Shown here: positions 1 through 64,000 of the stretch, in pieces
How positions within the stretch are numbered: the stretch's first letter is position 1
Layout: each line of letters opens with the position of its first letter
Assembly (NCBI GenBank): GCA_030426085.1
Contig: JAUHYW010000035.1
Location: 1 to 64,000 of the forward strand
Direction of reading: 5' to 3'
DNA length: 64,000 nt
Origin: a bacterium
GTDB taxonomy: Bacteria; Myxococcota_A; Bradymonadia; UBA7976; UBA1532
Notes under the pieces: generated by a model
What the model saw: the letters and a program-made list of their open reading frames with translations, nothing else
Told to the model about the DNA's origin: nothing
The model's database searches: none
Position numbers and translations under genes: made by a program

Positions 1-170
1 TTCACGGTGCCGCCTCGGGTGGTCGTTGGATGTCGCAACCTGACCTCTACCCGAGCGGCGCCGTGTTCGTTCTCCCGTCAGCGGTTGAGTATCGCCCTTG
101 GGTTGCGGGCGTCAGCCCGCGCTATGCCACAGCCCGTGAACGTGTCCCTCGACCGCCCTCCGCGGCGCTG

Positions 171-296
171 ACTGGCCCGATTTCGAAGCCCCACCCGATC
201 GGCGGGCCGCCGACTGGCCCGATTTCGAAGCCCCACCCGATCGGCGGGCCGCCGACTAGCCCGATTTCGAAGCCCCACCCGATCGGCGGACCGCCG
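171..296. repeat. Three tandem 42-bp units, TTCGAA-centred (left copy)
   Basis: The units lie at 171-212, 213-254 and 255-296 and differ by only a few bases. Each begins ACTGGCCCGATTTCGAAGCC and ends in GGGCCGCCG. The core TTCGAA is itself a palindrome. A fourth unit breaks off after 297. The same unit recurs inverted at 720-845. Confidence 0.9.
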
Positions 297-419
297 ACTG
301 GCCCATTTCGGACGACCCGGCCGACATCGGCACCCCGGCACACGCCGCGATCGGGCGCCTCACGGGTCGGCGTCGAATGAGACAGGGCCGAGCGCGCGCG
401 CCCGGGGCGTCCGCCGTCG

Positions 420-600
420 TGTGCCACGGCCCGCGGGCGGCTTCGGAGGCCGCGGCGCGGGCGATCGTGCTCGATGGAGGCGCCTTCGACGGCCGCTTTC
501 GCGCTGTGGCACAGCCCGTCGGCGGCTTCGAAGGCCGCTTTCACGCCGTGGTACAGGCCCGTCGACGGCTTCGAAGGCCGCCGCTCGCCCTGTGCCGCTG
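420..600. repeat. Degenerate 42-43 bp repeat, GGCTTCGAAGGCCGC core
   Basis: Variants of the core GGCTTCGAAGGCCGC recur near 440, 483, 522 and 565, with spacing close to 42-43 bp between the better copies. The downstream part of each unit is a GC-rich version of CACGCCGTGGTACAGGCC. This is a different sequence family from the 171-296 units, but it shares the TTCGAA centre and the period. Confidence 0.65.
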
Positions 601-719
601 CGTGGCCGTCGGTCCGCGCGGTCGATCGCGGGGCTATGGCGCGGGTTGGACGCGCGTGGCCCGTCCGAAATCGGGCTGTGGGGCCGCCCGGAGGCGCGGG
701 CCCCGTCCAAAATGGCGCT

Positions 720-845
720 GTCGGCGGTCCGCCGATCGGGTGGGGCTTCGAAATCGGGGCTGTCGGGGCCGCGGAGATCGGGTGGGGCTTCGAAATCGAG
801 GCTGTCGGCGCCGCGGCGATCGGGTGGGGCTTCGAAATCGAGGCT
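720..845. repeat. Three tandem 42-bp units, inverted copy of 171-296
   Basis: The units lie at 720-761, 762-803 and 804-845. Each contains CGATCGGGTGGGGCTTCGAA, the reverse complement of the unit at 171-296. The two arrays therefore form a large inverted repeat with a spacer of about 420 bp. Confidence 0.88.
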
Positions 846-861
846 GTCGGCCGGCCGGCCG

Positions 862-1610
862 GCCACCTTGATCGGGCAGAGGTGGGCACCTTGATCAGGC
901 AGACCGAGGGCCGAGGTGGGACCGAGGTGCCAGGCACCTTGATTCGGGCAGGACCGGGATCGGGACCGGGACCGGACCGGACCGGGCCGGACCCGGACCG
1001 GGGTGCCAGGCACCTTGATTCGGGCAGGACCGGGACCGGGACCGGGACCGGGACCGGACCGGACCGGACCGGACCGACCGGACCGACCGGACCGACCGGA
1101 CCGACCGGGGTGCCAGGCACCTTGATCGGGCACCTTGATCGCGCCCCGAGGTGGGACCGAGGTGCCGGGACCGGGACCGGGACCGGGACCGGGACCGAGG
1201 TGCCAGGCACCTTGATTCGGACCGAGGTGCCAAGCACCTTGATTGGGCACCTCGATTCGGATCGAGGACAGACCGAGGGCCGAGGTGGGGCCGAGGTGCC
1301 AGGCACCTTGATTCGGCTGGCCGGCCGGGACCGGGACCGGGGTGCCGGGACCGGACCGGGACCGGGGTGCCGGGACCGGGACCGGGACCGGGACCGGGAC
1401 CGGGACCGGGGTGCCAGGCACCTTGATCGGGCACCTTGATCGCGCCCCGAGGTGGGACCGAGGTGCGGACCGGACCGGACCGGACCGGACCGAGGTGCCA
1501 GGCACCTTGATTCGGGCAGGCACCTTGATTCGGATCGAGGACCGGGCACCTTGATCGGGGCAGGCACCTTGGCCAGATCGGCCAGGCACCTTGATCGGCC
1601 TGCCAGATCG
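862..1610. repeat. Palindrome AGGTGCCAGGCACCTT array in GGGACC microsatellites
   Basis: Full or near-full copies of the palindrome AGGTGCCAGGCACCTT (or its GGTGCC..GGCACCTT core) lie at 925-940, 1002-1016, 1109-1123, 1198-1213, 1225-1240 (one mismatch), 1294-1309, 1410-1424 and 1493-1508. Many half-sites GGCACCTTGATCGGG or GGCACCTTGATTCGG lie between and after them. The spacers are simple repeats: GGGACC hexamers (about 1024-1060, 1161-1196, 1317-1410), GGACC and GGACCGACC pentamer/nonamer runs. Spacer lengths vary from 27 to 116 bp between palindrome starts, which argues against CRISPR. The look is REP-like, but no RAYT transposase is present here. Confidence 0.85.
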
Positions 1611-1760
1611 CGATTTCTCCATGCGCCAGGATCTGCGATCGTCCCGAGACGGCCTCGGGTGGGCCGGCGCAACAGCGAATCGACCATTCCTCTCCGTTGC
1701 GCTATCGTTGAGCCGCCGCCGTGGGGCGGCTGGTTGCCCTCAGGGGAGAGTCACGCACGG

Positions 1761-2930
1761 ATGAGCGACCGACGACGCGACGACGAGGAAGACCTGGACT
1801 TCGGCGACGAGGGCTTCTCGTCGGCCGAGATCCCGCTCCTGCCCTTCTACTGGTCCGGCGATCAGAGCCCGGGCAAGCGGGCGGTCAGCCACAGCGGGCA
1901 CGGGCGGCGCAAGGGCGTCGTCCGGCCGTGGGAGGACGCCCGGGAGCGCACCCCCGACCAGTGGGCCCGGGAAGGGTGGACGGTGCGCCGGCTCGACGCC
2001 GGCGAGACGCTGTGGGAGCAGGGGGCCCCGGCCGACGACATGGCCTGGGTCGCCGACGGCGCGCTGGCGGTGGTCATCGACGACCGGCCCGTCGCCCGCA
2101 TCGAGCCCGACAGCCTCGTCGGCGAGGCGTCGGTCTTCGCCGAGGGGCAGGTGCGCATGGGCAGCGTGGTCGCCGTCGAGAAGACGACCCTGCACCTCAT
2201 CGACCGCCCGACGCTCTTCGGCCTCAAGCGGACGGCGCCGGCGACCTACGACGCGCTGGTCGAGTCGGCGCTGCTGGCCATGGCCGAGCGGGTCGAGGCG
2301 GCCGACGCCCAGCTCGTCGAGCGCACCCAGGGGCAGCTCCCGGCGCCCCGGCGGGGGCTGGGCACCGCGCTGACCCGCCTGTGGAAGCGCATCACCGGGT
2401 CGTCCCGGCCGACGATGCCCCCCGGCATCCACACCAGCCTGCGCGAGCTGCCGGGGCTGTTCGACGCCGAGGACGAGGTGATCCAGGCCCTGGCCGACGT
2501 GGTCCGGGCCCGGTACGTGGACGACGAGCACGCGCTCTTCCTCGAGGGCGACCCCGGGGCGTCGCTGTACGTCGTGGGCTACGGGTCGCTGGCCATCCTG
2601 CGCGACGCGGGCGACGGGCGGGCCTATGAGCTGACCACCATCGGGCCGGGCTCGCTGCTGGGCACCGGGGTCCTCATCCGGGGCGGGATCCGGGGGGCGT
2701 CGGCGGTCGCCCGGGGGGCCACCTGGGTCTTCGAGTTGACCCAGCCGGCGGTCGAGAAGCTGCCCGCCGCCGCCCGACGGGCCCTCTTCGAGTCGCTGCT
2801 GGTCACGATGCGCAGCCAGCTCGTCATCGTCGACGAGCTGCTGACCAAAGCCCCCAAGTCGGACGACGCCCTCGCGCTCGAAGAGGTGCTCGACGCGCTG
2901 GGCAGCCTCCAAGCCCGCCAGGGCGCCTGA
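1761..2930 (+). CDS. Tandem cyclic-nucleotide-binding domain protein
   Basis: The product is a 389-residue soluble protein with two Crp/cNMP-binding (CAP_ED) beta-rolls. The first spans about residues 72-175 (LDAGETLWEQG entry, then IEPDSLVGEASVFAEG in the phosphate-cassette region). The second spans about 226-370 (FLEGDPGASLYVVGYGSL, then IGPGSLLGTGVLIRG). No DNA-binding HTH follows, so it is probably a cyclic-nucleotide or redox sensor module and not a transcription factor. Neither cassette has the full RxA-type cAMP contacts of Crp, so the ligand is unknown. The start is the ATG preceded by GGGGAG about 12 bases upstream; the frame is open further upstream only through repeat DNA. It stands alone before the lipid-headgroup genes. 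Confidence 0.85.
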   Translation: MSDRRRDDEEDLDFGDEGFSSAEIPLLPFYWSGDQSPGKRAVSHSGHGRRKGVVRPWEDARERTPDQWAREGWTVRRLDAGETLWEQGAPADDMAWVADGALAVVIDDRPVARIEPDSLVGEASVFAEGQVRMGSVVAVEKTTLHLIDRPTLFGLKRTAPATYDALVESALLAMAERVEAADAQLVERTQGQLPAPRRGLGTALTRLWKRITGSSRPTMPPGIHTSLRELPGLFDAEDEVIQALADVVRARYVDDEHALFLEGDPGASLYVVGYGSLAILRDAGDGRAYELTTIGPGSLLGTGVLIRGGIRGASAVARGATWVFELTQPAVEKLPAAARRALFESLLVTMRSQLVIVDELLTKAPKSDDALALEEVLDALGSLQARQGA

Positions 2931-3007
2931 CGGTCGGGGCGGATTTTCCGTGCATCTGGCGCCCCGCGGCGGTATCGAGACCCGATTACGCCACCCCCGG
3001 AGCCGCC

Positions 3008-3757
3008 GTGTTCGCCGAGATCCGCCGGATCTACAGCCAGAGCCTCAAGCCGGCCGACTCCCTCTTCAACCTGTACCTCGCCCGGCCGCTGGCCGCGCCT
3101 ATCGTCGCGGTGCTGGCCCGGACCCCGATCACCCCCAATCAGGTCACCCTGTTCTCGATGGTGATCGCGACCGCTGGCTGCGCCCTGCTCGCGGCGATGC
3201 CCGGGTTCTGGGGCCTCGTCCTGGGCATCGTCGGCATCGAGCTGGCCTACATCTTCGACTGCGTCGACGGGCAGCTCGCCCGGCTCACCGGGCGCACCTC
3301 GCCGGTGGGTGGCGAGCTCGACTTCCTGATGGACGAGTTCAAGGCCTATCTGCTCGTCGGGGCCCTCGCCCTGCGTTGGTACTGGCACGACGGCGGCGGG
3401 GTGCACGCGCTGTACGCGGGGCTGGCGACGCTGATCGTGATCGGCTGGGCCCTGGCCTCGACCCGTTTCCTGCGCACGCCGGAGTACGCCCAGGCCACCG
3501 GCACGACCCGCCAGCGGCATGGGGCCGCCGCCGCGGCCGCCCGCTCGCGGTCGACGCCGCTGTGGCCGCTGGAGATGCTCGCCCGGCTCATCAGCCAGTA
3601 CCCCGCGACCCTGCCGATCTTCGCCATCGTGGATCGGCTCGACATATTTCTGTATGCCTACGCCGCGGTTCACCTGCTCTACGTCGGCCGGACCGCGCTG
3701 ATCGTGCTGCTGCGTCTCGGGCGCTTCGCACCGCCCGACGCCGGGAGTTCCCCATGA
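3008..3757 (+). CDS. CDP-alcohol phosphatidyltransferase family protein
   Basis: This 249-residue integral membrane enzyme transfers a phosphoalcohol from a CDP-alcohol. The full family signature DxxDGxxARx8GxxxDxxxD is intact: DCVDGQLAR begins near residue 82 and GGELDFLMD closes it, so all metal-binding aspartates are present. Several hydrophobic segments surround the motif (for example FSMVIATAGCALLAAM and GLVLGIVGIELAYIF). The start is GTG. The ATG of the next gene overlaps its TGA by 4 bases. Pairing with a cytidylyltransferase suggests the partner makes the CDP-alcohol substrate. The alcohol (choline, inositol, or another) cannot be read from sequence. Confidence 0.88.
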   Translation: MFAEIRRIYSQSLKPADSLFNLYLARPLAAPIVAVLARTPITPNQVTLFSMVIATAGCALLAAMPGFWGLVLGIVGIELAYIFDCVDGQLARLTGRTSPVGGELDFLMDEFKAYLLVGALALRWYWHDGGGVHALYAGLATLIVIGWALASTRFLRTPEYAQATGTTRQRHGAAAAAARSRSTPLWPLEMLARLISQYPATLPIFAIVDRLDIFLYAYAAVHLLYVGRTALIVLLRLGRFAPPDAGSSP

Positions 3758-4505
3758 GAGCCATCGTCATCGCCGCCGGACAGGGCACCCGGCTGAGGCC
3801 ACACACCGCCGACCGCCCCAAGTGCATGGTCGAGGTGGCCGGCAAGCCGATGCTGCATCATCAGCTCGAGGCCTTCGAGCGGGCCGGCGTCGACGACGTG
3901 GTGGTCATCGGGGGCTACAAGAAGCGGGGCATCGTCGCCCCCGGGGCCCGGGTGGTCGCCAACCCGGAGTACGCCACCAACAACATCCTCATGAGCCTGT
4001 TCTGCGCCGGGCCGCACCTCGTGGGCGACGTGATCGTCAGCTACGGCGACATCGTCTACGCCCCCGAGATCATCCAGGCCCTCGTCGAGAGCCACGCCCC
4101 GGGCACCCTGGTGGTCGACCGGGCGTGGCGTGCGGTCTACGAGGGCCGCACCGACCACCCCATCGAGCAGGCCGAGCTGTGCGAGATCTCGCCCCACGGG
4201 GCGGTGACCCGGGTCGGCAAGAAGGTCGGGCCGGACGACGCCTTCGGCGAGTTCATCGGCCTGGGCAAGCTGACCGCGCCGCTCGTGGCCAAGCTGTGGG
4301 CGCTGTACCTCGAGGCGCTGACCCGGGGCGACAAGCAGCCCTATGGCGACGCGCCGACGCTGCGCAAAGCCTATCTGACCGACATCCTCAACCACGCCGC
4401 GGCCCAGGGCGAGCTGATGGGCGTGCTCGCCATCCAGGGCGAGTGGCGTGAGATCGACACGGTGCAGGACCTCGAGCGGGCCCGCGCCGGACTGGAGTTC
4501 CTGCC

Positions 4506-4509
<4 letters not shown>
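3754..4509 (+). CDS. Phosphocholine/sugar-phosphate cytidylyltransferase family (LicC-like)
   Basis: This 251-residue nucleotidyltransferase has the N-terminal GxGTRLxP loop (G9-Q-G-T-R-L14) and PK at 22-23, which bind the NTP. Further features are the conserved NNILMSL segment and VSYGDIVY, the metal-binding D of the GT-A-like fold. It would use CTP and a phosphoalcohol to make the CDP-activated headgroup. It overlaps the upstream CDP-alcohol transferase by ATGA and the downstream dehydrogenase by GTGA, so the three are probably co-translated. The arrangement resembles the activation and transfer halves of bifunctional IPCT-DIPPS, here split. Substrate identity is open: phosphocholine, inositol-1-phosphate and sugar-1-phosphate are all possible. 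Confidence 0.85.
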
Positions 4510-6065
<1,556 letters not shown>

Positions 6066-6067
6066 GC

Positions 6068-6541
6068 GTGGCCGACCGCGAGACGCTGCTGGCCGGCATC
6101 GCCCGGTTCATGGAGGCGCGCATCCCGTTCAACCGGCACTTCGGCCTGAAGGTGGCCGGGATCGAGCCGGGGCGGGTCGTGCTGCGGCTGCCGTGGGCCG
6201 ATCACCTCGTGGGCGACCCCATCCGGCCGGCGCTGCACGGCGGGGTGACCTCGATGCTGCTCGACAACGCCGGGGGCGTCGCCGCGTTCAGCACCTTCAC
6301 CACCGACCGCGACCGGTGCAGCACCATCGACCTGCGCATCGACTACCTCGGCCCGGGGCCGGTCGGCCGCGATCTGTTCGCCGAGGCCCGGGTCGTGCGC
6401 CGGGGCAAGCGGGTCGTCTTCTGCCGGATGGAGGCCTACGCCGAGCGGCTGCCGGCCGACGGCGAGCGCCGGGCGCCGTTTGCCATCGGTCAGGCCACCT
6501 ACAGTATCTTCACCGCCGATGAGCCGACCGTCCGAGACTGA
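6068..6541 (+). CDS. PaaI-like acyl-CoA thioesterase (hotdog fold)
   Basis: This 157-residue single hotdog domain shows the PaaI/YbgC-type pattern: a helix with PALHGGVTSMLLDNAGG (residues about 56-72; HGG followed by the acidic D in LLDNAGG) and beta-strands TIDLRIDYLGPG and VVFCRMEAYAE. It should hydrolyse an acyl-CoA thioester in the cytoplasm. The GTG start lies 2 bases after the dehydrogenase stop, suggesting translational coupling; an in-frame ATG at 6110 is an alternative but would cut the first helix. Its 3' end overlaps the start region of dusA by 23 bases. Confidence 0.82.
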   Translation: MADRETLLAGIARFMEARIPFNRHFGLKVAGIEPGRVVLRLPWADHLVGDPIRPALHGGVTSMLLDNAGGVAAFSTFTTDRDRCSTIDLRIDYLGPGPVGRDLFAEARVVRRGKRVVFCRMEAYAERLPADGERRAPFAIGQATYSIFTADEPTVRD

Positions 6542-7634
6542 GCCGAGCGCGCCGAGCGCCCCGGGTACGCCGCGCGGCCCCTGGCCCCGGGGCATGCTGC
6601 GCCCGCTGTCGGTCGCGCCGATGATGCAGCGCACCGACCGCCACCTGCGCACGTTCTTGCGCCACCTCACGCGGCGCACGCTGCTGTACACCGAGATGGT
6701 CACCACCGGCGCGCTGCTGCACGGCGACCGCGATCGACATCTGGCCTTCGACCCGTTCGAGCGACCGCTCGCCTTGCAGCTCGGCGGCGACGACCCGCAG
6801 GCTCTGGCCGAGTGCGCCCGGATCGCCGCCGACTACGGCTACGACGAGGTCGACATCAACGTCGGCTGCCCCAGCGACCGGGTGCAGCGGGGGCGCTTCG
6901 GCGCGTGCCTGATGGCCCACCCCGAGGTCGTCGCCGAGGGCGTCGCCGCGATGCGGGCCGCCGTCGACTTGCCGATCACCGTCAAGCACCGCATCGGCAT
7001 CGACGACCTCGATCGCTACGACGACATGCTGAACTTCGTCGACGTGGTCTCGGCCGCCGGCGCCGATCGCTTCTCGGTGCACGCCCGCAAGGCGTGGCTG
7101 AAGGGCCTCAGCCCCCGCGAGAACCGGGAGATCCCGCCGCTGCGCTACGCCGACGTGTACCGGCTCAAGGCCGAGCGGCCCCACCTGCCGATCGAGATCA
7201 ACGGCGGCGTTCGCACCCTCGACGAGGCGCTGGAGCACCTGCGCCACATCGACGCGGTCATGATCGGGCGGGCGGCCTACGAGAGCCCGATTATCTTCGC
7301 CGACGCCGACCGGCGCGTCTTCGGCGAGCCGGTCGAGCCCACCGACGCCTTCGCCGCGCTCGACGCGATGGTGCCCTACGCCGCCCGCTACATCGAAGGC
7401 GGCGGGCGCTTGCACCACGTCACCCGCCACCTGCTCACCGTGTTCAACGGGGTGCCCGGCGCAAAACGCTGGCGCCGCCGGCTCAACGCCGCCGCGCTCG
7501 ACGCCGAGGCCGGGCTGGATCTGTTCGTCGACGCCATCGAGGAGATGCGGGCCCGGGCGGCGGGGGCTTCGAAAGAGGCACACCCCCGATCCCACGGCGC
7601 CTTGCCCGTTGACGCCGTAGGATCGAGGGTGTGA
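6519..7634 (+). CDS. dusA: tRNA-dihydrouridine(20/20a) synthase DusA
   Basis: This FMN-dependent enzyme reduces uridines in the tRNA D-loop. The protein is about 371 residues. After a disordered Pro/Ser-rich leader, LRPLSVAPMMQRTDRH is the typical DusA entry. NVGCPSDRVQRGRFGACLM follows, with catalytic Cys at residue 130 in FGACL, then TVKHRIGIDD and the FMN phosphate site INGGVRT and MIGRAAYESP. The match to the E. coli DusA NVGCPSDRVQxGxFGACLM block is nearly exact. The start chosen is ATG at 6519, inside the upstream gene; an ATG at 6594 just before LRPLSVAPMM is also possible. The C-terminal tail past about residue 345 is not conserved-looking. Confidence 0.93.
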   Translation: MSRPSETEPSAPSAPGTPRGPWPRGMLRPLSVAPMMQRTDRHLRTFLRHLTRRTLLYTEMVTTGALLHGDRDRHLAFDPFERPLALQLGGDDPQALAECARIAADYGYDEVDINVGCPSDRVQRGRFGACLMAHPEVVAEGVAAMRAAVDLPITVKHRIGIDDLDRYDDMLNFVDVVSAAGADRFSVHARKAWLKGLSPRENREIPPLRYADVYRLKAERPHLPIEINGGVRTLDEALEHLRHIDAVMIGRAAYESPIIFADADRRVFGEPVEPTDAFAALDAMVPYAARYIEGGGRLHHVTRHLLTVFNGVPGAKRWRRRLNAAALDAEAGLDLFVDAIEEMRARAAGASKEAHPRSHGALPVDAVGSRV

Positions 7635-7809
7635 CGCCACCCTAGCCCGGACCCGCGGCCTGCGTATCTGAAAGGTTCCAAAAGTCCCGGGTCCGGCCCG
7701 GCAGGAACTCGAAGACCGTTTACGTGTCACCGGGCAGAGATCGACCCATCGATATGTTATGCACGTTGATGCGCCGACGTACCGCTCCCTGCACCTGCCG
7801 ACGAAACGG

Positions 7810-9837
7810 ATGAACACGATGCCACGCCTGCTCACCGGCCTGCCCGCCCTCTCCGCGCTGATCTGCGCCACGCTGTTCTGGGCGGCGCCGGCCTTCGCCG
7901 GGGCGCCCGCCAAAGGCGCCGAGGCCAGCTCCAGCCCGCTGATCTGCTGGACGCTGCCCAGCCTGATGAACCGCTACTTCGAGAACCACGTCTCCGTGCG
8001 CCAGGCCGACGACGACTTCGATCGACGCATCGTGGAGCTCTTCGCCGAAGGGCTCGACGGCACCAAGACCCTGCTGCTCGACGCCGAGTACACCGCGCTC
8101 GTCGATCAGGTCGCGACGCTGGTGCGCGACGTGCGGCGGGGCCGGTGCGACGGCTTCGACGCGATCAGCAAGGCCCGCCTCGAGTGGCACACCGACATGG
8201 AGGCGTTCGCCCGGCGCACCCTCTCGGCGCCCGGGCTGACCATCGACGAGAGCCTCAGCCTCGAGCTCGACGCCGACAAGCGCCCCCGCCCCAAGACCGA
8301 CGCCGAGCAGGCCGAGCTGCGCAACCGGCTGCTGCACTTCCAGCTCGCCAACTACGTGCGGGCCGGCACCGAGCTGGAAGAGGCCAAGAAGCGGCTCATC
8401 CACCGCTACGAGCTGATCACCCGCCGGGTCTCGGAGCAGACCGAGGCCGACGTCTACACCGAGTTCCTCAACGCGTTCTCCAGCGCGCTCGACCCGCACT
8501 CGACCTACTTCTCGGCCGATATGCTCGAGGACTTCCGCATCTCGATGGACCTCAGCCTCGAGGGCATCGGCGCGGTTCTGCAGAGCCGGGACGGCTACAC
8601 CACCATCCAGGAGATCGTGCCCGGCGGCGCCGCCGACCGGCACGGGGGCCTCGAGACCAAGGACAAGATCATCGCCGTCACCCAGGTGCCCGACGGCGAG
8701 CCGGTGGACGTCATCGACATGGCCCTGCGGGACGTGGTGCGGCTCATCCGCGGCAAGAAGGGCACCAAGGTCAAGCTCAGCGTGCTGCGCCAGGGCGAGA
8801 AGACCGAGAGCCACGACTTCGTGATCACCCGGGACAAGATCGACCTCAAGGAGCAGGCGGCCAAGCTGCGCTGGCAGGACGTCGAGCGCAACGGGCGCAC
8901 GCTGAAGCTGGCGGTGCTCGACCTGCCCTCGTTCTACGGCGGCGGTCGGGGCAAGGCGTCGCGCAACGCCACCCGCGACGTGCGCAAGCTGCTGCGCGAG
9001 GCCCGGGAGAAGAAGGCCGACGGGGTGCTGCTCGACCTGTCGCGCAACGGCGGCGGGCTGCTGCAGGGCGCGGTCGACATCGCCGGGCTCTTTCTCAAGG
9101 AGGGCCCGATGGTCGGCATCGACGGCCCGGCGACCCCGTCCCAGATCCTGGAGGACGAGGACGACGACGTGCAGTGGAGCGGGCCGCTGGTGGTGCTCAC
9201 CTCGCGGGGCAGCGCCTCGGCCTCCGAGATCGTGGCCGGCGCGCTCAAGGACTACCGCCGGGCGGTGATCGTCGGCGACAGCCAGACCTTCGGCAAGGGC
9301 TCGGTGCAGAACATCGTCAACCTGCCCCCCGGGCTCGGCGCGCTGAAGGTCACGACGGCGATGTTCTTCCGCCCCGGCGGCAAGTCGACCCAGAGCCGGG
9401 GGGTCGAGGCCGACATCGTGCTGCCTTCGGTCTTCGACGACGACGACGTCGGCGAGGCGAGCCAGAAGTTCGCGCTGCCCACCCGCACCATCCCACCGTT
9501 CGCCGGGGACGACGTGCAGGGCGACGACGAGCGCACCCGCTGGCAGCCGGTGGACGACGCGACCATCGCCGCGCTCGCGGCGGCCTCCAAAGTGCGGGTC
9601 GCCGCGTCGAAGGCGTTCGACGAGGTGCGCGAGGCCATCGCCAAGCGGGACGCCAATGAGGGCCCGGCCAGGATCGCCGAGCTGCTCGAGGACGACGCCG
9701 ACCCCGACGGCGACGAGGTCGAGGACGAGAAGAAGAAGGACGAGCTGAGCCCGCACGCCGTCGAGGGGCTCGAGATCCTGGCCGACCTCGTCGTCGGCCC
9801 CGCCTCCACCGCCGCGGTCGACCCCGCCAAGCGCTGA
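7810..9837 (+). CDS. Prc/Tsp-type carboxy-terminal processing protease (S41)
   Basis: This 675-residue exported serine protease cleaves protein C-termini in the periplasm. A signal peptide (PRLLTGLPALSALICATLFWA, cut near AFA-GAP) is followed by the Prc-type N-terminal helical domain (residues about 45-250), with DPHSTYFSADM and SLSLEGIGAVLQ. A PDZ domain covers about 255-345. The S41 catalytic domain follows, with the Ser470/Asp481/Lys496 arrangement (SASASEI, LKDY, FGKGSVQ), matching Tsp Ser430/Asp441/Lys455 in spacing to within one residue. The C-terminus is acidic and Lys-rich. ATG 7810 or 7819 could be the start; both keep the signal peptide. Convergence with cell-wall hydrolase turnover is likely from family knowledge, not shown here. 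Confidence 0.93.
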   Translation: MNTMPRLLTGLPALSALICATLFWAAPAFAGAPAKGAEASSSPLICWTLPSLMNRYFENHVSVRQADDDFDRRIVELFAEGLDGTKTLLLDAEYTALVDQVATLVRDVRRGRCDGFDAISKARLEWHTDMEAFARRTLSAPGLTIDESLSLELDADKRPRPKTDAEQAELRNRLLHFQLANYVRAGTELEEAKKRLIHRYELITRRVSEQTEADVYTEFLNAFSSALDPHSTYFSADMLEDFRISMDLSLEGIGAVLQSRDGYTTIQEIVPGGAADRHGGLETKDKIIAVTQVPDGEPVDVIDMALRDVVRLIRGKKGTKVKLSVLRQGEKTESHDFVITRDKIDLKEQAAKLRWQDVERNGRTLKLAVLDLPSFYGGGRGKASRNATRDVRKLLREAREKKADGVLLDLSRNGGGLLQGAVDIAGLFLKEGPMVGIDGPATPSQILEDEDDDVQWSGPLVVLTSRGSASASEIVAGALKDYRRAVIVGDSQTFGKGSVQNIVNLPPGLGALKVTTAMFFRPGGKSTQSRGVEADIVLPSVFDDDDVGEASQKFALPTRTIPPFAGDDVQGDDERTRWQPVDDATIAALAAASKVRVAASKAFDEVREAIAKRDANEGPARIAELLEDDADPDGDEVEDEKKKDELSPHAVEGLEILADLVVGPASTAAVDPAKR

Positions 9838-10009
9838 GCCCCTCGGGTCTCACCGAGACCGGTCAGCGTGCTGTGCAGGTCCCACCGCCGGGTCCCACCG
9901 ACCCCACGCCGCCCCGTGAACGCCCACCCGACCATGCCCGAGCGTCCCCGGCACGACCGGCACGCATCTTGATACTGCATCGAGCCGACGACACGCTCGG
10001 AGGCTCGCC

Positions 10010-11146
10010 ATGTCCCGCCGCCTGTTCCTGCTGCTGCTCACCCTGGCCCTGACCGCCTGCGCCACCGCCGAGGAGAGCCTCGACTGGAGCGAGGGCGACG
10101 AGGCGCAGATCGGATCGCCGGGCGACGCGCTCGCCGAGAAGATCATCAACGGGCGGCTGACCTTCGACTTCCCCGCCGCGGGCATGCTGCGCACCGCCAC
10201 CGGGCTGTGCACCGCGACGCTGGTGCGCCCCACGGTGGTGCTCACCGCGGCCCACTGCGTCGACTACGCCTCGGCCGATCGCCCCGGGCAGCGGCTGGCG
10301 CAGTTCATCGTCGAGCACGGGCAGAGTCAGAGCTACGCGTTCGACGTCGACGGCATGGTCTCGTACGCCCGGGTGGGGCCGGGCACCGACGACATCGCGC
10401 TGCTGCGGCTGACCGACGCGGTGCCGGCGAACATCGCGACCCCGGTGCCCTTCGCCGATCGGCGTCCGCAGACCGGCGAGGCGGTGACCTGGTACGGCTA
10501 CGGCTGCCAGAACCGCGCCGGGCGGGACCAGTTCACCGGGCAGAAGCAGAAGATCGCGTTCGCCTTCCAGAACAGCAACAACTCGTGCCCCGGCGACAGC
10601 GGCGGCCCGACGGTCTTCGGGGCCGATGGCGCGGTGTTCCGGGTGACCAGCGGCTACAGCAGCCGGGGCGACATCTTCGGCGACGTGGTCGCCATGCGGG
10701 GCACGCTCGAGGCCCAGGCCAACGCGTGGAGCAGCTCGAACGGCGCCGGCAATGGCGGCGCGGGCGATGGCGGGGGCCAGGTCGACCCGCCCGACGTGAA
10801 CCCCCCGGCCGGCGACCGGCCGACCGTGCGCCGTACGCTCATCCAGGACGGCTGGCTGTTCGTCGAGTGGAGCCGGGTGGCCAGCGCGTCGAACTACTTG
10901 CAGTTCCTCGTCGCCGAGGGCAGCGACGGGCAGGTCGCCGCGTGGCTGTACCGCGAGGGCCCGGGCGACACCGCCGGCCCCGACTCGCTCTACGGGTACT
11001 TCGGCGCCAGCCGCCTGTGCAGCGCCATCCGCGATCAGGGTCGCCCGGCGGGGGTGTATCAGCTCTGGACCCAGATCTGGCCCGATCGAGACGACAGCCG
11101 GGCCGAGAGCGCCCGCTTCGGGCAGTCCATCCGCTGCCAGTTCTGA
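10010..11146 (+). CDS. Trypsin-like serine protease lipoprotein (S1)
   Basis: This 378-residue lipoprotein has the lipobox LTAC at residues 14-17 after a Leu-rich signal. A chymotrypsin-fold protease domain spans about 45-235, and its triad is complete: H82 in LTAAHC, D128 in DDIALLRL, S197 in CPGDSGGP. A Gly/Ala-rich linker (about 243-260) leads to a C-terminal module of about 115 residues with LFVEWSRVASASNYLQFLV, which looks fibronectin-III- or jelly-roll-like but is not identified. The Shine-Dalgarno GGAGG lies at 9999-10003, six bases before ATG. It sits alone, so the substrate is unknown; a secreted or outer-membrane degradative role is plausible for a predatory or saprophytic organism. 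Confidence 0.9.
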   Translation: MSRRLFLLLLTLALTACATAEESLDWSEGDEAQIGSPGDALAEKIINGRLTFDFPAAGMLRTATGLCTATLVRPTVVLTAAHCVDYASADRPGQRLAQFIVEHGQSQSYAFDVDGMVSYARVGPGTDDIALLRLTDAVPANIATPVPFADRRPQTGEAVTWYGYGCQNRAGRDQFTGQKQKIAFAFQNSNNSCPGDSGGPTVFGADGAVFRVTSGYSSRGDIFGDVVAMRGTLEAQANAWSSSNGAGNGGAGDGGGQVDPPDVNPPAGDRPTVRRTLIQDGWLFVEWSRVASASNYLQFLVAEGSDGQVAAWLYREGPGDTAGPDSLYGYFGASRLCSAIRDQGRPAGVYQLWTQIWPDRDDSRAESARFGQSIRCQF

Positions 11147-11365
11147 GGCGCGCCTCAGCCGCCCGCACGCCCCCCTTCATCCGGCCCGCCCCGCCCCACT
11201 TCCGGCCGGGCGGGTCGAATAAATTCCCCCGCCGCGGAACATCGCCCCCCGGGCTCTGTCGGACCCCGCGAATCCCGACATCGAGCAACGCCCGGCGCGC
11301 CGCCGACCGCCCCGCCCATCCCGGCGAGGGTCTCTGCGGGTGCCGTGCGCCCCGAGGAGGCCCCG

Positions 11366-12694
11366 ATGAACATCCCGAACACCGCCCTGGAGATCATCAC
11401 CCTGTTCCGCGGCACCGTGCTGGACGTACGGCACCTCGCCCCGGGCGAGCGCTTCACGATCGGCAGCGACGACGCCGACCTGCCCCTGGATCATCCGGCG
11501 CTGACCGGTGATCTGCCCCACGCCCTCGCCGGCCTCGACCCCGACGGCCGGGCCCGCGTCGACATCCTGCCCGGCGTCACCGCCAGCGTGCTGGTCGATG
11601 GCGCGGTGCACCCGGTGGAGCGGGCCGGCGGCCTGCGGCTGGTGCCCGGCCAGAAGGCCCGGGTCGACCTGGGGGAGACCGCGCTGCTCTTCGGCCTCGT
11701 GCGCCGGGCGGCGGACGTGCCCCGGGGCTCGCTCAACCTGCTCGATCGCGACGGCCGTCGCTTCTTCGGCGCCGCCGCCGCGCTGCATGCGGCGGTGCTG
11801 GCCATCGCCTTCTCGGTGCCGGTGCAGGCCGGCAGCCTCAACATGGACGGCTTCGAGTTCGAGAATCGCTGGGTCGACATCGAGCTCATGGCCGAGCAGG
11901 AGAAGCCCATCGAGGACTGGGCCAGTCAGATCCCGGAGGAGCCCGTCGACGAGGCCGGCGGGGGCGACGTGGAGACGACGTGGACCCGCAAAGAGCCGGT
12001 GCCGACCGGGAACGACGGCGCGCCGGCTCCCGGCGAGACCGAGGACGAGCGGGCCGTCAAGAAGCAGATCGCCCGGGACACCGCCGACGCGGTGGGGGAG
12101 GCGCTCGACGGGCTGATGCCCGGCGGCGACCTGGGCGCCTCGGCCCACGCGGCGCTGGACGGGCTCAACGGCGGTGACCGGGGGCAGGCGATGGCGCTCG
12201 GCGGCTGGGGCGATACGCTGAACCAGATCGGCGGCCCCGGCCTGCACCCCGGCCCGAGCGGCGGACCCAGCGTCGGGGTTCGCATCGCCACCCGCGGCGC
12301 CAAGGACGACCCCCGCTACGGTCGGGTACCCGGGGGCAAGATCCCCAAGAAGCCCAGCAAGCTGCCGATGGTCATCCCCCAGGAGCCGGACGTCATCGGC
12401 GGTCTGAGCCGGGATGAGATCCAGAAGGTCGTGCGCCGCAACCGCAACGCCGTGCGCTACTGCTACGAGAAGGAGCTGCAGTCGCACCCCGACCTCGAGG
12501 GCAAGGTGCGCATGAAGTTCATGGTGGGCGCCGACGGGCGGGTGCTGACCGCGGTGGCCCTCGACTCGACCCTCGGCGTGCCGGGCATCGACCGCTGCAT
12601 CGCCCAGCGCATGCGCACCTGGCAGTTCCCCGCGGTGCGCGGCGGCGGCGCGGTGGTGGTGACCTACCCCTTCCTGTTCCGGTCCGGCCGCTGA
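11366..12694 (+). CDS. FHA-like/TM/AgmX-PglI C-terminal domain protein
   Basis: The protein has 442 residues. The N-terminal part (about 1-120) has a weak FHA-like beta pattern (GERFTIGSDDADLPL, LGETALLFG). One hydrophobic segment lies near 132-153 (FFGAAAALHAAVLAIAFSVPV), followed by an acidic, Gly-rich linker. The C-terminal ~95 residues (from 346) match the AgmX/PglI domain of myxobacterial gliding proteins: LSRDEIQKVVRRNRNAVRYC, then LEGKVRMKFMV and CIAQRMRTWQFP. This domain is TonB-like and probably binds periplasmic or outer-membrane partners. The start ATG follows GAGGAGG by 5 bases; 21 bases of upstream frame were dropped. Involvement in motility or in an energy-transducing complex is inferred from the family only. 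Confidence 0.88.
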   Translation: MNIPNTALEIITLFRGTVLDVRHLAPGERFTIGSDDADLPLDHPALTGDLPHALAGLDPDGRARVDILPGVTASVLVDGAVHPVERAGGLRLVPGQKARVDLGETALLFGLVRRAADVPRGSLNLLDRDGRRFFGAAAALHAAVLAIAFSVPVQAGSLNMDGFEFENRWVDIELMAEQEKPIEDWASQIPEEPVDEAGGGDVETTWTRKEPVPTGNDGAPAPGETEDERAVKKQIARDTADAVGEALDGLMPGGDLGASAHAALDGLNGGDRGQAMALGGWGDTLNQIGGPGLHPGPSGGPSVGVRIATRGAKDDPRYGRVPGGKIPKKPSKLPMVIPQEPDVIGGLSRDEIQKVVRRNRNAVRYCYEKELQSHPDLEGKVRMKFMVGADGRVLTAVALDSTLGVPGIDRCIAQRMRTWQFPAVRGGGAVVVTYPFLFRSGR

Positions 12695-12740
12695 GCCCTT
12701 CCGCTCCAGCCGTCGAGCCGGAGCCCCCGCCTTCCCCGAC

Positions 12741-12792
12741 CTTCGAAAAGAGCGCGGCCCGATGGATCGTCGATCCACCGGGCCACTTCGAA
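12741..12792. terminator. Bidirectional hairpin between convergent genes
   Basis: GGCCCGATGGATCG (12756-12769) and CGATCCACCGGGCC (12771-12784) form a stem with one mismatch. It is nested inside an outer CTTCGAA/TTCGAAG pair. The hairpin lies between the AgmX-domain gene and the end of infC, so it could stop transcription from both sides. There is no U-tract on either strand. Confidence 0.6.
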
Positions 12793-12823
12793 GCTCCGCG
12801 CGTCCGAGGACGCGCCCCTCACA

Positions 12824-13369
12824 TCACGACGCCGCCTCGCCGGGCTCGAGCAGGATCGAGACCGCGCGACCCTCGGCCTGGGGCGGGCCGGCCGTGCGGG
12901 CGAGATCGCCCAACCCCTCGACCAGCTCACGCATCTGGGCCTTCCAGCGGTGCACCAGACCCCGCTCGCGGCCGCGCAGGCGCATGACCAGGCGCACTTT
13001 GTCGCCCTTGCGCAGGAACGTCTTGGCCCGGCGCAGCTTGGTCTCGAGGTCGTGGGTGTCGGTCTTGGGCCGGAGCTGCACGATCTTGAGCTGCGGCGTC
13101 TGCGACTTCTGGGCCGACTTGCGCTTGCTCTGCTCGTAGCGGAACTTGCCGTAGTCCATGACCCGGCAGACCGGCGGGCGGGCGTTGGGCGCGACCTCGA
13201 CCAGATCGAGGCCGCGGTCCCGGGCGATGAGCCGGCCGCGGTCGGGGGTCATGATGCCGAGCTGTTCACCGTCTTCGTCCACCACCCGGATCTTGGGGAT
13301 GCGGATGTGGTCGTTGACGCGGTGATCGTACTGAGGGGTGGGGGGGCGGCGGAGACGTCGTCGTCGGAT
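12824..13369 (-). CDS. infC: Translation initiation factor IF-3, predicted ATC start
   Basis: IF-3 binds the 30S subunit and proofreads start codon and initiator tRNA. The domains are intact: IF3-N with VNDHIRIPKIRVVDEDGEQLG, the DLVEVAPNARPPVCRVMDYGKFRYEQ linker block, and IF3-C with KIVQLRPKTDTHDLETKLRRAKTFLRKGDKV. No ATG, GTG or TTG sits at the family-expected position. A perfect GGAGG on the minus strand (13375-13379) lies 5 bases before an in-frame ATC (13369-13367), giving a 181-residue protein that begins just before the conserved core. Unusual start codons are well known for infC and are used for autoregulation. The frame is open back to an ATG at 13483, but those 38 residues do not resemble IF-3. 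No rpmI or rplT follows, unlike the usual infC-rpmI-rplT order. Confidence 0.93.
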   Translation of the reverse strand: MRRRRLRRPPTPQYDHRVNDHIRIPKIRVVDEDGEQLGIMTPDRGRLIARDRGLDLVEVAPNARPPVCRVMDYGKFRYEQSKRKSAQKSQTPQLKIVQLRPKTDTHDLETKLRRAKTFLRKGDKVRLVMRLRGRERGLVHRWKAQMRELVEGLGDLARTAGPPQAEGRAVSILLEPGEAAS

Positions 13370-13379
13370 GGGAACCTCC
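13367..13379 (-). promoter_or_regulatory. infC ribosome binding site and ATC start codon
   Basis: On the minus strand the sequence reads GGAGGTTCCCATC. The Shine-Dalgarno is perfect and the spacing of 5 bases is good, while the start codon is ATC. Weak start codons let IF-3 repress its own translation, because IF-3 discriminates against them; that is established for E. coli (AUU) and inferred here. Confidence 0.75.
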
Positions 13380-13531
13380 AGAGTGAGAGGACTCTCGCCA
13401 TTCGAGTTCGACGATGCGGTGTGCGTCGGCTTCGAGAGCCCTCGGGTGTCATTTGAACGCCGCCGGAGCGGCGGTGACCCCAACGGGGTCGGGTGTGCCG
13501 GGGAGGGACGCCCCCGGCGGGCGGGCCGCCG

Positions 13532-14497
13532 TCAGGCGGCGTCTTCCGTCACTTCTTCGAGCAGCTTGAGCGCCTTTGGTCGCAGGGTCGACCAGATGAA
13601 GTCGTAGACGTCGAACATGTCGCGCGGGGGGTGGTCGGCCTCGGTCAGCTTCTCGCCGACCGCCTCGGCCATGCGCCGGAACCGCTCGTACAGCCCGGCG
13701 TTGGGCAGCTTGTTGTACGGCAGCCGGGGGGCCATCCACTCGGCCTGCTTGCGGAAGACGCTGGGCTTGACCACGACGTGCGTCGCGGGCTCCATCAGCG
13801 CCGGCAGGGCGGTGGCGAGGGGCCAGGTCACCTTGCCCGAGCGGTCGTGGTCGAGCACGGCCATGAACCGGGTGAACCGGTCGAAGAAGGCCGACTCGCC
13901 GTGCAGCAGGTCGCGCACGGCCACCGCGAAGTCGTCGTAGAGCGACTCGGGCAGGTCGACGAGCACCGACTTGTCCCGGGTGCTGCACAGGCTGGTGGCG
14001 TCGAGCACCTCGCGCACGGTGGTGACCACCGCGGCGCCGTCGCCGTTCTCGATGAGCATCTCGAGTCGGGCCTGACCGAGCATGCGCCGGGCGTCCTCGA
14101 TGGCCGGCTCGCGGTGGCGCTTGCGGCGCTTGTCGTGGCCCCGGATGGTCTTGATGTACTCCGGATCCTGGAAGCCGAGCGGGAACAGCTTCATGAAGAT
14201 CTTGAGCTGGTCGTCGAGGGTGACCTTGTCGCTGCGGCTCGGCTTGGGCGCCGGCGGGTTCTCGAACGAGTGCCCGTCGAGCTGCGAGGCGAGCTGCCGG
14301 GCGACCCGGGTGGCGACATCGAGCGGCTTGTCGGCCGGCTCCATGAAGTGGCAGAACTTGGCCGGGAACGCGCGCATCCGGCCGTCCTGGAACAAGTACC
14401 GGTTCTTCTTGCGTCCGGCCCGCGCCATGATGGCCAGACCCCACTCGGGGCGCTTGGAGTGGATGTAGAGCGTGGGAAGGCCCTCGGCGTGTTCCAT
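13532..14497 (-). CDS. Conserved hypothetical protein, DUF3553-like N-terminus
   Basis: The product is a 321-residue soluble protein with no signal peptide or membrane segment. The first 50 residues (RPEWGLAIMARAGRKKNRYLF, then FQDGRMRAFPAKFCHFMEP) resemble the small beta domain (DUF3553) found at the ends of some helicases; this is a resemblance by eye only. The rest is predicted helical, with ARRMLGQARLEMLIENGDGA and several Trp/Phe-rich segments (FFDRFTRFMAVLDHDRSGKVTWPLATALPAL). The start chosen is the ATG of MEHAEGL; an upstream in-frame ATG at 14557 adds 20 unconvincing residues. A good promoter lies at 14665-14693. I cannot assign a function. Confidence 0.7.
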   Translation of the reverse strand: MEHAEGLPTLYIHSKRPEWGLAIMARAGRKKNRYLFQDGRMRAFPAKFCHFMEPADKPLDVATRVARQLASQLDGHSFENPPAPKPSRSDKVTLDDQLKIFMKLFPLGFQDPEYIKTIRGHDKRRKRHREPAIEDARRMLGQARLEMLIENGDGAAVVTTVREVLDATSLCSTRDKSVLVDLPESLYDDFAVAVRDLLHGESAFFDRFTRFMAVLDHDRSGKVTWPLATALPALMEPATHVVVKPSVFRKQAEWMAPRLPYNKLPNAGLYERFRRMAEAVGEKLTEADHPPRDMFDVYDFIWSTLRPKALKLLEEVTEDAA

Positions 14498-14664
14498 GCA
14501 GTAGCCTCGTCGTCGGGTCGGACGCCAGAGTCGGTGATGTGCGGCCCACGCCGACAATCGGGCGGGGGCCTTTTACTTGCGCGGCCGTGGGCTCGGTCGA
14601 GCCGGGCGTCGAATCGGATGCGGAGTCGATCCGGATTCGTCACACGGCGCCATGCGCGGCCGGT

Positions 14665-14693
14665 AGGATACCACACGCAAATATTCAACTCAA
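14665..14693 (-). promoter_or_regulatory. Predicted sigma70-type promoter TTGAGT-N17-TATCCT
   Basis: On the minus strand a TTGAGT box (14688-14693) is followed after 17 bases by TATCCT (14665-14670), in a locally AT-rich stretch. It would start transcription near 14657, leaving a leader of about 160 bases before the hypothetical gene at 14497. Confidence 0.5.
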
Positions 14694-14782
14694 AGGGTGG
14701 CTCCCTGCCATCGGGGCCGTTATCGGGGGCCGCGCGCCGGGCCGCCCTCGCCGGCTCCTGCCATCGGGCGGTCGGCGGGCGC

Positions 14783-15637
14783 TCAGGCGGGCTCGTCGGC
14801 GGGCGGGATGGGGCCTCCGCCGTCCCGCACGGCGACCGCCGCCGCGAACCCGTGGGCTGCGGCGTGCTCTCTGAACCACACGCCCTCCGGCGAGTGGCGG
14901 GTGACGCCGTCGAAGAGCGTCGCGAGGGTCTGGGCCTGGGGCAGCCCCATCTGGTCGACCGCCTGGTTGACGACGAGCTTGTGCATCATGAGCTGGTTCT
15001 TCGGCACCCCCGCGATGCGCTCGGCGAGCGCGTCGACCCGGGCGTCGAGCGCGTCGGCCGGCACCGCCTCGAGCACCAGCCCCATGTCGGCCGCCGCCCG
15101 CCCGTCGATCAGGTCGCCGGTGAACAGCATGCGTTTGGCCCGCTCGGCGCCGATCCGGTAGACCCACATCGCGGTCGTCGGGCAGCCCCAGACCCGGGCC
15201 GGGGGGTAGCCGATGCGGGCGTCCTCGGCCATCAGCACCAGGTCGCAGCACAGCGCGATGTCGCTGCCCCCGGCGACCGCGTAGCCGTGCACCTTGGCGA
15301 TGGTCGGGGTGTGGCATCGCCATAGGCTCATGAAGTCGTCGGTCCACCGGCGCATCATCCGGTAGTCGAGGGTCGGGTCCCACGGCATCGCCTGGGCGCC
15401 GGTGCCCTGCTCGGCGAACTCTTTGAGGTCGTAGCCCGCGCAGAAGGCCCGCCCGGCGCCCTCGACGATGATGACGTGCACCGCGGGGTCGGCGTCGGCG
15501 GCTTCGACGGCGGCCCGCAGCGCGCCGGGCATCTCGGCCGAGATGGCGTTGAGCCGGTCGGGGCGGTCGAGGCGGACGCGGGCGATGGGGCCGTCGACGC
15601 GCAGCGCGATCGGGCTCGGCCGGGGTTCGGGGTCCAT
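14783..15637 (-). CDS. Enoyl-CoA hydratase/isomerase family (crotonase)
   Basis: This 284-residue crotonase-fold protein shows [15 protein letters not shown] (first oxyanion-hole strand), then [20 protein letters not shown] (second oxyanion-hole Gly and the helix), and [13 protein letters not shown] where hydratases carry the second catalytic Glu. That Glu is not obvious (YPPARVWG), so the reaction could be isomerisation, hydrolysis or decarboxylation instead of hydration. The C-terminal helices with [20 protein letters not shown] are typical of acyl-CoA partners in beta-oxidation-type pathways. AAAGGA lies about 7-12 bases before the ATG. It is divergent from the S1-domain gene. Confidence 0.88.
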
Positions 15638-15740
15638 GGTCGTCGTCCTTTCGCGGCTTCGGGGGGGCCGGTCACCGTGGCGCGATGTCGGCAGGTGTGC
15701 TAGACCGCCCCATTCACGCCCGTGACCGCAGGAGGAGCGC

Positions 15741-17966
15741 GTGAGCGAGAGCACGCCCGCCGCCGTCGAGACTCTGCTGACCCTGCCCGAACTGCAAGCC
15801 CGACTCGACGCCCGCCCGCTGACCGCCGGCGCGCTGGTGCGGGGGCGGATCGTCTCCGCCGACGACGACGGGGTGCTCGTCGACGTCGACGGCACCCGGG
15901 GCGTCGCGCCCCGCGACGAGTTCGCCGAGGCCCCGACCCCGGGCAGCGAGGTCGAGCTGTACGTCGACGCGCCCGACGCCGAGCCGGTGGGCCTCAGCCG
16001 GCACAAGGCGGTCCGGCTGGCGCTGTGGCGCTGGCTGGAGGAGCTGCGCCGATCGGGCGAGACGGTGTCGGCGACGGTCATCGCCGATCGGGGCGGCGAT
16101 CTGGCGGTGGACGTGGGCGGTATCAAGGCGACCCTGCCCCGCCGCGAGCTGGCCCCCCGTCGCAGTCGGGAGACGGCCGATCTGCTGGGCGAGACCTTCG
16201 AGGTGCGGGTTCAGCGCATCCGGGAGAAGAAGGGGCAGGTGCTCGTCAGCGAGCGGGCGCCGGTCGTCGCCGACCGGGCCGAGCTGAAGGCCCAGACCCT
16301 GGCCACCCTCGAGCCGGGGCAGCTCGTCGAGGGCGAGGTGGTGCGGCTGGTCAAGTTCGGGGCCTTCGTCGACATCGGCGGCACCGACGGGCTGCTGCAC
16401 ATCAACGACATGAGCTATCGCCGGCTGCGCCACCCGTCCGAGGTGGTCGACGTGGGCGACGTGATCACGGTCAAGGTGCTGCGCTACGACGCCGAGTCGG
16501 AGAAGATCTCGCTGGGCCTCAAGCAGACCCTGCCCGACCCCTGGAGCCAGGCCGAGGAGCGCTATCCGCCGGGCACCCCCGTGTCGGGGCAGGTGGTGGG
16601 GCTGACCAAGTTCGGCGCGTTCGTCATGCTGCCCGACGGCATCGAGGGGCTGGCCCACATCTCGGAGATGGCCTGGGGCAAGACCGTGCAGCGCCCGGGC
16701 GACGTGGTGAAGAAGGGCGAGACGGTCGACGCGTGGGTGGTCCGGGTCGACGCCGAGCAGAAGCGGCTGGGGCTGACCCTGCTCGATCCGGCCGAGAACC
16801 CGTGGACGGCGCTCGCCGAGCGGCTGCCGATCGGCAGCACGGTCGAGACCACCGTCGCCCGGGTGGCCGACTTCGGCATCTTCGTGAGCCTCGACGACGA
16901 GAACGGGCTCGACGGGCTGGTGCACCAGAACGACTTCTCGTGGGGCCCGATGACCCGCCACCCGCGGGACGTCTACCAGCCGGGGCAGCCGGTCGAGGTG
17001 ATGGTGCTCGGCATCGAGCCCGAGCGGGGTCGGGCGACGCTGGGCATCAAGCAGCTGCACGCCGATCTGGCCTCGGAGCTGATCCGCAACTACACCGTGG
17101 GCCAGACGATCGAGGGCACGGTCACCAGCCTCCAGGACTTCGGCGCCTTCGTGGAGTTGGAGCCGGGGCTGGAGGGGCTGATCCCGATCAGCGCGATGTC
17201 GATGGAGCACGTCGAGCACCCCGAGGACATGCTGAAGGCGGGCGAGGCGGTCACCGCGACGATCACCCGCATCGACGCGGTCGAGCGCAAGGTGAGCCTG
17301 AGCCTGATCGGCCACGCCCAGCCGGTCCGCCCGGCGGACGAGGCCGAAGCCGCAGCGCCCGAGCCCGAAGCCGACGCGCCGGAGCCCGAGGCCGAAGCCG
17401 CTACGCCCGAAGCCGCTGCGCCCGAGCCCGAAGCCGCTGCGCCCGAAGCCGAGGTCGCTGCGCCCGAGCCTGAGCCCGAAGCCGCTGCGCCCGAAGCCGA
17501 GGTCGCTGCGCCCGAGCCCGAAGCCGGCGAGGCCGCTGCGCCCGAGCCGGAGGAGCCCGAGAGCGACACCGGCACCGCGCCGTACGGGGCGGCGGTCGAC
17601 ACCCCGCCGGCCGACGCGGCGCCCGCGGCCACCCCGCCCGAGCCGGCGCCCAAGGGCGAGACCGCGCCGTTCGCGGCCGTGCCCGACGCGCCGAAGAGCC
17701 CCCCGGCTTCGAAGCCCGAGCGCACGCTGGGCGGGCTGGGCGGCCTCGGTGGGCTGAAGGGCGGCGGGCTGACCGGGGGCTTGAAGGGCCTCTCCGGCGG
17801 CAAGAGCCCGCTCAGCGGGCTGAAGGGCGGCCTGACCGGCGGCTTGAAGGGGCTGTCCGGGGTGAAGGCCGCCGAGCCGAAGCCGGACGCTGAGCCGAAG
17901 CCGGACGCCGAGTCGAAGCCGGACGCCGAGTCGAAGCCGGACGGAGAGGACGGGCGGGGCGTTTGA
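15741..17966 (+). CDS. S1 RNA-binding-domain protein, six repeats and long low-complexity tail
   Basis: This 741-residue protein contains six consecutive OB-fold S1 domains: about 25-75, 95-160, 190-260, 275-345, 362-437 and 450-525. Domains 3, 4 and 6 carry the strong VxFGAFV signature; domains 1 and 2 are degenerate, as in ribosomal protein S1, where they anchor to the ribosome. It may be the cell's S1 (RpsA) or a paralogue. After residue 530 the tail is unusual: about 110 residues of AAPEPEAE repeats, then a Gly/Leu/Lys segment ([20 protein letters not shown]) and KPDAE repeats. A perfect GGAGGA lies 5-10 bases before the GTG start. The tail is repeat DNA with the same codon bias as its neighbours, so expansion in place is likely. 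Confidence 0.88.
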
Positions 17967-17987
17967 TGAGCCCGCCCTCGAGGGGGC

Positions 17988-18602
17988 TCAAGGCGCGCCG
18001 CGCAGCGTGATGCCGGCCAGGAAGGCGTCGGCGTTCGACCGCCAGTCGGCGGCGGCCACCTCGGCGGCCGTGCCCCGCACCGCGTACTCCAGGTGCACCA
18101 GCCGGCCCCGATCGGCGGGCAGCACGAAGGTGTAGCCGAGCGTGCGCACTTCGAGCGGGATGACGCTGGCCACGCCCTGAGCCTCGGCGTCCTGCACCAC
18201 CGACCACCGCCGCACGCACAGGGGCCCGAAGCGGTCGTCGAGGCGCACGTCGAGCTCGTCGACCCGGTAGCGCTCGTCCTCGAACCCGCGCTTCACCATG
18301 CGCGACATCTGGTCGCCGAAGTCCACCGCGTCCCCGAATCGGAAAGGGTGTCGCCCCGCGTGCACCGTGATGGTCTCCACGAAGGTCGAGATCCCCCGGC
18401 GGGCGACGAGCGCGTAGGCCTGATTCTCGGCGTTCTCCCGCACGACCCAGCCCTCGCCCTCGGGCAGCAGGAACCGGAAGCCCCGGCGCACGACGACCCG
18501 CTCCTCGGCGTACCCCCCGCCTCCGCCGCAGCCGGGCAGGGCGAGCGACGCGGGGGCGGTGAGCGCGCACAGGAGCGCCAGGTGCCCTGCTCGACGGTTC
18601 AT
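17988..18602 (-). CDS. Predicted lipoprotein of unknown function
   Basis: The product has 204 residues with a lipoprotein signal (HLALLCALTAPASLALPGC, lipobox near residue 25) followed by a Gly-rich spacer. The mature part is a single alpha/beta domain with FLLPEGEGWVVRENAENQAYAL, AGRHPFRFGDAVDFGDQMSR and VLPADRGRLVHLEYAVRG. The pattern resembles small envelope proteins with an LpqN/DUF-type stress-sensing fold, but I do not recognise a family. It stands alone, divergent from the 85-codon gene at 18704. Confidence 0.75.
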   Translation of the reverse strand: MNRRAGHLALLCALTAPASLALPGCGGGGGYAEERVVVRRGFRFLLPEGEGWVVRENAENQAYALVARRGISTFVETITVHAGRHPFRFGDAVDFGDQMSRMVKRGFEDERYRVDELDVRLDDRFGPLCVRRWSVVQDAEAQGVASVIPLEVRTLGYTFVLPADRGRLVHLEYAVRGTAAEVAAADWRSNADAFLAGITLRGAP

Positions 18603-18709
18603 CGGCGACCTCCCCCCGGTGTGCCATCCAGGATAGCCCCGCCGGGCGTCGGTGATCGAGGCCGCCGACGCCGGTCTGCGCTACGCTGGGTCGGTGGGAG
18701 GGGGTGGCC

Positions 18710-18961
18710 GTGTGGACTGATGGGCCGGACTATCACGCGCTGAAGCAGCGGGCGACGGCCGAGTGGTTGACCGCGGGCCCCGACTCGGGCGGCGTGGAAG
18801 GGCTCCTGCTCGTCGAGGATCAGGTCTGGTGGTTCGTCGCCGACTGGACCCCCCGGGTGTACGGGGTGCCGACGTCGGCGGGCGCCTTCCTCGAGCGCTA
18901 CGGGGACGATGAGCGCCGGGGGTATCGGGAGGCGGTCGCCTTCCTGCGGGCCCGTGGCTGA
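18710..18961 (+). CDS. Small hypothetical protein
   Basis: The product has about 83 residues. GVEGLLLVEDQVWWFVADWT followed by a helical AGAFLERYGDDERRGYREAVAFL suggests a compact alpha/beta fold. GGGAGG at 18696-18701 favours the GTG at 18710 (8-base spacing) over the in-frame GTG at 18704. It ends 7 bases before the convergent YCII gene. Function unknown; it has the size and composition of small immunity or antitoxin proteins, but no partner is present. Confidence 0.6.
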   Translation: MWTDGPDYHALKQRATAEWLTAGPDSGGVEGLLLVEDQVWWFVADWTPRVYGVPTSAGAFLERYGDDERRGYREAVAFLRARG

Positions 18962-18968
18962 GCCCGGG

Positions 18969-19400
18969 TCAGCGGCCGCGGGCTTCGAGCGCGTCCCGCA
19001 GGCGGGCCTCTCGGGCGCGCTCCTCGGGGGTGAACTCTTCGCCGAAGTCTTCGGCTTCGAAGATGGGTCGGATCTCGAACTCGGCCTCTTCCCCGGGCAT
19101 CGGGTCGGGGCAGCGGCGGGCCCACTCCAGGGCCTCGTCCATCGAGGCCACCTGCCAGATCCAGAAGCCGGCGATCAGCTCCTTGGTCTCGGCGAACGGC
19201 CCGTCGATGACCAGCGCCCGGCCCTCGCTGAAGCGCACCCGCTTGCCCCGTCGGCTGGGGTGGAGCCCCTCGCCGCCGATGAGCACCCCGGCCTTCATCA
19301 GCGCCTCGTTGTACTGCCCCATGGCCGCGAGCAGCGCGGCGTCGGGCATCGCGCCGGCCTCGGACTCGGGGGTGGCCTTGATCATCACCATGACGCGCAT
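18969..19400 (-). CDS. YCII-related domain protein
   Basis: This 143-residue protein has the YciI/YCII-like dimeric alpha-beta barrel: MRVMVMIKATPESEAG at the N-terminus, LMKAGVLIGGEGLHPS in the middle, then DGPFAETKELIAGFWIWQV, the most recognisable block of the family (PFAETKE), and WARRCPDPMPG. Such proteins often lie next to ECF sigma genes, but none is adjacent here. A good AGGAGA lies about 7 bases before ATG; 22 upstream in-frame codons were dropped. Enzymatic activity is unproven in most of the family. Confidence 0.85.
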   Translation of the reverse strand: MRVMVMIKATPESEAGAMPDAALLAAMGQYNEALMKAGVLIGGEGLHPSRRGKRVRFSEGRALVIDGPFAETKELIAGFWIWQVASMDEALEWARRCPDPMPGEEAEFEIRPIFEAEDFGEEFTPEERAREARLRDALEARGR

Positions 19401-19576
19401 CGTCTCTGTCTCCTGACGGTCGGTGGACGCGGCGGCGACCATCGCCGCTGGCGCCCGGGTTCGCAATGGCGACGGGCGGGGGCGGCCCTGATCGACAGAC
19501 GGCGCGTGTTTTTTTCGGGGGGCGTCGGGTAGGCTCCGATCCGTCCCCCGAGACCGCCGACCGCAGAGGAGCCGCC

Positions 19577-20773
19577 GTGGCCCTGCCCGAAGACCGCCTG
19601 ATCCCCGTCGCGAAGTTCCCCGAGAAGGTGCAGCGGTTCGTCAGCCCCAAGGCGCCGCCCCCGATGAAGTCGATGGTGGCCCGGGGCATGGTGCCGATGA
19701 AGCCGCTGGTGCAGGTGTGCGCCCTGTATCAGATCGCCGCGCGGGACGGGGGCGATCTGGCGAAGGATGCGGCCCGCACGGTCAAGGGGCTGCCCCCGGG
19801 CACGCTGCGCTCCATCGCCGCCGAGCCGCTGCTGCCGGTGGTGCTCGACTGGCTGGCCGATCTGTTCATGGACACCCGCGAGGTGCTCCAGCCGGTCGTG
19901 CTCAACAAGATGGTCGACAGCGACACCCTGATCCGGGTGGCCCGGGAGAGCGGCGATACGCCCATCCTGGAGCTGCTGGCCAACAACCAGGCCCGGCTGC
20001 TCGAGGCGCCGGGGCTGATCGAGGCGCTGTTCCTCAACCGGGCGATGCGGGCCTCGTCGGTGGATCGCATGCTCGACTTCGCCGCCCGCAATCGGGTGGC
20101 GCTGCCCAACATCCCCGAGTACGAGGCGATCGTGGCCGCCATCGCCGGGGAGGTGCCCCAGACCGAGGACGAGGCCCGGGCGGCGGACGCGAAGTTCGCC
20201 GCGGCCCAGGCGGCGCTGGACGGGCTCGGCGGGCGCTCGGAGGAGGAGCTGGCCGAGGTGGCCGACGCCTTCGCCGAGGAGAGCGCGGCGGCCGAGGCCG
20301 AGCAGGCGCCCGAGGCCCGCGAGGCGAAGCGGCCCGAGCCCGAGCCCGAGGAGGAGAAGCGCAGCAGCTCGGCGGCGGGGCGCATCCGCGAGCTGAACGT
20401 GGCCCAGAAGGTGCGGCTGGCGATGATGGGCAACGCCACCGAGCGGGGCATCCTCATCCGCGATACGAACAAGATCGTGGCCCGGGCGGTGATCCGCAGC
20501 CCGGCGGTCAGCGACTCCGAGGCGATGATCTACGCCAAGAACAAGGCGCTGCTCGACGAGGTGATCAGCTACATCGCCACCAACAAGAAGTGGATCCGCC
20601 ACTACCAGATGAAGCTGGCCCTGGTGATGAACCCCAAGACGCCGACCGGCGACGCGATGCGGTTCCTCAACCACCTGCGGGTGAACGATCTGCGGGCGGT
20701 GGCCCGCAGCAAAGGCGTGCCGGGCCCGGTGACGAAGGCGGCCAAGCAGCTCATCAAGACCCGGATGAAGTAG
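19577..20773 (+). CDS. Helical-repeat (HEAT/LRV-like) hypothetical protein
   Basis: This 398-residue soluble protein is almost entirely alpha-helical, with repeated short helices (ILELLANNQARLLEAPGLIE, LNVAQKVRLAMMGNATERG, VARAVIRSPAVSDSEAMIYA). The NKALLDEVISYIATNKKW and ALVMNPKTPTGDAMRFL segments have the two-helix spacing of LRV/HEAT repeats. An acidic, low-complexity linker lies around residues 215-260. The GTG start has AGAGGA 6 bases upstream; the frame is open for another 37 codons. The downstream membrane protein starts at the last base of the TAG, so the two are coupled. It could be a scaffold in the cytoplasm. Confidence 0.7.
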   Translation: MALPEDRLIPVAKFPEKVQRFVSPKAPPPMKSMVARGMVPMKPLVQVCALYQIAARDGGDLAKDAARTVKGLPPGTLRSIAAEPLLPVVLDWLADLFMDTREVLQPVVLNKMVDSDTLIRVARESGDTPILELLANNQARLLEAPGLIEALFLNRAMRASSVDRMLDFAARNRVALPNIPEYEAIVAAIAGEVPQTEDEARAADAKFAAAQAALDGLGGRSEEELAEVADAFAEESAAAEAEQAPEAREAKRPEPEPEEEKRSSSAAGRIRELNVAQKVRLAMMGNATERGILIRDTNKIVARAVIRSPAVSDSEAMIYAKNKALLDEVISYIATNKKWIRHYQMKLALVMNPKTPTGDAMRFLNHLRVNDLRAVARSKGVPGPVTKAAKQLIKTRMK

Positions 20774-21717
20774 TGGGAGATCCGCTGGAGGCCCCCGGCG
20801 CGGCCGGGGCGCCGACGCACCGGGGGGCGGTCTTCTCGTGGCCGCTGATGGCGCTGATGGTGGGCTACACGGTCGGCTCGACGGTGCTGTGGTATCGGGC
20901 GCGGCACCTCATCCCGCTGGGCCGGGCCGAGTCGGTGGTCGCGCTGTATTGGGTCGGGCTGCTGGTCTTCTTCGGCGGCCTGTGGCTGCTGCGGGGGGTG
21001 GCGCCGTGGCGCCTGCGGCGGGAGACGCTGCTGGTGCCGGTGGTGGCGACGGCCCTGCTCAGCGTCTTCTGGCTCTACGGGCGCGTCGGCGGCTACCGCA
21101 TCTGGATCGGCGACCCGCCGCCCTACGGCGGCCTGCGGGGCCTGCAGCCGTACTTCTTCTTCGTCGGCTCGAGCGTGCTCTTCCGCATGGCGCTGCCCCT
21201 GATCGCGGGGCGGGCGCTGTTCGGGCGGCGGCCGGTGGACTACGGCTACGGCTTCGAGCGGGCCTTCGACCGATGGTGGATCTACGCCGGGCTGGTGGCC
21301 CTGGTCATCCCGGCGGTGATCTGGGCGTCGAGCCAGCCGGCCTTCCTGCGGACCTACCCCTGGTGCCGCCGGGGCATCGCCGACGGGGTGATGCTCGGCG
21401 GGGCGTTCGTGGTGTACGCCGCGGCGGCGTTCGCCTTCTACAGCAGCGGGGAGGCGTTCTGGCGGGGCTTCATCCTGCTGGGCGTGGCCCGCGAGCTGCG
21501 GTGGAACGCGCTGAGCTTCATGGTGATGCCCTACGTGCTGGGGCACCTGGGCAAGCCCATCTCGGAGACGCTGGGCGCGGTGGCCGCGGGGCTGGTGCTG
21601 GGCGCGCTGGCGCTGCACCATCGCTCGTTCTGGCTGGGCGCGCTGAGCCATTGGATCATCGCGATGTCGATGGATCTGTCGGCGATGTGGCGCAAGGGCG
21701 TGACCTGGGTCTGGTGA
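20773..21717 (+). CDS. CPBP-family (CAAX protease-like) membrane protein
   Basis: This 314-residue protein has seven or eight hydrophobic helices. The CPBP/ABI intramembrane protease motifs are partly visible: SGEAFWRGF (ExxxR; the usual first of the EE pair is Gly), MVMPYVLGH, and LSHWIIAMSMD near the C-terminus. Members include CAAX prenyl-protease homologues and bacteriocin-immunity proteins; the loss of the first Glu makes activity uncertain. It starts at GTG overlapping the previous stop by one base (TAGTG). Confidence 0.75.
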   Translation: MGDPLEAPGAAGAPTHRGAVFSWPLMALMVGYTVGSTVLWYRARHLIPLGRAESVVALYWVGLLVFFGGLWLLRGVAPWRLRRETLLVPVVATALLSVFWLYGRVGGYRIWIGDPPPYGGLRGLQPYFFFVGSSVLFRMALPLIAGRALFGRRPVDYGYGFERAFDRWWIYAGLVALVIPAVIWASSQPAFLRTYPWCRRGIADGVMLGGAFVVYAAAAFAFYSSGEAFWRGFILLGVARELRWNALSFMVMPYVLGHLGKPISETLGAVAAGLVLGALALHHRSFWLGALSHWIIAMSMDLSAMWRKGVTWVW

Positions 21718-21734
21718 GCCCGCGGCCTGCGGGT

Positions 21735-21764
21735 TTGCTCCCCCGGGCGCGGTTGGCGTAGCTT
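21735..21764 (+). promoter_or_regulatory. Predicted promoter TTGCTC-N18-TAGCTT
   Basis: TTGCTC (21735-21740) and TAGCTT (21759-21764), 18 bases apart, precede the kinase operon at 21786. Transcription would start near 21771 and leave a short leader containing the Shine-Dalgarno GGAGG at 21780-21784. Confidence 0.45.
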
Positions 21765-21785
21765 CGCCCGGTCCGACACGGAGGC

Positions 21786-24419
21786 GTGGTGGCACTCTCG
21801 GGAGGTGAGTCCGGGCCGGCGACGCGCCGCGCGCTCCTGGTGGGGGTGCAGCGGGGCCTCGACGTGCGCCTGGGCGAGCGGCCGGGCACCTGCGCCGCGG
21901 TGCGCCGCATCGGCGGCCGGCTGAGCGCGGGCGGGTGGCAGGTGGCGCTGCTGCTCGACGACGAGCCGGCCGATCACAACCGGCCGTGGCGGGCCAACCT
22001 GCTCGAGCGCCTGGGCTGGCTGGCCGAGGCGGGCGAGGCGCTGATTCTGCTGTCGGGGCCGGTGCGCCAGGGCTTCTTCTGCTGCCGCGACTCCCGCCTC
22101 GACCGGCTGGAGAGCACCGCCGTCCCGCTGGCCGACATCGCCGCCGAGCTGCCGCCGCAGGCCGGGGTCATCCTGGACGCGCCGGCCGATCGGGAGGTCT
22201 TCGAGCGGGTGGCCTGGGCCCTGGGCGCGGGCCCGGCGGACAGCCCGGAGGCCCTGCGCGGGGTGCGGGGGCCGACGCCCTTCCTCGACGCGGTGCTGCG
22301 GGCGACCTCGGGTGAGGATCGGGACGAGCTGACGGTCGAGAGCCTGGCCGGCTTCGTCGAGCGGGCGGCCGAGGGGCCGTGGCGGCTGGGCGCGAGCACC
22401 TCGGGCGCGCTGCTGACCGACCTCGAGCAGCGGCGGCGCACCTGCCGGGCGTGCGACGCGCCGGTGAGCGACTCGGTGGCCACCTTCTGCCCCGGGTGCG
22501 GGGCGCCGCTGGAGGTCGAGGAGCTGCTCGACGGCGGGCGCTATCGGCTGGTCCGGCGGCTGGGCGCGGGCGGCATGGGGCAGGTCTACCTGGCCGAGGA
22601 CACCCGGCTGAAGGTGCGCCGGGCGCTGAAGCTGCTGGCGCTGCCGCCGGGGCTCAAGGCCGCCGAGCGGGAGAAGCTGCGCCTGCGCATGGTGCAGGAG
22701 GCCCGCGCGGCCCAGGCGCTGTGCGCCGAGACCCACCACGTCGTGCAGGTCTACGACGTCGGCTTCTCGCCCGAGCGGGGGGAGCCGTTCCTGGTCATGG
22801 AGCTGCTCGAGGGGCGCACCCTGACCGAGCGGCTGGCCGAGGGTCCGCTGTCGGACGGCGAGGCGCTGGCCATCGGCCGGCAGATCGCGGCGACCCTGGC
22901 GGTGGCTCACGGGCGGGGCTTCGTGCACCGCGACCTCAAGCCGGACAACATCATGCTGGTCGAGCGCGGCGGGCGGTCGGACTTCGTCAAGCTGCTCGAC
23001 TTCGGGCTGGTCAAGGCCGAGCAGGCCGAGGTGAGCACCGAGACCGGGCGCATGATGGGCACGCTGCAATACATGCCGCCCGAGCAGCTCCGGGGGCTGA
23101 AGGTCGACGCCCGGGCGGATGTGTTCTCGCTGGGCGCGGTGCTCTACGAGTGCTTCTCGGGGCAGCGGGCCAACCCGGGCACGACCCAGCAGGAGATCTT
23201 CGCGGTGCTGCTCGACCGGGGCGTGCGCTCGCTGGTCGAGGTGGCCCCGCTGCTGCCGGCGCCGCTGGTGACGCTGGTCGACCGCTGCCTCGAGCTGATC
23301 CCCGACAAGCGGCCCCCCGACGCTCGGGCGGTGAGCGCGGCGCTGGAGGTGATCGACCCCCGGCCGCTGCACGACGACGCGCCCGTCGCCGGATCGGGCG
23401 CCGCGCCGCCGGCCGGCACGCTGCTGCCCGGCAGAGGGCCGGGCACGGCGCTGCCCCGGGCGCCCGCGGCGTCGGCGGCCAGCGCGCTGGGCACGGCCGA
23501 CACCGGCGCGCCCGTCTCGGGGCCGATCGTGGCGGCGCCGACGCCGACCGCGCTCGGCGGTGAAGAGTCGCGGCTGCCGGCGGGCCCGGTCCGGGCGCCG
23601 GTCTCCAGCGTGCCCCCGGTCTCGGCGCCGGACCGCGGCCCCCGGCGGTGGCTCCTGATCCTGCCGCTGCTGGCCGTCGCGGGCGGGATCGCGGTGTGGC
23701 GCGACGCGCCGCCGCCCCCGCCGCCGGTCGTCGACGCGGCGCTGGACGCGGCGCCCGACATGGCCCCCGACGCCGCGCCCGACGTGACCGTGGACGCCGG
23801 CCCCCAGCCGTTCGAGCGCCCGGCGCATCCGCTGCCTGCTCGGCCGGCCGCCAGCCGGGCCCGGGAGGGCGAGTGGCTGATCTACCGAGCCGATACGCCG
23901 GCCGACGCCTTCGCCGCGCTGGCCCTCGACATGACCCTGGCCGCCGCGCCGCCCCCCGAGCCCGACGTGAAGGCCGGCGAGCGGTGGCAGGCGGCGCCCG
24001 ACGATCTGCGGCGGTGGCTGGCCGACGGGGTGCCCACCGACGGGCTGACGGCGCTCGGCGGCGAGCTGCGGGTCCCGCTCGACCGGCTGGAGCGGCTGCG
24101 GGCGACCCGCCCCGAGGCCACCCCGATCCGGGGGCTGGGGGTGCTGTTGACCCGGGGCGACGACCCGCCGGCGTTCGAAACCGTGAACTGCAGTCGGGGG
24201 CGGGCGGGTGACCGGGTGTTGACGGCGCAGTGGAAGATGCGCGGGTATGGGACGGGCGCGTGCGAGGCGGGGGGCTGCGGCCCGGCGCTGGCACGCGCGG
24301 TGCAGCAGGCTCGGCAGGCGGGCGAGCGGCTGCGGGTGTCGCTGACGCTGGTCCGCCGAACCGAGGACGGGGATGATCCGGCCCATCGTGTGTCTGCTCG
24401 CTGCTACATACGCCCTTGA
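21786..24419 (+). CDS. Pseudo-caspase / Ser-Thr kinase fusion, transmembrane
   Basis: The protein has 877 residues. Residues about 14-215 look like a caspase (peptidase C14) fold: RRALLVGV, then RANLLERLGWLAEAGEALIL before the His loop, and VILDAP where DxC normally stands. Both catalytic positions are lost: SGPV (90-93) replaces SGHG, and LDAP (130-133) replaces DAC. TPFLDAVLRA mimics the caspase small-subunit helix. A zinc ribbon (CRAC...CPGC, 222-240) leads to a Hanks kinase (251-520) with K282, HRD D383 and DFG D404 intact. A TM segment (about 620-638) is followed by an extracytoplasmic domain of about 200 residues, unidentified. GTG at 21786 or 21789. It leads an operon with three overlapping genes. 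The dead caspase domain may bind peptides or partners; this is inference. Confidence 0.87.
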   Translation: MVALSGGESGPATRRALLVGVQRGLDVRLGERPGTCAAVRRIGGRLSAGGWQVALLLDDEPADHNRPWRANLLERLGWLAEAGEALILLSGPVRQGFFCCRDSRLDRLESTAVPLADIAAELPPQAGVILDAPADREVFERVAWALGAGPADSPEALRGVRGPTPFLDAVLRATSGEDRDELTVESLAGFVERAAEGPWRLGASTSGALLTDLEQRRRTCRACDAPVSDSVATFCPGCGAPLEVEELLDGGRYRLVRRLGAGGMGQVYLAEDTRLKVRRALKLLALPPGLKAAEREKLRLRMVQEARAAQALCAETHHVVQVYDVGFSPERGEPFLVMELLEGRTLTERLAEGPLSDGEALAIGRQIAATLAVAHGRGFVHRDLKPDNIMLVERGGRSDFVKLLDFGLVKAEQAEVSTETGRMMGTLQYMPPEQLRGLKVDARADVFSLGAVLYECFSGQRANPGTTQQEIFAVLLDRGVRSLVEVAPLLPAPLVTLVDRCLELIPDKRPPDARAVSAALEVIDPRPLHDDAPVAGSGAAPPAGTLLPGRGPGTALPRAPAASAASALGTADTGAPVSGPIVAAPTPTALGGEESRLPAGPVRAPVSSVPPVSAPDRGPRRWLLILPLLAVAGGIAVWRDAPPPPPPVVDAALDAAPDMAPDAAPDVTVDAGPQPFERPAHPLPARPAASRAREGEWLIYRADTPADAFAALALDMTLAAAPPPEPDVKAGERWQAAPDDLRRWLADGVPTDGLTALGGELRVPLDRLERLRATRPEATPIRGLGVLLTRGDDPPAFETVNCSRGRAGDRVLTAQWKMRGYGTGACEAGGCGPALARAVQQARQAGERLRVSLTLVRRTEDGDDPAHRVSARCYIRP

Positions 24420-25929
24420 CCCCGCCGCGGCCCTCGCCGCGCCCCGCACCCCCTGCGACCGGGCCGAGGCCCCGGCGGTCACCGGGCTCGCCGACCGCCT
24501 CGCCCGCTCGGACGACCCCACCGCCTGGCAGTCGCTGCTGCCGGCCGCCGCCGAAGTGGCCCGCCTCGACTCCCTGAGCGTCGCCGATCGGGCCTGCGCG
24601 GCGTATGTCGCCGGCTCGGCAGCGTTTTTTCTCTCTGCGTCGAGCGAACGCCGCCGCCCGGCCGCTGCCGCCGCGGTGCGCCACTTCGCCCGGGCCGAGG
24701 CCTTGGCCCCCGCCGCGATGAGCGGGCGCCAGCCGAAGAGCCGCCTGCGCACCGCCTGGCAGCGGCTGGGCGAGGTGCCCGGCTGGCTGCGCGGCCGCCG
24801 CCCGGTGGCGCTGGCCGTGCCCGGGGGGCCGCCGGGCACCGTGCGCATCTCGCCGGCCGACCCCGAGACCTGGGCCGCGGTGTGCCCCGGCGAGGCCTGC
24901 GCGGTCGGCATCGAGCTCCCCCGCGGCCCGGACGGCGCCTCGGTCTCGCTGCGGCCGGGCTGGTACCGGGTGGAGCACGTCGGCCCGTGCGGGGCGGCGG
25001 GCGAGGCGGTCGAGGTGTCGGGGGGCGTGCTGCCGGTGCCCGATCCGGCGGTGTGCACCGCGCAGATCGAGGCGGTCGACGGCGAGGCGGCGGTCGAGTC
25101 GATCACCGTGAAGGGGCCCGATGGCGCGGTCGATCCGACGATGGCGCCGGTCGAGGCCGCGCTGACCGTCGAGGCCCCGGGCTACGTGCCGCGGGCGGTG
25201 ACCCCGCCGCCCTCCGGCGGCCCGCTGCGGGTGGCGCTCGAGCGGTGCCCGGTGACGCTGGAGGTCTCGACCCGGCCGACCGACGCCCGGGTCGAGGGCG
25301 CCGGGCCGGGGCCGTGGGGGGCGCGCACGATCCGGGCGACCGCGCCGGGCCACGGCCCGGTGGAGCAGACGGTGGACGTGCCCCCGCCCGAGGGCTGCGC
25401 CGGCCTGCACCGGGTCGCGATCGAGCTGCCCCGCCCGATCAGCGTGGTGGGCGTCGATCACCAGAACCGCCCGGTGAGCATCGCCAAGCTGGTCGTGCAG
25501 GGCGAGCCGGTCGATCCGGTCGGCCTGTATCGGGTCTCGGGGCGCTACGGGCTCCAGGCGATGCACCCCACGCTGGGCGTGGTGACGATGAAGATCGAGG
25601 TGGCCCCCTGCGAGGGGGCCGACTGCGGCCCGGTGCAGGTGACGGTGCCCTTCCCCGAGCCGCCGGACGCCGGCCCCGGGGTCGGGCCCCGGGTGGCCTG
25701 GATCTCGGGCGGGGTGATGCTGGGGCTGGGCGCCCTGGCCGGGGTGGGGGCCCTGGGGGTGCACAGCGACATCCAGAGCTACGAGAGCAAGCGCGCCGCC
25801 GGCGAGCCGCTGGACGATCTCGTCGAGCGCCGAGACCGGCTGGCGCTCGCCGCCGACGTGATGTTCGTCGGGGGGGCGCTGTCGATGGCGACCGGCTGGC
25901 TGTGGTCGGCGCTGGCGGGGGACGACTGA
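24373..25929 (+). CDS. Exported PEGA-like protein with C-terminal membrane segments
   Basis: The product has 518 residues. A signal peptide (MIRPIVCLLAATYALDPAAALA) is followed by a helical segment of about 120 residues, then beta-rich repeats reminiscent of PEGA or carboxypeptidase-regulatory-like domains (LEVSTRPTDARVEGAG, VTLEV/VALERCP). Two hydrophobic helices near the C-terminus (VAWISGGVMLGLGALAGVGALG and LAADVMFVGGALSMATGWLW) suggest membrane anchoring, with an intervening basic/acidic loop. It overlaps the kinase gene by 47 bases and the next gene by TGATG, so it is co-translated. Such proteins commonly pair with myxobacterial kinases; sensing or sequestration is possible. Confidence 0.72.
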   Translation: MIRPIVCLLAATYALDPAAALAAPRTPCDRAEAPAVTGLADRLARSDDPTAWQSLLPAAAEVARLDSLSVADRACAAYVAGSAAFFLSASSERRRPAAAAAVRHFARAEALAPAAMSGRQPKSRLRTAWQRLGEVPGWLRGRRPVALAVPGGPPGTVRISPADPETWAAVCPGEACAVGIELPRGPDGASVSLRPGWYRVEHVGPCGAAGEAVEVSGGVLPVPDPAVCTAQIEAVDGEAAVESITVKGPDGAVDPTMAPVEAALTVEAPGYVPRAVTPPPSGGPLRVALERCPVTLEVSTRPTDARVEGAGPGPWGARTIRATAPGHGPVEQTVDVPPPEGCAGLHRVAIELPRPISVVGVDHQNRPVSIAKLVVQGEPVDPVGLYRVSGRYGLQAMHPTLGVVTMKIEVAPCEGADCGPVQVTVPFPEPPDAGPGVGPRVAWISGGVMLGLGALAGVGALGVHSDIQSYESKRAAGEPLDDLVERRDRLALAADVMFVGGALSMATGWLWSALAGDD

Positions 25930-27233
25930 TGCGCGACCTGCCGCTCGTCGCCGCGCTCGCCGTCTGCCTGGGCGGCTGCTCGCTGATCTTCGGCGACGTC
26001 GACAAGGGCGAGTGCGCCGTCGACGACGACTGCCCGTCCGGCGAGTGGTGCCCCGACGGCCACCGCTGCGTCGTCGGTCAGCGCGAGGAGCCCGAGCCGG
26101 ACGCCTTCGAGCCCGAGCCGGACGCCTTCGAGCCCGAGCCCGACGCCGCCCCCGACGCCGTCCCCGACCAGGGCCCCGACGCCGATCCGACGGTGGTGCC
26201 GTTCGGCTCGGGGGCCGACTGCTTCGATGGCGAGGAGGAGGGCACCTTCGAGCCGGAGCAGCCGTCCACCGGCGACCTGCACGTTCCCCGATCCGCCTGC
26301 ACCCCCTACGCCCGCCTGTGGACCGCCGCCACCCCCGACGCGCTCCAGCTCGCCTGGGACACCTCGGGCGACGGCATCTCGGAGGGCCGGGTCCGCATCG
26401 ACGGGCGCTACGCGATGGGCGAGGGCGTGGTCTACCTGCCCCGCCGCCTCGGCGCCGACGATCGACGGCAGCTCGTGCGGGTCGATCTGGCCGGGGCCAC
26501 CGAGTCGCCGGTGCGGGTGGGCGCCTTCGATCAGTGGGATCCGGCGTATCACGCGGGCCGGGTGGCGTTCGTCGAGACCGTCGGCGCCAGCCCGCCGGGC
26601 GTCGTGGTGGTCGAGGAGCGGGACGACGGCGCCGACCGGGCCCGGGAGTGCGGCGCGCCCGATCGGGCGCAGTGGGGGCCGGTGCTGGGCCCGGGCTTCG
26701 TCGCGTGGTTCGAGCAGCCGGTGGGCAGCCGGCGGACCCGGGTGGTGGTGCTCGAGGGGCCCTCGTGCGAGCCGGACACGCCCCGGCGGGCCCGCACGCT
26801 CGACAGCGCCCTGCCGCCCGACGCCCGGCTGGTGGCCACCGACGACGGCCTGCTGTGGATCGAGCCCCGCCCCGAGCCGCCGGGCAATCACATCCGCCGG
26901 TGGCGCTTCGCCGACCCCCGGGCCGAGCTCGAGAGCCTGTACCTGGAAGGGCGGCGGCTCTCGATCGACCCCGAGCAGGCCCCCCGGGCCGACGCCAACC
27001 CGGTGGAGCTGGCGGCCCACGGGCACCGGCTGGCGGTGGTCAGCTACCTGGCCTCGGGCGGCGTGCGCTACGCCCTGCACCACGTCGACTTCACCGCCCC
27101 GGCCGCCTCGGCCGTCACCCGGGCCCCGACCGACCGCGACGCCCGCGCCCCCTGGCTCTCGCAGACCTACTTGTTGTGGGCCGAGCCGGCCGGGTTCGGC
27201 GATTGGAGAGTGGCCTATGCGCGCCTCGAGTGA
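25929..27233 (+). CDS. Propeller-like Cys-rich lipoprotein
   Basis: The product has 434 residues. The lipobox LGGC follows LAVCLGGC near residue 17. The mature N-terminus has a Cys-rich motif, GECAVDDDCPSGEWCPDGHR, typical of myxobacterial surface lipoproteins, then an acidic EPDAFEPEPDA spacer. The remaining ~340 residues show six or seven repeated four-strand sequences such as RLGADDRRQLVRVDL, GRVAFVETVGASPPGVVVVE and GFVAWFEQPVGSRRTRVVVL, consistent with a TolB-like beta-propeller. TGATG overlap with the previous gene. Third gene of the kinase operon. Confidence 0.75.
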   Translation: MRDLPLVAALAVCLGGCSLIFGDVDKGECAVDDDCPSGEWCPDGHRCVVGQREEPEPDAFEPEPDAFEPEPDAAPDAVPDQGPDADPTVVPFGSGADCFDGEEEGTFEPEQPSTGDLHVPRSACTPYARLWTAATPDALQLAWDTSGDGISEGRVRIDGRYAMGEGVVYLPRRLGADDRRQLVRVDLAGATESPVRVGAFDQWDPAYHAGRVAFVETVGASPPGVVVVEERDDGADRARECGAPDRAQWGPVLGPGFVAWFEQPVGSRRTRVVVLEGPSCEPDTPRRARTLDSALPPDARLVATDDGLLWIEPRPEPPGNHIRRWRFADPRAELESLYLEGRRLSIDPEQAPRADANPVELAAHGHRLAVVSYLASGGVRYALHHVDFTAPAASAVTRAPTDRDARAPWLSQTYLLWAEPAGFGDWRVAYARLE

Positions 27234-28854
27234 CCCTCGCCGCCCGCGCCCGCTGTGGTGGGCGGCCTTGCGGGCCCTGGCGTTCTTCGCGCTGCTCGCC
27301 CTGTGCGCCTGCGCCGCGGACGACGCCGGCTCGGCCGACGGCCCCTCCGACCAGGGCGGGGTCGACCCCGAGCCCGAGCCGCCTCCCGACTGCGTGCTGG
27401 TCAGCGACGGGCTGTGCCTCGACGACGCCGACGACCGCTGCCCGCTCACCCGCCGGCTGGTGAGGGACGAGGGCTGCGAGGACCTCGACGAGGACTGCTT
27501 CGTCGCCGGCTGCGACGCCGATCCGGCCCTGCTCGACTGCGACGACCGGGCGCCGGACATCAACCCCCTGGCCGCAGAGCGGTGCGACGGGGTCGATCAC
27601 GACTGCGACGGCGACCCGCAGAACGGCTATCCGCTCATCGGCGAGGGCTGCGCGATCTGCGGGCGGGGCGGCAAGCTGGAGTGCGCCGTCGACGACCCCA
27701 CCCGGCTGACGTGCAGCGTGTACGCCGGGCAGTCCGACGCGCTCGACCCCCTGCCCGACGAGCTGTGCGACGGGGTCGACGACGACTGCGACGGCCGGAT
27801 CGACGAGCAGTGCCGGGTCGACGCGCCGCCCGGGGCCCGGCTCGAGATGCCCGCCGTCTGCCCCGACGGGGCGCTGGTGGTGATCGAGGACGGCGCGCTG
27901 AAGCGCTACGGGCCGGTGGGGCCGAGCCGCCCGGTCGAAGAGACGCTGCGGGGGCCCGAGGCCCGGCCGATGCACCCCCACTGCGGGCCGGCGGGTATCG
28001 CCTGGCTCGAGGTCACCGGCGAGCAGCCGTGCGTCGACGCGCCCGGCGGCCCGCTGACCTGCCTCGCGACGCTGTGGTACCGGCCGGACGGGGGGCAGGC
28101 GGCGGCGATCGTCGCGCTGGCCGACGACATCGGCCCGCCGCTGGTGACCGACGAGGCCGTCTTCTGGCACCGGGTGGTGCGCGACACCCCCTCACTGCTG
28201 CGTTGGGACTTCGCCGACCCGCCCCGGCTGGCGGTCGACGGGGCGCTCAGCGACCCGACGCCGCCCGGGGTCGACGGCGCGATGGCCGTCCGCGAGTGGC
28301 TCGAGGGCGAGGCCCGCGTCGCCCGGGTCGATCTGGCAGATGGCAGCACGTTCGAGATCATCGACGCCTCCGCCGGGCAGGAGAACGCCGGCCCGCCGAC
28401 CGCCGCCCGGGATCGGATCGCGTGGAGCGGCGGCGGGGCAGAGCCGGTGCTGTGGGTCGTCGACTTCCGGGGCGGCTTCCGCCCGGTGGCCCGGCCCGGC
28501 CCTCAGCGGGCGCCCCGGCTCGCGGGGGACGCGCTGGTGTGGCTCGACGAAGGCGACGGGATCTCGCTGCGCCGCTTCGACCTGCTGACCGGCGACGAGC
28601 GCCCCATCGCCGAGGCCGACATCGCGGTCGACGGCTTCGACGCGCGGATCGAAGAGGTGGTCTGGGTCGAGCGCGACCCGGCGGGCGACCGGCTGCGGCG
28701 GCAGGCGATGCCCGGGTTCGAGCCCGAGCCGATCCCCGAGCCCGACTGGGGCGCGGACATACCCCCGCCCGACATGGGCCCTGAGCTCGACATGGGCCCC
28801 GCGCCCGATATGGGCTCTGCGCCCGACGCCGGCCTGTCCTCGGACGCCGGCTGA
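27217..28854 (+). CDS. MopE-motif and propeller-like lipoprotein
   Basis: The protein has 545 residues, with a hydrophobic signal ending in a likely lipobox (LLALCAC). Residues about 75-205 carry MopE-like metal-binding motifs: ERCDGVDHDCDGD and ELCDGVDDDCDGRIDEQC, plus a DCDD element. The rest resembles the preceding propeller (GPVGPSRPV, DEAVFWHRVV, GDALVWLDEGDGISLRRFDL). The C-terminus is a PDMGP/PDAG tail. GGAGAG lies 7 bases before ATG, and the start is 17 bases inside the upstream gene. It is the last gene of the operon started by the pseudo-caspase kinase; its paralogy with the upstream lipoprotein points to duplication. Confidence 0.78.
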   Translation: MRASSDPRRPRPLWWAALRALAFFALLALCACAADDAGSADGPSDQGGVDPEPEPPPDCVLVSDGLCLDDADDRCPLTRRLVRDEGCEDLDEDCFVAGCDADPALLDCDDRAPDINPLAAERCDGVDHDCDGDPQNGYPLIGEGCAICGRGGKLECAVDDPTRLTCSVYAGQSDALDPLPDELCDGVDDDCDGRIDEQCRVDAPPGARLEMPAVCPDGALVVIEDGALKRYGPVGPSRPVEETLRGPEARPMHPHCGPAGIAWLEVTGEQPCVDAPGGPLTCLATLWYRPDGGQAAAIVALADDIGPPLVTDEAVFWHRVVRDTPSLLRWDFADPPRLAVDGALSDPTPPGVDGAMAVREWLEGEARVARVDLADGSTFEIIDASAGQENAGPPTAARDRIAWSGGGAEPVLWVVDFRGGFRPVARPGPQRAPRLAGDALVWLDEGDGISLRRFDLLTGDERPIAEADIAVDGFDARIEEVVWVERDPAGDRLRRQAMPGFEPEPIPEPDWGADIPPPDMGPELDMGPAPDMGSAPDAGLSSDAG

Positions 28855-28860
28855 GGCGCC

Positions 28861-28964
28861 GGTTCACGATACCCGCTCGCGGCACCCGCTCGCGGCACCC
28901 GCTCACGGCACCCGCTCACGGCACCAGTTCACGGCACCAGCTCACGGCAACCGCTCACGGCACC
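28861..28964. repeat. Eight tandem 13-bp units, CGCTCACGGCACC
   Basis: The units run 28861-28873, 28874-28886 and onward to 28952-28964. Variants are GGTTCACGATACC, CGCTCGCGGCACC, AGTTCACGGCACC and AGCTCACGGCAAC. The array fills the gap between convergent genes. The minus-strand kinase stop codon (28955-28957) sits in the last unit, so unit changes would alter that protein's C-terminus. Confidence 0.88.
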
Positions 28965-30325
28965 AGCTCGAACTGCTCCTCCAGCTCGACGTGCACCGTA
29001 TCGTCCTCGTCGGCCCGGGCCGAGACCGTCTTGCCCACGTAGTTGCGCTTGCGCAGCCGCACCTTGACCCGGCCCTCGGCCTGGGGCCGCTCGATCGTCA
29101 GCGGGGTGCGGCCGACTCGGTCGCCGTCGACATAGACCGTCGCCCCCGACGGGCGCGAGGTGACCTCCAGCTTCACCATCGGGATCACCGCGTCGAGCAC
29201 CATCACGTCCGGGGGCAGGGCATCGACCACCGCCGCGTCGGGGAGGGCGACGTCCACGATGGGGGCCGCGTCGGCCACCGCCGCGTCGGGCGGCGGGGCG
29301 GCGCCCCGGTCGACGACCAGCATCGCCGTCAGCCCGCCGACGAGCAGCATCACCGCCAGCAGCGCGCCGACCGCTTGCAGGCTCCAGCCGCCGCCGGCCT
29401 CGTCGATCGTCGTCATCGCCTCGGCGAAGGTGGCCGCGTCGGGGAACCGGTTGGCGGGATCCTTGGCCAGCGCGCAGTGCACCGCCGCCGCCACCCGGGG
29501 CGAGACCCCCGGGGCCACCTCGCGCAGGTCGGGCGGCGGGCTGTGGGCCTGCTGGTAGAGGATCGACATCGGGGTCGGCCCATCGAAGGGCGGTCGGCCG
29601 GTCAGCGCGGTGAAGGCGATCACCCCCAGGGCGTAGATGTCGGCCCGGCCGTCCACCTCGCCCGCGGAGAACATCTCCGGCGGCATGTAGCGGGGGGTGC
29701 CCACCGTCGAGGCCGCCTCGACCCCCTCGGCGTCGTCCTCGATCTGCTGCACGATGCCCAGATCCATCACGGTGACGCGCCCGTCGTCGCCCACCATGAC
29801 GTTGCCCGGCTTGAGGTCGCGGTGCACCAGCCCCACCGCGTGCAGGGCGGTCAGCGCGTCGCACACCTCGGCGACGATCTGCTGCACCCCGGCCTCGGGC
29901 AGCGGGCCCTCGACCCGCAGGATCTCGTCCAGGGTGCGCCCCTCGACGAACTTCATGACCATGTAATAGACGCCCGACTCCTGGCCGATCGCGTAGGCCG
30001 GCACCAGGTTGCGGTGCTCGACGCTGGCCAGCGCCCGGGCCTCGTGCATGAACCGGGCGAGCACCCCCGCGTCGGCCCCCGACATCCGCATGGCCTTGAT
30101 GGCCACCGGGCGGCTCAGCGTCAGATCGGTGCCTCGGTAGACGACGCCCATGCCGCCCCGGCCCACCTCGACGTCGATGCGATAGCGCCCCTCGAGCACC
30201 GTGCCCCGCTCGAAGGGCTGGGGGCCACCGCTGCGGTCGAAGCCGCAGGCGGGGCAGATCGGGCTCGACTCGGCGACGATCGCCGCGCATGCGGGGCAGG
30301 TGGCGACGGTGGACCTTCCTTCCAT
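28955..30325 (-). CDS. Zinc-ribbon Ser/Thr kinase with TM and PEGA domain
   Basis: The protein has 456 residues. An N-terminal zinc ribbon (C10-x2-C13 and C24-x2-C27) is followed by a kinase domain (47-305), which has GRGGMG in the P-loop, K77, HRD D170 and DLG at 188-190 in place of DFG; the catalytic residues are otherwise intact. A TM helix lies at about 318-338. The outer part is a PDAAVADA-type linker ending in a PEGA domain (389-450: LEVTSRPSGATVYVDGDRVG). It is divergent from the kinase at 30391 by 65 bases, and probably forms a sensory kinase pair with it. The TGA lies in the 13-bp tandem repeat. Confidence 0.92.
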   Translation of the reverse strand: MEGRSTVATCPACAAIVAESSPICPACGFDRSGGPQPFERGTVLEGRYRIDVEVGRGGMGVVYRGTDLTLSRPVAIKAMRMSGADAGVLARFMHEARALASVEHRNLVPAYAIGQESGVYYMVMKFVEGRTLDEILRVEGPLPEAGVQQIVAEVCDALTALHAVGLVHRDLKPGNVMVGDDGRVTVMDLGIVQQIEDDAEGVEAASTVGTPRYMPPEMFSAGEVDGRADIYALGVIAFTALTGRPPFDGPTPMSILYQQAHSPPPDLREVAPGVSPRVAAAVHCALAKDPANRFPDAATFAEAMTTIDEAGGGWSLQAVGALLAVMLLVGGLTAMLVVDRGAAPPPDAAVADAAPIVDVALPDAAVVDALPPDVMVLDAVIPMVKLEVTSRPSGATVYVDGDRVGRTPLTIERPQAEGRVKVRLRKRNYVGKTVSARADEDDTVHVELEEQFELVP

Positions 30326-30340
30326 GGCCTGATCGGCGCA

Positions 30341-30346
30341 TATAAT
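30341..30346 (+). promoter_or_regulatory. Candidate -10 box TATAAT
   Basis: A perfect TATAAT lies 45 bases upstream of the plus-strand kinase start. No convincing -35 box is present at 17 bases upstream, and the site lies within the 65-base divergent interval. Transcription would begin near 30353. Confidence 0.4.
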
Positions 30347-30390
30347 GGCAGAACTTCTGCGGGACCGGAAACACGCCGCGTGAGCACTCG

Positions 30391-31491
30391 GTGAGCAGCA
30401 TCTCCCAGACCCCCTGCGTGCACTGCGGCGCGGCGCTGTCGGCGGACGCGACGCTGTGCGGCCGCTGCGGGCAGGCCCAGATCCCCGACGAGCTGCCCGA
30501 CCACTGGATCGGGCGGGTGGTCGACGGCAAGTACGAGATCGAAGAGGTGCTCGGGGTCGGCGGCATGGGCATGGTCTTCGCCGCCCGGCGGGTGCTCGTC
30601 GGCGACCGGGTCGCGCTGAAGGTGTTGTTCCCCCGCTTTCTCGAGAGCCCCTTGCAGCGGCGCCTCTTCCGCGACGAGGCCATCGCCGCCGCCCGGCTGA
30701 GCCACGACAACGTGGTGTCGGTCTTCGACGCCGACGTCAGCGACGAGGGGGCGGCCTACATCGCGATGGAGCTGCTCGACGGGCGCACGTTCAAGGCGCT
30801 GCTGCGCGAGCGGGCGCCGCTGCCGGCCGACGAAGCGGTGGCCATCGCCATCGAGGTCTGCGCCGGGCTCGACGCCGCCCACCGGGCCCGGATCATCCAC
30901 CGCGACCTCAAGCCGGACAACATCTTCCTCGAGACCCGACCCGACGGCGGGCACCGGGTCAAGCTGGTCGACTTCGGCATCGCCGCGATGCTCGACGGCG
31001 ACCGCTCCGACGAGAAGCGCCAGCGGCTGGGCACCCTGCGCTACATGGCCCCCGAGCAGTGCAAGGGGCGGGACGTCGACCCCCGGGCCGACCTCTACGC
31101 GCTGGGGGTGGTGCTCTACGAGGCGCTGACCCGGCGGCGGGCGACGGGCAAGACGGTCAGCGCGGTGCTCGAACAGGTGCCCGATCCGCCCAACGTGCAC
31201 CTGACGCCCGATCGGCAGCTCCCGCCCGCGCTCGAGGTGCTGCTGCTGCGGCTGCTGGCCAAGTCCCCCGACGACCGCCCGCCCACCGCCGCCGCCGCCG
31301 GCGAGGCCTTCGTGGCGATCGACGCGGTGATGCGGGGCGAGGCGCCGCCGATGGTGCTCCAGCCGCTCCTCGACGGGCCCCCGCCGACCCCGCCGCCGCC
31401 TGCGCCATCCGAGGGGCCCGCCCTGGTGACCGTCATCGGGCTGGCCATCGCGGTGGGCGTCATCGGCGGCCTGGTGTGGGCTCTCATCTGA
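30391..31491 (+). CDS. Zinc-ribbon Ser/Thr kinase with C-terminal TM
   Basis: The protein has 366 residues. A zinc ribbon with CVHC and CGRC pairs (residues 9-26) is followed by a Hanks kinase (about 46-300) with GVGGMG, K77, HRD D172 and DFG (VDFGIAA). Residues 325-345 are Pro-rich, then one TM helix (TVIGLAIAVGVIGGLVW) ends the protein, so it is anchored with almost no extracytoplasmic part. The GTG start has no strong Shine-Dalgarno; the TATAAT box at 30341 fits its transcription. It differs from its divergent neighbour in lacking an outer sensor. Confidence 0.92.
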   Translation: MSSISQTPCVHCGAALSADATLCGRCGQAQIPDELPDHWIGRVVDGKYEIEEVLGVGGMGMVFAARRVLVGDRVALKVLFPRFLESPLQRRLFRDEAIAAARLSHDNVVSVFDADVSDEGAAYIAMELLDGRTFKALLRERAPLPADEAVAIAIEVCAGLDAAHRARIIHRDLKPDNIFLETRPDGGHRVKLVDFGIAAMLDGDRSDEKRQRLGTLRYMAPEQCKGRDVDPRADLYALGVVLYEALTRRRATGKTVSAVLEQVPDPPNVHLTPDRQLPPALEVLLLRLLAKSPDDRPPTAAAAGEAFVAIDAVMRGEAPPMVLQPLLDGPPPTPPPPAPSEGPALVTVIGLAIAVGVIGGLVWALI

Positions 31492-31588
31492 TCCCGAGCC
31501 GGGCCCCCGCCGGCCCATCGAGCCCGATTGAGCCCGCGCCCCCCGCGTCGATCGGGTATGGTGCCCGCCGCCCGACAGCGGAGCCCCC

Positions 31589-32353
31589 ATGAGCGACCTC
31601 GGATCGATCGTCTTCGTCCTGTGCCACCCCACCGACCCCCGCAACGTCGGCGGCGCCGCCCGGGCGGTGGCCAACTTCGGCCTGGGCGGGCTGCGGGTCG
31701 CCAGCGAGACCCCGTTCGAGCCGGAGGACGTGCACGCCTACTCCGCCGGGGCGGTGCGCACGATCCGGTTCGAGCCCTACCCCGACGTCGACGCCGCCAT
31801 CGCCGACTGCGACCGGGTCATCGGCACCAGCCGCCGCACCCGGGACCCCGACGCGCCGCCCGAGTGGCCCGTCGCCGGCCTCGCAGCCCGCCTCGCCGGG
31901 CCGGGCACCACCGCGATCCTGTTCGGCACCGAGCGCACCGGGCTCACGAAGCCCGAGGTCGACCGGTGCAGCGCCACGGTGCACATCCACACCGCCGAGC
32001 GGTACCCCTCGATGAACCTGGCCCACGCCGTCGCCTGCGTCGGCTACGAGCTCGCCCGCCCGACCCCCGGCGAGAGCGGACCCCCGGTGCGGGTCGAGAG
32101 ACCCCGGACCCCCGCCGCCGCCCGGGAGGCCTTCTTCGGCCACGTACAGCGGGTCGTCGAGGCCCTCGGCTACCCCCCCGGCCGCAGCCCGGCCGCCTTC
32201 ACCCGCCGGGCGCGGCGCATCCTCGACCGGGCCAACCCCGACCAGCAGGAGCTGAGCCTCTTCGGCGGGGTCTTCACCGAGCTGCTGCGCCTCGGCCGCC
32301 TCGCCGGCGTCGCCCGCCCCGAAGAGCCGCCCGAGCCGCCCGCCGAGGGCTGA
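31589..32353 (+). CDS. trmJ: TrmJ-like SpoU-class tRNA ribose methyltransferase
   Basis: This 254-residue SPOUT/TrmH-family enzyme 2'-O-methylates tRNA, in TrmJ at wobble-proximal position 32. Motif 1 is present (NVGGAARAVANFG), with LFGTERTGLT (motif 2) and PSMNLAHAVACVGYEL (motif 3, the SAM-binding trefoil knot). The C-terminal ~90 residues, with REAFFGHVQRVVEALGYPP and ANPDQQELSLFGGVFTELLRL, match the TrmJ helical extension. The ATG has GGAG about 7 bases upstream. TATGGT at 31557 may be a -10 box. The exact target nucleotide is inferred from the family. Confidence 0.85.
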   Translation: MSDLGSIVFVLCHPTDPRNVGGAARAVANFGLGGLRVASETPFEPEDVHAYSAGAVRTIRFEPYPDVDAAIADCDRVIGTSRRTRDPDAPPEWPVAGLAARLAGPGTTAILFGTERTGLTKPEVDRCSATVHIHTAERYPSMNLAHAVACVGYELARPTPGESGPPVRVERPRTPAAAREAFFGHVQRVVEALGYPPGRSPAAFTRRARRILDRANPDQQELSLFGGVFTELLRLGRLAGVARPEEPPEPPAEG

Positions 32354-32500
32354 GCCGGTATGGCACCTGCAATCCCAGTCGGAGGATGGCTCCGAAGACC
32401 CCTGCTGACACGCGGTGACTGTGTTTCACTCACCGAATGACTCGGACTGGCGCGCGCGGGCGATCCGTATCACCATGAGCCGGACCCGCGGGAGGACCCG

Positions 32501-32815
32501 ATGCGCCCATCGTTCGTGATCATGCTCGCCGTCGGCCTGGGGCTGATGGGGATCTTCTGGTGGAAGACGTGGCAGGTCGAAGAGGAGAAGGTCGCCGCCG
32601 AGGCCCTGATCACCGGCTGCGCGGCGACGCCGAACTGCCCGGCCGACCTGCCCGAGTGCCTGACCGGCTTCGGCGAGGCCATCGGCATCTGCTCGGTGAC
32701 GTGCGCCGCCGACAGCCAGTGCCCCGAGAGCTGGTGCTGCCCGCTGGCCGAAGAGGGCATGACCGCGCGGCTGTGCGCCCCGCGGCAGGTGTGCCTGAAG
32801 CTGCGCGCCCGCTGA
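32501..32815 (+). CDS. Small Cys-rich membrane-anchored or exported protein
   Basis: The product has 104 residues with an N-terminal hydrophobic segment (VIMLAVGLGLMGIFWW) that is probably an uncleaved anchor or signal. The mature part has nine cysteines in a spaced pattern (CAATPNCPADLPEC, CSVTCAADSQCPESWCC, CAPRQVC), suggesting a disulfide-rich knot. GGGAGGA lies 4-10 bases before ATG. It is isolated between TrmJ and a convergent lipoprotein. No known family is recognised. Confidence 0.72.
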   Translation: MRPSFVIMLAVGLGLMGIFWWKTWQVEEEKVAAEALITGCAATPNCPADLPECLTGFGEAIGICSVTCAADSQCPESWCCPLAEEGMTARLCAPRQVCLKLRAR

Positions 32816-32827
32816 GGCCGAGCGGGC

Positions 32828-34102
32828 TCAGCTCCCCGGGGCGCCGCCCGCCGCCAGATCGATGCTCAGCATGTCCCCCGACAGCTCGAGCCCCTTCACC
32901 TCGACCCCGACCGAGTCGTTGCCCAGCTTGATCTTCGTCTTGGTGGCGAGGGTCCTGGTGAACGCGAACGCCTCGGTGCTGATGCCCATCAGGCCCAGCG
33001 CGCTCGAGATGAGCGGCGGCCCGGTCATCTCCTCGATGGTGCCGTTGTCGAAGCCCACGCTCAGCTTGCCCTGCTTCAACGAGACCCGGGGATCGGCCCC
33101 CGCCCGGGCGTGCAGGCAGATGCCGGTCTGGGGCACCTCGGCGGTCCACAGGTGCACCTTCAGCGGCCGGGCGCCGCTCTGCCAGCCGAAGCCGGCCTCG
33201 AACTCACCGCCCTTGGCCGCCTTGCCCTCCCGGGTGTAGCGGGCCGGGATCTCGCCCCGGCCCATCGCCCAGTTGCCGAGCTGAGCCAGGGCCTGGGTCG
33301 ACACCGCCATCTGCAAGCCGCTGCTCTTGCCCATGCGCCCGGTGGGCAGCCCCGCCGCCGAGAAGGGCAGCCGGGCGTCGACCACCCACTGCCCGCCCTC
33401 GGTGGCCAGCGCCAGCCCCTGGAGCGGCACGTCGGGCAGGGCGAACTCGAAGCGGGCCAGCTCGCCGAGCGGGGTCAGGACCTGCCGCCGCAGCAGCCCG
33501 TACGCCTGGGCCGCGAGGTAGGCGACCCCCTCCCGGGCCACCCGCTGGGCGGTGGGGCGCAGCGTGCCGCGCAGCATGCTCGGCACGGGGCTGAGCAGGG
33601 CGCTGCTCAGGCGATCGACCGCGCCGTCGTCGATGCGGGGCGCGATCTTCTCGAACATGTCCGCCCGCAGCGCGATCTGCAGCGTGCCCTTCTTCGCGTC
33701 GTACCGCACCGGGGCCACCGCGCCGAGCTGCAAACCGAACAGGGCCCGGCCGCCCGACTTCACGTCGAGATCCAGATCGAACCGGGCCGAATCGCCCCGG
33801 TCGAGCGCGACCCGCATCCGCCGGGGCGCCAGCCCCAGCGCGTCGACGTACCGGCTCAGATCGCCGAGGCCGGGCAGGTTCACCGGCACGTCCGGCAGCC
33901 GCGAGATGGCCTTGCGGGTCCAGCCCTCGACCATCGCGCCGGGGATGGCCAGCCGGATGTGGGGCGCGCCATCGGGGGCGGCCCGGTTCATCTCGCTGCG
34001 GAAGGCGTCCCGGTGGGCGGCGACCTGTTGGCAGGCGCCGCAGCCGGCGAGCCACAGGCCAGCGACTGCGAGCAGCCCGGCGGACAGGGGGGCGGTGGGC
34101 AT
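32828..34102 (-). CDS. Predicted lipoprotein, amphipathic beta-rich (TULIP-like?)
   Basis: The protein has 424 residues. The signal SAGLLAVAGLWLAGC gives a lipobox at LAGC (about residue 21), then a short Cys/Ala segment. The mature protein alternates long amphipathic strands and helices (RRMRVALDRGDSARFDLDLD, KGTLQIALRADMFEKIAPRI) and ends with KIKLGNDSVGVEVKGLELSG, a pattern reminiscent of BPI/TULIP lipid-binding proteins. This is a guess based on rhythm only. The start is the ATG with GGAGGA about 4-9 bases upstream; 17 more in-frame codons lie upstream. It is divergent from the sigma/caspase operon across a 0.4-0.5 kb region. Confidence 0.72.
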   Translation of the reverse strand: MPTAPLSAGLLAVAGLWLAGCGACQQVAAHRDAFRSEMNRAAPDGAPHIRLAIPGAMVEGWTRKAISRLPDVPVNLPGLGDLSRYVDALGLAPRRMRVALDRGDSARFDLDLDVKSGGRALFGLQLGAVAPVRYDAKKGTLQIALRADMFEKIAPRIDDGAVDRLSSALLSPVPSMLRGTLRPTAQRVAREGVAYLAAQAYGLLRRQVLTPLGELARFEFALPDVPLQGLALATEGGQWVVDARLPFSAAGLPTGRMGKSSGLQMAVSTQALAQLGNWAMGRGEIPARYTREGKAAKGGEFEAGFGWQSGARPLKVHLWTAEVPQTGICLHARAGADPRVSLKQGKLSVGFDNGTIEEMTGPPLISSALGLMGISTEAFAFTRTLATKTKIKLGNDSVGVEVKGLELSGDMLSIDLAAGGAPGS

Positions 34103-34530
34103 CGGTCCTCCGATCGAATGTTGCTCTTCGGGTGTACCCCGGCCGCCCTTCACGGGGAAGAGCGCCGCGTCCGCGAAATTTTTTCTGGTGGTCCGCAGAC
34201 GGTTATCAGCGGTTTCACTGGCGTTCTGGTTGCCACCCTACTGCCACGCCCGAGACGCCAGCAAAACCGTTTGCGCGCGTAAACATCGGGCTCAGCGGGT
34301 TCCGGCCCTTCGTAGCCGGCCCGCCTCCTGCCATCGCTGGTGACCTCCGGCCGGGCCGTCCAGCGCATTCGGTGAGCGGGCATCACAGCGAAGTCCGAAG
34401 AAAACTCGATCGGCCACCGGACACTCTGGGGCTCTCGTTCCCTAGTCCTCTCGGAAACCTGAGCCAGAACGCGACGTCGGCGCGCAGCGAGGCGCTCAAG
34501 GTCGTGAGAACCGGTGGTGTACGAAGCGTT
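34103..34530. other. Divergent intergenic region with AT-richer island
   Basis: No gene is supported here. The stretch 34177-34300 is less GC-rich than its neighbours (GAAATTTTTTCTGG, and AAAACCGTTTGC). It contains an imperfect inverted repeat: CGGTTTCACTGGCGT at 34210-34224 pairs with ACGCCAGCAAAACCG at 34255-34269 (13 of 15 bases). Two TGCCAC copies lie between the arms, at 34231 and 34242. The segment probably holds the promoters of the lipoprotein and sigma genes. An att-like or recombination scar is possible but not shown. Confidence 0.5.
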
Positions 34531-34557
34531 GACACTCACTCAGCCCGAAGCCATGAT
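34529..34557 (+). promoter_or_regulatory. Predicted promoter TTGACA-N17-CATGAT
   Basis: A consensus TTGACA (34529-34534) is followed after 17 bases by CATGAT (34552-34557). Transcription would start near 34564. This makes the upstream GTG (34514) and ATG (34553) unlikely starts for the sigma-like gene and favours GTG 34631. Confidence 0.5.
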
Positions 34558-34630
34558 TCGCCCATCGGTGCGATCCCCTCATGACACACGCGCCGGACTC
34601 ACGAATCGAACCACCCCCAAGGTCGAGTTG

Positions 34631-35299
34631 GTGCGTTCCCCCGGCAGCCTCCTGCATACTCTCATCGCGCTCGAAGCATCGGGCGACTGGTCCAGGCGCC
34701 TCGAGGAATATCGCCGCGAGTTGTTTCGATACGTCGCCGCGCTGCGGGGCACACCCGTCGAGCGGACCCAATGCCAGGACGAGTTGAAAGCCCTGCTCGA
34801 GAGCGAACTCGCGGGGCTGTTGTCCTGTCGCGATCTGGCCGAGCGCAGCGCCCGGCGGGACGCCCTCAACGAGATGATCGCCGACACCGAGGCCATGGCC
34901 GAGGCCATGAATCTGGCCGCGCTCCGCCTCTCGCTCGAGAGGCCGGCGAACATGGTCTCGTTCCTGCGGGCCAAGCTGATCTGGCGGGCCAACGACATCC
35001 TCGAGTCGGAGCGGCGGCGGCACGATCGGCGGGTGATCTCCTCCTCCGACCCGCTCGGTCTGGCGCCCCTCGAACAGCGCACGGTGAACGAGGCTCCCCT
35101 GATGGACCGTCGGATCCTGCTGCGCGAGATCCTCGAGACCTTCGGCGGGGAGGGCGACGAGGACGGCGCCCGCATCCTCGAGGGGCTGCTGGAGGGTCTC
35201 TCCATCGCCGAGCTGGCCCGGCGCACCGGGCGCTCGCGGCAGCAGATCTATCGGTTCCTGGATCGCATCCGCATCTGGGCCGAGAGGTTCAAGTCGTGA
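34631..35299 (+). CDS. Sigma-70-family-like factor (ECF-type)
   Basis: The protein has about 222 residues from GTG 34631, or 261 if it starts at 34514. The central segment NMVSFLRAKLIWRANDILESERRR resembles sigma region 2.3-2.4. After a linker, GARILEGLLEGLSIAELARR-TGRSRQQIYRFLDRIRIW is a clear region-4 HTH, with the helix-turn-helix spacing of ECF sigma factors. The N-terminal ~70 residues are helical and not conserved-looking. Its stop overlaps the start of the anti-sigma-like gene (GTGA), which overlaps the caspase gene (ATGA), so all three should be made together. TTGACA-N17-CATGAT lies upstream. Core RNA polymerase binding is inferred. Confidence 0.78.
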   Translation: MRSPGSLLHTLIALEASGDWSRRLEEYRRELFRYVAALRGTPVERTQCQDELKALLESELAGLLSCRDLAERSARRDALNEMIADTEAMAEAMNLAALRLSLERPANMVSFLRAKLIWRANDILESERRRHDRRVISSSDPLGLAPLEQRTVNEAPLMDRRILLREILETFGGEGDEDGARILEGLLEGLSIAELARRTGRSRQQIYRFLDRIRIWAERFKS

Positions 35300-36600
35300 A
35301 GACGCCGGTGTGCAGGAGGACGTTGCTCGTGCTCAAAGCGATCGAGCAGGACCGCCTGGAGGTCTTCCCCGAGCTGTACGCGCACTACGAGCGATGCGCC
35401 GCATGCCGCGACGCCGCCCACGACCGGATGCGCCCCGGCCTGCTCGACGTGACCCTCGAGCGCGCCGCCGAGGCCCTCGCCGAAGAAGACCGCGTCGCGC
35501 GCACCGAGCGGCGCAAGCCACCCGCCCTGCGCATCGTCGGGGACGGGCTGATCCGGCCGCCGCCTGCGCCATCGGGTGAGGCGGCCGGCATGGCGCTCGA
35601 TCCCAACGAGGTGGCGTTCCTGCTCTCTGATCTGGCGCCCTCGAACATCGACGTCGACGCCCTGCCGCAGGAGGCCCGCGACCGGCTGTACGCCGCCGCG
35701 ATCCGAATCGACGCGTCCGCACCCGACGAGCCCTCCCTGGTCGACCGGCTCGGGCTGGCGCCGCCCCAGCCCGCGCAGTCGCCGGCCTCGCCCGCGCAGC
35801 CAGCCGCCGAGCCCGCGCTGTCGCCGGCCGAGCCCGCGCTGTCGCCGGCCGAGCCTGTGCTGTCGCCGGCCGCGCCCGCGCAGCCGCCGGCCGAGCCCGC
35901 GCAGCCAGCCGCCGAGCCCGCGCGGCCGCCGGCCGTCCTCGACGCCCCGGGCCGCCGGCCCGCCCCTCGCCCGTGGCCCGTGCTGGCGGCGGCGGCGGCG
36001 GTGATCCTGGCCGCGATCGGCCTCGGGCAGGTGCCCGACGGCGAGGGCCGGGGCGGCCCCCCGGTCGGCCCGATGCGGACCATGACCACCGAATGGGCGG
36101 AGGTGACGGTGCTCACCGCCGAGCGGCGCTGCGACGGCGTGGTGCTCCTCGACGCGAAGACCATCGGCGACCCGAACACCGGCCTGCCGCTGCCCGCCCA
36201 CCTCAAGGGCCACAACCCGTGCCGCTACCACCCCGAAGAGAACCTGGGGGTGTTCGTGCGGGTCGAGCCGGGCGCCGGCTTCCGTCACCTCTCGGTCCTC
36301 ACGCGGGCAGCCGACGGCCGGGTCGAGGTGCTGCACACGAGCCAGGGTCCGCGGGGCATGTCGTTGGTGATGACCCGTGAACGGGTGACCACCGGCTGCG
36401 GAGATGGTGCATGCTGGCTGGGTGACGGCCCGTTGGACGTACCCGACGGCCCGCTGGAGGTCGTCGCGATCTTCAGCGACACTGCGCTGCCGCTGGACGC
36501 CATGCGGCGCACCTGGGCCCCGATGCGCTGGGTCGGCCCCGACCGGCTGGTGCAGCGCTTCGGGATACGAGTCCGCGACGAGGAAGGGAACCCCGAATGA
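35296..36600 (+). CDS. ZAS-type anti-sigma-like transmembrane protein
   Basis: The protein has 434 residues. At the N-terminus C6, H30, C34 and C37 (HYERCAACR) give the zinc-binding HxxxCxxC signature of ZAS anti-sigma domains. The cytoplasmic part ends in Ala/Pro-rich repeats (SPAEPALSPAEP, PAQPAAEPA). One TM segment (PVLAAAAAVILAAIGLG, about residues 225-245) places a ~185-residue domain outside, with WAEVTVLTAERRCDGVVLLD and FVRVEPGAGFRHLSVL; it has no recognised family. GTG start inside the upstream stop. The layout (sigma, anti-sigma with TM, exported protease) suggests signal-dependent release of the sigma factor. The outer domain could be the sensor or caspase substrate; both are inference. 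Confidence 0.82.
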   Translation: MKTPVCRRTLLVLKAIEQDRLEVFPELYAHYERCAACRDAAHDRMRPGLLDVTLERAAEALAEEDRVARTERRKPPALRIVGDGLIRPPPAPSGEAAGMALDPNEVAFLLSDLAPSNIDVDALPQEARDRLYAAAIRIDASAPDEPSLVDRLGLAPPQPAQSPASPAQPAAEPALSPAEPALSPAEPVLSPAAPAQPPAEPAQPAAEPARPPAVLDAPGRRPAPRPWPVLAAAAAVILAAIGLGQVPDGEGRGGPPVGPMRTMTTEWAEVTVLTAERRCDGVVLLDAKTIGDPNTGLPLPAHLKGHNPCRYHPEENLGVFVRVEPGAGFRHLSVLTRAADGRVEVLHTSQGPRGMSLVMTRERVTTGCGDGACWLGDGPLDVPDGPLEVVAIFSDTALPLDAMRRTWAPMRWVGPDRLVQRFGIRVRDEEGNPE

Positions 36601-38468
36601 CGCGTGCGAGGTGGCGCTCAGCGCCGTGGGTCATCGCGATGACGCTGCTCTGCGGAGGCTCGGCGTCTGCTTATTCGCCGAGCGATACGACCCCCGCGGT
36701 CGACGCCCCCGAGCCCCGCCCGGTCTTCGCCCTGAGCATCGGTCAGCCCCGGGCCCCCGGCATGCCCGAGCTGCGCGCGGTGCACAGCGACGTCGCCATG
36801 ATGCACGCCTTCTTCGGCGCGCTCGGCCCCCGACACCGCTACGTGCACCTGCCCCCGAGCGACGTGCGGAGCGACCTCGCCGGCGACGGTACGACGGTCG
36901 GTGCGCCGACCTGGGCCGACATCGAGGCGTCGGTCGACGCCATCGAGGCCGCAGTCGACGCGCTCGACGGCCGGGCCGATGTGTATATCTACTATGCCGG
37001 GCACGGCCGCAAGCGGCGGGTGGGGTCACACACCCGCACCGATCTCTTCCTCGAGCCGCAGGTGCCGGCCACCACCGCCCCGGGCCACGACGGCATCCTC
37101 ACCACCCGCCTCCTGCAACAGCAGCTGCTCGCCCGGCTCGACGGCGAGCAGACCCGGGTGCACCTGATCGTCGACGCCTGCCAGAGCGCGTTTCTGCTCG
37201 AAGCCCGGGGCCTGCGCTACACCCACCGGGTGTTCAAGGCGCCCCCCCAGGTCGAGGCCCGCATGCTCACCGACTTCATCGGCCGCTACGCCTCGGTGGG
37301 CGCGCTGCTCGCGACGAGCGGCAGCCAGGTGACCTACGAGAGCGTCGCCTCGGGCGGCGTCTTCAGCTACGCGGTGCGCAGCGCCGCCATCGGCGCGGCC
37401 GACCTCGACGGCGACGGGCGCATCACCTACGGCGAGCTCAAGCAGGTGCTGCCCTCGATCGTCAGCAAGCGCCCCGGGGGCAGTGTGCCCCGGCTGCTCG
37501 CGCCCGGGGGCCGGGATGACGAGGCGTTCGTCGACTATCGGCGGCGGGGCGCGGCCGCGGTGACCTTCGCCCCGCCCCGGGCCACCCGCTACGAGCTGCA
37601 ATCGAGCCTGTACGAGCCCTACGCCGCGCTCTACCCCGACGGCGACGACCCGGCGGTGGTCTTCCTGCCCCGCGACACGAAGTTCCTCGCGCTCGCCGAG
37701 GTCCCCGACAGCGGCCCCCGGGTCTGGTACCGCTTCCAGGCGATGAGCCGGGGCTTCGAGGCCTTGCAGGAGCGCCACACCCGGCCCACACAGCTGACGC
37801 GGGCCGACGACGACGCCCCGCATCTGGTCCTGCACAGCCCCCTATCGGCGTCGACGCTGGTCCCGGTGGGCGACCCCCCGTGGACCTGGAACCCCCAGCA
37901 CTACACGACCGTGGCGTTGGCGCTGACCACCGAGGCGGCGCTCTACGGGCGCACGCTGGCGGCGTCCGAGACCCGGGTGACGGCCGGCGGCGAAGTCAGC
38001 GGGGTATATGGCCGAGGGGAGCACCAGCTCACATGGCGTATGGGATATTCCCACTGGGATTCGAGCGAGTACCAGGGCGTCACCCCCCAGATGGTCGAGG
38101 AGAACCCCGATCTGCCCGAGAGGTCGCTGCTCGAGCGGCGCGGTCACATGCCCCGCCTGGCGCTGGGATACCAGTTCATCTTCGCCGAGTTCCCGCTCGC
38201 TGAGCTGTCGGCCGGGGTCTTCGCCGGCACGGGCCTGCTCCTCGAAGAGCGTGAGAACGACGGTCGGACGCTCGTCGCCGAGCCCATCTGGGTGCTCGAG
38301 GGCGGCGCCGATCTGACCGCGCGGCTGTTCGTCCCCAATACCCGGGGCGCGATCAGGCTCGACGTGCGGGCCTCGGCCCAGGGCTTCTTCGACCCGTTCT
38401 ACCCGTGGACCGACTTCATCGCTGGGGCGAGCATCGGGTACGAGTACGAGTTCGCGCTGAACGACTGA
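36597..38468 (+). CDS. Exported caspase-family (C14) protease with C-terminal barrel-like domain
   Basis: The protein has 623 residues. A signal peptide (APWVIAMTLLCGGSASA) is followed by the caspase-fold catalytic domain, residues about 40-320. The dyad is complete: H136 in YYAGHG and C195 in VDACQS. A calcium-binding EF-hand-like loop DLDGDGRITYGE (269-280) closes the domain, as in several bacterial caspases. Residues about 435-623 alternate polar and hydrophobic strands (VALALTTEAALYG, GGEVSGVYGRGEHQLTWRMG, IRLDVRASAQGFFDP), resembling an outer-membrane beta-barrel or surface domain. The C-terminus (FALND) lacks a terminal Phe. ATGA overlap with the anti-sigma-like gene. Enzymatic targets are unknown. 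Confidence 0.88.
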   Translation: MTRARWRSAPWVIAMTLLCGGSASAYSPSDTTPAVDAPEPRPVFALSIGQPRAPGMPELRAVHSDVAMMHAFFGALGPRHRYVHLPPSDVRSDLAGDGTTVGAPTWADIEASVDAIEAAVDALDGRADVYIYYAGHGRKRRVGSHTRTDLFLEPQVPATTAPGHDGILTTRLLQQQLLARLDGEQTRVHLIVDACQSAFLLEARGLRYTHRVFKAPPQVEARMLTDFIGRYASVGALLATSGSQVTYESVASGGVFSYAVRSAAIGAADLDGDGRITYGELKQVLPSIVSKRPGGSVPRLLAPGGRDDEAFVDYRRRGAAAVTFAPPRATRYELQSSLYEPYAALYPDGDDPAVVFLPRDTKFLALAEVPDSGPRVWYRFQAMSRGFEALQERHTRPTQLTRADDDAPHLVLHSPLSASTLVPVGDPPWTWNPQHYTTVALALTTEAALYGRTLAASETRVTAGGEVSGVYGRGEHQLTWRMGYSHWDSSEYQGVTPQMVEENPDLPERSLLERRGHMPRLALGYQFIFAEFPLAELSAGVFAGTGLLLEERENDGRTLVAEPIWVLEGGADLTARLFVPNTRGAIRLDVRASAQGFFDPFYPWTDFIAGASIGYEYEFALND

Positions 38469-38831
38469 CGCTCGTCGCCGACCGCACGGCATCGCGCCGG
38501 CTCGCGTGGGTCCTCAGCGGAGCCGCTCTGCTGCGGGCCTGACCACCCTCGGCTTCACCCTGCTCGCCGCCGCGTCGCTCGCGAACCCGCTCCACGGGCG
38601 GCGGGTCCCCCTGGCTCCCCGCGCCGCTCGCGCCAGCGCTGGCGAGGGCATCCGGTTCTCCGGCGATGTCCGCCGGGCCGGGGTCCGGGCCGCCGACATC
38701 CGTGGGTCTGCGGCGCGGGCGCTCGCCGGTCGGTGTGCCCCGTCGGCCGCGCGGGACAGCGACCGATTGACCCGAGCCGGGTGAAGCGATACCTGTCGGG
38801 CCCACATCCGTCACGCGCACAAGGGGGCGTC
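38469..38831. other. 363-bp intergenic region; palindrome and promoter
   Basis: No gene is convincing; an open frame with a hydrophobic start at 38506 has no supported continuation. A perfect 14-base palindrome CGCCAGCGCTGGCG lies at 38631-38644 and could be a terminator stem or operator for the caspase operon. The fabL promoter lies at 38767-38795. Confidence 0.5.
38767..38795 (+). promoter_or_regulatory. Predicted promoter TTGACC-N17-TACCTG
   Basis: TTGACC (38767-38772) is followed after 17 bases by TACCTG (38790-38795). Transcription would start near 38802, about 30 bases before the fabL ATG. Confidence 0.45.
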
Positions 38832-39605
38832 ATGCAGATCGACCTGAGCGGAAGGAAGGCTCTGATCACCGGCGGCTCGGGTGAGATCGGGCGGGCCATC
38901 GCCGAGGCGCTCGCCGGGGCCGGGGCCGACGTCCTGTTCACCTTCTTCAGCAACCACGACGGCGCGGCGCAGACGACCGCCGCGATCGAGGCCCGAGGGC
39001 GCACGGCGCACGCGATCCGGGCCCACTTCGGCAAGGACGGCAGCACCGAGAAGGTCATCGACGCCGCTCGGGAGGTGCTCGGTGGGGTCGACATCTTCGT
39101 GCACAACGCCGCGAGCGGGGTGCTCAAGCCGGCCGTCGAGCTGTCGATGCGCCACTGGGACTGGACTCACCGGATCAACGCCCGCTCGTTCTTCTTCCTC
39201 GTGCAGGGGCTCCTACAAGAGGACGACGGCCCCCGGCTGATGGGGGAGGGGGGCCGCATCCTCGCGCTGTCGAGCCTGGGCGCGGTGCGGGCCATCCCGC
39301 AGTACACGGCGGTGGGCACCAGCAAGGCGGCCTTGGAGTCGGCGGTGCGCAACCTCGCCCCCGAGCTGGGCCCGCTGGGCATCACCGCCAACGTCGTCGC
39401 GCCGGGGGTCATCGACACCTGGTCGCTCAAGCAATTCCCCAACCGCGATCAGCTCATCGAGATCGCGACCCTGCGCACCCCGACCGGGCGGCTGGCGACG
39501 CCGGGCGACGTGGCCCACACTGTGCGCTGGCTGTGCGCGCCCGAGGCGTCGATGATCCACGGCCAGACGATCAACGTCGACGGCGGCTACAGCATCCTGG
39601 GGTGA
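38832..39605 (+). CDS. fabL: Enoyl-[ACP] reductase FabL-like (SDR)
   Basis: The product has 257 residues. The NAD(P)-binding start is GGSGEIGRAIAEALAG. The catalytic segment is YTAVGTSKAALES, a Y-x6-K spacing as in FabI/FabL and unlike the Y-x3-K of ordinary SDRs. LKQFPNRDQLIEI, then TPTGRL, and MIHGQTINVDGGYSILG closely follow Bacillus FabL. The enzyme would reduce enoyl-ACP in fatty acid elongation, using NADPH. ATG start with AAGGGGG upstream. Another SDR follows 31 bases later, so they may be co-transcribed. Strictly the family call is by pattern, not alignment. Confidence 0.87.
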   Translation: MQIDLSGRKALITGGSGEIGRAIAEALAGAGADVLFTFFSNHDGAAQTTAAIEARGRTAHAIRAHFGKDGSTEKVIDAAREVLGGVDIFVHNAASGVLKPAVELSMRHWDWTHRINARSFFFLVQGLLQEDDGPRLMGEGGRILALSSLGAVRAIPQYTAVGTSKAALESAVRNLAPELGPLGITANVVAPGVIDTWSLKQFPNRDQLIEIATLRTPTGRLATPGDVAHTVRWLCAPEASMIHGQTINVDGGYSILG

Positions 39606-39636
39606 GGTCGCCGCCCGCCGTGCGGAGGCCGACGAC

Positions 39637-40437
39637 ATGAAGCTCGCCGACAAGATCGTGGTGGTGACCGGCGCCGGGGGCGGTATCGGCCGGGCCCTGG
39701 TGGTCGCGCTGCTCGCCCGCGGCGCGCGGGTGGCGGGCGTCGATCGGCGCCCCGAGGGGCTCGAGGAGACCGCCTCTATCGCGGCGGCCGGGCAGCGGCT
39801 CTCGCTGCACACCGCCGACGTCACCGATCGGGCGGCGGTCGAGGCGCTGCCCGAGGCGGTGGTCGCCCACCACGGCGCGGTCGACGGCCTGATCAACAAC
39901 GCGGGGGTCATCCAGCCGTTCACCCCGTTCGCCGAGCTGGACTACGCCGTCATCGACCGCATGGTGCAGGTCAATCTGTATGGCGTCATCCACATGACCA
40001 AGGCGTTCCTGCCCCACTTGCAGGCCCGGCCCGAGGCCCACGTCGTCAACGTGTCCAGTATGGGCGGCTTCGTGCCCTTCCCCGGGCAGACGATGTACGG
40101 GGCCTCCAAGGCGGCGGTGAAGCTGCTCACCGAGGGGCTCTACGCCGAGCTGCTCGAGACGTCGGTCAGGGTCTCGGTGGCCCTGCCCGGCGCGGTGGCC
40201 ACCGACATCATGCGCAACTCGGGGGCCGGGGCGTTGAGCCCGCAGGACGCCGCGGACGCTCCGCTGAAGCCGCTGGCGCCGGAGGCTGCGGCCCGCACGC
40301 TGCTCGATGGCGTCGAGCGCGATCGGCTGCACATCCTCATCGGCAAGGACGCCCGCCTGCTCGACGTGCTCGACCGCATCGCGCCGAAGTGGTTGATCGG
40401 GTTCATGCGGCGCCAGCTCGCCGACAAGATCGGGTAG
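39637..40437 (+). CDS. Short-chain dehydrogenase/reductase (SDR)
   Basis: This 266-residue classical SDR has the TGAGGGIGRAL cofactor motif at residues 11-21, D (VDRR) after the second strand, NNAGV, SSMGG, and the catalytic Y-x3-K in YGASKAAV. The C-terminus (LLDVLDRIAPKWLIGFMRRQLADKIG) is the kind of amphipathic extension seen in SDRs that act on hydrophobic substrates. It lies 31 bases downstream of fabL. Substrate unknown; the pairing suggests lipid or alcohol metabolism. Confidence 0.9.
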   Translation: MKLADKIVVVTGAGGGIGRALVVALLARGARVAGVDRRPEGLEETASIAAAGQRLSLHTADVTDRAAVEALPEAVVAHHGAVDGLINNAGVIQPFTPFAELDYAVIDRMVQVNLYGVIHMTKAFLPHLQARPEAHVVNVSSMGGFVPFPGQTMYGASKAAVKLLTEGLYAELLETSVRVSVALPGAVATDIMRNSGAGALSPQDAADAPLKPLAPEAAARTLLDGVERDRLHILIGKDARLLDVLDRIAPKWLIGFMRRQLADKIG

Positions 40438-40456
40438 CGGGGCCCACCTGCGTGCG

Positions 40457-41680
40457 CTAGTGCCCGTGGCCTCCGCCGCCGCCTTCGACCTTCTGCACCC
40501 CGACCATCTTCGCCGAGGCGAAGGTCAGGATGGCGGCGGCGAACGAGAGCAGGGCCCCGATCTTGGCCGCGTCCTGCACCGGGCCGGGGTCGAAGGCGAC
40601 GCTCGAGACGAAGATCGCCACCGTGAAGCCGATGCCGGCGGCGAAGCCCACCACCAGCAGGTCCTTCATGTTCATGCCCGCCGGCAGCTTGAAGCCGAGC
40701 GCGCCGGCGAGGGCGCCCATCAGCACGATGCCCACCGGCTTGCCGACCAGCAGGCCGAGCAGCACCAGCCACGTCGCGTCGCCGACGGCGGCGAACATCA
40801 CCCCCGCGTTGCACAGGCCGAAGAGGCCCAGGATCAGCTCGACGGGGTTCTTGAACCAGTGCTCGAACGCGCTGAGGGTGTCCTCCCGGTCGATCTTCGA
40901 CCAGTCGAAGAGGCCGGTGTCGACGTGGGCGTGGGGCATGACCGGGATGATCGGCAGCAGGCCCAGGGCCGGGTGCAGGTTGGCCCAGTGGAAGCCGATC
41001 CACGACATGGGGCCGCACAGCAGCAGGTAGGGCCAGAAGCTGTAGATGCGCATACGGCGCAGGCCGAGGCCGAGCAGCATGGCGCCGACGGGCAGCAGCA
41101 TCCACACCAGCTCGATGGGGCCCGAGGGGTAGAAGATGGCGATGATGATCAGGCCGAGCGCGTCGTCGGCGATGGCCAGCAGCAGCAGGAACGGGATGGC
41201 CGGGTGGCCGTTGCCGAAGACGAGCCGGGCGACGAGGTAGCTGAACGCGATGTCGGTGGCGGTGGGGATGGCCCAGCCGTTGGAGAGCACGGCCCACTTG
41301 CCGAGCACGATCGCGCCGAGCGCGTAGGCCCCCGCCGGGCCGGCCATGCCGCCGATGGTCGCGATCAGCGGCGCGGCGGCCTGCCTGGGGTTGTTCAGCG
41401 GCCCCCCGGGCAGGGTCGCCTCCCAGACCTCCTTGCCGGCGATGGCGAAGAAGAAGGCCATCAGGATGTCGTTGACGAGGAAGTGCAGCGTGAGGTGCCG
41501 CTCGATCAGGTTGCCCGCTTTGTCGAAGACGGCGTGGCCGATCCAGTCGACGTGGGCCAGCGGCAGCTCGACGAAGTGGTGGTAGGACTCGAAGTCGGTG
41601 TTGGCCCAGATCAGCGCCGCGATCGCGCCGAAGATCAGGAACAGCGAGTTCTCGAGCAGAAATCGAATCGCGCCCTTCAT
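40457..41680 (-). CDS. nhaA: Na+/H+ antiporter NhaA
   Basis: This 407-residue, ~12-helix membrane protein exports Na+ in exchange for protons. The paired Asp in LLLLAIADDALGLIIIAIFY matches the E. coli D163-D164 ion-binding pair. The signature GWAIPTATDIAF in TM4 is also present, as is VNDILMAFFFAIAGKEVW. The C-terminus ends in a Gly/His tail. It is a normal family member by length and motif order. It is convergent with the SDR gene and its start lies about 230 bases from the ABC-F gene, divergently. Confidence 0.95.
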   Translation of the reverse strand: MKGAIRFLLENSLFLIFGAIAALIWANTDFESYHHFVELPLAHVDWIGHAVFDKAGNLIERHLTLHFLVNDILMAFFFAIAGKEVWEATLPGGPLNNPRQAAAPLIATIGGMAGPAGAYALGAIVLGKWAVLSNGWAIPTATDIAFSYLVARLVFGNGHPAIPFLLLLAIADDALGLIIIAIFYPSGPIELVWMLLPVGAMLLGLGLRRMRIYSFWPYLLLCGPMSWIGFHWANLHPALGLLPIIPVMPHAHVDTGLFDWSKIDREDTLSAFEHWFKNPVELILGLFGLCNAGVMFAAVGDATWLVLLGLLVGKPVGIVLMGALAGALGFKLPAGMNMKDLLVVGFAAGIGFTVAIFVSSVAFDPGPVQDAAKIGALLSFAAAILTFASAKMVGVQKVEGGGGGHGH

Positions 41681-41834
41681 GCTCTCCTCATCGGCCTCGG
41701 GTCCGGGTGCCGATCGACCTTATATGCTCGCGGGCGGCTCGGGTAGATTTCTGTGGGCCCCATTCCGCCCCGGGTGGCTGTTTGCCCTGACGCTGCAACG
41801 CCTTCGGGCACGTCGAAGGGCGACGCGGCTCGCC

Positions 41835-41864
41835 TTGTGACGTCGACGGGCGCTCTGGTATGGT
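41835..41864 (+). promoter_or_regulatory. Predicted promoter TTGTGA-N18-TATGGT
   Basis: TTGTGA (41835-41840) and TATGGT (41859-41864), 18 bases apart, precede the ABC-F ATPase gene. Transcription would start near 41871, leaving a ~39-base leader. Confidence 0.42.
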
Positions 41865-41909
41865 GCGCCGCTTTTTCGACCCCCTGCCACGCCGACGGAG
41901 TCCGTTCCG

Positions 41910-43529
<1,620 letters not shown>

Positions 43530-43533
43530 ACGG

Positions 43534-45156
43534 CTACATGCCCTCGGGGCCCCTGTCGGGCGCCGGCGGCGGGCCCATGTCGGCCTCGGGCGGGCCCATG
43601 TCGGCCTCGGGCGGGCCCATGTCGGCCTCGGGCGGCGGGCCCATGTCGGGCAGCGGCTCGCCTTCGGGCGGGTAGATGCAGAAGCCCACGTTCCAGGTGT
43701 CTTCGCGGTAGCAGAACTGGTCCGGTGGGCAGGCGCCGGCGGCCTCGGGGTCGCACATGGCGATGCACACCTGCTGGTCGCGGTTGTTGCCCCCGCAGAT
43801 GGCGGTCCCGGCGCAGGGCATCTCCTCGGAGCACGGCTCGCCCACCGGCACGTTACCCGTAGGCGCGCACCGGCCGGCGCGGTTGGCGGCGGTCAGGACC
43901 CGGCACGCCTCGCCCTCTTCGGGGCACGCCTCGGGGTCGAGCGCGTCGCAGTCGGTGCGGTAGCAGATGCCGAGGTGGTTGCGCTCGTTGAACTGGGTCT
44001 CGGGGTCGTCGGCGTTGGAGAAGTCGAGGCAGATCTCGTCGCCGACGCAGGTGGCGTCGGGGTCGCGGGGGTCGCACAGCCGGGCGCACTCACCGACGCT
44101 GTCGGGCACGTCGGACGGGTCGATCGGGTTGTCGGCGTCGCCGAAGCAGATGCCGCCGGGCACGCAGCGCAGGGCGGCGTCCTCGGGAGTGCGGGTCTCG
44201 GCCTGGTTGTCGCACGGGGCGCCGATCTCGGCGGTGCCGCCTTCGATGCAGAAGCCCGGCTGGCCCTGCTGGGCCTGACCCTCGGTCAGCGGGTAGCAGC
44301 TCCCGGTGTTGGCGCCCACCATGCAGTCTTCGTAGAGCGTGCCGTTCCCGGTGCCCGGGCCGCAGATGGCGGGGTAGCACAGGTTGCCGAAGGCGACGTT
44401 GCACTCCTCGCCGAAGGGGCAGTCGCCGTCGCGGTCGCACGGCCGGATGCAGGTGCCCGGGGCGAAGGGGTCGGGGTCGAAGTAGCGGCACTCGAAGCCG
44501 TCGGCGCAGTCGTTGACCCCCTGGCAGGCGGCGAACTGGGCCGGCTGGCACTGCCCGTCGTCGCCGCAGATCTCACGGTCGGGGCGGCAGTGGTAGTCGG
44601 TGTCGCAGGTGCCGTCGTCCCGCACGCAGTAGCCGCCGAGGCATTGCTCGCCGGCCGCGCAGGGGAAGGGGCAGGGGATGTCGTCGGGCAGCGGGTCGGG
44701 CTCGATGCTCATGCCGCCGCAGGCCGCCTCGTCGAACAGGCCGGGCAGCCGGTCGCGGCCGAAGTCGACCGCGGTGGCGCAGTCGGCGCCGTTGATCACG
44801 TTGGCGATGGGCGGGGTCATCGCGCACAGCTCGCGGCAGGCGAGCTCGACGGTGGGCGACTCGTCGGCGCCGATGCCCTCGCAGCGCTCCACCGCGCACA
44901 GGGCGAGGCGCTCGCAGGCGGCGGGGCAGCGGTCGGCAGGGGCCATGTCGGGCGGCGGTGCCATATCGGGCGGCGGGGCCATGTCGGGCACCGGGGCCAT
45001 GTCGGGCGCGGCGTCGATGGCGCCGTCGACCGCGGGCTCGGGCTCGGGCTCGGGGTCGCCGCCGCTCTCCTGGGTACAGCCGACGGTCAGCGCCGCCAGG
45101 GCCAGCGCAATCGGGCCCGCCATCCGGGCGCGGGGGGCCCACCACACGAAGCGCAT
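43534..45156 (-). CDS. Cys-rich myxobacterial lipoprotein with PDM repeats
   Basis: The product has 540 residues. A signal peptide ends with lipobox TVGC (near residue 26). A PDMAPPPDM linker follows, then about 420 residues with 50-odd cysteines in many short loops (CRPDREICGDDGQC, CQGVNDCADGFECRYFDPD, CDRDGDCPFGEECNV), which look like stacked EGF/Dickkopf-type disulfide modules. The C-terminus is a PPEADMG repeat coded by 21-bp DNA repeats. No enzymatic domain is seen; a surface adhesion or binding role is possible. The stop is 4 bases from the ABC-F gene stop. Confidence 0.82.
   Translation of the reverse strand: MRFVWWAPRARMAGPIALALAALTVGCTQESGGDPEPEPEPAVDGAIDAAPDMAPVPDMAPPPDMAPPPDMAPADRCPAACERLALCAVERCEGIGADESPTVELACRELCAMTPPIANVINGADCATAVDFGRDRLPGLFDEAACGGMSIEPDPLPDDIPCPFPCAAGEQCLGGYCVRDDGTCDTDYHCRPDREICGDDGQCQPAQFAACQGVNDCADGFECRYFDPDPFAPGTCIRPCDRDGDCPFGEECNVAFGNLCYPAICGPGTGNGTLYEDCMVGANTGSCYPLTEGQAQQGQPGFCIEGGTAEIGAPCDNQAETRTPEDAALRCVPGGICFGDADNPIDPSDVPDSVGECARLCDPRDPDATCVGDEICLDFSNADDPETQFNERNHLGICYRTDCDALDPEACPEEGEACRVLTAANRAGRCAPTGNVPVGEPCSEEMPCAGTAICGGNNRDQQVCIAMCDPEAAGACPPDQFCYREDTWNVGFCIYPPEGEPLPDMGPPPEADMGPPEADMGPPEADMGPPPAPDRGPEGM
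43571..43633. repeat. Three 21-bp in-frame repeats in a lipoprotein gene
   Basis: Units 43571-43591, 43592-43612 and 43613-43633 begin GGGCCCATGTCGGCCTCGGG. They encode the PPEADMG repeat of the Cys-rich lipoprotein tail and are near identical. Confidence 0.85.
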
Positions 45157-45246
45157 GCGTTCTCCTCTCGCAGTGATGTCGGGTGTCTCTCCCGCTCGGA
45201 AGCGGGGTACGGGCGCCGCTGGGGTCGGTGTAGAAGTCGCGGTCGG

Positions 45247-45789
45247 CTATCGGGTCGGCGCCTCGGGCGTCTCGAGGGCCGGCGGCTGGATGGGCGTGGT
45301 CGGCGGGCGGAAGTCGAGGAAGAGGTAGTTGCCCTCCTGCCGCAGATCGTAGCCGACGATCTCGCGCAGCGCGATGCGCACCCGCACCTTGTTGCCCTTG
45401 AGCCGCTGGGCGTCGACCGAGCGCACCGCGGTGGGGAACCAGCCGGTGTCGAGCGGGCGGCCGTCGTTGCTGCTGTGCAGGCGGCTGTTCTGCAGCTCGA
45501 GCACCACCTCGTCGGGCTCGCCGGGCACGATGGTGTACTCCGGGGGCTCGGTGCTCTGGATGAAGACCCGGCCGCCCTGCCCGGCCATCTGGAAGCCGAC
45601 CCAGGTGACGAAGCGGATGGCGCCCTTGCTCTTGACGGCGCTCTTGCCCGGGGCGAGGTCCTTCATGCCCGGCTGCACCCCGAGGTAGGGCCCGCTGCGC
45701 TTGCCGGCGATCTCGGCGGGCTCCTGGGCCTGGGCGGGCGCGGCGAGGCAGGCGGCGACGAGCGCGGCGAACAGAATCGGTGGACGCAT
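45247..45789 (-). CDS. Exported AMIN-domain-like protein
   Basis: The product has 180 residues with a classical signal peptide (PILFAALVAACLAAPAQAQ, cut after AQA). The mature part, about 140 residues, is beta-rich: GGRVFIQSTEPPEYTIVPGE, DEVVLELQNSRLH, and VRVRIALREIVGYDLRQEGNYLFLDF. This looks like an AMIN domain, which targets proteins to peptidoglycan or secretin complexes. In myxobacteria, PilQ-like secretins carry this domain; here it is alone. GGAG lies 6-9 bases before ATG. Upstream of the Cys-rich lipoprotein on the same strand, 90 bases apart. Confidence 0.75.
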   Translation of the reverse strand: MRPPILFAALVAACLAAPAQAQEPAEIAGKRSGPYLGVQPGMKDLAPGKSAVKSKGAIRFVTWVGFQMAGQGGRVFIQSTEPPEYTIVPGEPDEVVLELQNSRLHSSNDGRPLDTGWFPTAVRSVDAQRLKGNKVRVRIALREIVGYDLRQEGNYLFLDFRPPTTPIQPPALETPEAPTR

Positions 45790-45890
45790 CGGCTTCTCCA
45801 TCCTCGGGCGGGCCGCGCGCACGGCGACCTTTGCCCCCCGTCATCGATCTGGTACCACAGGCCCAACGACAGGTCGAGGTGGAGGCCCCC

Positions 45891-47267
45891 GTGAGCGCGC
45901 CGTCCGAACCCGTGCTGCTGCGCTCGCCCTGGCCGGCGCCGGTGCCCGACGGCTACGGCCGGGCGCTGGACTTCCACCTCACTGCCTTCGCCCGCTGGCT
46001 GCTGCGGGCCGGCGCCGAACCCCGACTGGCGCTGGTCCTGTGCTCGGGGCCGGCGGCCCGCGATCGCTTCGTCGAGGGGGTGGCCATCGACGGGGTCGAG
46101 GTCCAGGCGGCGCCGACCTCGACCGCCCGCCCGGTGCACCCGGCGATCTCGGGGCACCAGGGCAGCCACTTCAACCGCACGCTGTATGTCGTCGACGGGC
46201 TGACCTCCGATCGGGGGCTGCTCGAGGCGCTCGACGGCCGCACCGGCATGCTGGCCCGCAGCGCGACCTGGGTCGCCCTGGTGGTCGAGCGGCTCGATGT
46301 GCTGGGCGCGCTCTACGCCCACGCGCCGCGGCTGGCGGGGCAGGTGATGCGGCGCTGTCTGGTGCTCGACGGCCACGCCGCCGGGTCGAAGGCCGAGCCG
46401 CTCGACCCCGGGCTGCGCGCCCGCTGGACCGACGCCCGCCTCGCCGAGCGCATCTACCACCACGCGATGACCCCCGGCGCGCCGCCGGCCCTGCTGGACT
46501 TCGACCGGCTGGCCCGCACCGGCTACCTGCCGGCGCAGGTGGGGCGGGTGATGCACCCCGAGCGGCAGCGGCTGGCCGCGCTGTGGAACGCCGGCCCCGA
46601 GGCCCGCGCGCTGCCGTTCACCGCTGATCAGGCCGGGCCGGTGGCCGCCGAGGCCGCGCTGCGCCGGGCGGGGCCGGCGTTGGATCCCACGCTGGCGAAG
46701 CGGCTGATCGCGCGGCTCGACGACGTCGGCCGGCTGGGCGCGGGCGAGGTGCCCGGCGAGCCCCGGCTGGCCGATCTGCGGGCGGTGCGGGCGATGGGGA
46801 CCGGCGACGCGCCGCTCGACCCGGCGGTCGTGGAGCGCTGCCGACGCGCGGTGGGGGCCGACGGCTACGGGCCAGCGCTGACCGCGCACGCCCACCAGGC
46901 GCTGGCCATGGCCGCCGCCGCGGCGGGCGACCTCGAGGCGTGCGCCGCCGATCTCGAAGCGGCCGGGCGCGCCGCCGGCCGGGCCGGGCTGCCCGAGCTG
47001 CTGTTCGACGTGCTCGAGAAGCAGATCCAGATCGCGGTCTTCGCCGAGCAGCGGGGCCCGGCGAAGTCGCTGCTGGAGCGGCTGGAGGCCCTCGCCCCGC
47101 TGCTGCACGGCCCGTTCTTCGCCGCCCGGGCCCGGCTGGCCCGGGGGGAGTACACCGCGCCGCTCGATCCGGCCCGGGCCGCGGTCGAGCTGGGGGAGGC
47201 GGAGCGACTGTTCCGGGCCCACGGGTATCCCACGTGGGCTGCGACCGCCCGGGAGGCCCTGCCCTGA
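45891..47267 (+). CDS. Hypothetical protein with TPR-like C-terminus
   Basis: The product is a 458-residue soluble protein. The N-terminal ~190 residues are alpha/beta with strands LALVLCSGPAAR, RTLYVVDGLTSDRG and WVALVVERLDVLG, like a Rossmann or P-loop fold missing a Walker A. The C-terminal part (from about 330) has helical repeats (HAHQALAMAAAAAGDLEACAADLEAA, FDVLEKQIQIAVFAEQRGPA, AVELGEAERLFRAHG) typical of TPR. The GTG start has GGTGGAGG 5-12 bases upstream. An upstream in-frame GTG at 45780 overlaps the divergent AMIN gene and is rejected. A signalling-adaptor role is conceivable; not shown. Confidence 0.7.
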   Translation: MSAPSEPVLLRSPWPAPVPDGYGRALDFHLTAFARWLLRAGAEPRLALVLCSGPAARDRFVEGVAIDGVEVQAAPTSTARPVHPAISGHQGSHFNRTLYVVDGLTSDRGLLEALDGRTGMLARSATWVALVVERLDVLGALYAHAPRLAGQVMRRCLVLDGHAAGSKAEPLDPGLRARWTDARLAERIYHHAMTPGAPPALLDFDRLARTGYLPAQVGRVMHPERQRLAALWNAGPEARALPFTADQAGPVAAEAALRRAGPALDPTLAKRLIARLDDVGRLGAGEVPGEPRLADLRAVRAMGTGDAPLDPAVVERCRRAVGADGYGPALTAHAHQALAMAAAAAGDLEACAADLEAAGRAAGRAGLPELLFDVLEKQIQIAVFAEQRGPAKSLLERLEALAPLLHGPFFAARARLARGEYTAPLDPARAAVELGEAERLFRAHGYPTWAATAREALP

Positions 47268-47296
47268 ACGCCCACGACCGACCCCGCCCCCGCCGG

Positions 47297-48241
47297 GTGC
47301 CGCTCCTCGCCGGCGCGCTCGCGCTGGGGATCGCCGCCTGCGCCGAGCCCCCTCCGCCACCGGTCGATGCCGGCCCGGCGGCCCGCATCACCGCGCTGCG
47401 GGTGGCCGACGCGACCCCCGCAGAGACCCGCCCGGTGCCCCTCGAGCCGGCTCGGCTGGCCGAGCTCCTGGCCGGCGCGCTGACCGGGGCCGGACTGGCT
47501 GTCGATCCGCCCGACCCGCTCGGCATCTGGGGCGCCTGGGGCGAGGCCCGCGAGCGAGCGGGGCTGCCCCGGGGCTACTGGGCGGTCGAGGTGGAGGGCC
47601 GCGCGGTCTACGGCCGGGTGGGCGAGGCGGGCATCGCCCCCGAGGTGGGGCCGGGCGAGCTCAAGGCGGTGTGGACCATCGAGCTGGCCCTGCGCCCGCC
47701 GGACGGCGCGCCGACGCTGTACGCCTTCGCCGGGGGTGAGAGCGCCGCGCCGTTCGAGGGGGCCGACGCCGCCGCCCTGGGCCCGGCGCTCACCGCGCGG
47801 GTCGAGGCGGCGGCGGCGGACGCCGCGAGGCAGGTGCAGGCCCAGGTCGAGACGCTGGGCCAGGACGAGGCGGCGCTGATCGAGGCGGTGGGGGCCGACG
47901 ACCCGCTGGTCCGCCGGGCGGCCGCCGAGCGGCTGGGCATGCTGCGGTCTCCGGCGGCGGTGCCCGCGCTGTCTGCCCGGGTGCAGATCGAAGAGGACCG
48001 CGACGCGCAGCTCCGCATGATCGGGGCGCTGGCCGAGATCGGCGACGACCGGGCGGCCGAGGCCCTCATCGCGCTGGCCAACCCCCGCGACCGGGAGCTG
48101 CTGCGGGCGGTCATCGACGCGCTGAGCGTCGTCGGCGGGGCCCGGGTGGGCGACTTCTTCTCGATCCTGGCCCACCACGACGACGCCGACGTGCGCCTGC
48201 TCGTCGAGCAGGCCCGCCTGCGGCTGGAGCATCACCGATGA
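47297..48241 (+). CDS. HEAT-repeat lipoprotein
   Basis: The product is about 314 residues from GTG 47297. It starts with PLLAGALALGIAAC, a short lipoprotein signal with lipobox IAAC. An alternative CTG at 47264 overlaps the previous stop (CTGA) and sits 7 bases after GGGAGG; it would give a longer, more basic n-region, RPRPRR, typical of a signal peptide. The middle is alpha/beta (VWTIELALRPPDGAPTLYAF); the last ~125 residues are HEAT-like helices (DDPLVRRAAAERLGMLRSPAAVPAL, ELLRAVIDALSVVGG). The next gene overlaps by ATGA. Confidence 0.72.
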   Translation: MPLLAGALALGIAACAEPPPPPVDAGPAARITALRVADATPAETRPVPLEPARLAELLAGALTGAGLAVDPPDPLGIWGAWGEARERAGLPRGYWAVEVEGRAVYGRVGEAGIAPEVGPGELKAVWTIELALRPPDGAPTLYAFAGGESAAPFEGADAAALGPALTARVEAAAADAARQVQAQVETLGQDEAALIEAVGADDPLVRRAAAERLGMLRSPAAVPALSARVQIEEDRDAQLRMIGALAEIGDDRAAEALIALANPRDRELLRAVIDALSVVGGARVGDFFSILAHHDDADVRLLVEQARLRLEHHR

Positions 48242-49041
48242 GCGAGGTGGACGAGGTGCGCGTCGAGCGCCGGGGTGAGCTGGCGCTGCTGGTGGTCGAC
48301 CGGCCCCGGGCGCTCAACGCGATCGCCCGGCACACGATGCACGCGCTGGCCGAGGCGGTGCAGGCGCTGGCCCGCGAGGGCGAGGTGCGGGGGGTCGTGC
48401 TGGCCGGCGGCGGGGGTCGCTTCATCGCGGGCGGCGACCTGCGCGACCTGGGCGCCGCCCGCAGCGCCGAGCAGGGGCAGGCGATGGCCGCCCGCATGCA
48501 GGCGGTGCTGGCCGGGCTCGAAGATCTGCCGGTGCCGGTCATCGCCGCGGTGGAGCGCTACGCCTTCGGCGGCGGGGCCGAGGTGGCCCTCGCCTGCGAC
48601 CTGCGGGTGATGGGGCACGACGCGGTCTTCGGGCTGCGCCACCGGCGCTTCGGGGTGACGACCGCCTGGGGCGGCGCCCGCCGGCTGACCCGGCTGGTGG
48701 GCCGCAGCCGGGCGCTGTCGCTGCTGTGGACCGGGCGGGACGTGACCGCGCCCGAGGCGCTCGACCTCGGCCTCGCCGACGCGGTGGCCCCGGAGGGCAC
48801 CTCGGTGGTCGAGCACGCCCTGGCCCTGGCCGCCGACATCGCCACCGGCGCCCCGGGGGCGGTCGCGGCCACCAAGCAGCTCGTGGTGCAGGCCGACCTC
48901 GACCGGGCAGCCCACGGCCGGCTCGAGGCCTCCATCTTCGGCGAGATCTGGGCCCACCCCGACCACTGGCAGCGGGTCGACGACTTCTGGGCCCGGCAGG
49001 CCCGGCGCAAGTCGGGGCCCCTGCCGCGCTCCGAAGACTGA
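48238..49041 (+). CDS. Enoyl-CoA hydratase/isomerase family (crotonase)
   Basis: This 267-residue crotonase has GGGGRFIAGGDLRDLGAA (first oxyanion loop) and AVERYAFGGGAEVALACDL (second oxyanion loop with the Glu of GGAE in the usual position), then RFGVTTAWGGARRL, where the second catalytic Glu is not apparent. Therefore hydration, isomerisation or another acyl-CoA reaction are possible. ATGA overlap with the HEAT gene makes co-translation likely. A perfect hairpin follows its stop. Confidence 0.87.
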   Translation: MSEVDEVRVERRGELALLVVDRPRALNAIARHTMHALAEAVQALAREGEVRGVVLAGGGGRFIAGGDLRDLGAARSAEQGQAMAARMQAVLAGLEDLPVPVIAAVERYAFGGGAEVALACDLRVMGHDAVFGLRHRRFGVTTAWGGARRLTRLVGRSRALSLLWTGRDVTAPEALDLGLADAVAPEGTSVVEHALALAADIATGAPGAVAATKQLVVQADLDRAAHGRLEASIFGEIWAHPDHWQRVDDFWARQARRKSGPLPRSED

Positions 49042-49071
49042 TCGGCCGGCGTCGAACCGGCGCTTCGAAGC

Positions 49072-49101
49072 ACGAACGGCGCCCCGCGGGGCGCCGTTCG
49101 T
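49072..49101. terminator. Perfect 14-bp stem, bidirectional terminator
   Basis: ACGAACGGCGCCCC (49072-49085) and GGGGCGCCGTTCGT (49088-49101) form an exact stem around a 2-base centre. It lies between the convergent crotonase and lipoprotein genes and has no U-tract. It probably serves both. Confidence 0.65.
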
Positions 49102-49123
49102 CAGAGATCGCGTGAGCGTTCCC

Positions 49124-50359
49124 TCACGGGGCCGGTTCGGGCGGCGGCGGCGGCGGGGTCGCCGGCTTGGCCGGGGCCTTGGCGGGGACCTTCTTCTTGG
49201 CCTCCGTCGTCTTGGCCGGCGCGGCGGCGCCCTCGACGCCTTCGGCCGGGGCCTCGCCCTCGGCCGGGGCCTCGCCCTCGGCCGGGGCCTCACCCTCGGC
49301 CGGGGCCGCCGGCGCGGGCGGCGGCGGCGGGGCCGGCTCGTCGCGCTCGAAGCTGCCGGCGGGCACCGGGACCGGGCCCGGGGTCAGCCGCACCTCGAAC
49401 GACTTGGGGTCGGTCCGGCGGAACGGCGCGTCGGCCAGGATCACCGACGCGCAGGTGCGCCCGGCGTCCTCGACCACCTCGCCCTCCTTCTTGTCGACCG
49501 CCCGGGCCACCGTCCAGTTGTCGGCCAGCTCGACGTTGACCGTGATCTCGTCGCTGGTGCCCCGGCACTGGAACAGCTCGTCGGCCCGGGACTTGACGAC
49601 CTCCTCGTGGGTCAGGAACGCCACCCGGCCGAGCAGGTTCTCGAAGTCGTCGACGCCCGCGTCGAAGGCGTCGACGGTGTTGGTGTAGGTGGCGAGCAGC
49701 ACCGTCTTGCGCTGGAGGCTGCCGAAGCGGGTGGTGAACCCGGGCAGCGACGCGACGACGCGGGCCCGGGTGGCGTCGCTGTCGAGCTTGGCCTCGTCGG
49801 CGGCGTAGTCGAAGGTGATCTCGTAGGCCGCCTCGCCGTCGATGGTCGCCGACATCGCCGAGACCTCGCGGATGGCCCACGGGGTGCCGCCGTGCTTGAA
49901 GGGCTTGCCGAGGGCCGCGGGCAGGGTCCCGTTCTTGCCGGCCACCTCGATGTAGGTCCGGGCGAGCGCCTCGAGCTCGAGGCCGGCCTTGTCCTTGGGC
50001 ACCGGCTCGGTGCGGAGCCACATCTTGGCCGGGCCCTCGCGGCTGACGAGCAGCACGTCGTAGAGCGGCTGGCGGATCTCGCTGTCGAAGTTGCCGTCGC
50101 CGGTGGTGTCGAACCGCTGCCACACCGCGTACTCGGCGGTGTCCTTGCGGCTGCCCACCCGGCCGTCGACGTTCTCGTAGTTCGTCAGCGACCACTTCGT
50201 CGGCGAGAGCAGCGCGCCGCTGCCATCCACCGAGATGATCTGATAGGCCCGCTCGGGGTCGTGGTAGCCGTCGCCCTTGAAGACGGGCCGGGACGGTCCA
50301 CAGCCCACGACGAGGGCGCCGAGGGCGATGGCGGGCAGGAGGAGCTTCGCTGCGTTCAT
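49124..50359 (-). CDS. Lipoprotein with Ala/Glu/Pro/Lys-rich C-terminus
   Basis: The product has 411 residues. Signal KLLLPAIALGALVVGC, lipobox VVGC near residue 20. The mature domain has an EF-hand-like FDTTGDGNFDSE near residue 85 and beta-rich segments (YDVLLVSREGPAKMWLRTEP, AAYEITFDYAADEAKLDSDA). The C-terminal ~60 residues are PAEGEA repeats and KKKVPAKAPAKP, coded by 18-bp repeats at 49242-49307. It could be a calcium-responsive envelope protein, not identified. GAGGAT lies about 6-11 bases before ATG. Confidence 0.75.
   Translation of the reverse strand: MNAAKLLLPAIALGALVVGCGPSRPVFKGDGYHDPERAYQIISVDGSGALLSPTKWSLTNYENVDGRVGSRKDTAEYAVWQRFDTTGDGNFDSEIRQPLYDVLLVSREGPAKMWLRTEPVPKDKAGLELEALARTYIEVAGKNGTLPAALGKPFKHGGTPWAIREVSAMSATIDGEAAYEITFDYAADEAKLDSDATRARVVASLPGFTTRFGSLQRKTVLLATYTNTVDAFDAGVDDFENLLGRVAFLTHEEVVKSRADELFQCRGTSDEITVNVELADNWTVARAVDKKEGEVVEDAGRTCASVILADAPFRRTDPKSFEVRLTPGPVPVPAGSFERDEPAPPPPPAPAAPAEGEAPAEGEAPAEGEAPAEGVEGAAAPAKTTEAKKKVPAKAPAKPATPPPPPPEPAP
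49242..49307. repeat. 18-bp in-frame repeats in a lipoprotein gene
   Basis: Units of TCGGCCGGGGCCTCGCCC (49242-49259, 49260-49277, 49278-49295, then a partial) encode the EAPAEG hexapeptide repeat on the minus strand. Confidence 0.8.
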
Positions 50360-50568
50360 GACCACATCCTCATGCTGGTCTCGGGTCGGTTCGGGGCACA
50401 CCATGCCGTCATGAGCCGCCGTCATCAATAACGCTGCGCGCTTTCTGTGGCGTGGCGTTCTCCGTGTGGGGCTATGGGAGTTGTTCGATCGGGGGTGGAG
50501 GCCGGCTCGACGGCGACGGCCGGCTCGCCGTACAGTGCGGGGGACATCCCCGCCGAGGCCGCCGAATC

Positions 50569-50997
50569 ATGCACGCCCAGACGCTCTACTTCCTGCTCAC
50601 CGGCGCCGCCCTGCTCGCGCTCGGGGCGCCCCCCGCCGCCGCCCAGGCGAAGCCCGCCCCGGCCATCGTGCTCGAAGGCGAGCTGGAGCGGGCCCGGCTG
50701 AAGGCGGTGCTCGACCAGGGCCCCCAGCGCTTCATCGCCTCGCTGCGGGTCGCCCCGCACATGAAGGGCAAGCGCTTCATGGGCTTCCGCATCGAGGGCT
50801 TCGCCGCCGACTCGCCGCTGGTCAACGGGGCCGCCGTGCGCCCGGGCGACGTGGTGCTCGAGATCAACCGGGAGCCGGTCGAGCGGCCCGACCAGTTCAT
50901 GCGGGCGTGGGAGGTCGTCGGCGACGCCGACAGCCTCGAGGTCGAACTGCTGCGCGGCACCCAGCGCTACATCTACAAGTGGACGCTGCTGCCCTGA
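50569..50997 (+). CDS. Exported PDZ-domain protein
   Basis: The product has 142 residues. The signal peptide LYFLLTGAALLALGAPPAAAQ is followed by a single PDZ domain: GFRIEGFAADSPLVNGAAVRPGDVVLEINREPVERPDQFMRAW. The arrangement resembles the C-terminal PDZ of GspC, but no other type II secretion genes are near. It leads a four-gene run of membrane and periplasmic proteins ending in a parvulin, and may act in protein folding or quality control. The ATG start fits the signal peptide; a longer frame to 50452 has no support. Confidence 0.82.
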   Translation: MHAQTLYFLLTGAALLALGAPPAAAQAKPAPAIVLEGELERARLKAVLDQGPQRFIASLRVAPHMKGKRFMGFRIEGFAADSPLVNGAAVRPGDVVLEINREPVERPDQFMRAWEVVGDADSLEVELLRGTQRYIYKWTLLP

Positions 50998-51065
50998 GCC
51001 CGCCCCCGCCGAGTACGCCCGCCCCGATCGCCGGCGCCTCGCCCCGGCGCCCCAGCCGGCTGTCG

Positions 51066-51704
51066 GTGCTCGGCGCCGCGATCGCCGCCCAGACCGCGCT
51101 GGTGGTCGCCCCGACTGCGCTGCACGGCGAGGGGTCGCTGTGGTTGATGGTCTCCGGCGGCTTCGGGGCCTTCGCTGCGATCCTGGGCATCCTGCGGGCG
51201 AGCGGCCCGCTGCTGCTCGTCGGGGCCCCGCTGGGCTGGGCGGTGCCCGGCTACTGGCTGCCGACCGCGGCCTTCGAAGGGGCGGCCGGCGCGGTGGCCA
51301 TCGGCGTGATGGCGGTGTGGCTGGTGGTGACGTCGTGGTGGCTGCGGGCGACGCGCCGGGCCGACGCCGAGCGGGCCGCGATGCGCTGGTCGGCGCTGGA
51401 GTCGGGCCATGTGAGCGAGGCCGAGCGCGACCCGCTGCCCTGGATCGGGGCTCTGCTGGTCGCCGCGCCGGCCCTGGGGATCGCGCTCTGGCCGCCGGTC
51501 GCCCGGGCGCTGGACGGCGGCTTCCCCGGTCGCACCGGGCAGGCCGGCGCGCTGTTGGCGCTGGTGGGGACGCTGGTCGGGCTGGCGATGGCCACCGATC
51601 TGGCCCGGGGGCGCCGCCCGCGGCGGGGGTCGACCGAGCGGGCGGTCCTGCTGGGGCTGGTCTTCGGGCTGTCGATGTTGCTCTACTGGGCCCTGCGCGC
51701 CTGA
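51066..51704 (+). CDS. Membrane protein of unknown function
   Basis: The product has about 212 residues from GTG 51066, with five or six hydrophobic helices (VLGAAIAAQTALVVAPTAL, SGGFGAFAAILGILRASG, AVAIGVMAVWLVVTSWWL, WIGALLVAAPALGIALWP, GALLALVGTLVGLAMATDL, VLLGLVFGLSMLLYWAL). A CTG at 50994 overlaps the PDZ gene's stop (CTGA) and would add 24 residues, without a strong Shine-Dalgarno. No motif identifies the family. Confidence 0.65.
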   Translation: MLGAAIAAQTALVVAPTALHGEGSLWLMVSGGFGAFAAILGILRASGPLLLVGAPLGWAVPGYWLPTAAFEGAAGAVAIGVMAVWLVVTSWWLRATRRADAERAAMRWSALESGHVSEAERDPLPWIGALLVAAPALGIALWPPVARALDGGFPGRTGQAGALLALVGTLVGLAMATDLARGRRPRRGSTERAVLLGLVFGLSMLLYWALRA

Positions 51705-51721
51705 ACCCGCCGGGAGAGTTC

Positions 51722-51916
51722 GTGCACACCACCCTGCGCACCTTCGGACTGCTGGCCCTCGTGGGCACCGCTCCGCTGTTGTGGTTCGCCCTGCGGGCCC
51801 TCGGCGAGCGGGATTACGTCGGCGGCGCGCTGCTCGTCTTCGCCGCGGCGGCCATCGGGCACCTGGGGCTCGAGCTGGTCGCCCTCGCCGGCCGCTCGGA
51901 CGAGGAGCGCGCGTGA
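51722..51916 (+). CDS. Small two-helix membrane protein
   Basis: The product has 64 residues and two hydrophobic segments (FGLLALVGTAPLLWFALRAL and GALLVFAAAAIGHLGLELVALAG). GGGAGA at 51712-51717 lies 5-10 bases before the GTG. Its TGA is shared with the GTG of the next gene (GTGA), so it is probably expressed with the parvulin. No family is recognised. Confidence 0.65.
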   Translation: MHTTLRTFGLLALVGTAPLLWFALRALGERDYVGGALLVFAAAAIGHLGLELVALAGRSDEERA

Positions 51917-52890
51917 GGCGGGCCCTGCCGGCTCTGGTGGCCCTGCTGGTGGCCGGCGCGGCGCTCGCCCGGCCGGTGGCCACCGTCGACGGCCCCCGGG
52001 GGCGCTTCACCATCGAGGCCGAGCGGCTGGCGGCCTATCTGGCCGAGCACCCCGACCGCAGCCCGCGGGCGGCGCTGGCCGATCTGATCGACTTCGAGCT
52101 GCTCGCCGCCGAGGCCCGCGCGGTGGGGCTGGCCGATCACCCCGACGTGCGCGCGGCCGGCGACCGGGCCGCGGCCACCGCCTGGCTGCGGGGCGAGTTC
52201 GAGCCGGCGTGGACCGCCGAGGCGCTGCCCCGGGAGACGGTGCGCCGCTCCTACGAGCAGAACCGGCGCTTCTTCGACCACCCCGAGCTGCGCAAGGGCG
52301 ACCACATCCTGGTGACCGGCCCCGATACGAAGCGCCCCGAGGGCGGGCTGGACGACGCCGCCCGGGCCTTCGCCGAGCGGATCCGGGCGACGCTGCTCGC
52401 CGACCCCCCCGGCAGCCCGGCCGAGTTCCGCCAGCGGGGGCTGGCCTTCGCCGACGCCGCGCCGCCGGGGCTCGAGGTCAAGGCCCAGAGCCTGGGCACC
52501 TTCGCCCCCCGGGGCCGCTTCGCCGACGAGTTCGAGGACGCCGCGTTCGCCATCGAGGCGGTCGGGGTGCCCGCCGCGCCGTTCCCCAGCCGCTTCGGCT
52601 GGCACATCGTGCGCCTCACCGAGATCGTGCCCGAGAAGCGGCAGCGCTTCGAAGACGTCGAGGCGTCGCTGCGGGCCCGCATCGTACCCGAGGTGCGCCA
52701 GCTCGAGTTCCTGCGGCTGACCGATCAGCTCGCCGAGCGCCTGCCCCCGCTGCGCGACGCGCCCGGGGCCCGGGGCTTGCTCGACCCGCAACCCCTCGAC
52801 GCGGTCGCCGCCCGCCGGGGGCTGCTGCCGGCGCCCGCTGCGCCGCCCGCCGCGCCGCCCGCCTCGCCTCCACCGCCCCCGAGCCGGTAG
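51913..52890 (+). CDS. Exported parvulin-type peptidyl-prolyl isomerase
   Basis: The product has 325 residues. A signal peptide (PALVALLVAGAALARP) is followed by a helical SurA-like N-terminal region (FTIEAERLAAYLAEHP, ALADLIDFELLAAEARAVGL, with SYEQNRRFF before the isomerase). The parvulin domain spans about 130-240: KGDHILVTGPDT, SLGTFAPRGRFADEFEDAAFAIEAVGV and PFPSRFGWHIVRLTEIVP, which cover the conserved Gly/Phe/His block. The C-terminus is Pro/Ala-rich. It would fold outer-membrane or secreted proteins in the periplasm. Overlaps the upstream gene by GTGA, with GAGGAG 5-10 bases upstream. Confidence 0.88.
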   Translation: MRRALPALVALLVAGAALARPVATVDGPRGRFTIEAERLAAYLAEHPDRSPRAALADLIDFELLAAEARAVGLADHPDVRAAGDRAAATAWLRGEFEPAWTAEALPRETVRRSYEQNRRFFDHPELRKGDHILVTGPDTKRPEGGLDDAARAFAERIRATLLADPPGSPAEFRQRGLAFADAAPPGLEVKAQSLGTFAPRGRFADEFEDAAFAIEAVGVPAAPFPSRFGWHIVRLTEIVPEKRQRFEDVEASLRARIVPEVRQLEFLRLTDQLAERLPPLRDAPGARGLLDPQPLDAVAARRGLLPAPAAPPAAPPASPPPPPSR

Positions 52891-52941
52891 ACTGTCGCCC
52901 GAATCCGGGATGAATGCTCGGGCCACGCACCGAGGGGGGAG

Positions 52942-55900
52942 ATGGTGATGCGCCGGAGGCGGTCGGTCGGTATCGGCTTGTGGGTCCTGATCGCGGTCGG
53001 CTGCACGCCAGCGGCGGAGGATCCACCCCTGGTCATCGGTGGGGGCGACGCCGCGGCCGACGCTTCGGTCGAGCCCGACGCCGCGCCCGATCCCGACGCC
53101 GCCCTCGACGGGGCGCCCGAGCCCGAACCCGACGCCGACCTCGACGGGGCGCCCGAGCCCGAACCCGACGCCGACCTCGACGGGGCGCCCGAGCCCGAAC
53201 CCGACGCCGCCCTCGACGGGGCGACCGAGCCCGACACCGATCCCGACGCGACGCCCGATCCCGACGCGACGCCCGAGCCCGACGCCGCGTCCGAACCCGA
53301 CGCAGACATCGACAGCGCGCCCGAGCCCGACGCCGCGCCTGAGCCCGACGCCGCCTCGCAGTGCATGCCCGGCGCGGTCGAGCCGTGCCCCCTCGTCGGC
53401 GGCTGCGTCGGCCAGCGGGCTTGCGTGGACGGCGTCTGGAGCGCTTGCGGCGCGCGGCCCGAGCGCTGCGACGGCGCCGACGACGACTGCGATGGCGCCG
53501 TGGACGAGGACTTCGCCGACCTCGGCGACCCCTGCGCCGCCGGGGCCGGCGCCTGCGCGGCGGACGGGGCCCGGGTCTGTGACCCCGACGGCGCGGGCAC
53601 CCGCTGCGACGCCGCGCCGGGGGAGCCGGCGGACGAGGCGTGCAACGCCATCGACGATGACTGTGATGGCACCGTCGACGAAGGCTTCGCGCTCGGCGCC
53701 GCCTGCGCGGTCGGCGAGGGGGCGTGCCTCGCCGCGGGGCGGATCGTCTGCGGGCCGGATGGCGCGGCCGCCTGCGAAGCGGCGCCGGGTGAGCCGACTG
53801 ACGAGGCGTGCAATGCCATCGACGATGACTGCGATGGTGCCGTCGATGAAGGCTTCGGGCTCGGCGACGCCTGCGCGGTCGGCGAGGGGGCGTGCCTCGC
53901 CGCGGGGCGGTTCGTCTGCGGACCGGATGGCGCGGCCGCCTGCGACGCGGCGCCGGGTGAGCCGGCGGACGAAGCGTGCAATGCCATCGACGATGACTGT
54001 GATGGCATCCCTGACGAAGGCTTCGGGCTCGGCGACGCCTGTACGGTCGGCGAGGGGGCGTGCCTCGCCGCGGGGCAGCTCGTATGCGGACCGGATGGCG
54101 CGGCCGCCTGCGACGCGGCGCCGGGTGAGCCGACGGACGAGGTGTGCAATGCCACCGACGACGACTGCGATGGCGCCTCCGATGAGGGGCTGGGCCTCGG
54201 CGAGCCGTGCGCGGTCGGCGTGGGCGCGTGCGCGGCCGCCGGCGTCGTCGCCTGCGCGGGCGACGGCGCGACGGGGTGCGACGCGGCGCCCGGTGATCCC
54301 GCCGACGAAGCGTGCAATGGCATCGACGACGACTGCGATGGCACCCCCGACGAAGGCTTCGCGCTCGGCGAGGCCTGCGCCGTCGGCCGCGGGGCCTGCG
54401 CGGTCGAGGGGGTGCGGGTCTGCGCGCCCGATGGCGCCGCGGCGTGTGACGCCCTGGCCGGGGATCCCACCGATGAACTGTGCAACGGCGTCGACGACGA
54501 CTGCGACGGGTCCGTCGACGAAGGCTTCGGCCTCGGCGAGCCGTGCGCGGCGGGCGTCGGCGCCTGCGCGGCCGATGGGGTGCGGGTCTGCGCCGACGAC
54601 GGCGGCGCGCGGTGCGGGGCCGCCGCCGGCCAGCCGGTGGGCGAGCTGTGCAATGGCGTCGACGATGACTGCGACGGCGCCCCCGACGAGGACTTCCCCA
54701 CCCTGGGCGATGACTGCGCGGCCGGGCTCGGGCTCTGCGCGGCGGCGGGCCGGCTGGTCTGCGCCGCCGACGGCGGGGGCCCGGTGTGCGACGCCCCGGT
54801 GGGTGAGCCGACGCCCGAGCTGTGCGACGGGGTGGACGGCGACTGCGACGGCCTGATCGACGAGGCGGCGCCCTGCCCGCTCGGCGAGCGCTGCGCCGCC
54901 GGGGTCTGCTTCGATCCGTGCGCCGGCGTGGTCTGCGGGGCCGACGAGCAGTGCTGGAGCGGGCGCTGCGTCGACCCCCTCGCCCCCGAGGGCTTCGTGC
55001 GCTTCGAGCCGGGCGGCTTCACGATGGGCTCGCCGCCCGACGAGCCGGGGCGCGGCGCCGACGAGCTGCCCCATCGGGTCGACATCGCCCACCCGTTCGA
55101 GATCGCCGTCACCGAGACCGCCCACGGCCGCTGGCGGGCGTGGATGGCCGGCGTGCCGACGTGGGTCTCGCCCTGCGGGGACGACTGCCCGGTCGAGCAG
55201 GTGACCTTCGCCGCGGCGGCGGCCTACGCCAACGTGCGCTCCGCGGCGGAGGGCTTCGTGCCGTGCTACACGCTGTCGTTCTGCGATGGCAGCCCCACCG
55301 GCCGCGGGGGGCGCAGCTACGACTGCTTCGTGGAGTCGTCCGGGGTGGCGTGCAGCGGCTACCGGCTGCCGACCGAGGCCGAGTGGGAGTACGCCGCCCG
55401 CAGCGAGGGGCGGCCCGATCGGTACCCCTGGGGCGAGGCGCAGGCCGACTGCCGCCGGGCGGTGCTCGACGAGCCGGCGGCGGGCGGCGACGGCTGCGGG
55501 CGGGGCGGGGCGTCTCCCGTCTGCGCCCGCTCGCCGCAAGGCGACACCGCCCAGGGGCTGTGCGACATGGCGGGCAACGTGCGGGAGTGGGTCGAGGACG
55601 TCTACCAGCCCTATGACTATGCCTTGGGGCCGGCCCCGGTGGATGGCAGCGCCCAGACGCTCGGCGGGCGCGATCGGGTCGTCCGCGGCGGCGGGTGGCT
55701 CCTCGACTGGCGCTTCGCCCGGGTGGCCGAGCGGATGAGCGCCCGGGCGGACGTGGGCCGGGCGGGCACCGGCTTCCGGCTGGCCCGCACCGCGTACGAC
55801 TGCGCGCCGGCCGCCGGCGAGCCGGGGATCGGCGCGCCGTGCGCCGTGGGCGTCGGGGCCTGCGCGGCCCCGGGAGAGATCCGCTGCGGGCTCGAGGGGG

Positions 55901-57207
55901 CCCTGGTGTGCGTCGGCGAGCCGGGCGCGCCGATGGACGAGCGGTGCGACGGGGTGGACGAAGACTGCGACGGGGTGATCGACGAGGAGACCTCGGGCGG
56001 CGCCTGCGTCACCGCGCTGGTGGGCCCGTGCGTCGACGGCACCGTGGCGTGCGTCGAGGGCGCGCTGGCCTGCGTGCCGGACACCCCGCCGACGCCCGAG
56101 ACCTGCGACGGCGCCGACGAGGACTGCGACGGCGCGGTCGACGAAGACACCGACGGGGCCCCGTGCAGCTCCGGCCAGCCGGGCATCTGCGAGCCGGGCG
56201 CCACCCTCTGCGTGAGCGGGCGCGCGCTCTGCCCCCGCCTGCTCGATCCGACCGACGAGCTGTGTGACACGATCGATCAGGACTGCGACGGCCGGGTCGA
56301 CGAGTGGGGGGCGTGCCCCGAGGGCCTGACGTGCAGCGACGGGGCGTGCAGCGACGCCTGCGTGGGGGTCGAGTGCGCCCCGGGCGAGTCGTGCTGGGCC
56401 GGGCAGTGCGTGGGCTTCGTGGCGTTCGCTCCGGGGGTCTTCGTGATGGGCAGCCCGCTCGACGAGCCGGGGCGGGACGAGGACGAGGCGCCGCACGAGG
56501 TGACCATCACCCGGCCGTTCGCCATGCAGCGCACCGAGGTGACCCGCCGCCAGTGGTCGACGCTGATGTTCACCGATCCCGGCGACCCTCGGGACCTCGA
56601 CCTCCCCCAGACCGAGGTCGACTGGTGGAGCGCGGCGCTGTACGCCAACGCCCGCTCCCGGGTCGAGGGGCTCGAAGAGTGCTACGCGCTCGCCGACTGC
56701 AACGACGCGCCGCCGGGCCCCGACCTCGAGTGCGCGTCGGTGCAGATGGTGGGCCTGGACTGCGCCGGCTACCGGCTGCCGACCGAGGCCGAGTGGGAGT
56801 ACGCCGCGCGCGACGGGGGCGCGGCCCGGCTCTTCCCCTGGGGGGACGCCGACGGCACCTGCGAGCGGGCGGTGATCTTCGACCCCGCGGTGCACCCGAC
56901 CCGCCGGGGCTGCGGCGAGAACGCGCCCGACGCCGTGTGCTCCCGATCGCCGCAGGGGGACACCGGGCGCGGGCTGTGCGACATGGCGGGCAACGTGGCC
57001 GAGTGGACCGAGGACGGCTTCGGCGATTACGCGGACGCCCCGGTCGACGGCAGCGCCCAGTTGGTGCTGGGCCAGGGCCGGGTGCTGCGCGGGGGGAGCT
57101 GGTTCAACTCGAACGCCTCCGCGCGGGTGGCCGCGCGCACCTGGGGCCAGCCCGACGTGGGCAACCGCACCTGGGGTCTGCGGCTGGTGCGCACGCTGCC
57201 CGAGTGA
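52942..57207 (+). CDS. Giant lipoprotein: MopE-like repeats and two SUMF1-like domains
   Basis: The protein has 1421 residues. A lipoprotein signal (GIGLWVLIAVGC) and an acidic linker of PEPDADLDGA repeats (to residue 140) lead to nine or ten MopE-like repeats (about 170-640), each about 56 residues with CxxxDDDCDGxVDEGF. The first SUMF1/FGE-like domain (684-952) has FTMGSPPDEPGR, RLPTEAEWEYAAR, GLCDMAGNVREW and RGGGW. Three more MopE repeats lead to a second SUMF1-like domain (1157-1421). Neither has the WxC...C copper-binding pair of true formylglycine-generating enzymes, so enzymatic activity is doubtful; both carry GLCDMAGNV in place of the usual GLYDMAGNV. The likely role is calcium- or metal-binding at the surface. 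Confidence 0.88.
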   Translation: MVMRRRRSVGIGLWVLIAVGCTPAAEDPPLVIGGGDAAADASVEPDAAPDPDAALDGAPEPEPDADLDGAPEPEPDADLDGAPEPEPDAALDGATEPDTDPDATPDPDATPEPDAASEPDADIDSAPEPDAAPEPDAASQCMPGAVEPCPLVGGCVGQRACVDGVWSACGARPERCDGADDDCDGAVDEDFADLGDPCAAGAGACAADGARVCDPDGAGTRCDAAPGEPADEACNAIDDDCDGTVDEGFALGAACAVGEGACLAAGRIVCGPDGAAACEAAPGEPTDEACNAIDDDCDGAVDEGFGLGDACAVGEGACLAAGRFVCGPDGAAACDAAPGEPADEACNAIDDDCDGIPDEGFGLGDACTVGEGACLAAGQLVCGPDGAAACDAAPGEPTDEVCNATDDDCDGASDEGLGLGEPCAVGVGACAAAGVVACAGDGATGCDAAPGDPADEACNGIDDDCDGTPDEGFALGEACAVGRGACAVEGVRVCAPDGAAACDALAGDPTDELCNGVDDDCDGSVDEGFGLGEPCAAGVGACAADGVRVCADDGGARCGAAAGQPVGELCNGVDDDCDGAPDEDFPTLGDDCAAGLGLCAAAGRLVCAADGGGPVCDAPVGEPTPELCDGVDGDCDGLIDEAAPCPLGERCAAGVCFDPCAGVVCGADEQCWSGRCVDPLAPEGFVRFEPGGFTMGSPPDEPGRGADELPHRVDIAHPFEIAVTETAHGRWRAWMAGVPTWVSPCGDDCPVEQVTFAAAAAYANVRSAAEGFVPCYTLSFCDGSPTGRGGRSYDCFVESSGVACSGYRLPTEAEWEYAARSEGRPDRYPWGEAQADCRRAVLDEPAAGGDGCGRGGASPVCARSPQGDTAQGLCDMAGNVREWVEDVYQPYDYALGPAPVDGSAQTLGGRDRVVRGGGWLLDWRFARVAERMSARADVGRAGTGFRLARTAYDCAPAAGEPGIGAPCAVGVGACAAPGEIRCGLEGALVCVGEPGAPMDERCDGVDEDCDGVIDEETSGGACVTALVGPCVDGTVACVEGALACVPDTPPTPETCDGADEDCDGAVDEDTDGAPCSSGQPGICEPGATLCVSGRALCPRLLDPTDELCDTIDQDCDGRVDEWGACPEGLTCSDGACSDACVGVECAPGESCWAGQCVGFVAFAPGVFVMGSPLDEPGRDEDEAPHEVTITRPFAMQRTEVTRRQWSTLMFTDPGDPRDLDLPQTEVDWWSAALYANARSRVEGLEECYALADCNDAPPGPDLECASVQMVGLDCAGYRLPTEAEWEYAARDGGAARLFPWGDADGTCERAVIFDPAVHPTRRGCGENAPDAVCSRSPQGDTGRGLCDMAGNVAEWTEDGFGDYADAPVDGSAQLVLGQGRVLRGGSWFNSNASARVAARTWGQPDVGNRTWGLRLVRTLPE
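53104..53235. repeat. 36-bp in-frame repeats in the giant lipoprotein linker
   Basis: Units 53104-53139, 53140-53175 and 53176-53211 start CTCGACGGGGCGCCCGAGCC and encode a 12-residue LDGAPEPEPDAD repeat; a fourth is partial. They are nearly identical, so recently copied. Confidence 0.85.
53467..54840 (+). repeat. 168-bp tandem repeats encoding MopE-like modules
   Basis: The TGCAAxGxCATCGACGAxGA landmark, which encodes the CNxIDDDCDG motif, starts at 53641, 53809, 53977, 54145, 54313, 54481 and 54649, exactly 168 bp apart (56 codons). The flanking steps, 53467-53641 and 54649-54823, are 174 bp. Units 2-5 are the closest to identical. Confidence 0.9.
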
Positions 57208-57295
57208 CGGGAGGCCGTCGCCTCCGGTGGCGACGGCGCCCGCCGCGCTGCTACCCTCGGGTCGCCCGTTGCTTCCCCGGCCCGCCGAGACCCCG

Positions 57296-58813
57296 ATGCG
57301 ACTCAACGTCTTCGCCGCTCTCACCGCGCTCCTGCTCGCCCCGACCGCCACCCTCGCGGTGGACGGGGTGACCGCCGCCTCCCGCAAGACCCAGTACGCC
57401 GGCACCCAGGACGCCGTGCTGTGGATCGTGGGCGAGGGTTTCTCCCAGGGGGTGCAGGCGACCCTCAGCGGCGACGGCATCACCGTCGAGGCCGCCGATC
57501 GGGTGCCCGAGGCCCAGCGCATCGACGGGGGCCAGGGCGACGGCATCGCGCTCTACTTCAGCATCGCCGCCAGCGCGACCCCCGGCCTGCGGGACGTCGT
57601 GGTGACCGATCCCGACGGCTCGTCGGCCATCGGGCAGGGGCTGGTCGAGATCCTCGCCGCGGTCGAGGGCGGCCCCCCGGCCCCCGAGATCCCGCCCTCG
57701 ACGGTCGACCGGGTGACCCGGGCCAGCCCGAACTACGCCGAGCAGGGCGACCAGGTGAACCTGTGGATCGTCGGCGGCGCGTTCGAAGCCGGCGCCCGGG
57801 TGACCTTCGACAACCCCGGCCTCGGCCCGGCGATGGTCGACGGGCGCAGCCTGCCGGTGGAGGTGCTGCGCAACGCCGAGAGCGAGAACGGGCAGGCCGA
57901 CGGCATCCAGTACTTCATGCGGGTGACGCCCGACGCGGCGACCGGCTTCGTGGCGATCACCGTCACCAACCCCGACGGCTCGACCGCCACCGGGCGCGAC
58001 CTGTTCGAGATCGTGCCCCCGGGCAGCGTGCCCGTGCCCCGGGAAGGGGACGCCGACGTGGACTCGATCACCGGCGCCTCGCCCCCGGGCGCGTTCTCCG
58101 GGCGGGACGTGGCGCTGTGGATCTGGGGCGAGGGCTTCACCACCGGGGCCACCGTCGAGTTCGACCACCCCGGCATCCAGCCCTTCGCCCCGCCCGAGGT
58201 CGTCGAGGACAGCCGCAGCCACCCGGGCTACAGCGGCATCCGCAACTTCCTCAACGTCGCCGCCGACGCGACCCCGGGGCCGGTGACGGTCACCGTGGTC
58301 AACCCCAACGGCACCCGGGCCGAGGCCCGGGGGTTGCTGACCATCGTCGACGGCCGGGGGCAGGGGGGCGCGGTCACCGATCTGGGCAACTGCCCCGACC
58401 CGTACACCAGCATCGCCGGCATCGACCGGGTCGTGCCCGACGAGGTCGTCCGGGGGGCGCCGGTCACCGTCGCGGTGCAGGGGCAGGCGTTCGCCTGCGG
58501 CGCGGGCATGCTCATCCCCGGCGGCGGCCTGCGCCCGCTGAGCCCGCCCCGGCTGGTGCGCGACTCGGCCAACCCGTTCTATACGACGCTGTTCTGGGAG
58601 CTGGAGGTCGCTTCGGACGCCGCGCTCGGCGACCGGGCGGTGACCGTGGTCAACCCCAACAACAGCTCGAAGACGCTGCCGGTGGGCTTCACCATCGTCG
58701 ACCCGCCCAAGGCGAAGGACGACGATTTCAACTGCCGCGCCGCGCCCGGTGAGGCGCCCGCCGGCTGGCTGTGGATACTGCTCGTGCCCCTCGCCGCCCT
58801 GCGTCGCCGTTGA
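57296..58813 (+). CDS. IPT/TIG-like exported protein with MYXO-CTERM-like tail
   Basis: The product has 505 residues. The signal peptide (LNVFAALTALLLAPTATLA) is followed by four beta-rich repeats of about 100-120 residues, each with a pattern like ALYFSIAASATPGLRDVVVT and DPDGSSA (NLWIVGGAFEAGARVTFDN, FVAITVTNPDGSTA), resembling IPT/TIG Ig-like domains. The C-terminus is a Cys (FNCRAAPGEAPAG), a hydrophobic helix (WLWILLVPLAAL) and RRR, as in the MYXO-CTERM sorting signal that is processed for surface display. The start is the ATG before the signal peptide, 23 codons inside the longest frame. The next gene starts at a TTG overlapping its stop. Confidence 0.82.
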   Translation: MRLNVFAALTALLLAPTATLAVDGVTAASRKTQYAGTQDAVLWIVGEGFSQGVQATLSGDGITVEAADRVPEAQRIDGGQGDGIALYFSIAASATPGLRDVVVTDPDGSSAIGQGLVEILAAVEGGPPAPEIPPSTVDRVTRASPNYAEQGDQVNLWIVGGAFEAGARVTFDNPGLGPAMVDGRSLPVEVLRNAESENGQADGIQYFMRVTPDAATGFVAITVTNPDGSTATGRDLFEIVPPGSVPVPREGDADVDSITGASPPGAFSGRDVALWIWGEGFTTGATVEFDHPGIQPFAPPEVVEDSRSHPGYSGIRNFLNVAADATPGPVTVTVVNPNGTRAEARGLLTIVDGRGQGGAVTDLGNCPDPYTSIAGIDRVVPDEVVRGAPVTVAVQGQAFACGAGMLIPGGGLRPLSPPRLVRDSANPFYTTLFWELEVASDAALGDRAVTVVNPNNSSKTLPVGFTIVDPPKAKDDDFNCRAAPGEAPAGWLWILLVPLAALRRR

Positions 58814-60495
58814 GGCTGACCCCGCTGGCCGCGCTGGCGCTCGTCGCCTGCGCCGGCGCCCCGCCCCCTGCTCCGCTGCCCCCCCCGCCCGGCGCGCCCG
58901 CCGGCCTCGCCGCGTGGGTCGTGATCCGCCCCGCGCTGCTCGACCGGGCGCTGACCGACTTCGACGCCCGGGTCGGCGATCAGACCGCGCTGGGCCCGTT
59001 CGGCGCCGCGCTGCGCCGGGCGCGGGGCGCGTTCGAAGACCGCATCGCCGATCTGGCGCCCGGGGCCCGCGACGGCTGGAGCGGCTGGGGCCTCGACCGC
59101 GCCGCGCCGCTGCGGATCGGGCTCGCCGCGCCCGATGGTCCCGCGCTGGGGCGGGCCCTGCTGGGGTCGCTCACCGGCGCCCCGGTCGACCTCGACGGCC
59201 TCGCCGGGTGGCGGGTCCGCATCGTGGGGCGGGTCGCGGCAGAGGGCCGGCTTCGGGCGGGCCTCGACCGGATCGCCGGGCGCATGGGCTGGCAGCTCGA
59301 GCCCGCGACCCCCCCGACCCGCTGGCGGGCCCGCGATCCGGCCGGCCTGCGCCTCGCCCTCACCGTGCACCGGACCGCCGACGGGGCCGAAGCCGCGCTG
59401 GACGTGGCGCTGCCGGCCCGCCCCGGGGGCCCGGTCGAGCCGCTGGCCATCGATGAGATCCCGTGGCCCGAGAGCCCGCCCGCGCCGCTGGCCGGGGGCG
59501 TGATGCCGGCCGGTCTGGCCGCCTGGGAGTCGGCGTTGCAGGCCGCCGCGGCCCTGACCCGGGCCCCGCCCGGCCCCGAGGGGGCGCCCGTGCGGGCCGC
59601 GGCGGCCGAGGTGCTCAGCCTGTGCGTCGAGCGCTGGACCCGGGCCGCGGGGCACGCCGAGCGGGTCGCCGCGGCGCTCGACGCGCCCGAGGGCCGGCCG
59701 CGGCTGCGGGCCGAGGTCCGGCTGACCGCCCGGGGCCGCGCGGGGTGGCGGGCGGCGACCGGGCCGACGCCGCTGACGACGCTCGACGGCCTGCCGGCGG
59801 CGATCCAGGCGGCGGTGGATCCGGACGCGTTCGACCGGACGCTGGCCCCCGACTGGACCACGATCGCCGGCTGCGCGGCGGGGCACCCGTTGGTCGTGGG
59901 GCTGGTGGCGCTGGCGGTGGCCCCCGGGCTCGCCCGCCCGGCCCGGCTGCCGGTGCCCGGCCCGGGGGACGGCTGGCCCGATCGCAGCCGGGGGCTGGCG
60001 GCGGCGGTGACCGGAGCGGCCGCGGTCGAGGGGCAGGCGGTGCCGACGCTGGCCGGGCTGGTGCGGGTGCCGCCCGATCACCCGGTCGATCCGGCCCCGC
60101 TCGGCGGGGGTACGCTGCGCCCGGCCCCCGAGGTGCATGTACGGCCGGGGCCGATGCCGGTCGCCTTCGGTGATCACCGCAGCGGAGACGCCCGGGCGCT
60201 GATCTTCGGCCTCGGCGCGGGGGCCCACCAGGCGCTGGTCGATCGGCTGGCCCCGAGCCCCGCCGCCGAAGGTCCGATCGTCACCGGGCACCTCGATCCA
60301 CAGGCCCTGGCCGACGCGCTGGCGGCGGCCGGTGAGGCGGGCGGCGGGGTGGTCGCGCTGCGGGCCCTCGGCGCGCGCTTCGGCCGGCTGCGGCTGGCCG
60401 CCACCCGGGAAGGGTCTACGGTGCACTGGACCCTCGATCTGCGCCCCCCCGCCGAGCCGGGGCGTGAACTTGATCGGGCACCGCACCCGCAGTAG
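58810..60495 (+). CDS. Predicted lipoprotein of unknown function, TTG start
   Basis: The product has 561 residues. TTG at 58810 overlaps the previous stop (TTGA) and gives RLTPLAALALVAC, lipobox LVAC. The mature protein has an Ala/Pro-rich start and then alternating helices and strands (WVVIRPALLDRALTDFDARVG, GLAAWESALQAAAALTRAPP, DARALIFGLGAGAHQALVDR). No known domain was identified. The only earlier start in this frame is a GTG at 58771, inside the previous gene. The TAG stop is part of the predicted TAGCGT -10 box of the next gene. Confidence 0.7.
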   Translation: MRLTPLAALALVACAGAPPPAPLPPPPGAPAGLAAWVVIRPALLDRALTDFDARVGDQTALGPFGAALRRARGAFEDRIADLAPGARDGWSGWGLDRAAPLRIGLAAPDGPALGRALLGSLTGAPVDLDGLAGWRVRIVGRVAAEGRLRAGLDRIAGRMGWQLEPATPPTRWRARDPAGLRLALTVHRTADGAEAALDVALPARPGGPVEPLAIDEIPWPESPPAPLAGGVMPAGLAAWESALQAAAALTRAPPGPEGAPVRAAAAEVLSLCVERWTRAAGHAERVAAALDAPEGRPRLRAEVRLTARGRAGWRAATGPTPLTTLDGLPAAIQAAVDPDAFDRTLAPDWTTIAGCAAGHPLVVGLVALAVAPGLARPARLPVPGPGDGWPDRSRGLAAAVTGAAAVEGQAVPTLAGLVRVPPDHPVDPAPLGGGTLRPAPEVHVRPGPMPVAFGDHRSGDARALIFGLGAGAHQALVDRLAPSPAAEGPIVTGHLDPQALADALAAAGEAGGGVVALRALGARFGRLRLAATREGSTVHWTLDLRPPAEPGRELDRAPHPQ

Positions 60496-60498
60496 CGT
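60470..60498 (+). promoter_or_regulatory. Predicted promoter TTGATC-N17-TAGCGT
   Basis: TTGATC (60470-60475) and TAGCGT (60493-60498) are 17 bases apart. Transcription would start near 60505, leaving a 54-base leader before the kinase ATG. Confidence 0.45.
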
Positions 60499-60558
60499 TC
60501 GATCGGCCGGGTCTGTCCGCGGCCGGGCGCACGCCCCCTCCGGTCACCAGGAGCAACG

Positions 60559-63474
<2,916 letters not shown>

Positions 63475-64000
63475 AATCCGGGTCAGGGGCGCCGACCCTG
63501 GGCCGACCCGACCCCGCCGGCCCGTCCTCTCGGCCGACTCTGCGCCGCGCCGACCCCGCCGGCCCGTCCTCTCGCGTGACCCTACGCCGCGCCGACCCCG
63601 CCGGGCCGCCCTCTCGCGTGGCCCTACGCCGCGCCGGCCCCGCCGGCCCGTCCTCTCGCGTGACCCTACGCCGCGCCGACCCCGGCGGCCCGTCCTCTCG
63701 GTCGACCCTACGCCGCCCCGATCGCGTCGACGGGATCTGCCCGCCGGGGGAACGCGGCGCAGATCGCGCCGGCGGGGCACGCCGCCGTGACCCTACGCGA
63801 CGACAGGCCCGCCCGAGGGCCCGTCGCCGCCGACCCTGCGCGCCGCGCGCCTCGACGTCGGGCCCCCGTCGGCGACCCCCACGACGCGCACCCGCCGAGG
63901 GCGGGGCCCCGAAGGCGATACCTGCGACGTCGATGTCTCGAAATCGGGCCCGCGTCGGCGACTCCTGTGACGTGCATGTCTCGAAGTCGAGGCATCGCCG
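63475..64000. other. Non-coding repeat-rich end of window
   Basis: No gene is convincing here. A 42-bp repeat occupies 63510-63719. The rest (63720-64000) is GC-rich, with a loose repeat of GACGTCGATGTCTCGAAATC and GACGTGCATGTCTCGAAGTC at about 63927 and 63968. Long open frames on both strands here are translations of the repeats. Confidence 0.65.
63510..63719. repeat. Five tandem 42-bp units at right end
   Basis: Units begin GACCCCGCCGGCCCGTCCTC at 63510, 63552, 63594, 63636 and 63678. They differ by a few bases each and are 14 codons long. The sequence is unrelated to the 42-bp units at 171-296 and 720-845, but the period is the same. Confidence 0.88.

Follow-up and report, generated by a model that had tools for sequence, protein, structure and literature searches.

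What does an exported caspase do when its gene shares an operon with a sigma factor and a membrane-bound anti-sigma factor? The question is raised by three genes on the forward strand of a 64,000-nucleotide stretch of DNA from a myxococcotan bacterium (contig JAUHYW010000035.1; here called the window), in which the sigma-like, anti-sigma and caspase genes are joined by 4-base overlaps, GTGA at 35296–35299 and ATGA at 36597–36600. An earlier note on this DNA had described them as one operon on these grounds, and reading the sequence at both junctions bears this out; as the genes overlap, they are probably co-expressed. The features of the locus are the following.

34514..35299, + strand: ECF-like sigma gene, longest frame (Pfam region 4/HTH; relatives' sigma profile; hhalign; orthologue L060)
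34529..34557, + strand: promoter-like TTGACA-N17-CATGAT, at or just before the sigma gene start (kept in orthologous locus L060, by reading)
35296..36600, + strand: membrane anti-sigma gene, 434 aa (HxxxCxxC motif, one TM, homology to the anti-sigmas of other triads)
35296..35514, + strand: N-terminal helical anti-sigma domain with C6 (35311), H30 (35383), C34 (35395) and C37 (35404) (sequence and AlphaFold)
35974..36030, + strand: transmembrane segment, residues 227–245 (hydropathy; AlphaFold helix 231–244)
36049..36054, + strand: R252-G253, candidate caspase cleavage site outside the membrane (R/K conservation; predicted disorder)
36097..36573, + strand: periplasmic beta domain, DUF4384-like, residues 268–426 (hhalign; DUF4384 matches in relatives; low-confidence model)
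36597..38468, + strand: exported, metacaspase-like caspase with C-terminal barrel, 623 aa (Pfam, AlphaFold, structure matches)
36597..36671, + strand: predicted signal peptide, residues 1–25 (AlphaFold helix 9–23, then SASA)
36717..37556, + strand: caspase domain, residues 41–320, with H136 (37002), D193 (37173) and C195 (37179) (structure alignment and conservation)
37401..37436, + strand: EF-hand-type loop DLDGDGRITYGE, residues 269–280 (Pfam EF-hand)
37902..38453, + strand: 8-stranded beta barrel, residues 436–619 (AlphaFold prediction and structure matches)

The three proteins of the operon

The description of the first gene as an ECF-like sigma factor holds when relatives are used for comparison: a profile of their same-position sigma genes matches it (8.5e-6), hhalign to the sigmas of related loci gives 95.4%, and the sigma of the orthologous locus L060 is 62% identical. 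Pfam supports it in part, recognizing region 4 with its helix-turn-helix (Sigma70_ECF, 3.1e-4 over residues 193–258, 21.1 bits against a cut-off of 21.1) and finding no Sigma70 region 2 in the window protein; that region is present in 19 of 22 aligned rows of the relatives' same-position genes, and hhalign of the window sigma to sigmas of its own genome begins inside it. The start codon is uncertain, with in-frame alternatives at 34553, 34628 and 34631. The promoter-like element at 34529..34557, with its counterpart TTGACA...CATCAT in L060 (by reading), suggests that translation starts downstream of 34529. Upstream of 96 sigma genes, GGAAC-type motifs were not enriched relative to shuffles and no shared ECF-type promoter was found; autoregulation by the sigma was rejected on the former result. 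The lone GGAAAC-N16-CGTC in the window, at 34453, is absent from the orthologue.

The second protein, to judge from its sequence, appears to hold the sigma off. Its zinc signature, C6/H30/C34/C37, had been read correctly before: the HxxxCxxC motif lies in the N-terminal helical domain (AlphaFold helices 9–73, pLDDT about 90), and the only hydrophobic segment, at about 227–245, follows. Pfam identified no family in the window protein; zf-HC2 was seen in 9 of 18 relatives. The beta domain at 268–426 aligns with those of other triad anti-sigmas (hhalign 95.5% and 71%), the AlphaFold model of the whole protein being poor (pTM 0.38). PF14326 (DUF4384) does not match the window anti-sigma, and since no DUF4384 was found anywhere in its genome at 1e-3, the name rests on relatives, namely on a match above cut-off in the triad anti-sigma G044:C62 (41.4 vs 27 bits) and weaker ones in several others.

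The third protein carries Peptidase_C14 (PF00656, 3.1e-8), and the model of its caspase domain resembles Arabidopsis metacaspase 4 (AtMC4; VIA-align Z 20.1, 3.3 A over 230 residues) and Geobacter GSU0716 (Z 17.9). The earlier note had pictured a secreted enzyme with an H136/C195 dyad, an EF-hand loop and a barrel-like C-terminus, a barrel being essential to its model, and each of these elements was recovered. The active site is intact, with His, Cys and the S1 Asp (H136, C195 and D193 in the window) present in 115/115 triad caspases. Export is predicted from an N-terminal hydrophobic helix ending SASA, and 104 of the 115 triad caspases possess an N-terminal hydrophobic segment. The Pfam EF-hand spans residues 266–285; the first Asp of the loop is kept in 115/115 and Glu12 in 114/114 triad caspases. 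Ca2+ at this loop, which is common to all relatives, may be a signal or a structural cofactor. The C-terminus is predicted to form eight long strands closing into an OmpA-like barrel (OmpA Z 17.8, NspA Z 17.2, OprF Z 16.4). The window caspase ends EYEFALND, four residues beyond Phe; in many relatives the last residue is F.

Recurrence of the trio in Myxococcota

A survey of Myxococcota yielded 115 distinct anti-sigma/caspase pairs, with M. xanthus represented and the window's genome contributing five besides the one described here, six sigma/anti-sigma/caspase copies in all. According to the earlier note, homologous sigma/anti-sigma pairs lacking the caspase would speak against its model. The caspase is present in 21/21 evaluable full-length relatives within the class, and lies directly downstream in 60/60 loci sampled phylum-wide with a match to the anti-sigma profile (59 by profile, one by reading); no caspase accompanies seven sigma/anti-sigma pairs whose match to this profile is confined to its N-terminal part. 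The order is the same at locus L107 of M. xanthus AM003, where the anti-sigma sits between sigma and metacaspase, and Myxococcaceae have retained the pair even with the caspase divergently transcribed. Of 109 tandem pairs, 87 have a stop/start overlap of exactly 4 bases.

The linkage of the three genes is far beyond chance, because the window's genome contains 45 Sigma70_r2 genes and yet 6 of its 14 located caspase genes sit behind a sigma/anti-sigma pair. That the three are chance neighbours or an annotation artefact, a view for which we found no other argument than the divergent window sigma with its region 2 unrecognized by Pfam, is refuted by the kept gene order (115 distinct pairs, six copies in one genome) and retains virtually no probability. 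Many members of the caspase family in the window's genus are located in other cassettes; these paralogues were rejected as representatives of the same system, sigma and anti-sigma being absent from them. A tblastn search of PLSDB with the M. xanthus caspase returned no match that would indicate plasmid carriage.

A candidate cleavage residue and a possible membrane switch

Just outside the membrane, 115/115 anti-sigmas have a basic residue (R in 59, K in 55, and one misaligned K in a row read by eye), a median of 15 residues past the transmembrane segment; the next-best basic column reaches 67%. Gly follows directly in 92/113. In the window the residue is R252, within a stretch (244–267) between the transmembrane helix and the first strand that AlphaFold models with pLDDT under 50, that is, in a predicted disordered linker. 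Bacterial orthocaspases cut after positively charged residues (PMC6426788). The conserved R/K is a specific candidate for the residue at which a caspase acting as site-1 protease would cut, and it could instead serve folding or membrane-surface contact. The latter possibility, with the caspase cutting the anti-sigma elsewhere or not at all, overlaps the other explanations considered below and seems to us rather unlikely. It draws on K-type proteins, in which the first strand is just a few residues away from K-G, and on the anti-sigma L250, which retains K-G although the caspase downstream has Ala instead of Asp at the S1 position; it accords poorly with the predicted disorder around R252, with the rarity of R/K-G or R/K-S at the equivalent place in DUF4384 proteins that are not anti-sigmas (1/15), and with the equal use of R and K, which suits the P1 preference of this caspase type.

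As the trio is found throughout the phylum, the sigma switch may be turned on by a cut that the protease makes. In such a scheme the anti-sigma, through its N-terminal zinc-type domain, would keep the sigma at the inner membrane, and the caspase would be exported and, in the subtype found in the window, anchored in the outer membrane by its OmpA-like barrel, with the protease domain in the periplasm. On arrival of a signal the caspase, probably with Ca2+ in the EF-hand-type loop, would cut the anti-sigma outside the membrane after the conserved basic residue (R252 in the window), releasing the DUF4384-like domain; an M50 site-2 protease would then cut the remaining stub and free the sigma. We assume here that the caspase can reach the inner membrane from its outer-membrane anchor. 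M50 (PF02163) matches occur at four loci of the window's genome, but their presence says little because M50 proteases are near-universal. We put the chances of this scheme as a whole, with the caspase as site-1 protease of its own anti-sigma, at about even. Its extension, in which envelope-anchored metacaspases form a phylum-wide, multi-copy family of dedicated site-1 proteases whose cut falls at the invariant Arg/Lys that their cognate anti-sigmas carry outside the inner membrane, is possible at somewhat lower odds.

When distance matrices were compared, the periplasmic domain of the anti-sigma showed a coupling to the caspase, beyond that with the sigma, that is positive, weak and not specific (partial r 0.26; 0.08 for the anti-sigma domain; 0.50 between the periplasmic domain and the sigma), and this weakness counts against the scheme. 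The caspase might be conceived as an output, with another signal and another site-1 protease freeing the sigma and turning on its own operon, the caspase being directed at other envelope or prey proteins, and the periplasmic domain of the anti-sigma perhaps binding and inhibiting it. The probable co-expression of the overlapping genes fits this view, as do the developmental cell-death role suggested for M. xanthus metacaspases in a 2012 survey (PMC3501461) and the genus relatives without a sigma in other cassettes, which imply that the caspase can work without one. The lack of a shared ECF-type promoter upstream of the sigma genes counts against it, and it gives no reason for the invariance of the basic residue beyond the membrane; we regard it as unlikely, slightly more so than a structural role of R/K-G. 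Considerably less probable is a sensor complex in which the anti-sigma domain holds the caspase inactive and the cut serves shut-off or reset, reversing the direction of signalling that we infer. All conservation data, including the one-to-one pairing of periplasmic domain and caspase, would fit it equally well, but loss of the periplasmic domain normally activates, not silences, the ECF sigma in the case of RseA and RsiW.

Known systems and significance

Sigma factors sharing operons with metacaspases were reported from M. xanthus, Anaeromyxobacter, Haliangium, Sorangium and others by Asplund-Samuelsson et al. in 2012 (PMC3501461), so the earlier note's term 'undescribed' is not right. Both analyses have a sigma factor and a metacaspase in one operon; unlike ours, theirs mentions in its part on operons no anti-sigma, export, mechanism, barrel or cleavage site, and it treats the caspases as possible cell-death enzymes. 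No literature joining a metacaspase and an anti-sigma in bacteria was found among the papers searched, and a prior mention is possible in the main ECF reclassification paper.

The regulated proteolysis of RseA involves DegS and RseP, and that of RsiW an RseP-type protease. Common to these and the window system are a single-pass anti-sigma with a cytoplasmic anti-sigma domain and a periplasmic domain, and site-2 proteases, present in the window's genome; the window system differs in the caspase proposed to replace the known site-1 proteases, in its one-to-one association with the anti-sigma, and in the predicted outer-membrane anchor of its subtype. In the CASP/Craspase type III-E CRISPR system (Csx29, Csx30, CASP-sigma), a caspase-superfamily protease, an ECF-type sigma and an inhibitor are likewise encoded together, and the caspase-like Csx29 cleaves the ECF inhibitor Csx30 (PMC10028731), relieving inhibition as proposed here. 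That system, however, is cytoplasmic and RNA-guided, uses a CHAT domain, and has no membrane anti-sigma, export or barrel. The operon does not fit type III-E: its protease is an exported Peptidase_C14, and no Cas gene was recognized by eye among the predicted genes in and around it. Another genetic link between a caspase-fold protein and an ECF sigma is provided by ECF54 sigma factors, whose gene context includes CHAT proteins (PMC8999054), but there is no anti-sigma in that case and the sigma itself is the proposed target of the protease.

The role of bacterial metacaspases has mostly been discussed in terms of cell death. The present survey pairs them one-to-one with anti-sigma factors throughout a phylum, with a single, mutable residue as the predicted cleavage point, and since M. 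xanthus carries the module, the prediction is testable in a tractable organism. If it is true, the caspase joins the known inputs of anti-sigma proteolysis, bacterial metacaspases would have a signalling role as proteases, and a cytoplasmic sigma factor could be switched on by a protease residing in the outer membrane.

Operon organization and distribution

The three genes of the operon, whose window sits on contig C97 of a 10.1 Mb draft genome, are all encoded on the + strand and overlap by four bases each, GTGA at 35296-35299 and ATGA at 36597-36600, just as the earlier note had read them. The features considered here are:

28955-30325, − strand: Ser/Thr kinase gene
30391-31491, + strand: Ser/Thr kinase gene, divergent from the preceding one (N-terminal zinc-ribbon in both kinases, PEGA domain in one)
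34529-34557: promoter-like element TTGACA-N17-CATGAT, also found in the orthologous locus L060
35296-36600, + strand: membrane anti-sigma gene
36597-38468, + strand: exported caspase gene

The description of the first gene product as an ECF-like sigma factor holds in part. Pfam recognizes only its C-terminal DNA-binding part (Sigma70_ECF, 3.1e-4), whereas a profile built from the sigma genes of triads in the same genome finds it at 8.5e-6, and hhalign against triad sigmas (95.4%) covers the end of region 2 and region 4. The start at 34529 previously assigned to this gene is probably too early, because the promoter-like element common to the window and L060 occupies that very position; its start codon is thus uncertain. 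The second protein does carry the zinc signature ascribed to it (C6, H30, C34 and C37), together with a single transmembrane helix (approx. 227-245) and an outer part of 190 residues. By hhalign, this outer domain shares homology with its counterparts in the two other triad types (95.5% and 71%); some triad anti-sigmas match DUF4384, one of them above the Pfam cut-off.

Caspase homologues occur in 22 of the 96 relatives searched, and nearly every same-subfamily caspase outside the genus is immediately preceded by co-oriented sigma and anti-sigma genes. For the relatives, gene starts rest on a simple gene finder; some contigs are truncated, and MAGs may be incomplete. A scan of genome contigs revealed the same gene order in Myxococcus (including M. 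xanthus AM003), Pyxidicoccus, Hyalangium, Archangium and many MAGs, and the window's own genome harbours five more triads (L006, L007, L008, L009 and L241). In a second Myxococcaceae type the caspase adjoins the sigma/anti-sigma pair but is divergently transcribed; it is followed by a conserved two-TM protein and a lipoprotein with Ig-like (He_PIG) domains (L115:5900-7773; similarly L098, L113, L116, L117, L118, L121 and L126). Downstream of some triads in the class lies a gene for a small exported ComEA-type helix-hairpin-helix protein (PF12836; L072:8160-8663, L075:4764-5321).

The expectation that homologous triads exist in Myxococcota was borne out when the anti-sigma served as the query. 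A caspase lies beside 21 of the 22 full-length matches in the class, the remaining one ending at a contig end. Phylum-wide, 85 of 190 genomes gave a profile match at 1e-8, in some cases via the generic N-terminal part only; among 60 of these loci inspected, a caspase is directly downstream in 59 by profile and in the sixtieth (L250) on reading. No caspase was found beside seven sigma/anti-sigma pairs (L174-L178, L180, L181), whose matches are weak or restricted to the N-terminal half. Given this contrast with the 60 sampled loci, it is the outer domain that accompanies the caspase.

The caspase and a candidate cleavage site

The third gene encodes a Peptidase_C14 protein with a signal-peptide-like start, H136, C195, an EF-hand loop and a long C-terminal part, in agreement with its proposed identity as a secreted caspase. 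In an AlphaFold2 model (26 input sequences, mean pLDDT 79), residues 41-320 best match metacaspases (Arabidopsis metacaspase 4, Z 20.1; Geobacter GSU0716, Z 17.9). The suspected barrel is also predicted, since residues 436-619 form eight long strands matching the OmpA, NspA and OprF barrels (Z 16-18; Foldseek E 1.9e-8). C-termini differ among class caspases, some having GxRF-like barrel termini and others transmembrane helices; the feature common to triad caspases is predicted export, an N-terminal hydrophobic segment being present in 104 of 115 (distinct loci, not independent evolutionary events).

Window-like barrel caspases without a sigma gene are amplified in this genome and in G001 (JAUHXC01, same genus; about a dozen copies) at L040-L048, L058 and L059. 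The cassette they form with a Ca2+-dependent PI-PLC (PF16670) and a divergent Cys-rich lipoprotein bearing an FGE-sulfatase domain looks mobile or expanding; a phage-type integrase is often close by. At L051:4784-7622 (own genome, contig C89) a paralogue lacking a sigma of its own and a sigma-like gene akin to that of the window are arranged tail to tail.

An alignment of 115 distinct anti-sigmas contains one column just outside the membrane occupied by R in 59 and K in 55, the sole exception being a misaligned K; the runner-up basic column reaches 67%. This column is followed by G in 92 of 113. The basic residue follows the helix end by a median of 15 residues, with zero or one other basic residue between them in most anti-sigmas. 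In the window, the large alignment assigns R261 to this column and three smaller ones R252; we prefer R252, because Gly comes next, as in other anti-sigmas. Such a dipeptide occurs at an equivalent distance in only one of 15 DUF4384 proteins outside the anti-sigmas, both R252 and R261 fall in the linker from the helix to the first strand, which is predicted to be disordered (the model being weak overall, pTM 0.38), the S1 Asp beside the catalytic Cys is kept in 115 of 115 triad caspases, and orthocaspases cleave after positively charged residues (PMC6426788). R252-G253 is therefore a specific, testable candidate cleavage site. The triad-type caspase at L250:3198-4829 has the active site ATC, not DAC, and its S1 Asp is replaced; its anti-sigma retains K-G.

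Relation to known systems and possible mechanism

The association of sigma and metacaspase genes is itself already known. Asplund-Samuelsson et al. reported that sigma-70 factors share operons with four of five M. xanthus metacaspases, an arrangement recurring in other myxobacteria, Ralstonia and Fibrobacter (PMC3501461); the operon section of that paper deals with neither anti-sigma, localization nor mechanism. CHAT proteins occur in the genomic context of ECF54 (PMC8999054), and Csx29/Csx30/CASP-sigma is a cytoplasmic caspase-controlled ECF inhibitor (PMC10028731) of similar logic, although the triad falls outside CASP by the features that define that system.

The main rival reading makes the caspase an output controlled by the sigma factor. 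An ECF promoter motif common to the sigma genes, which would support autoregulation, was looked for and none was found. A distance-matrix test indicates that sigma, outer domain and caspase are co-inherited (pairwise r 0.63-0.72), extra coupling between outer domain and caspase being weak (partial r 0.26). The best-supported reading, to which we give an even chance, goes beyond gene order, conservation, folds, active site and candidate site in that we infer cleavage, the direction of signalling and a role of Ca2+: the caspase would act as site-1 protease on its cognate anti-sigma, and release would be completed by an M50 protease, loci for which are present in the genome. With cleavage itself predicted, the triad would work like the known pathways of anti-sigma proteolysis.
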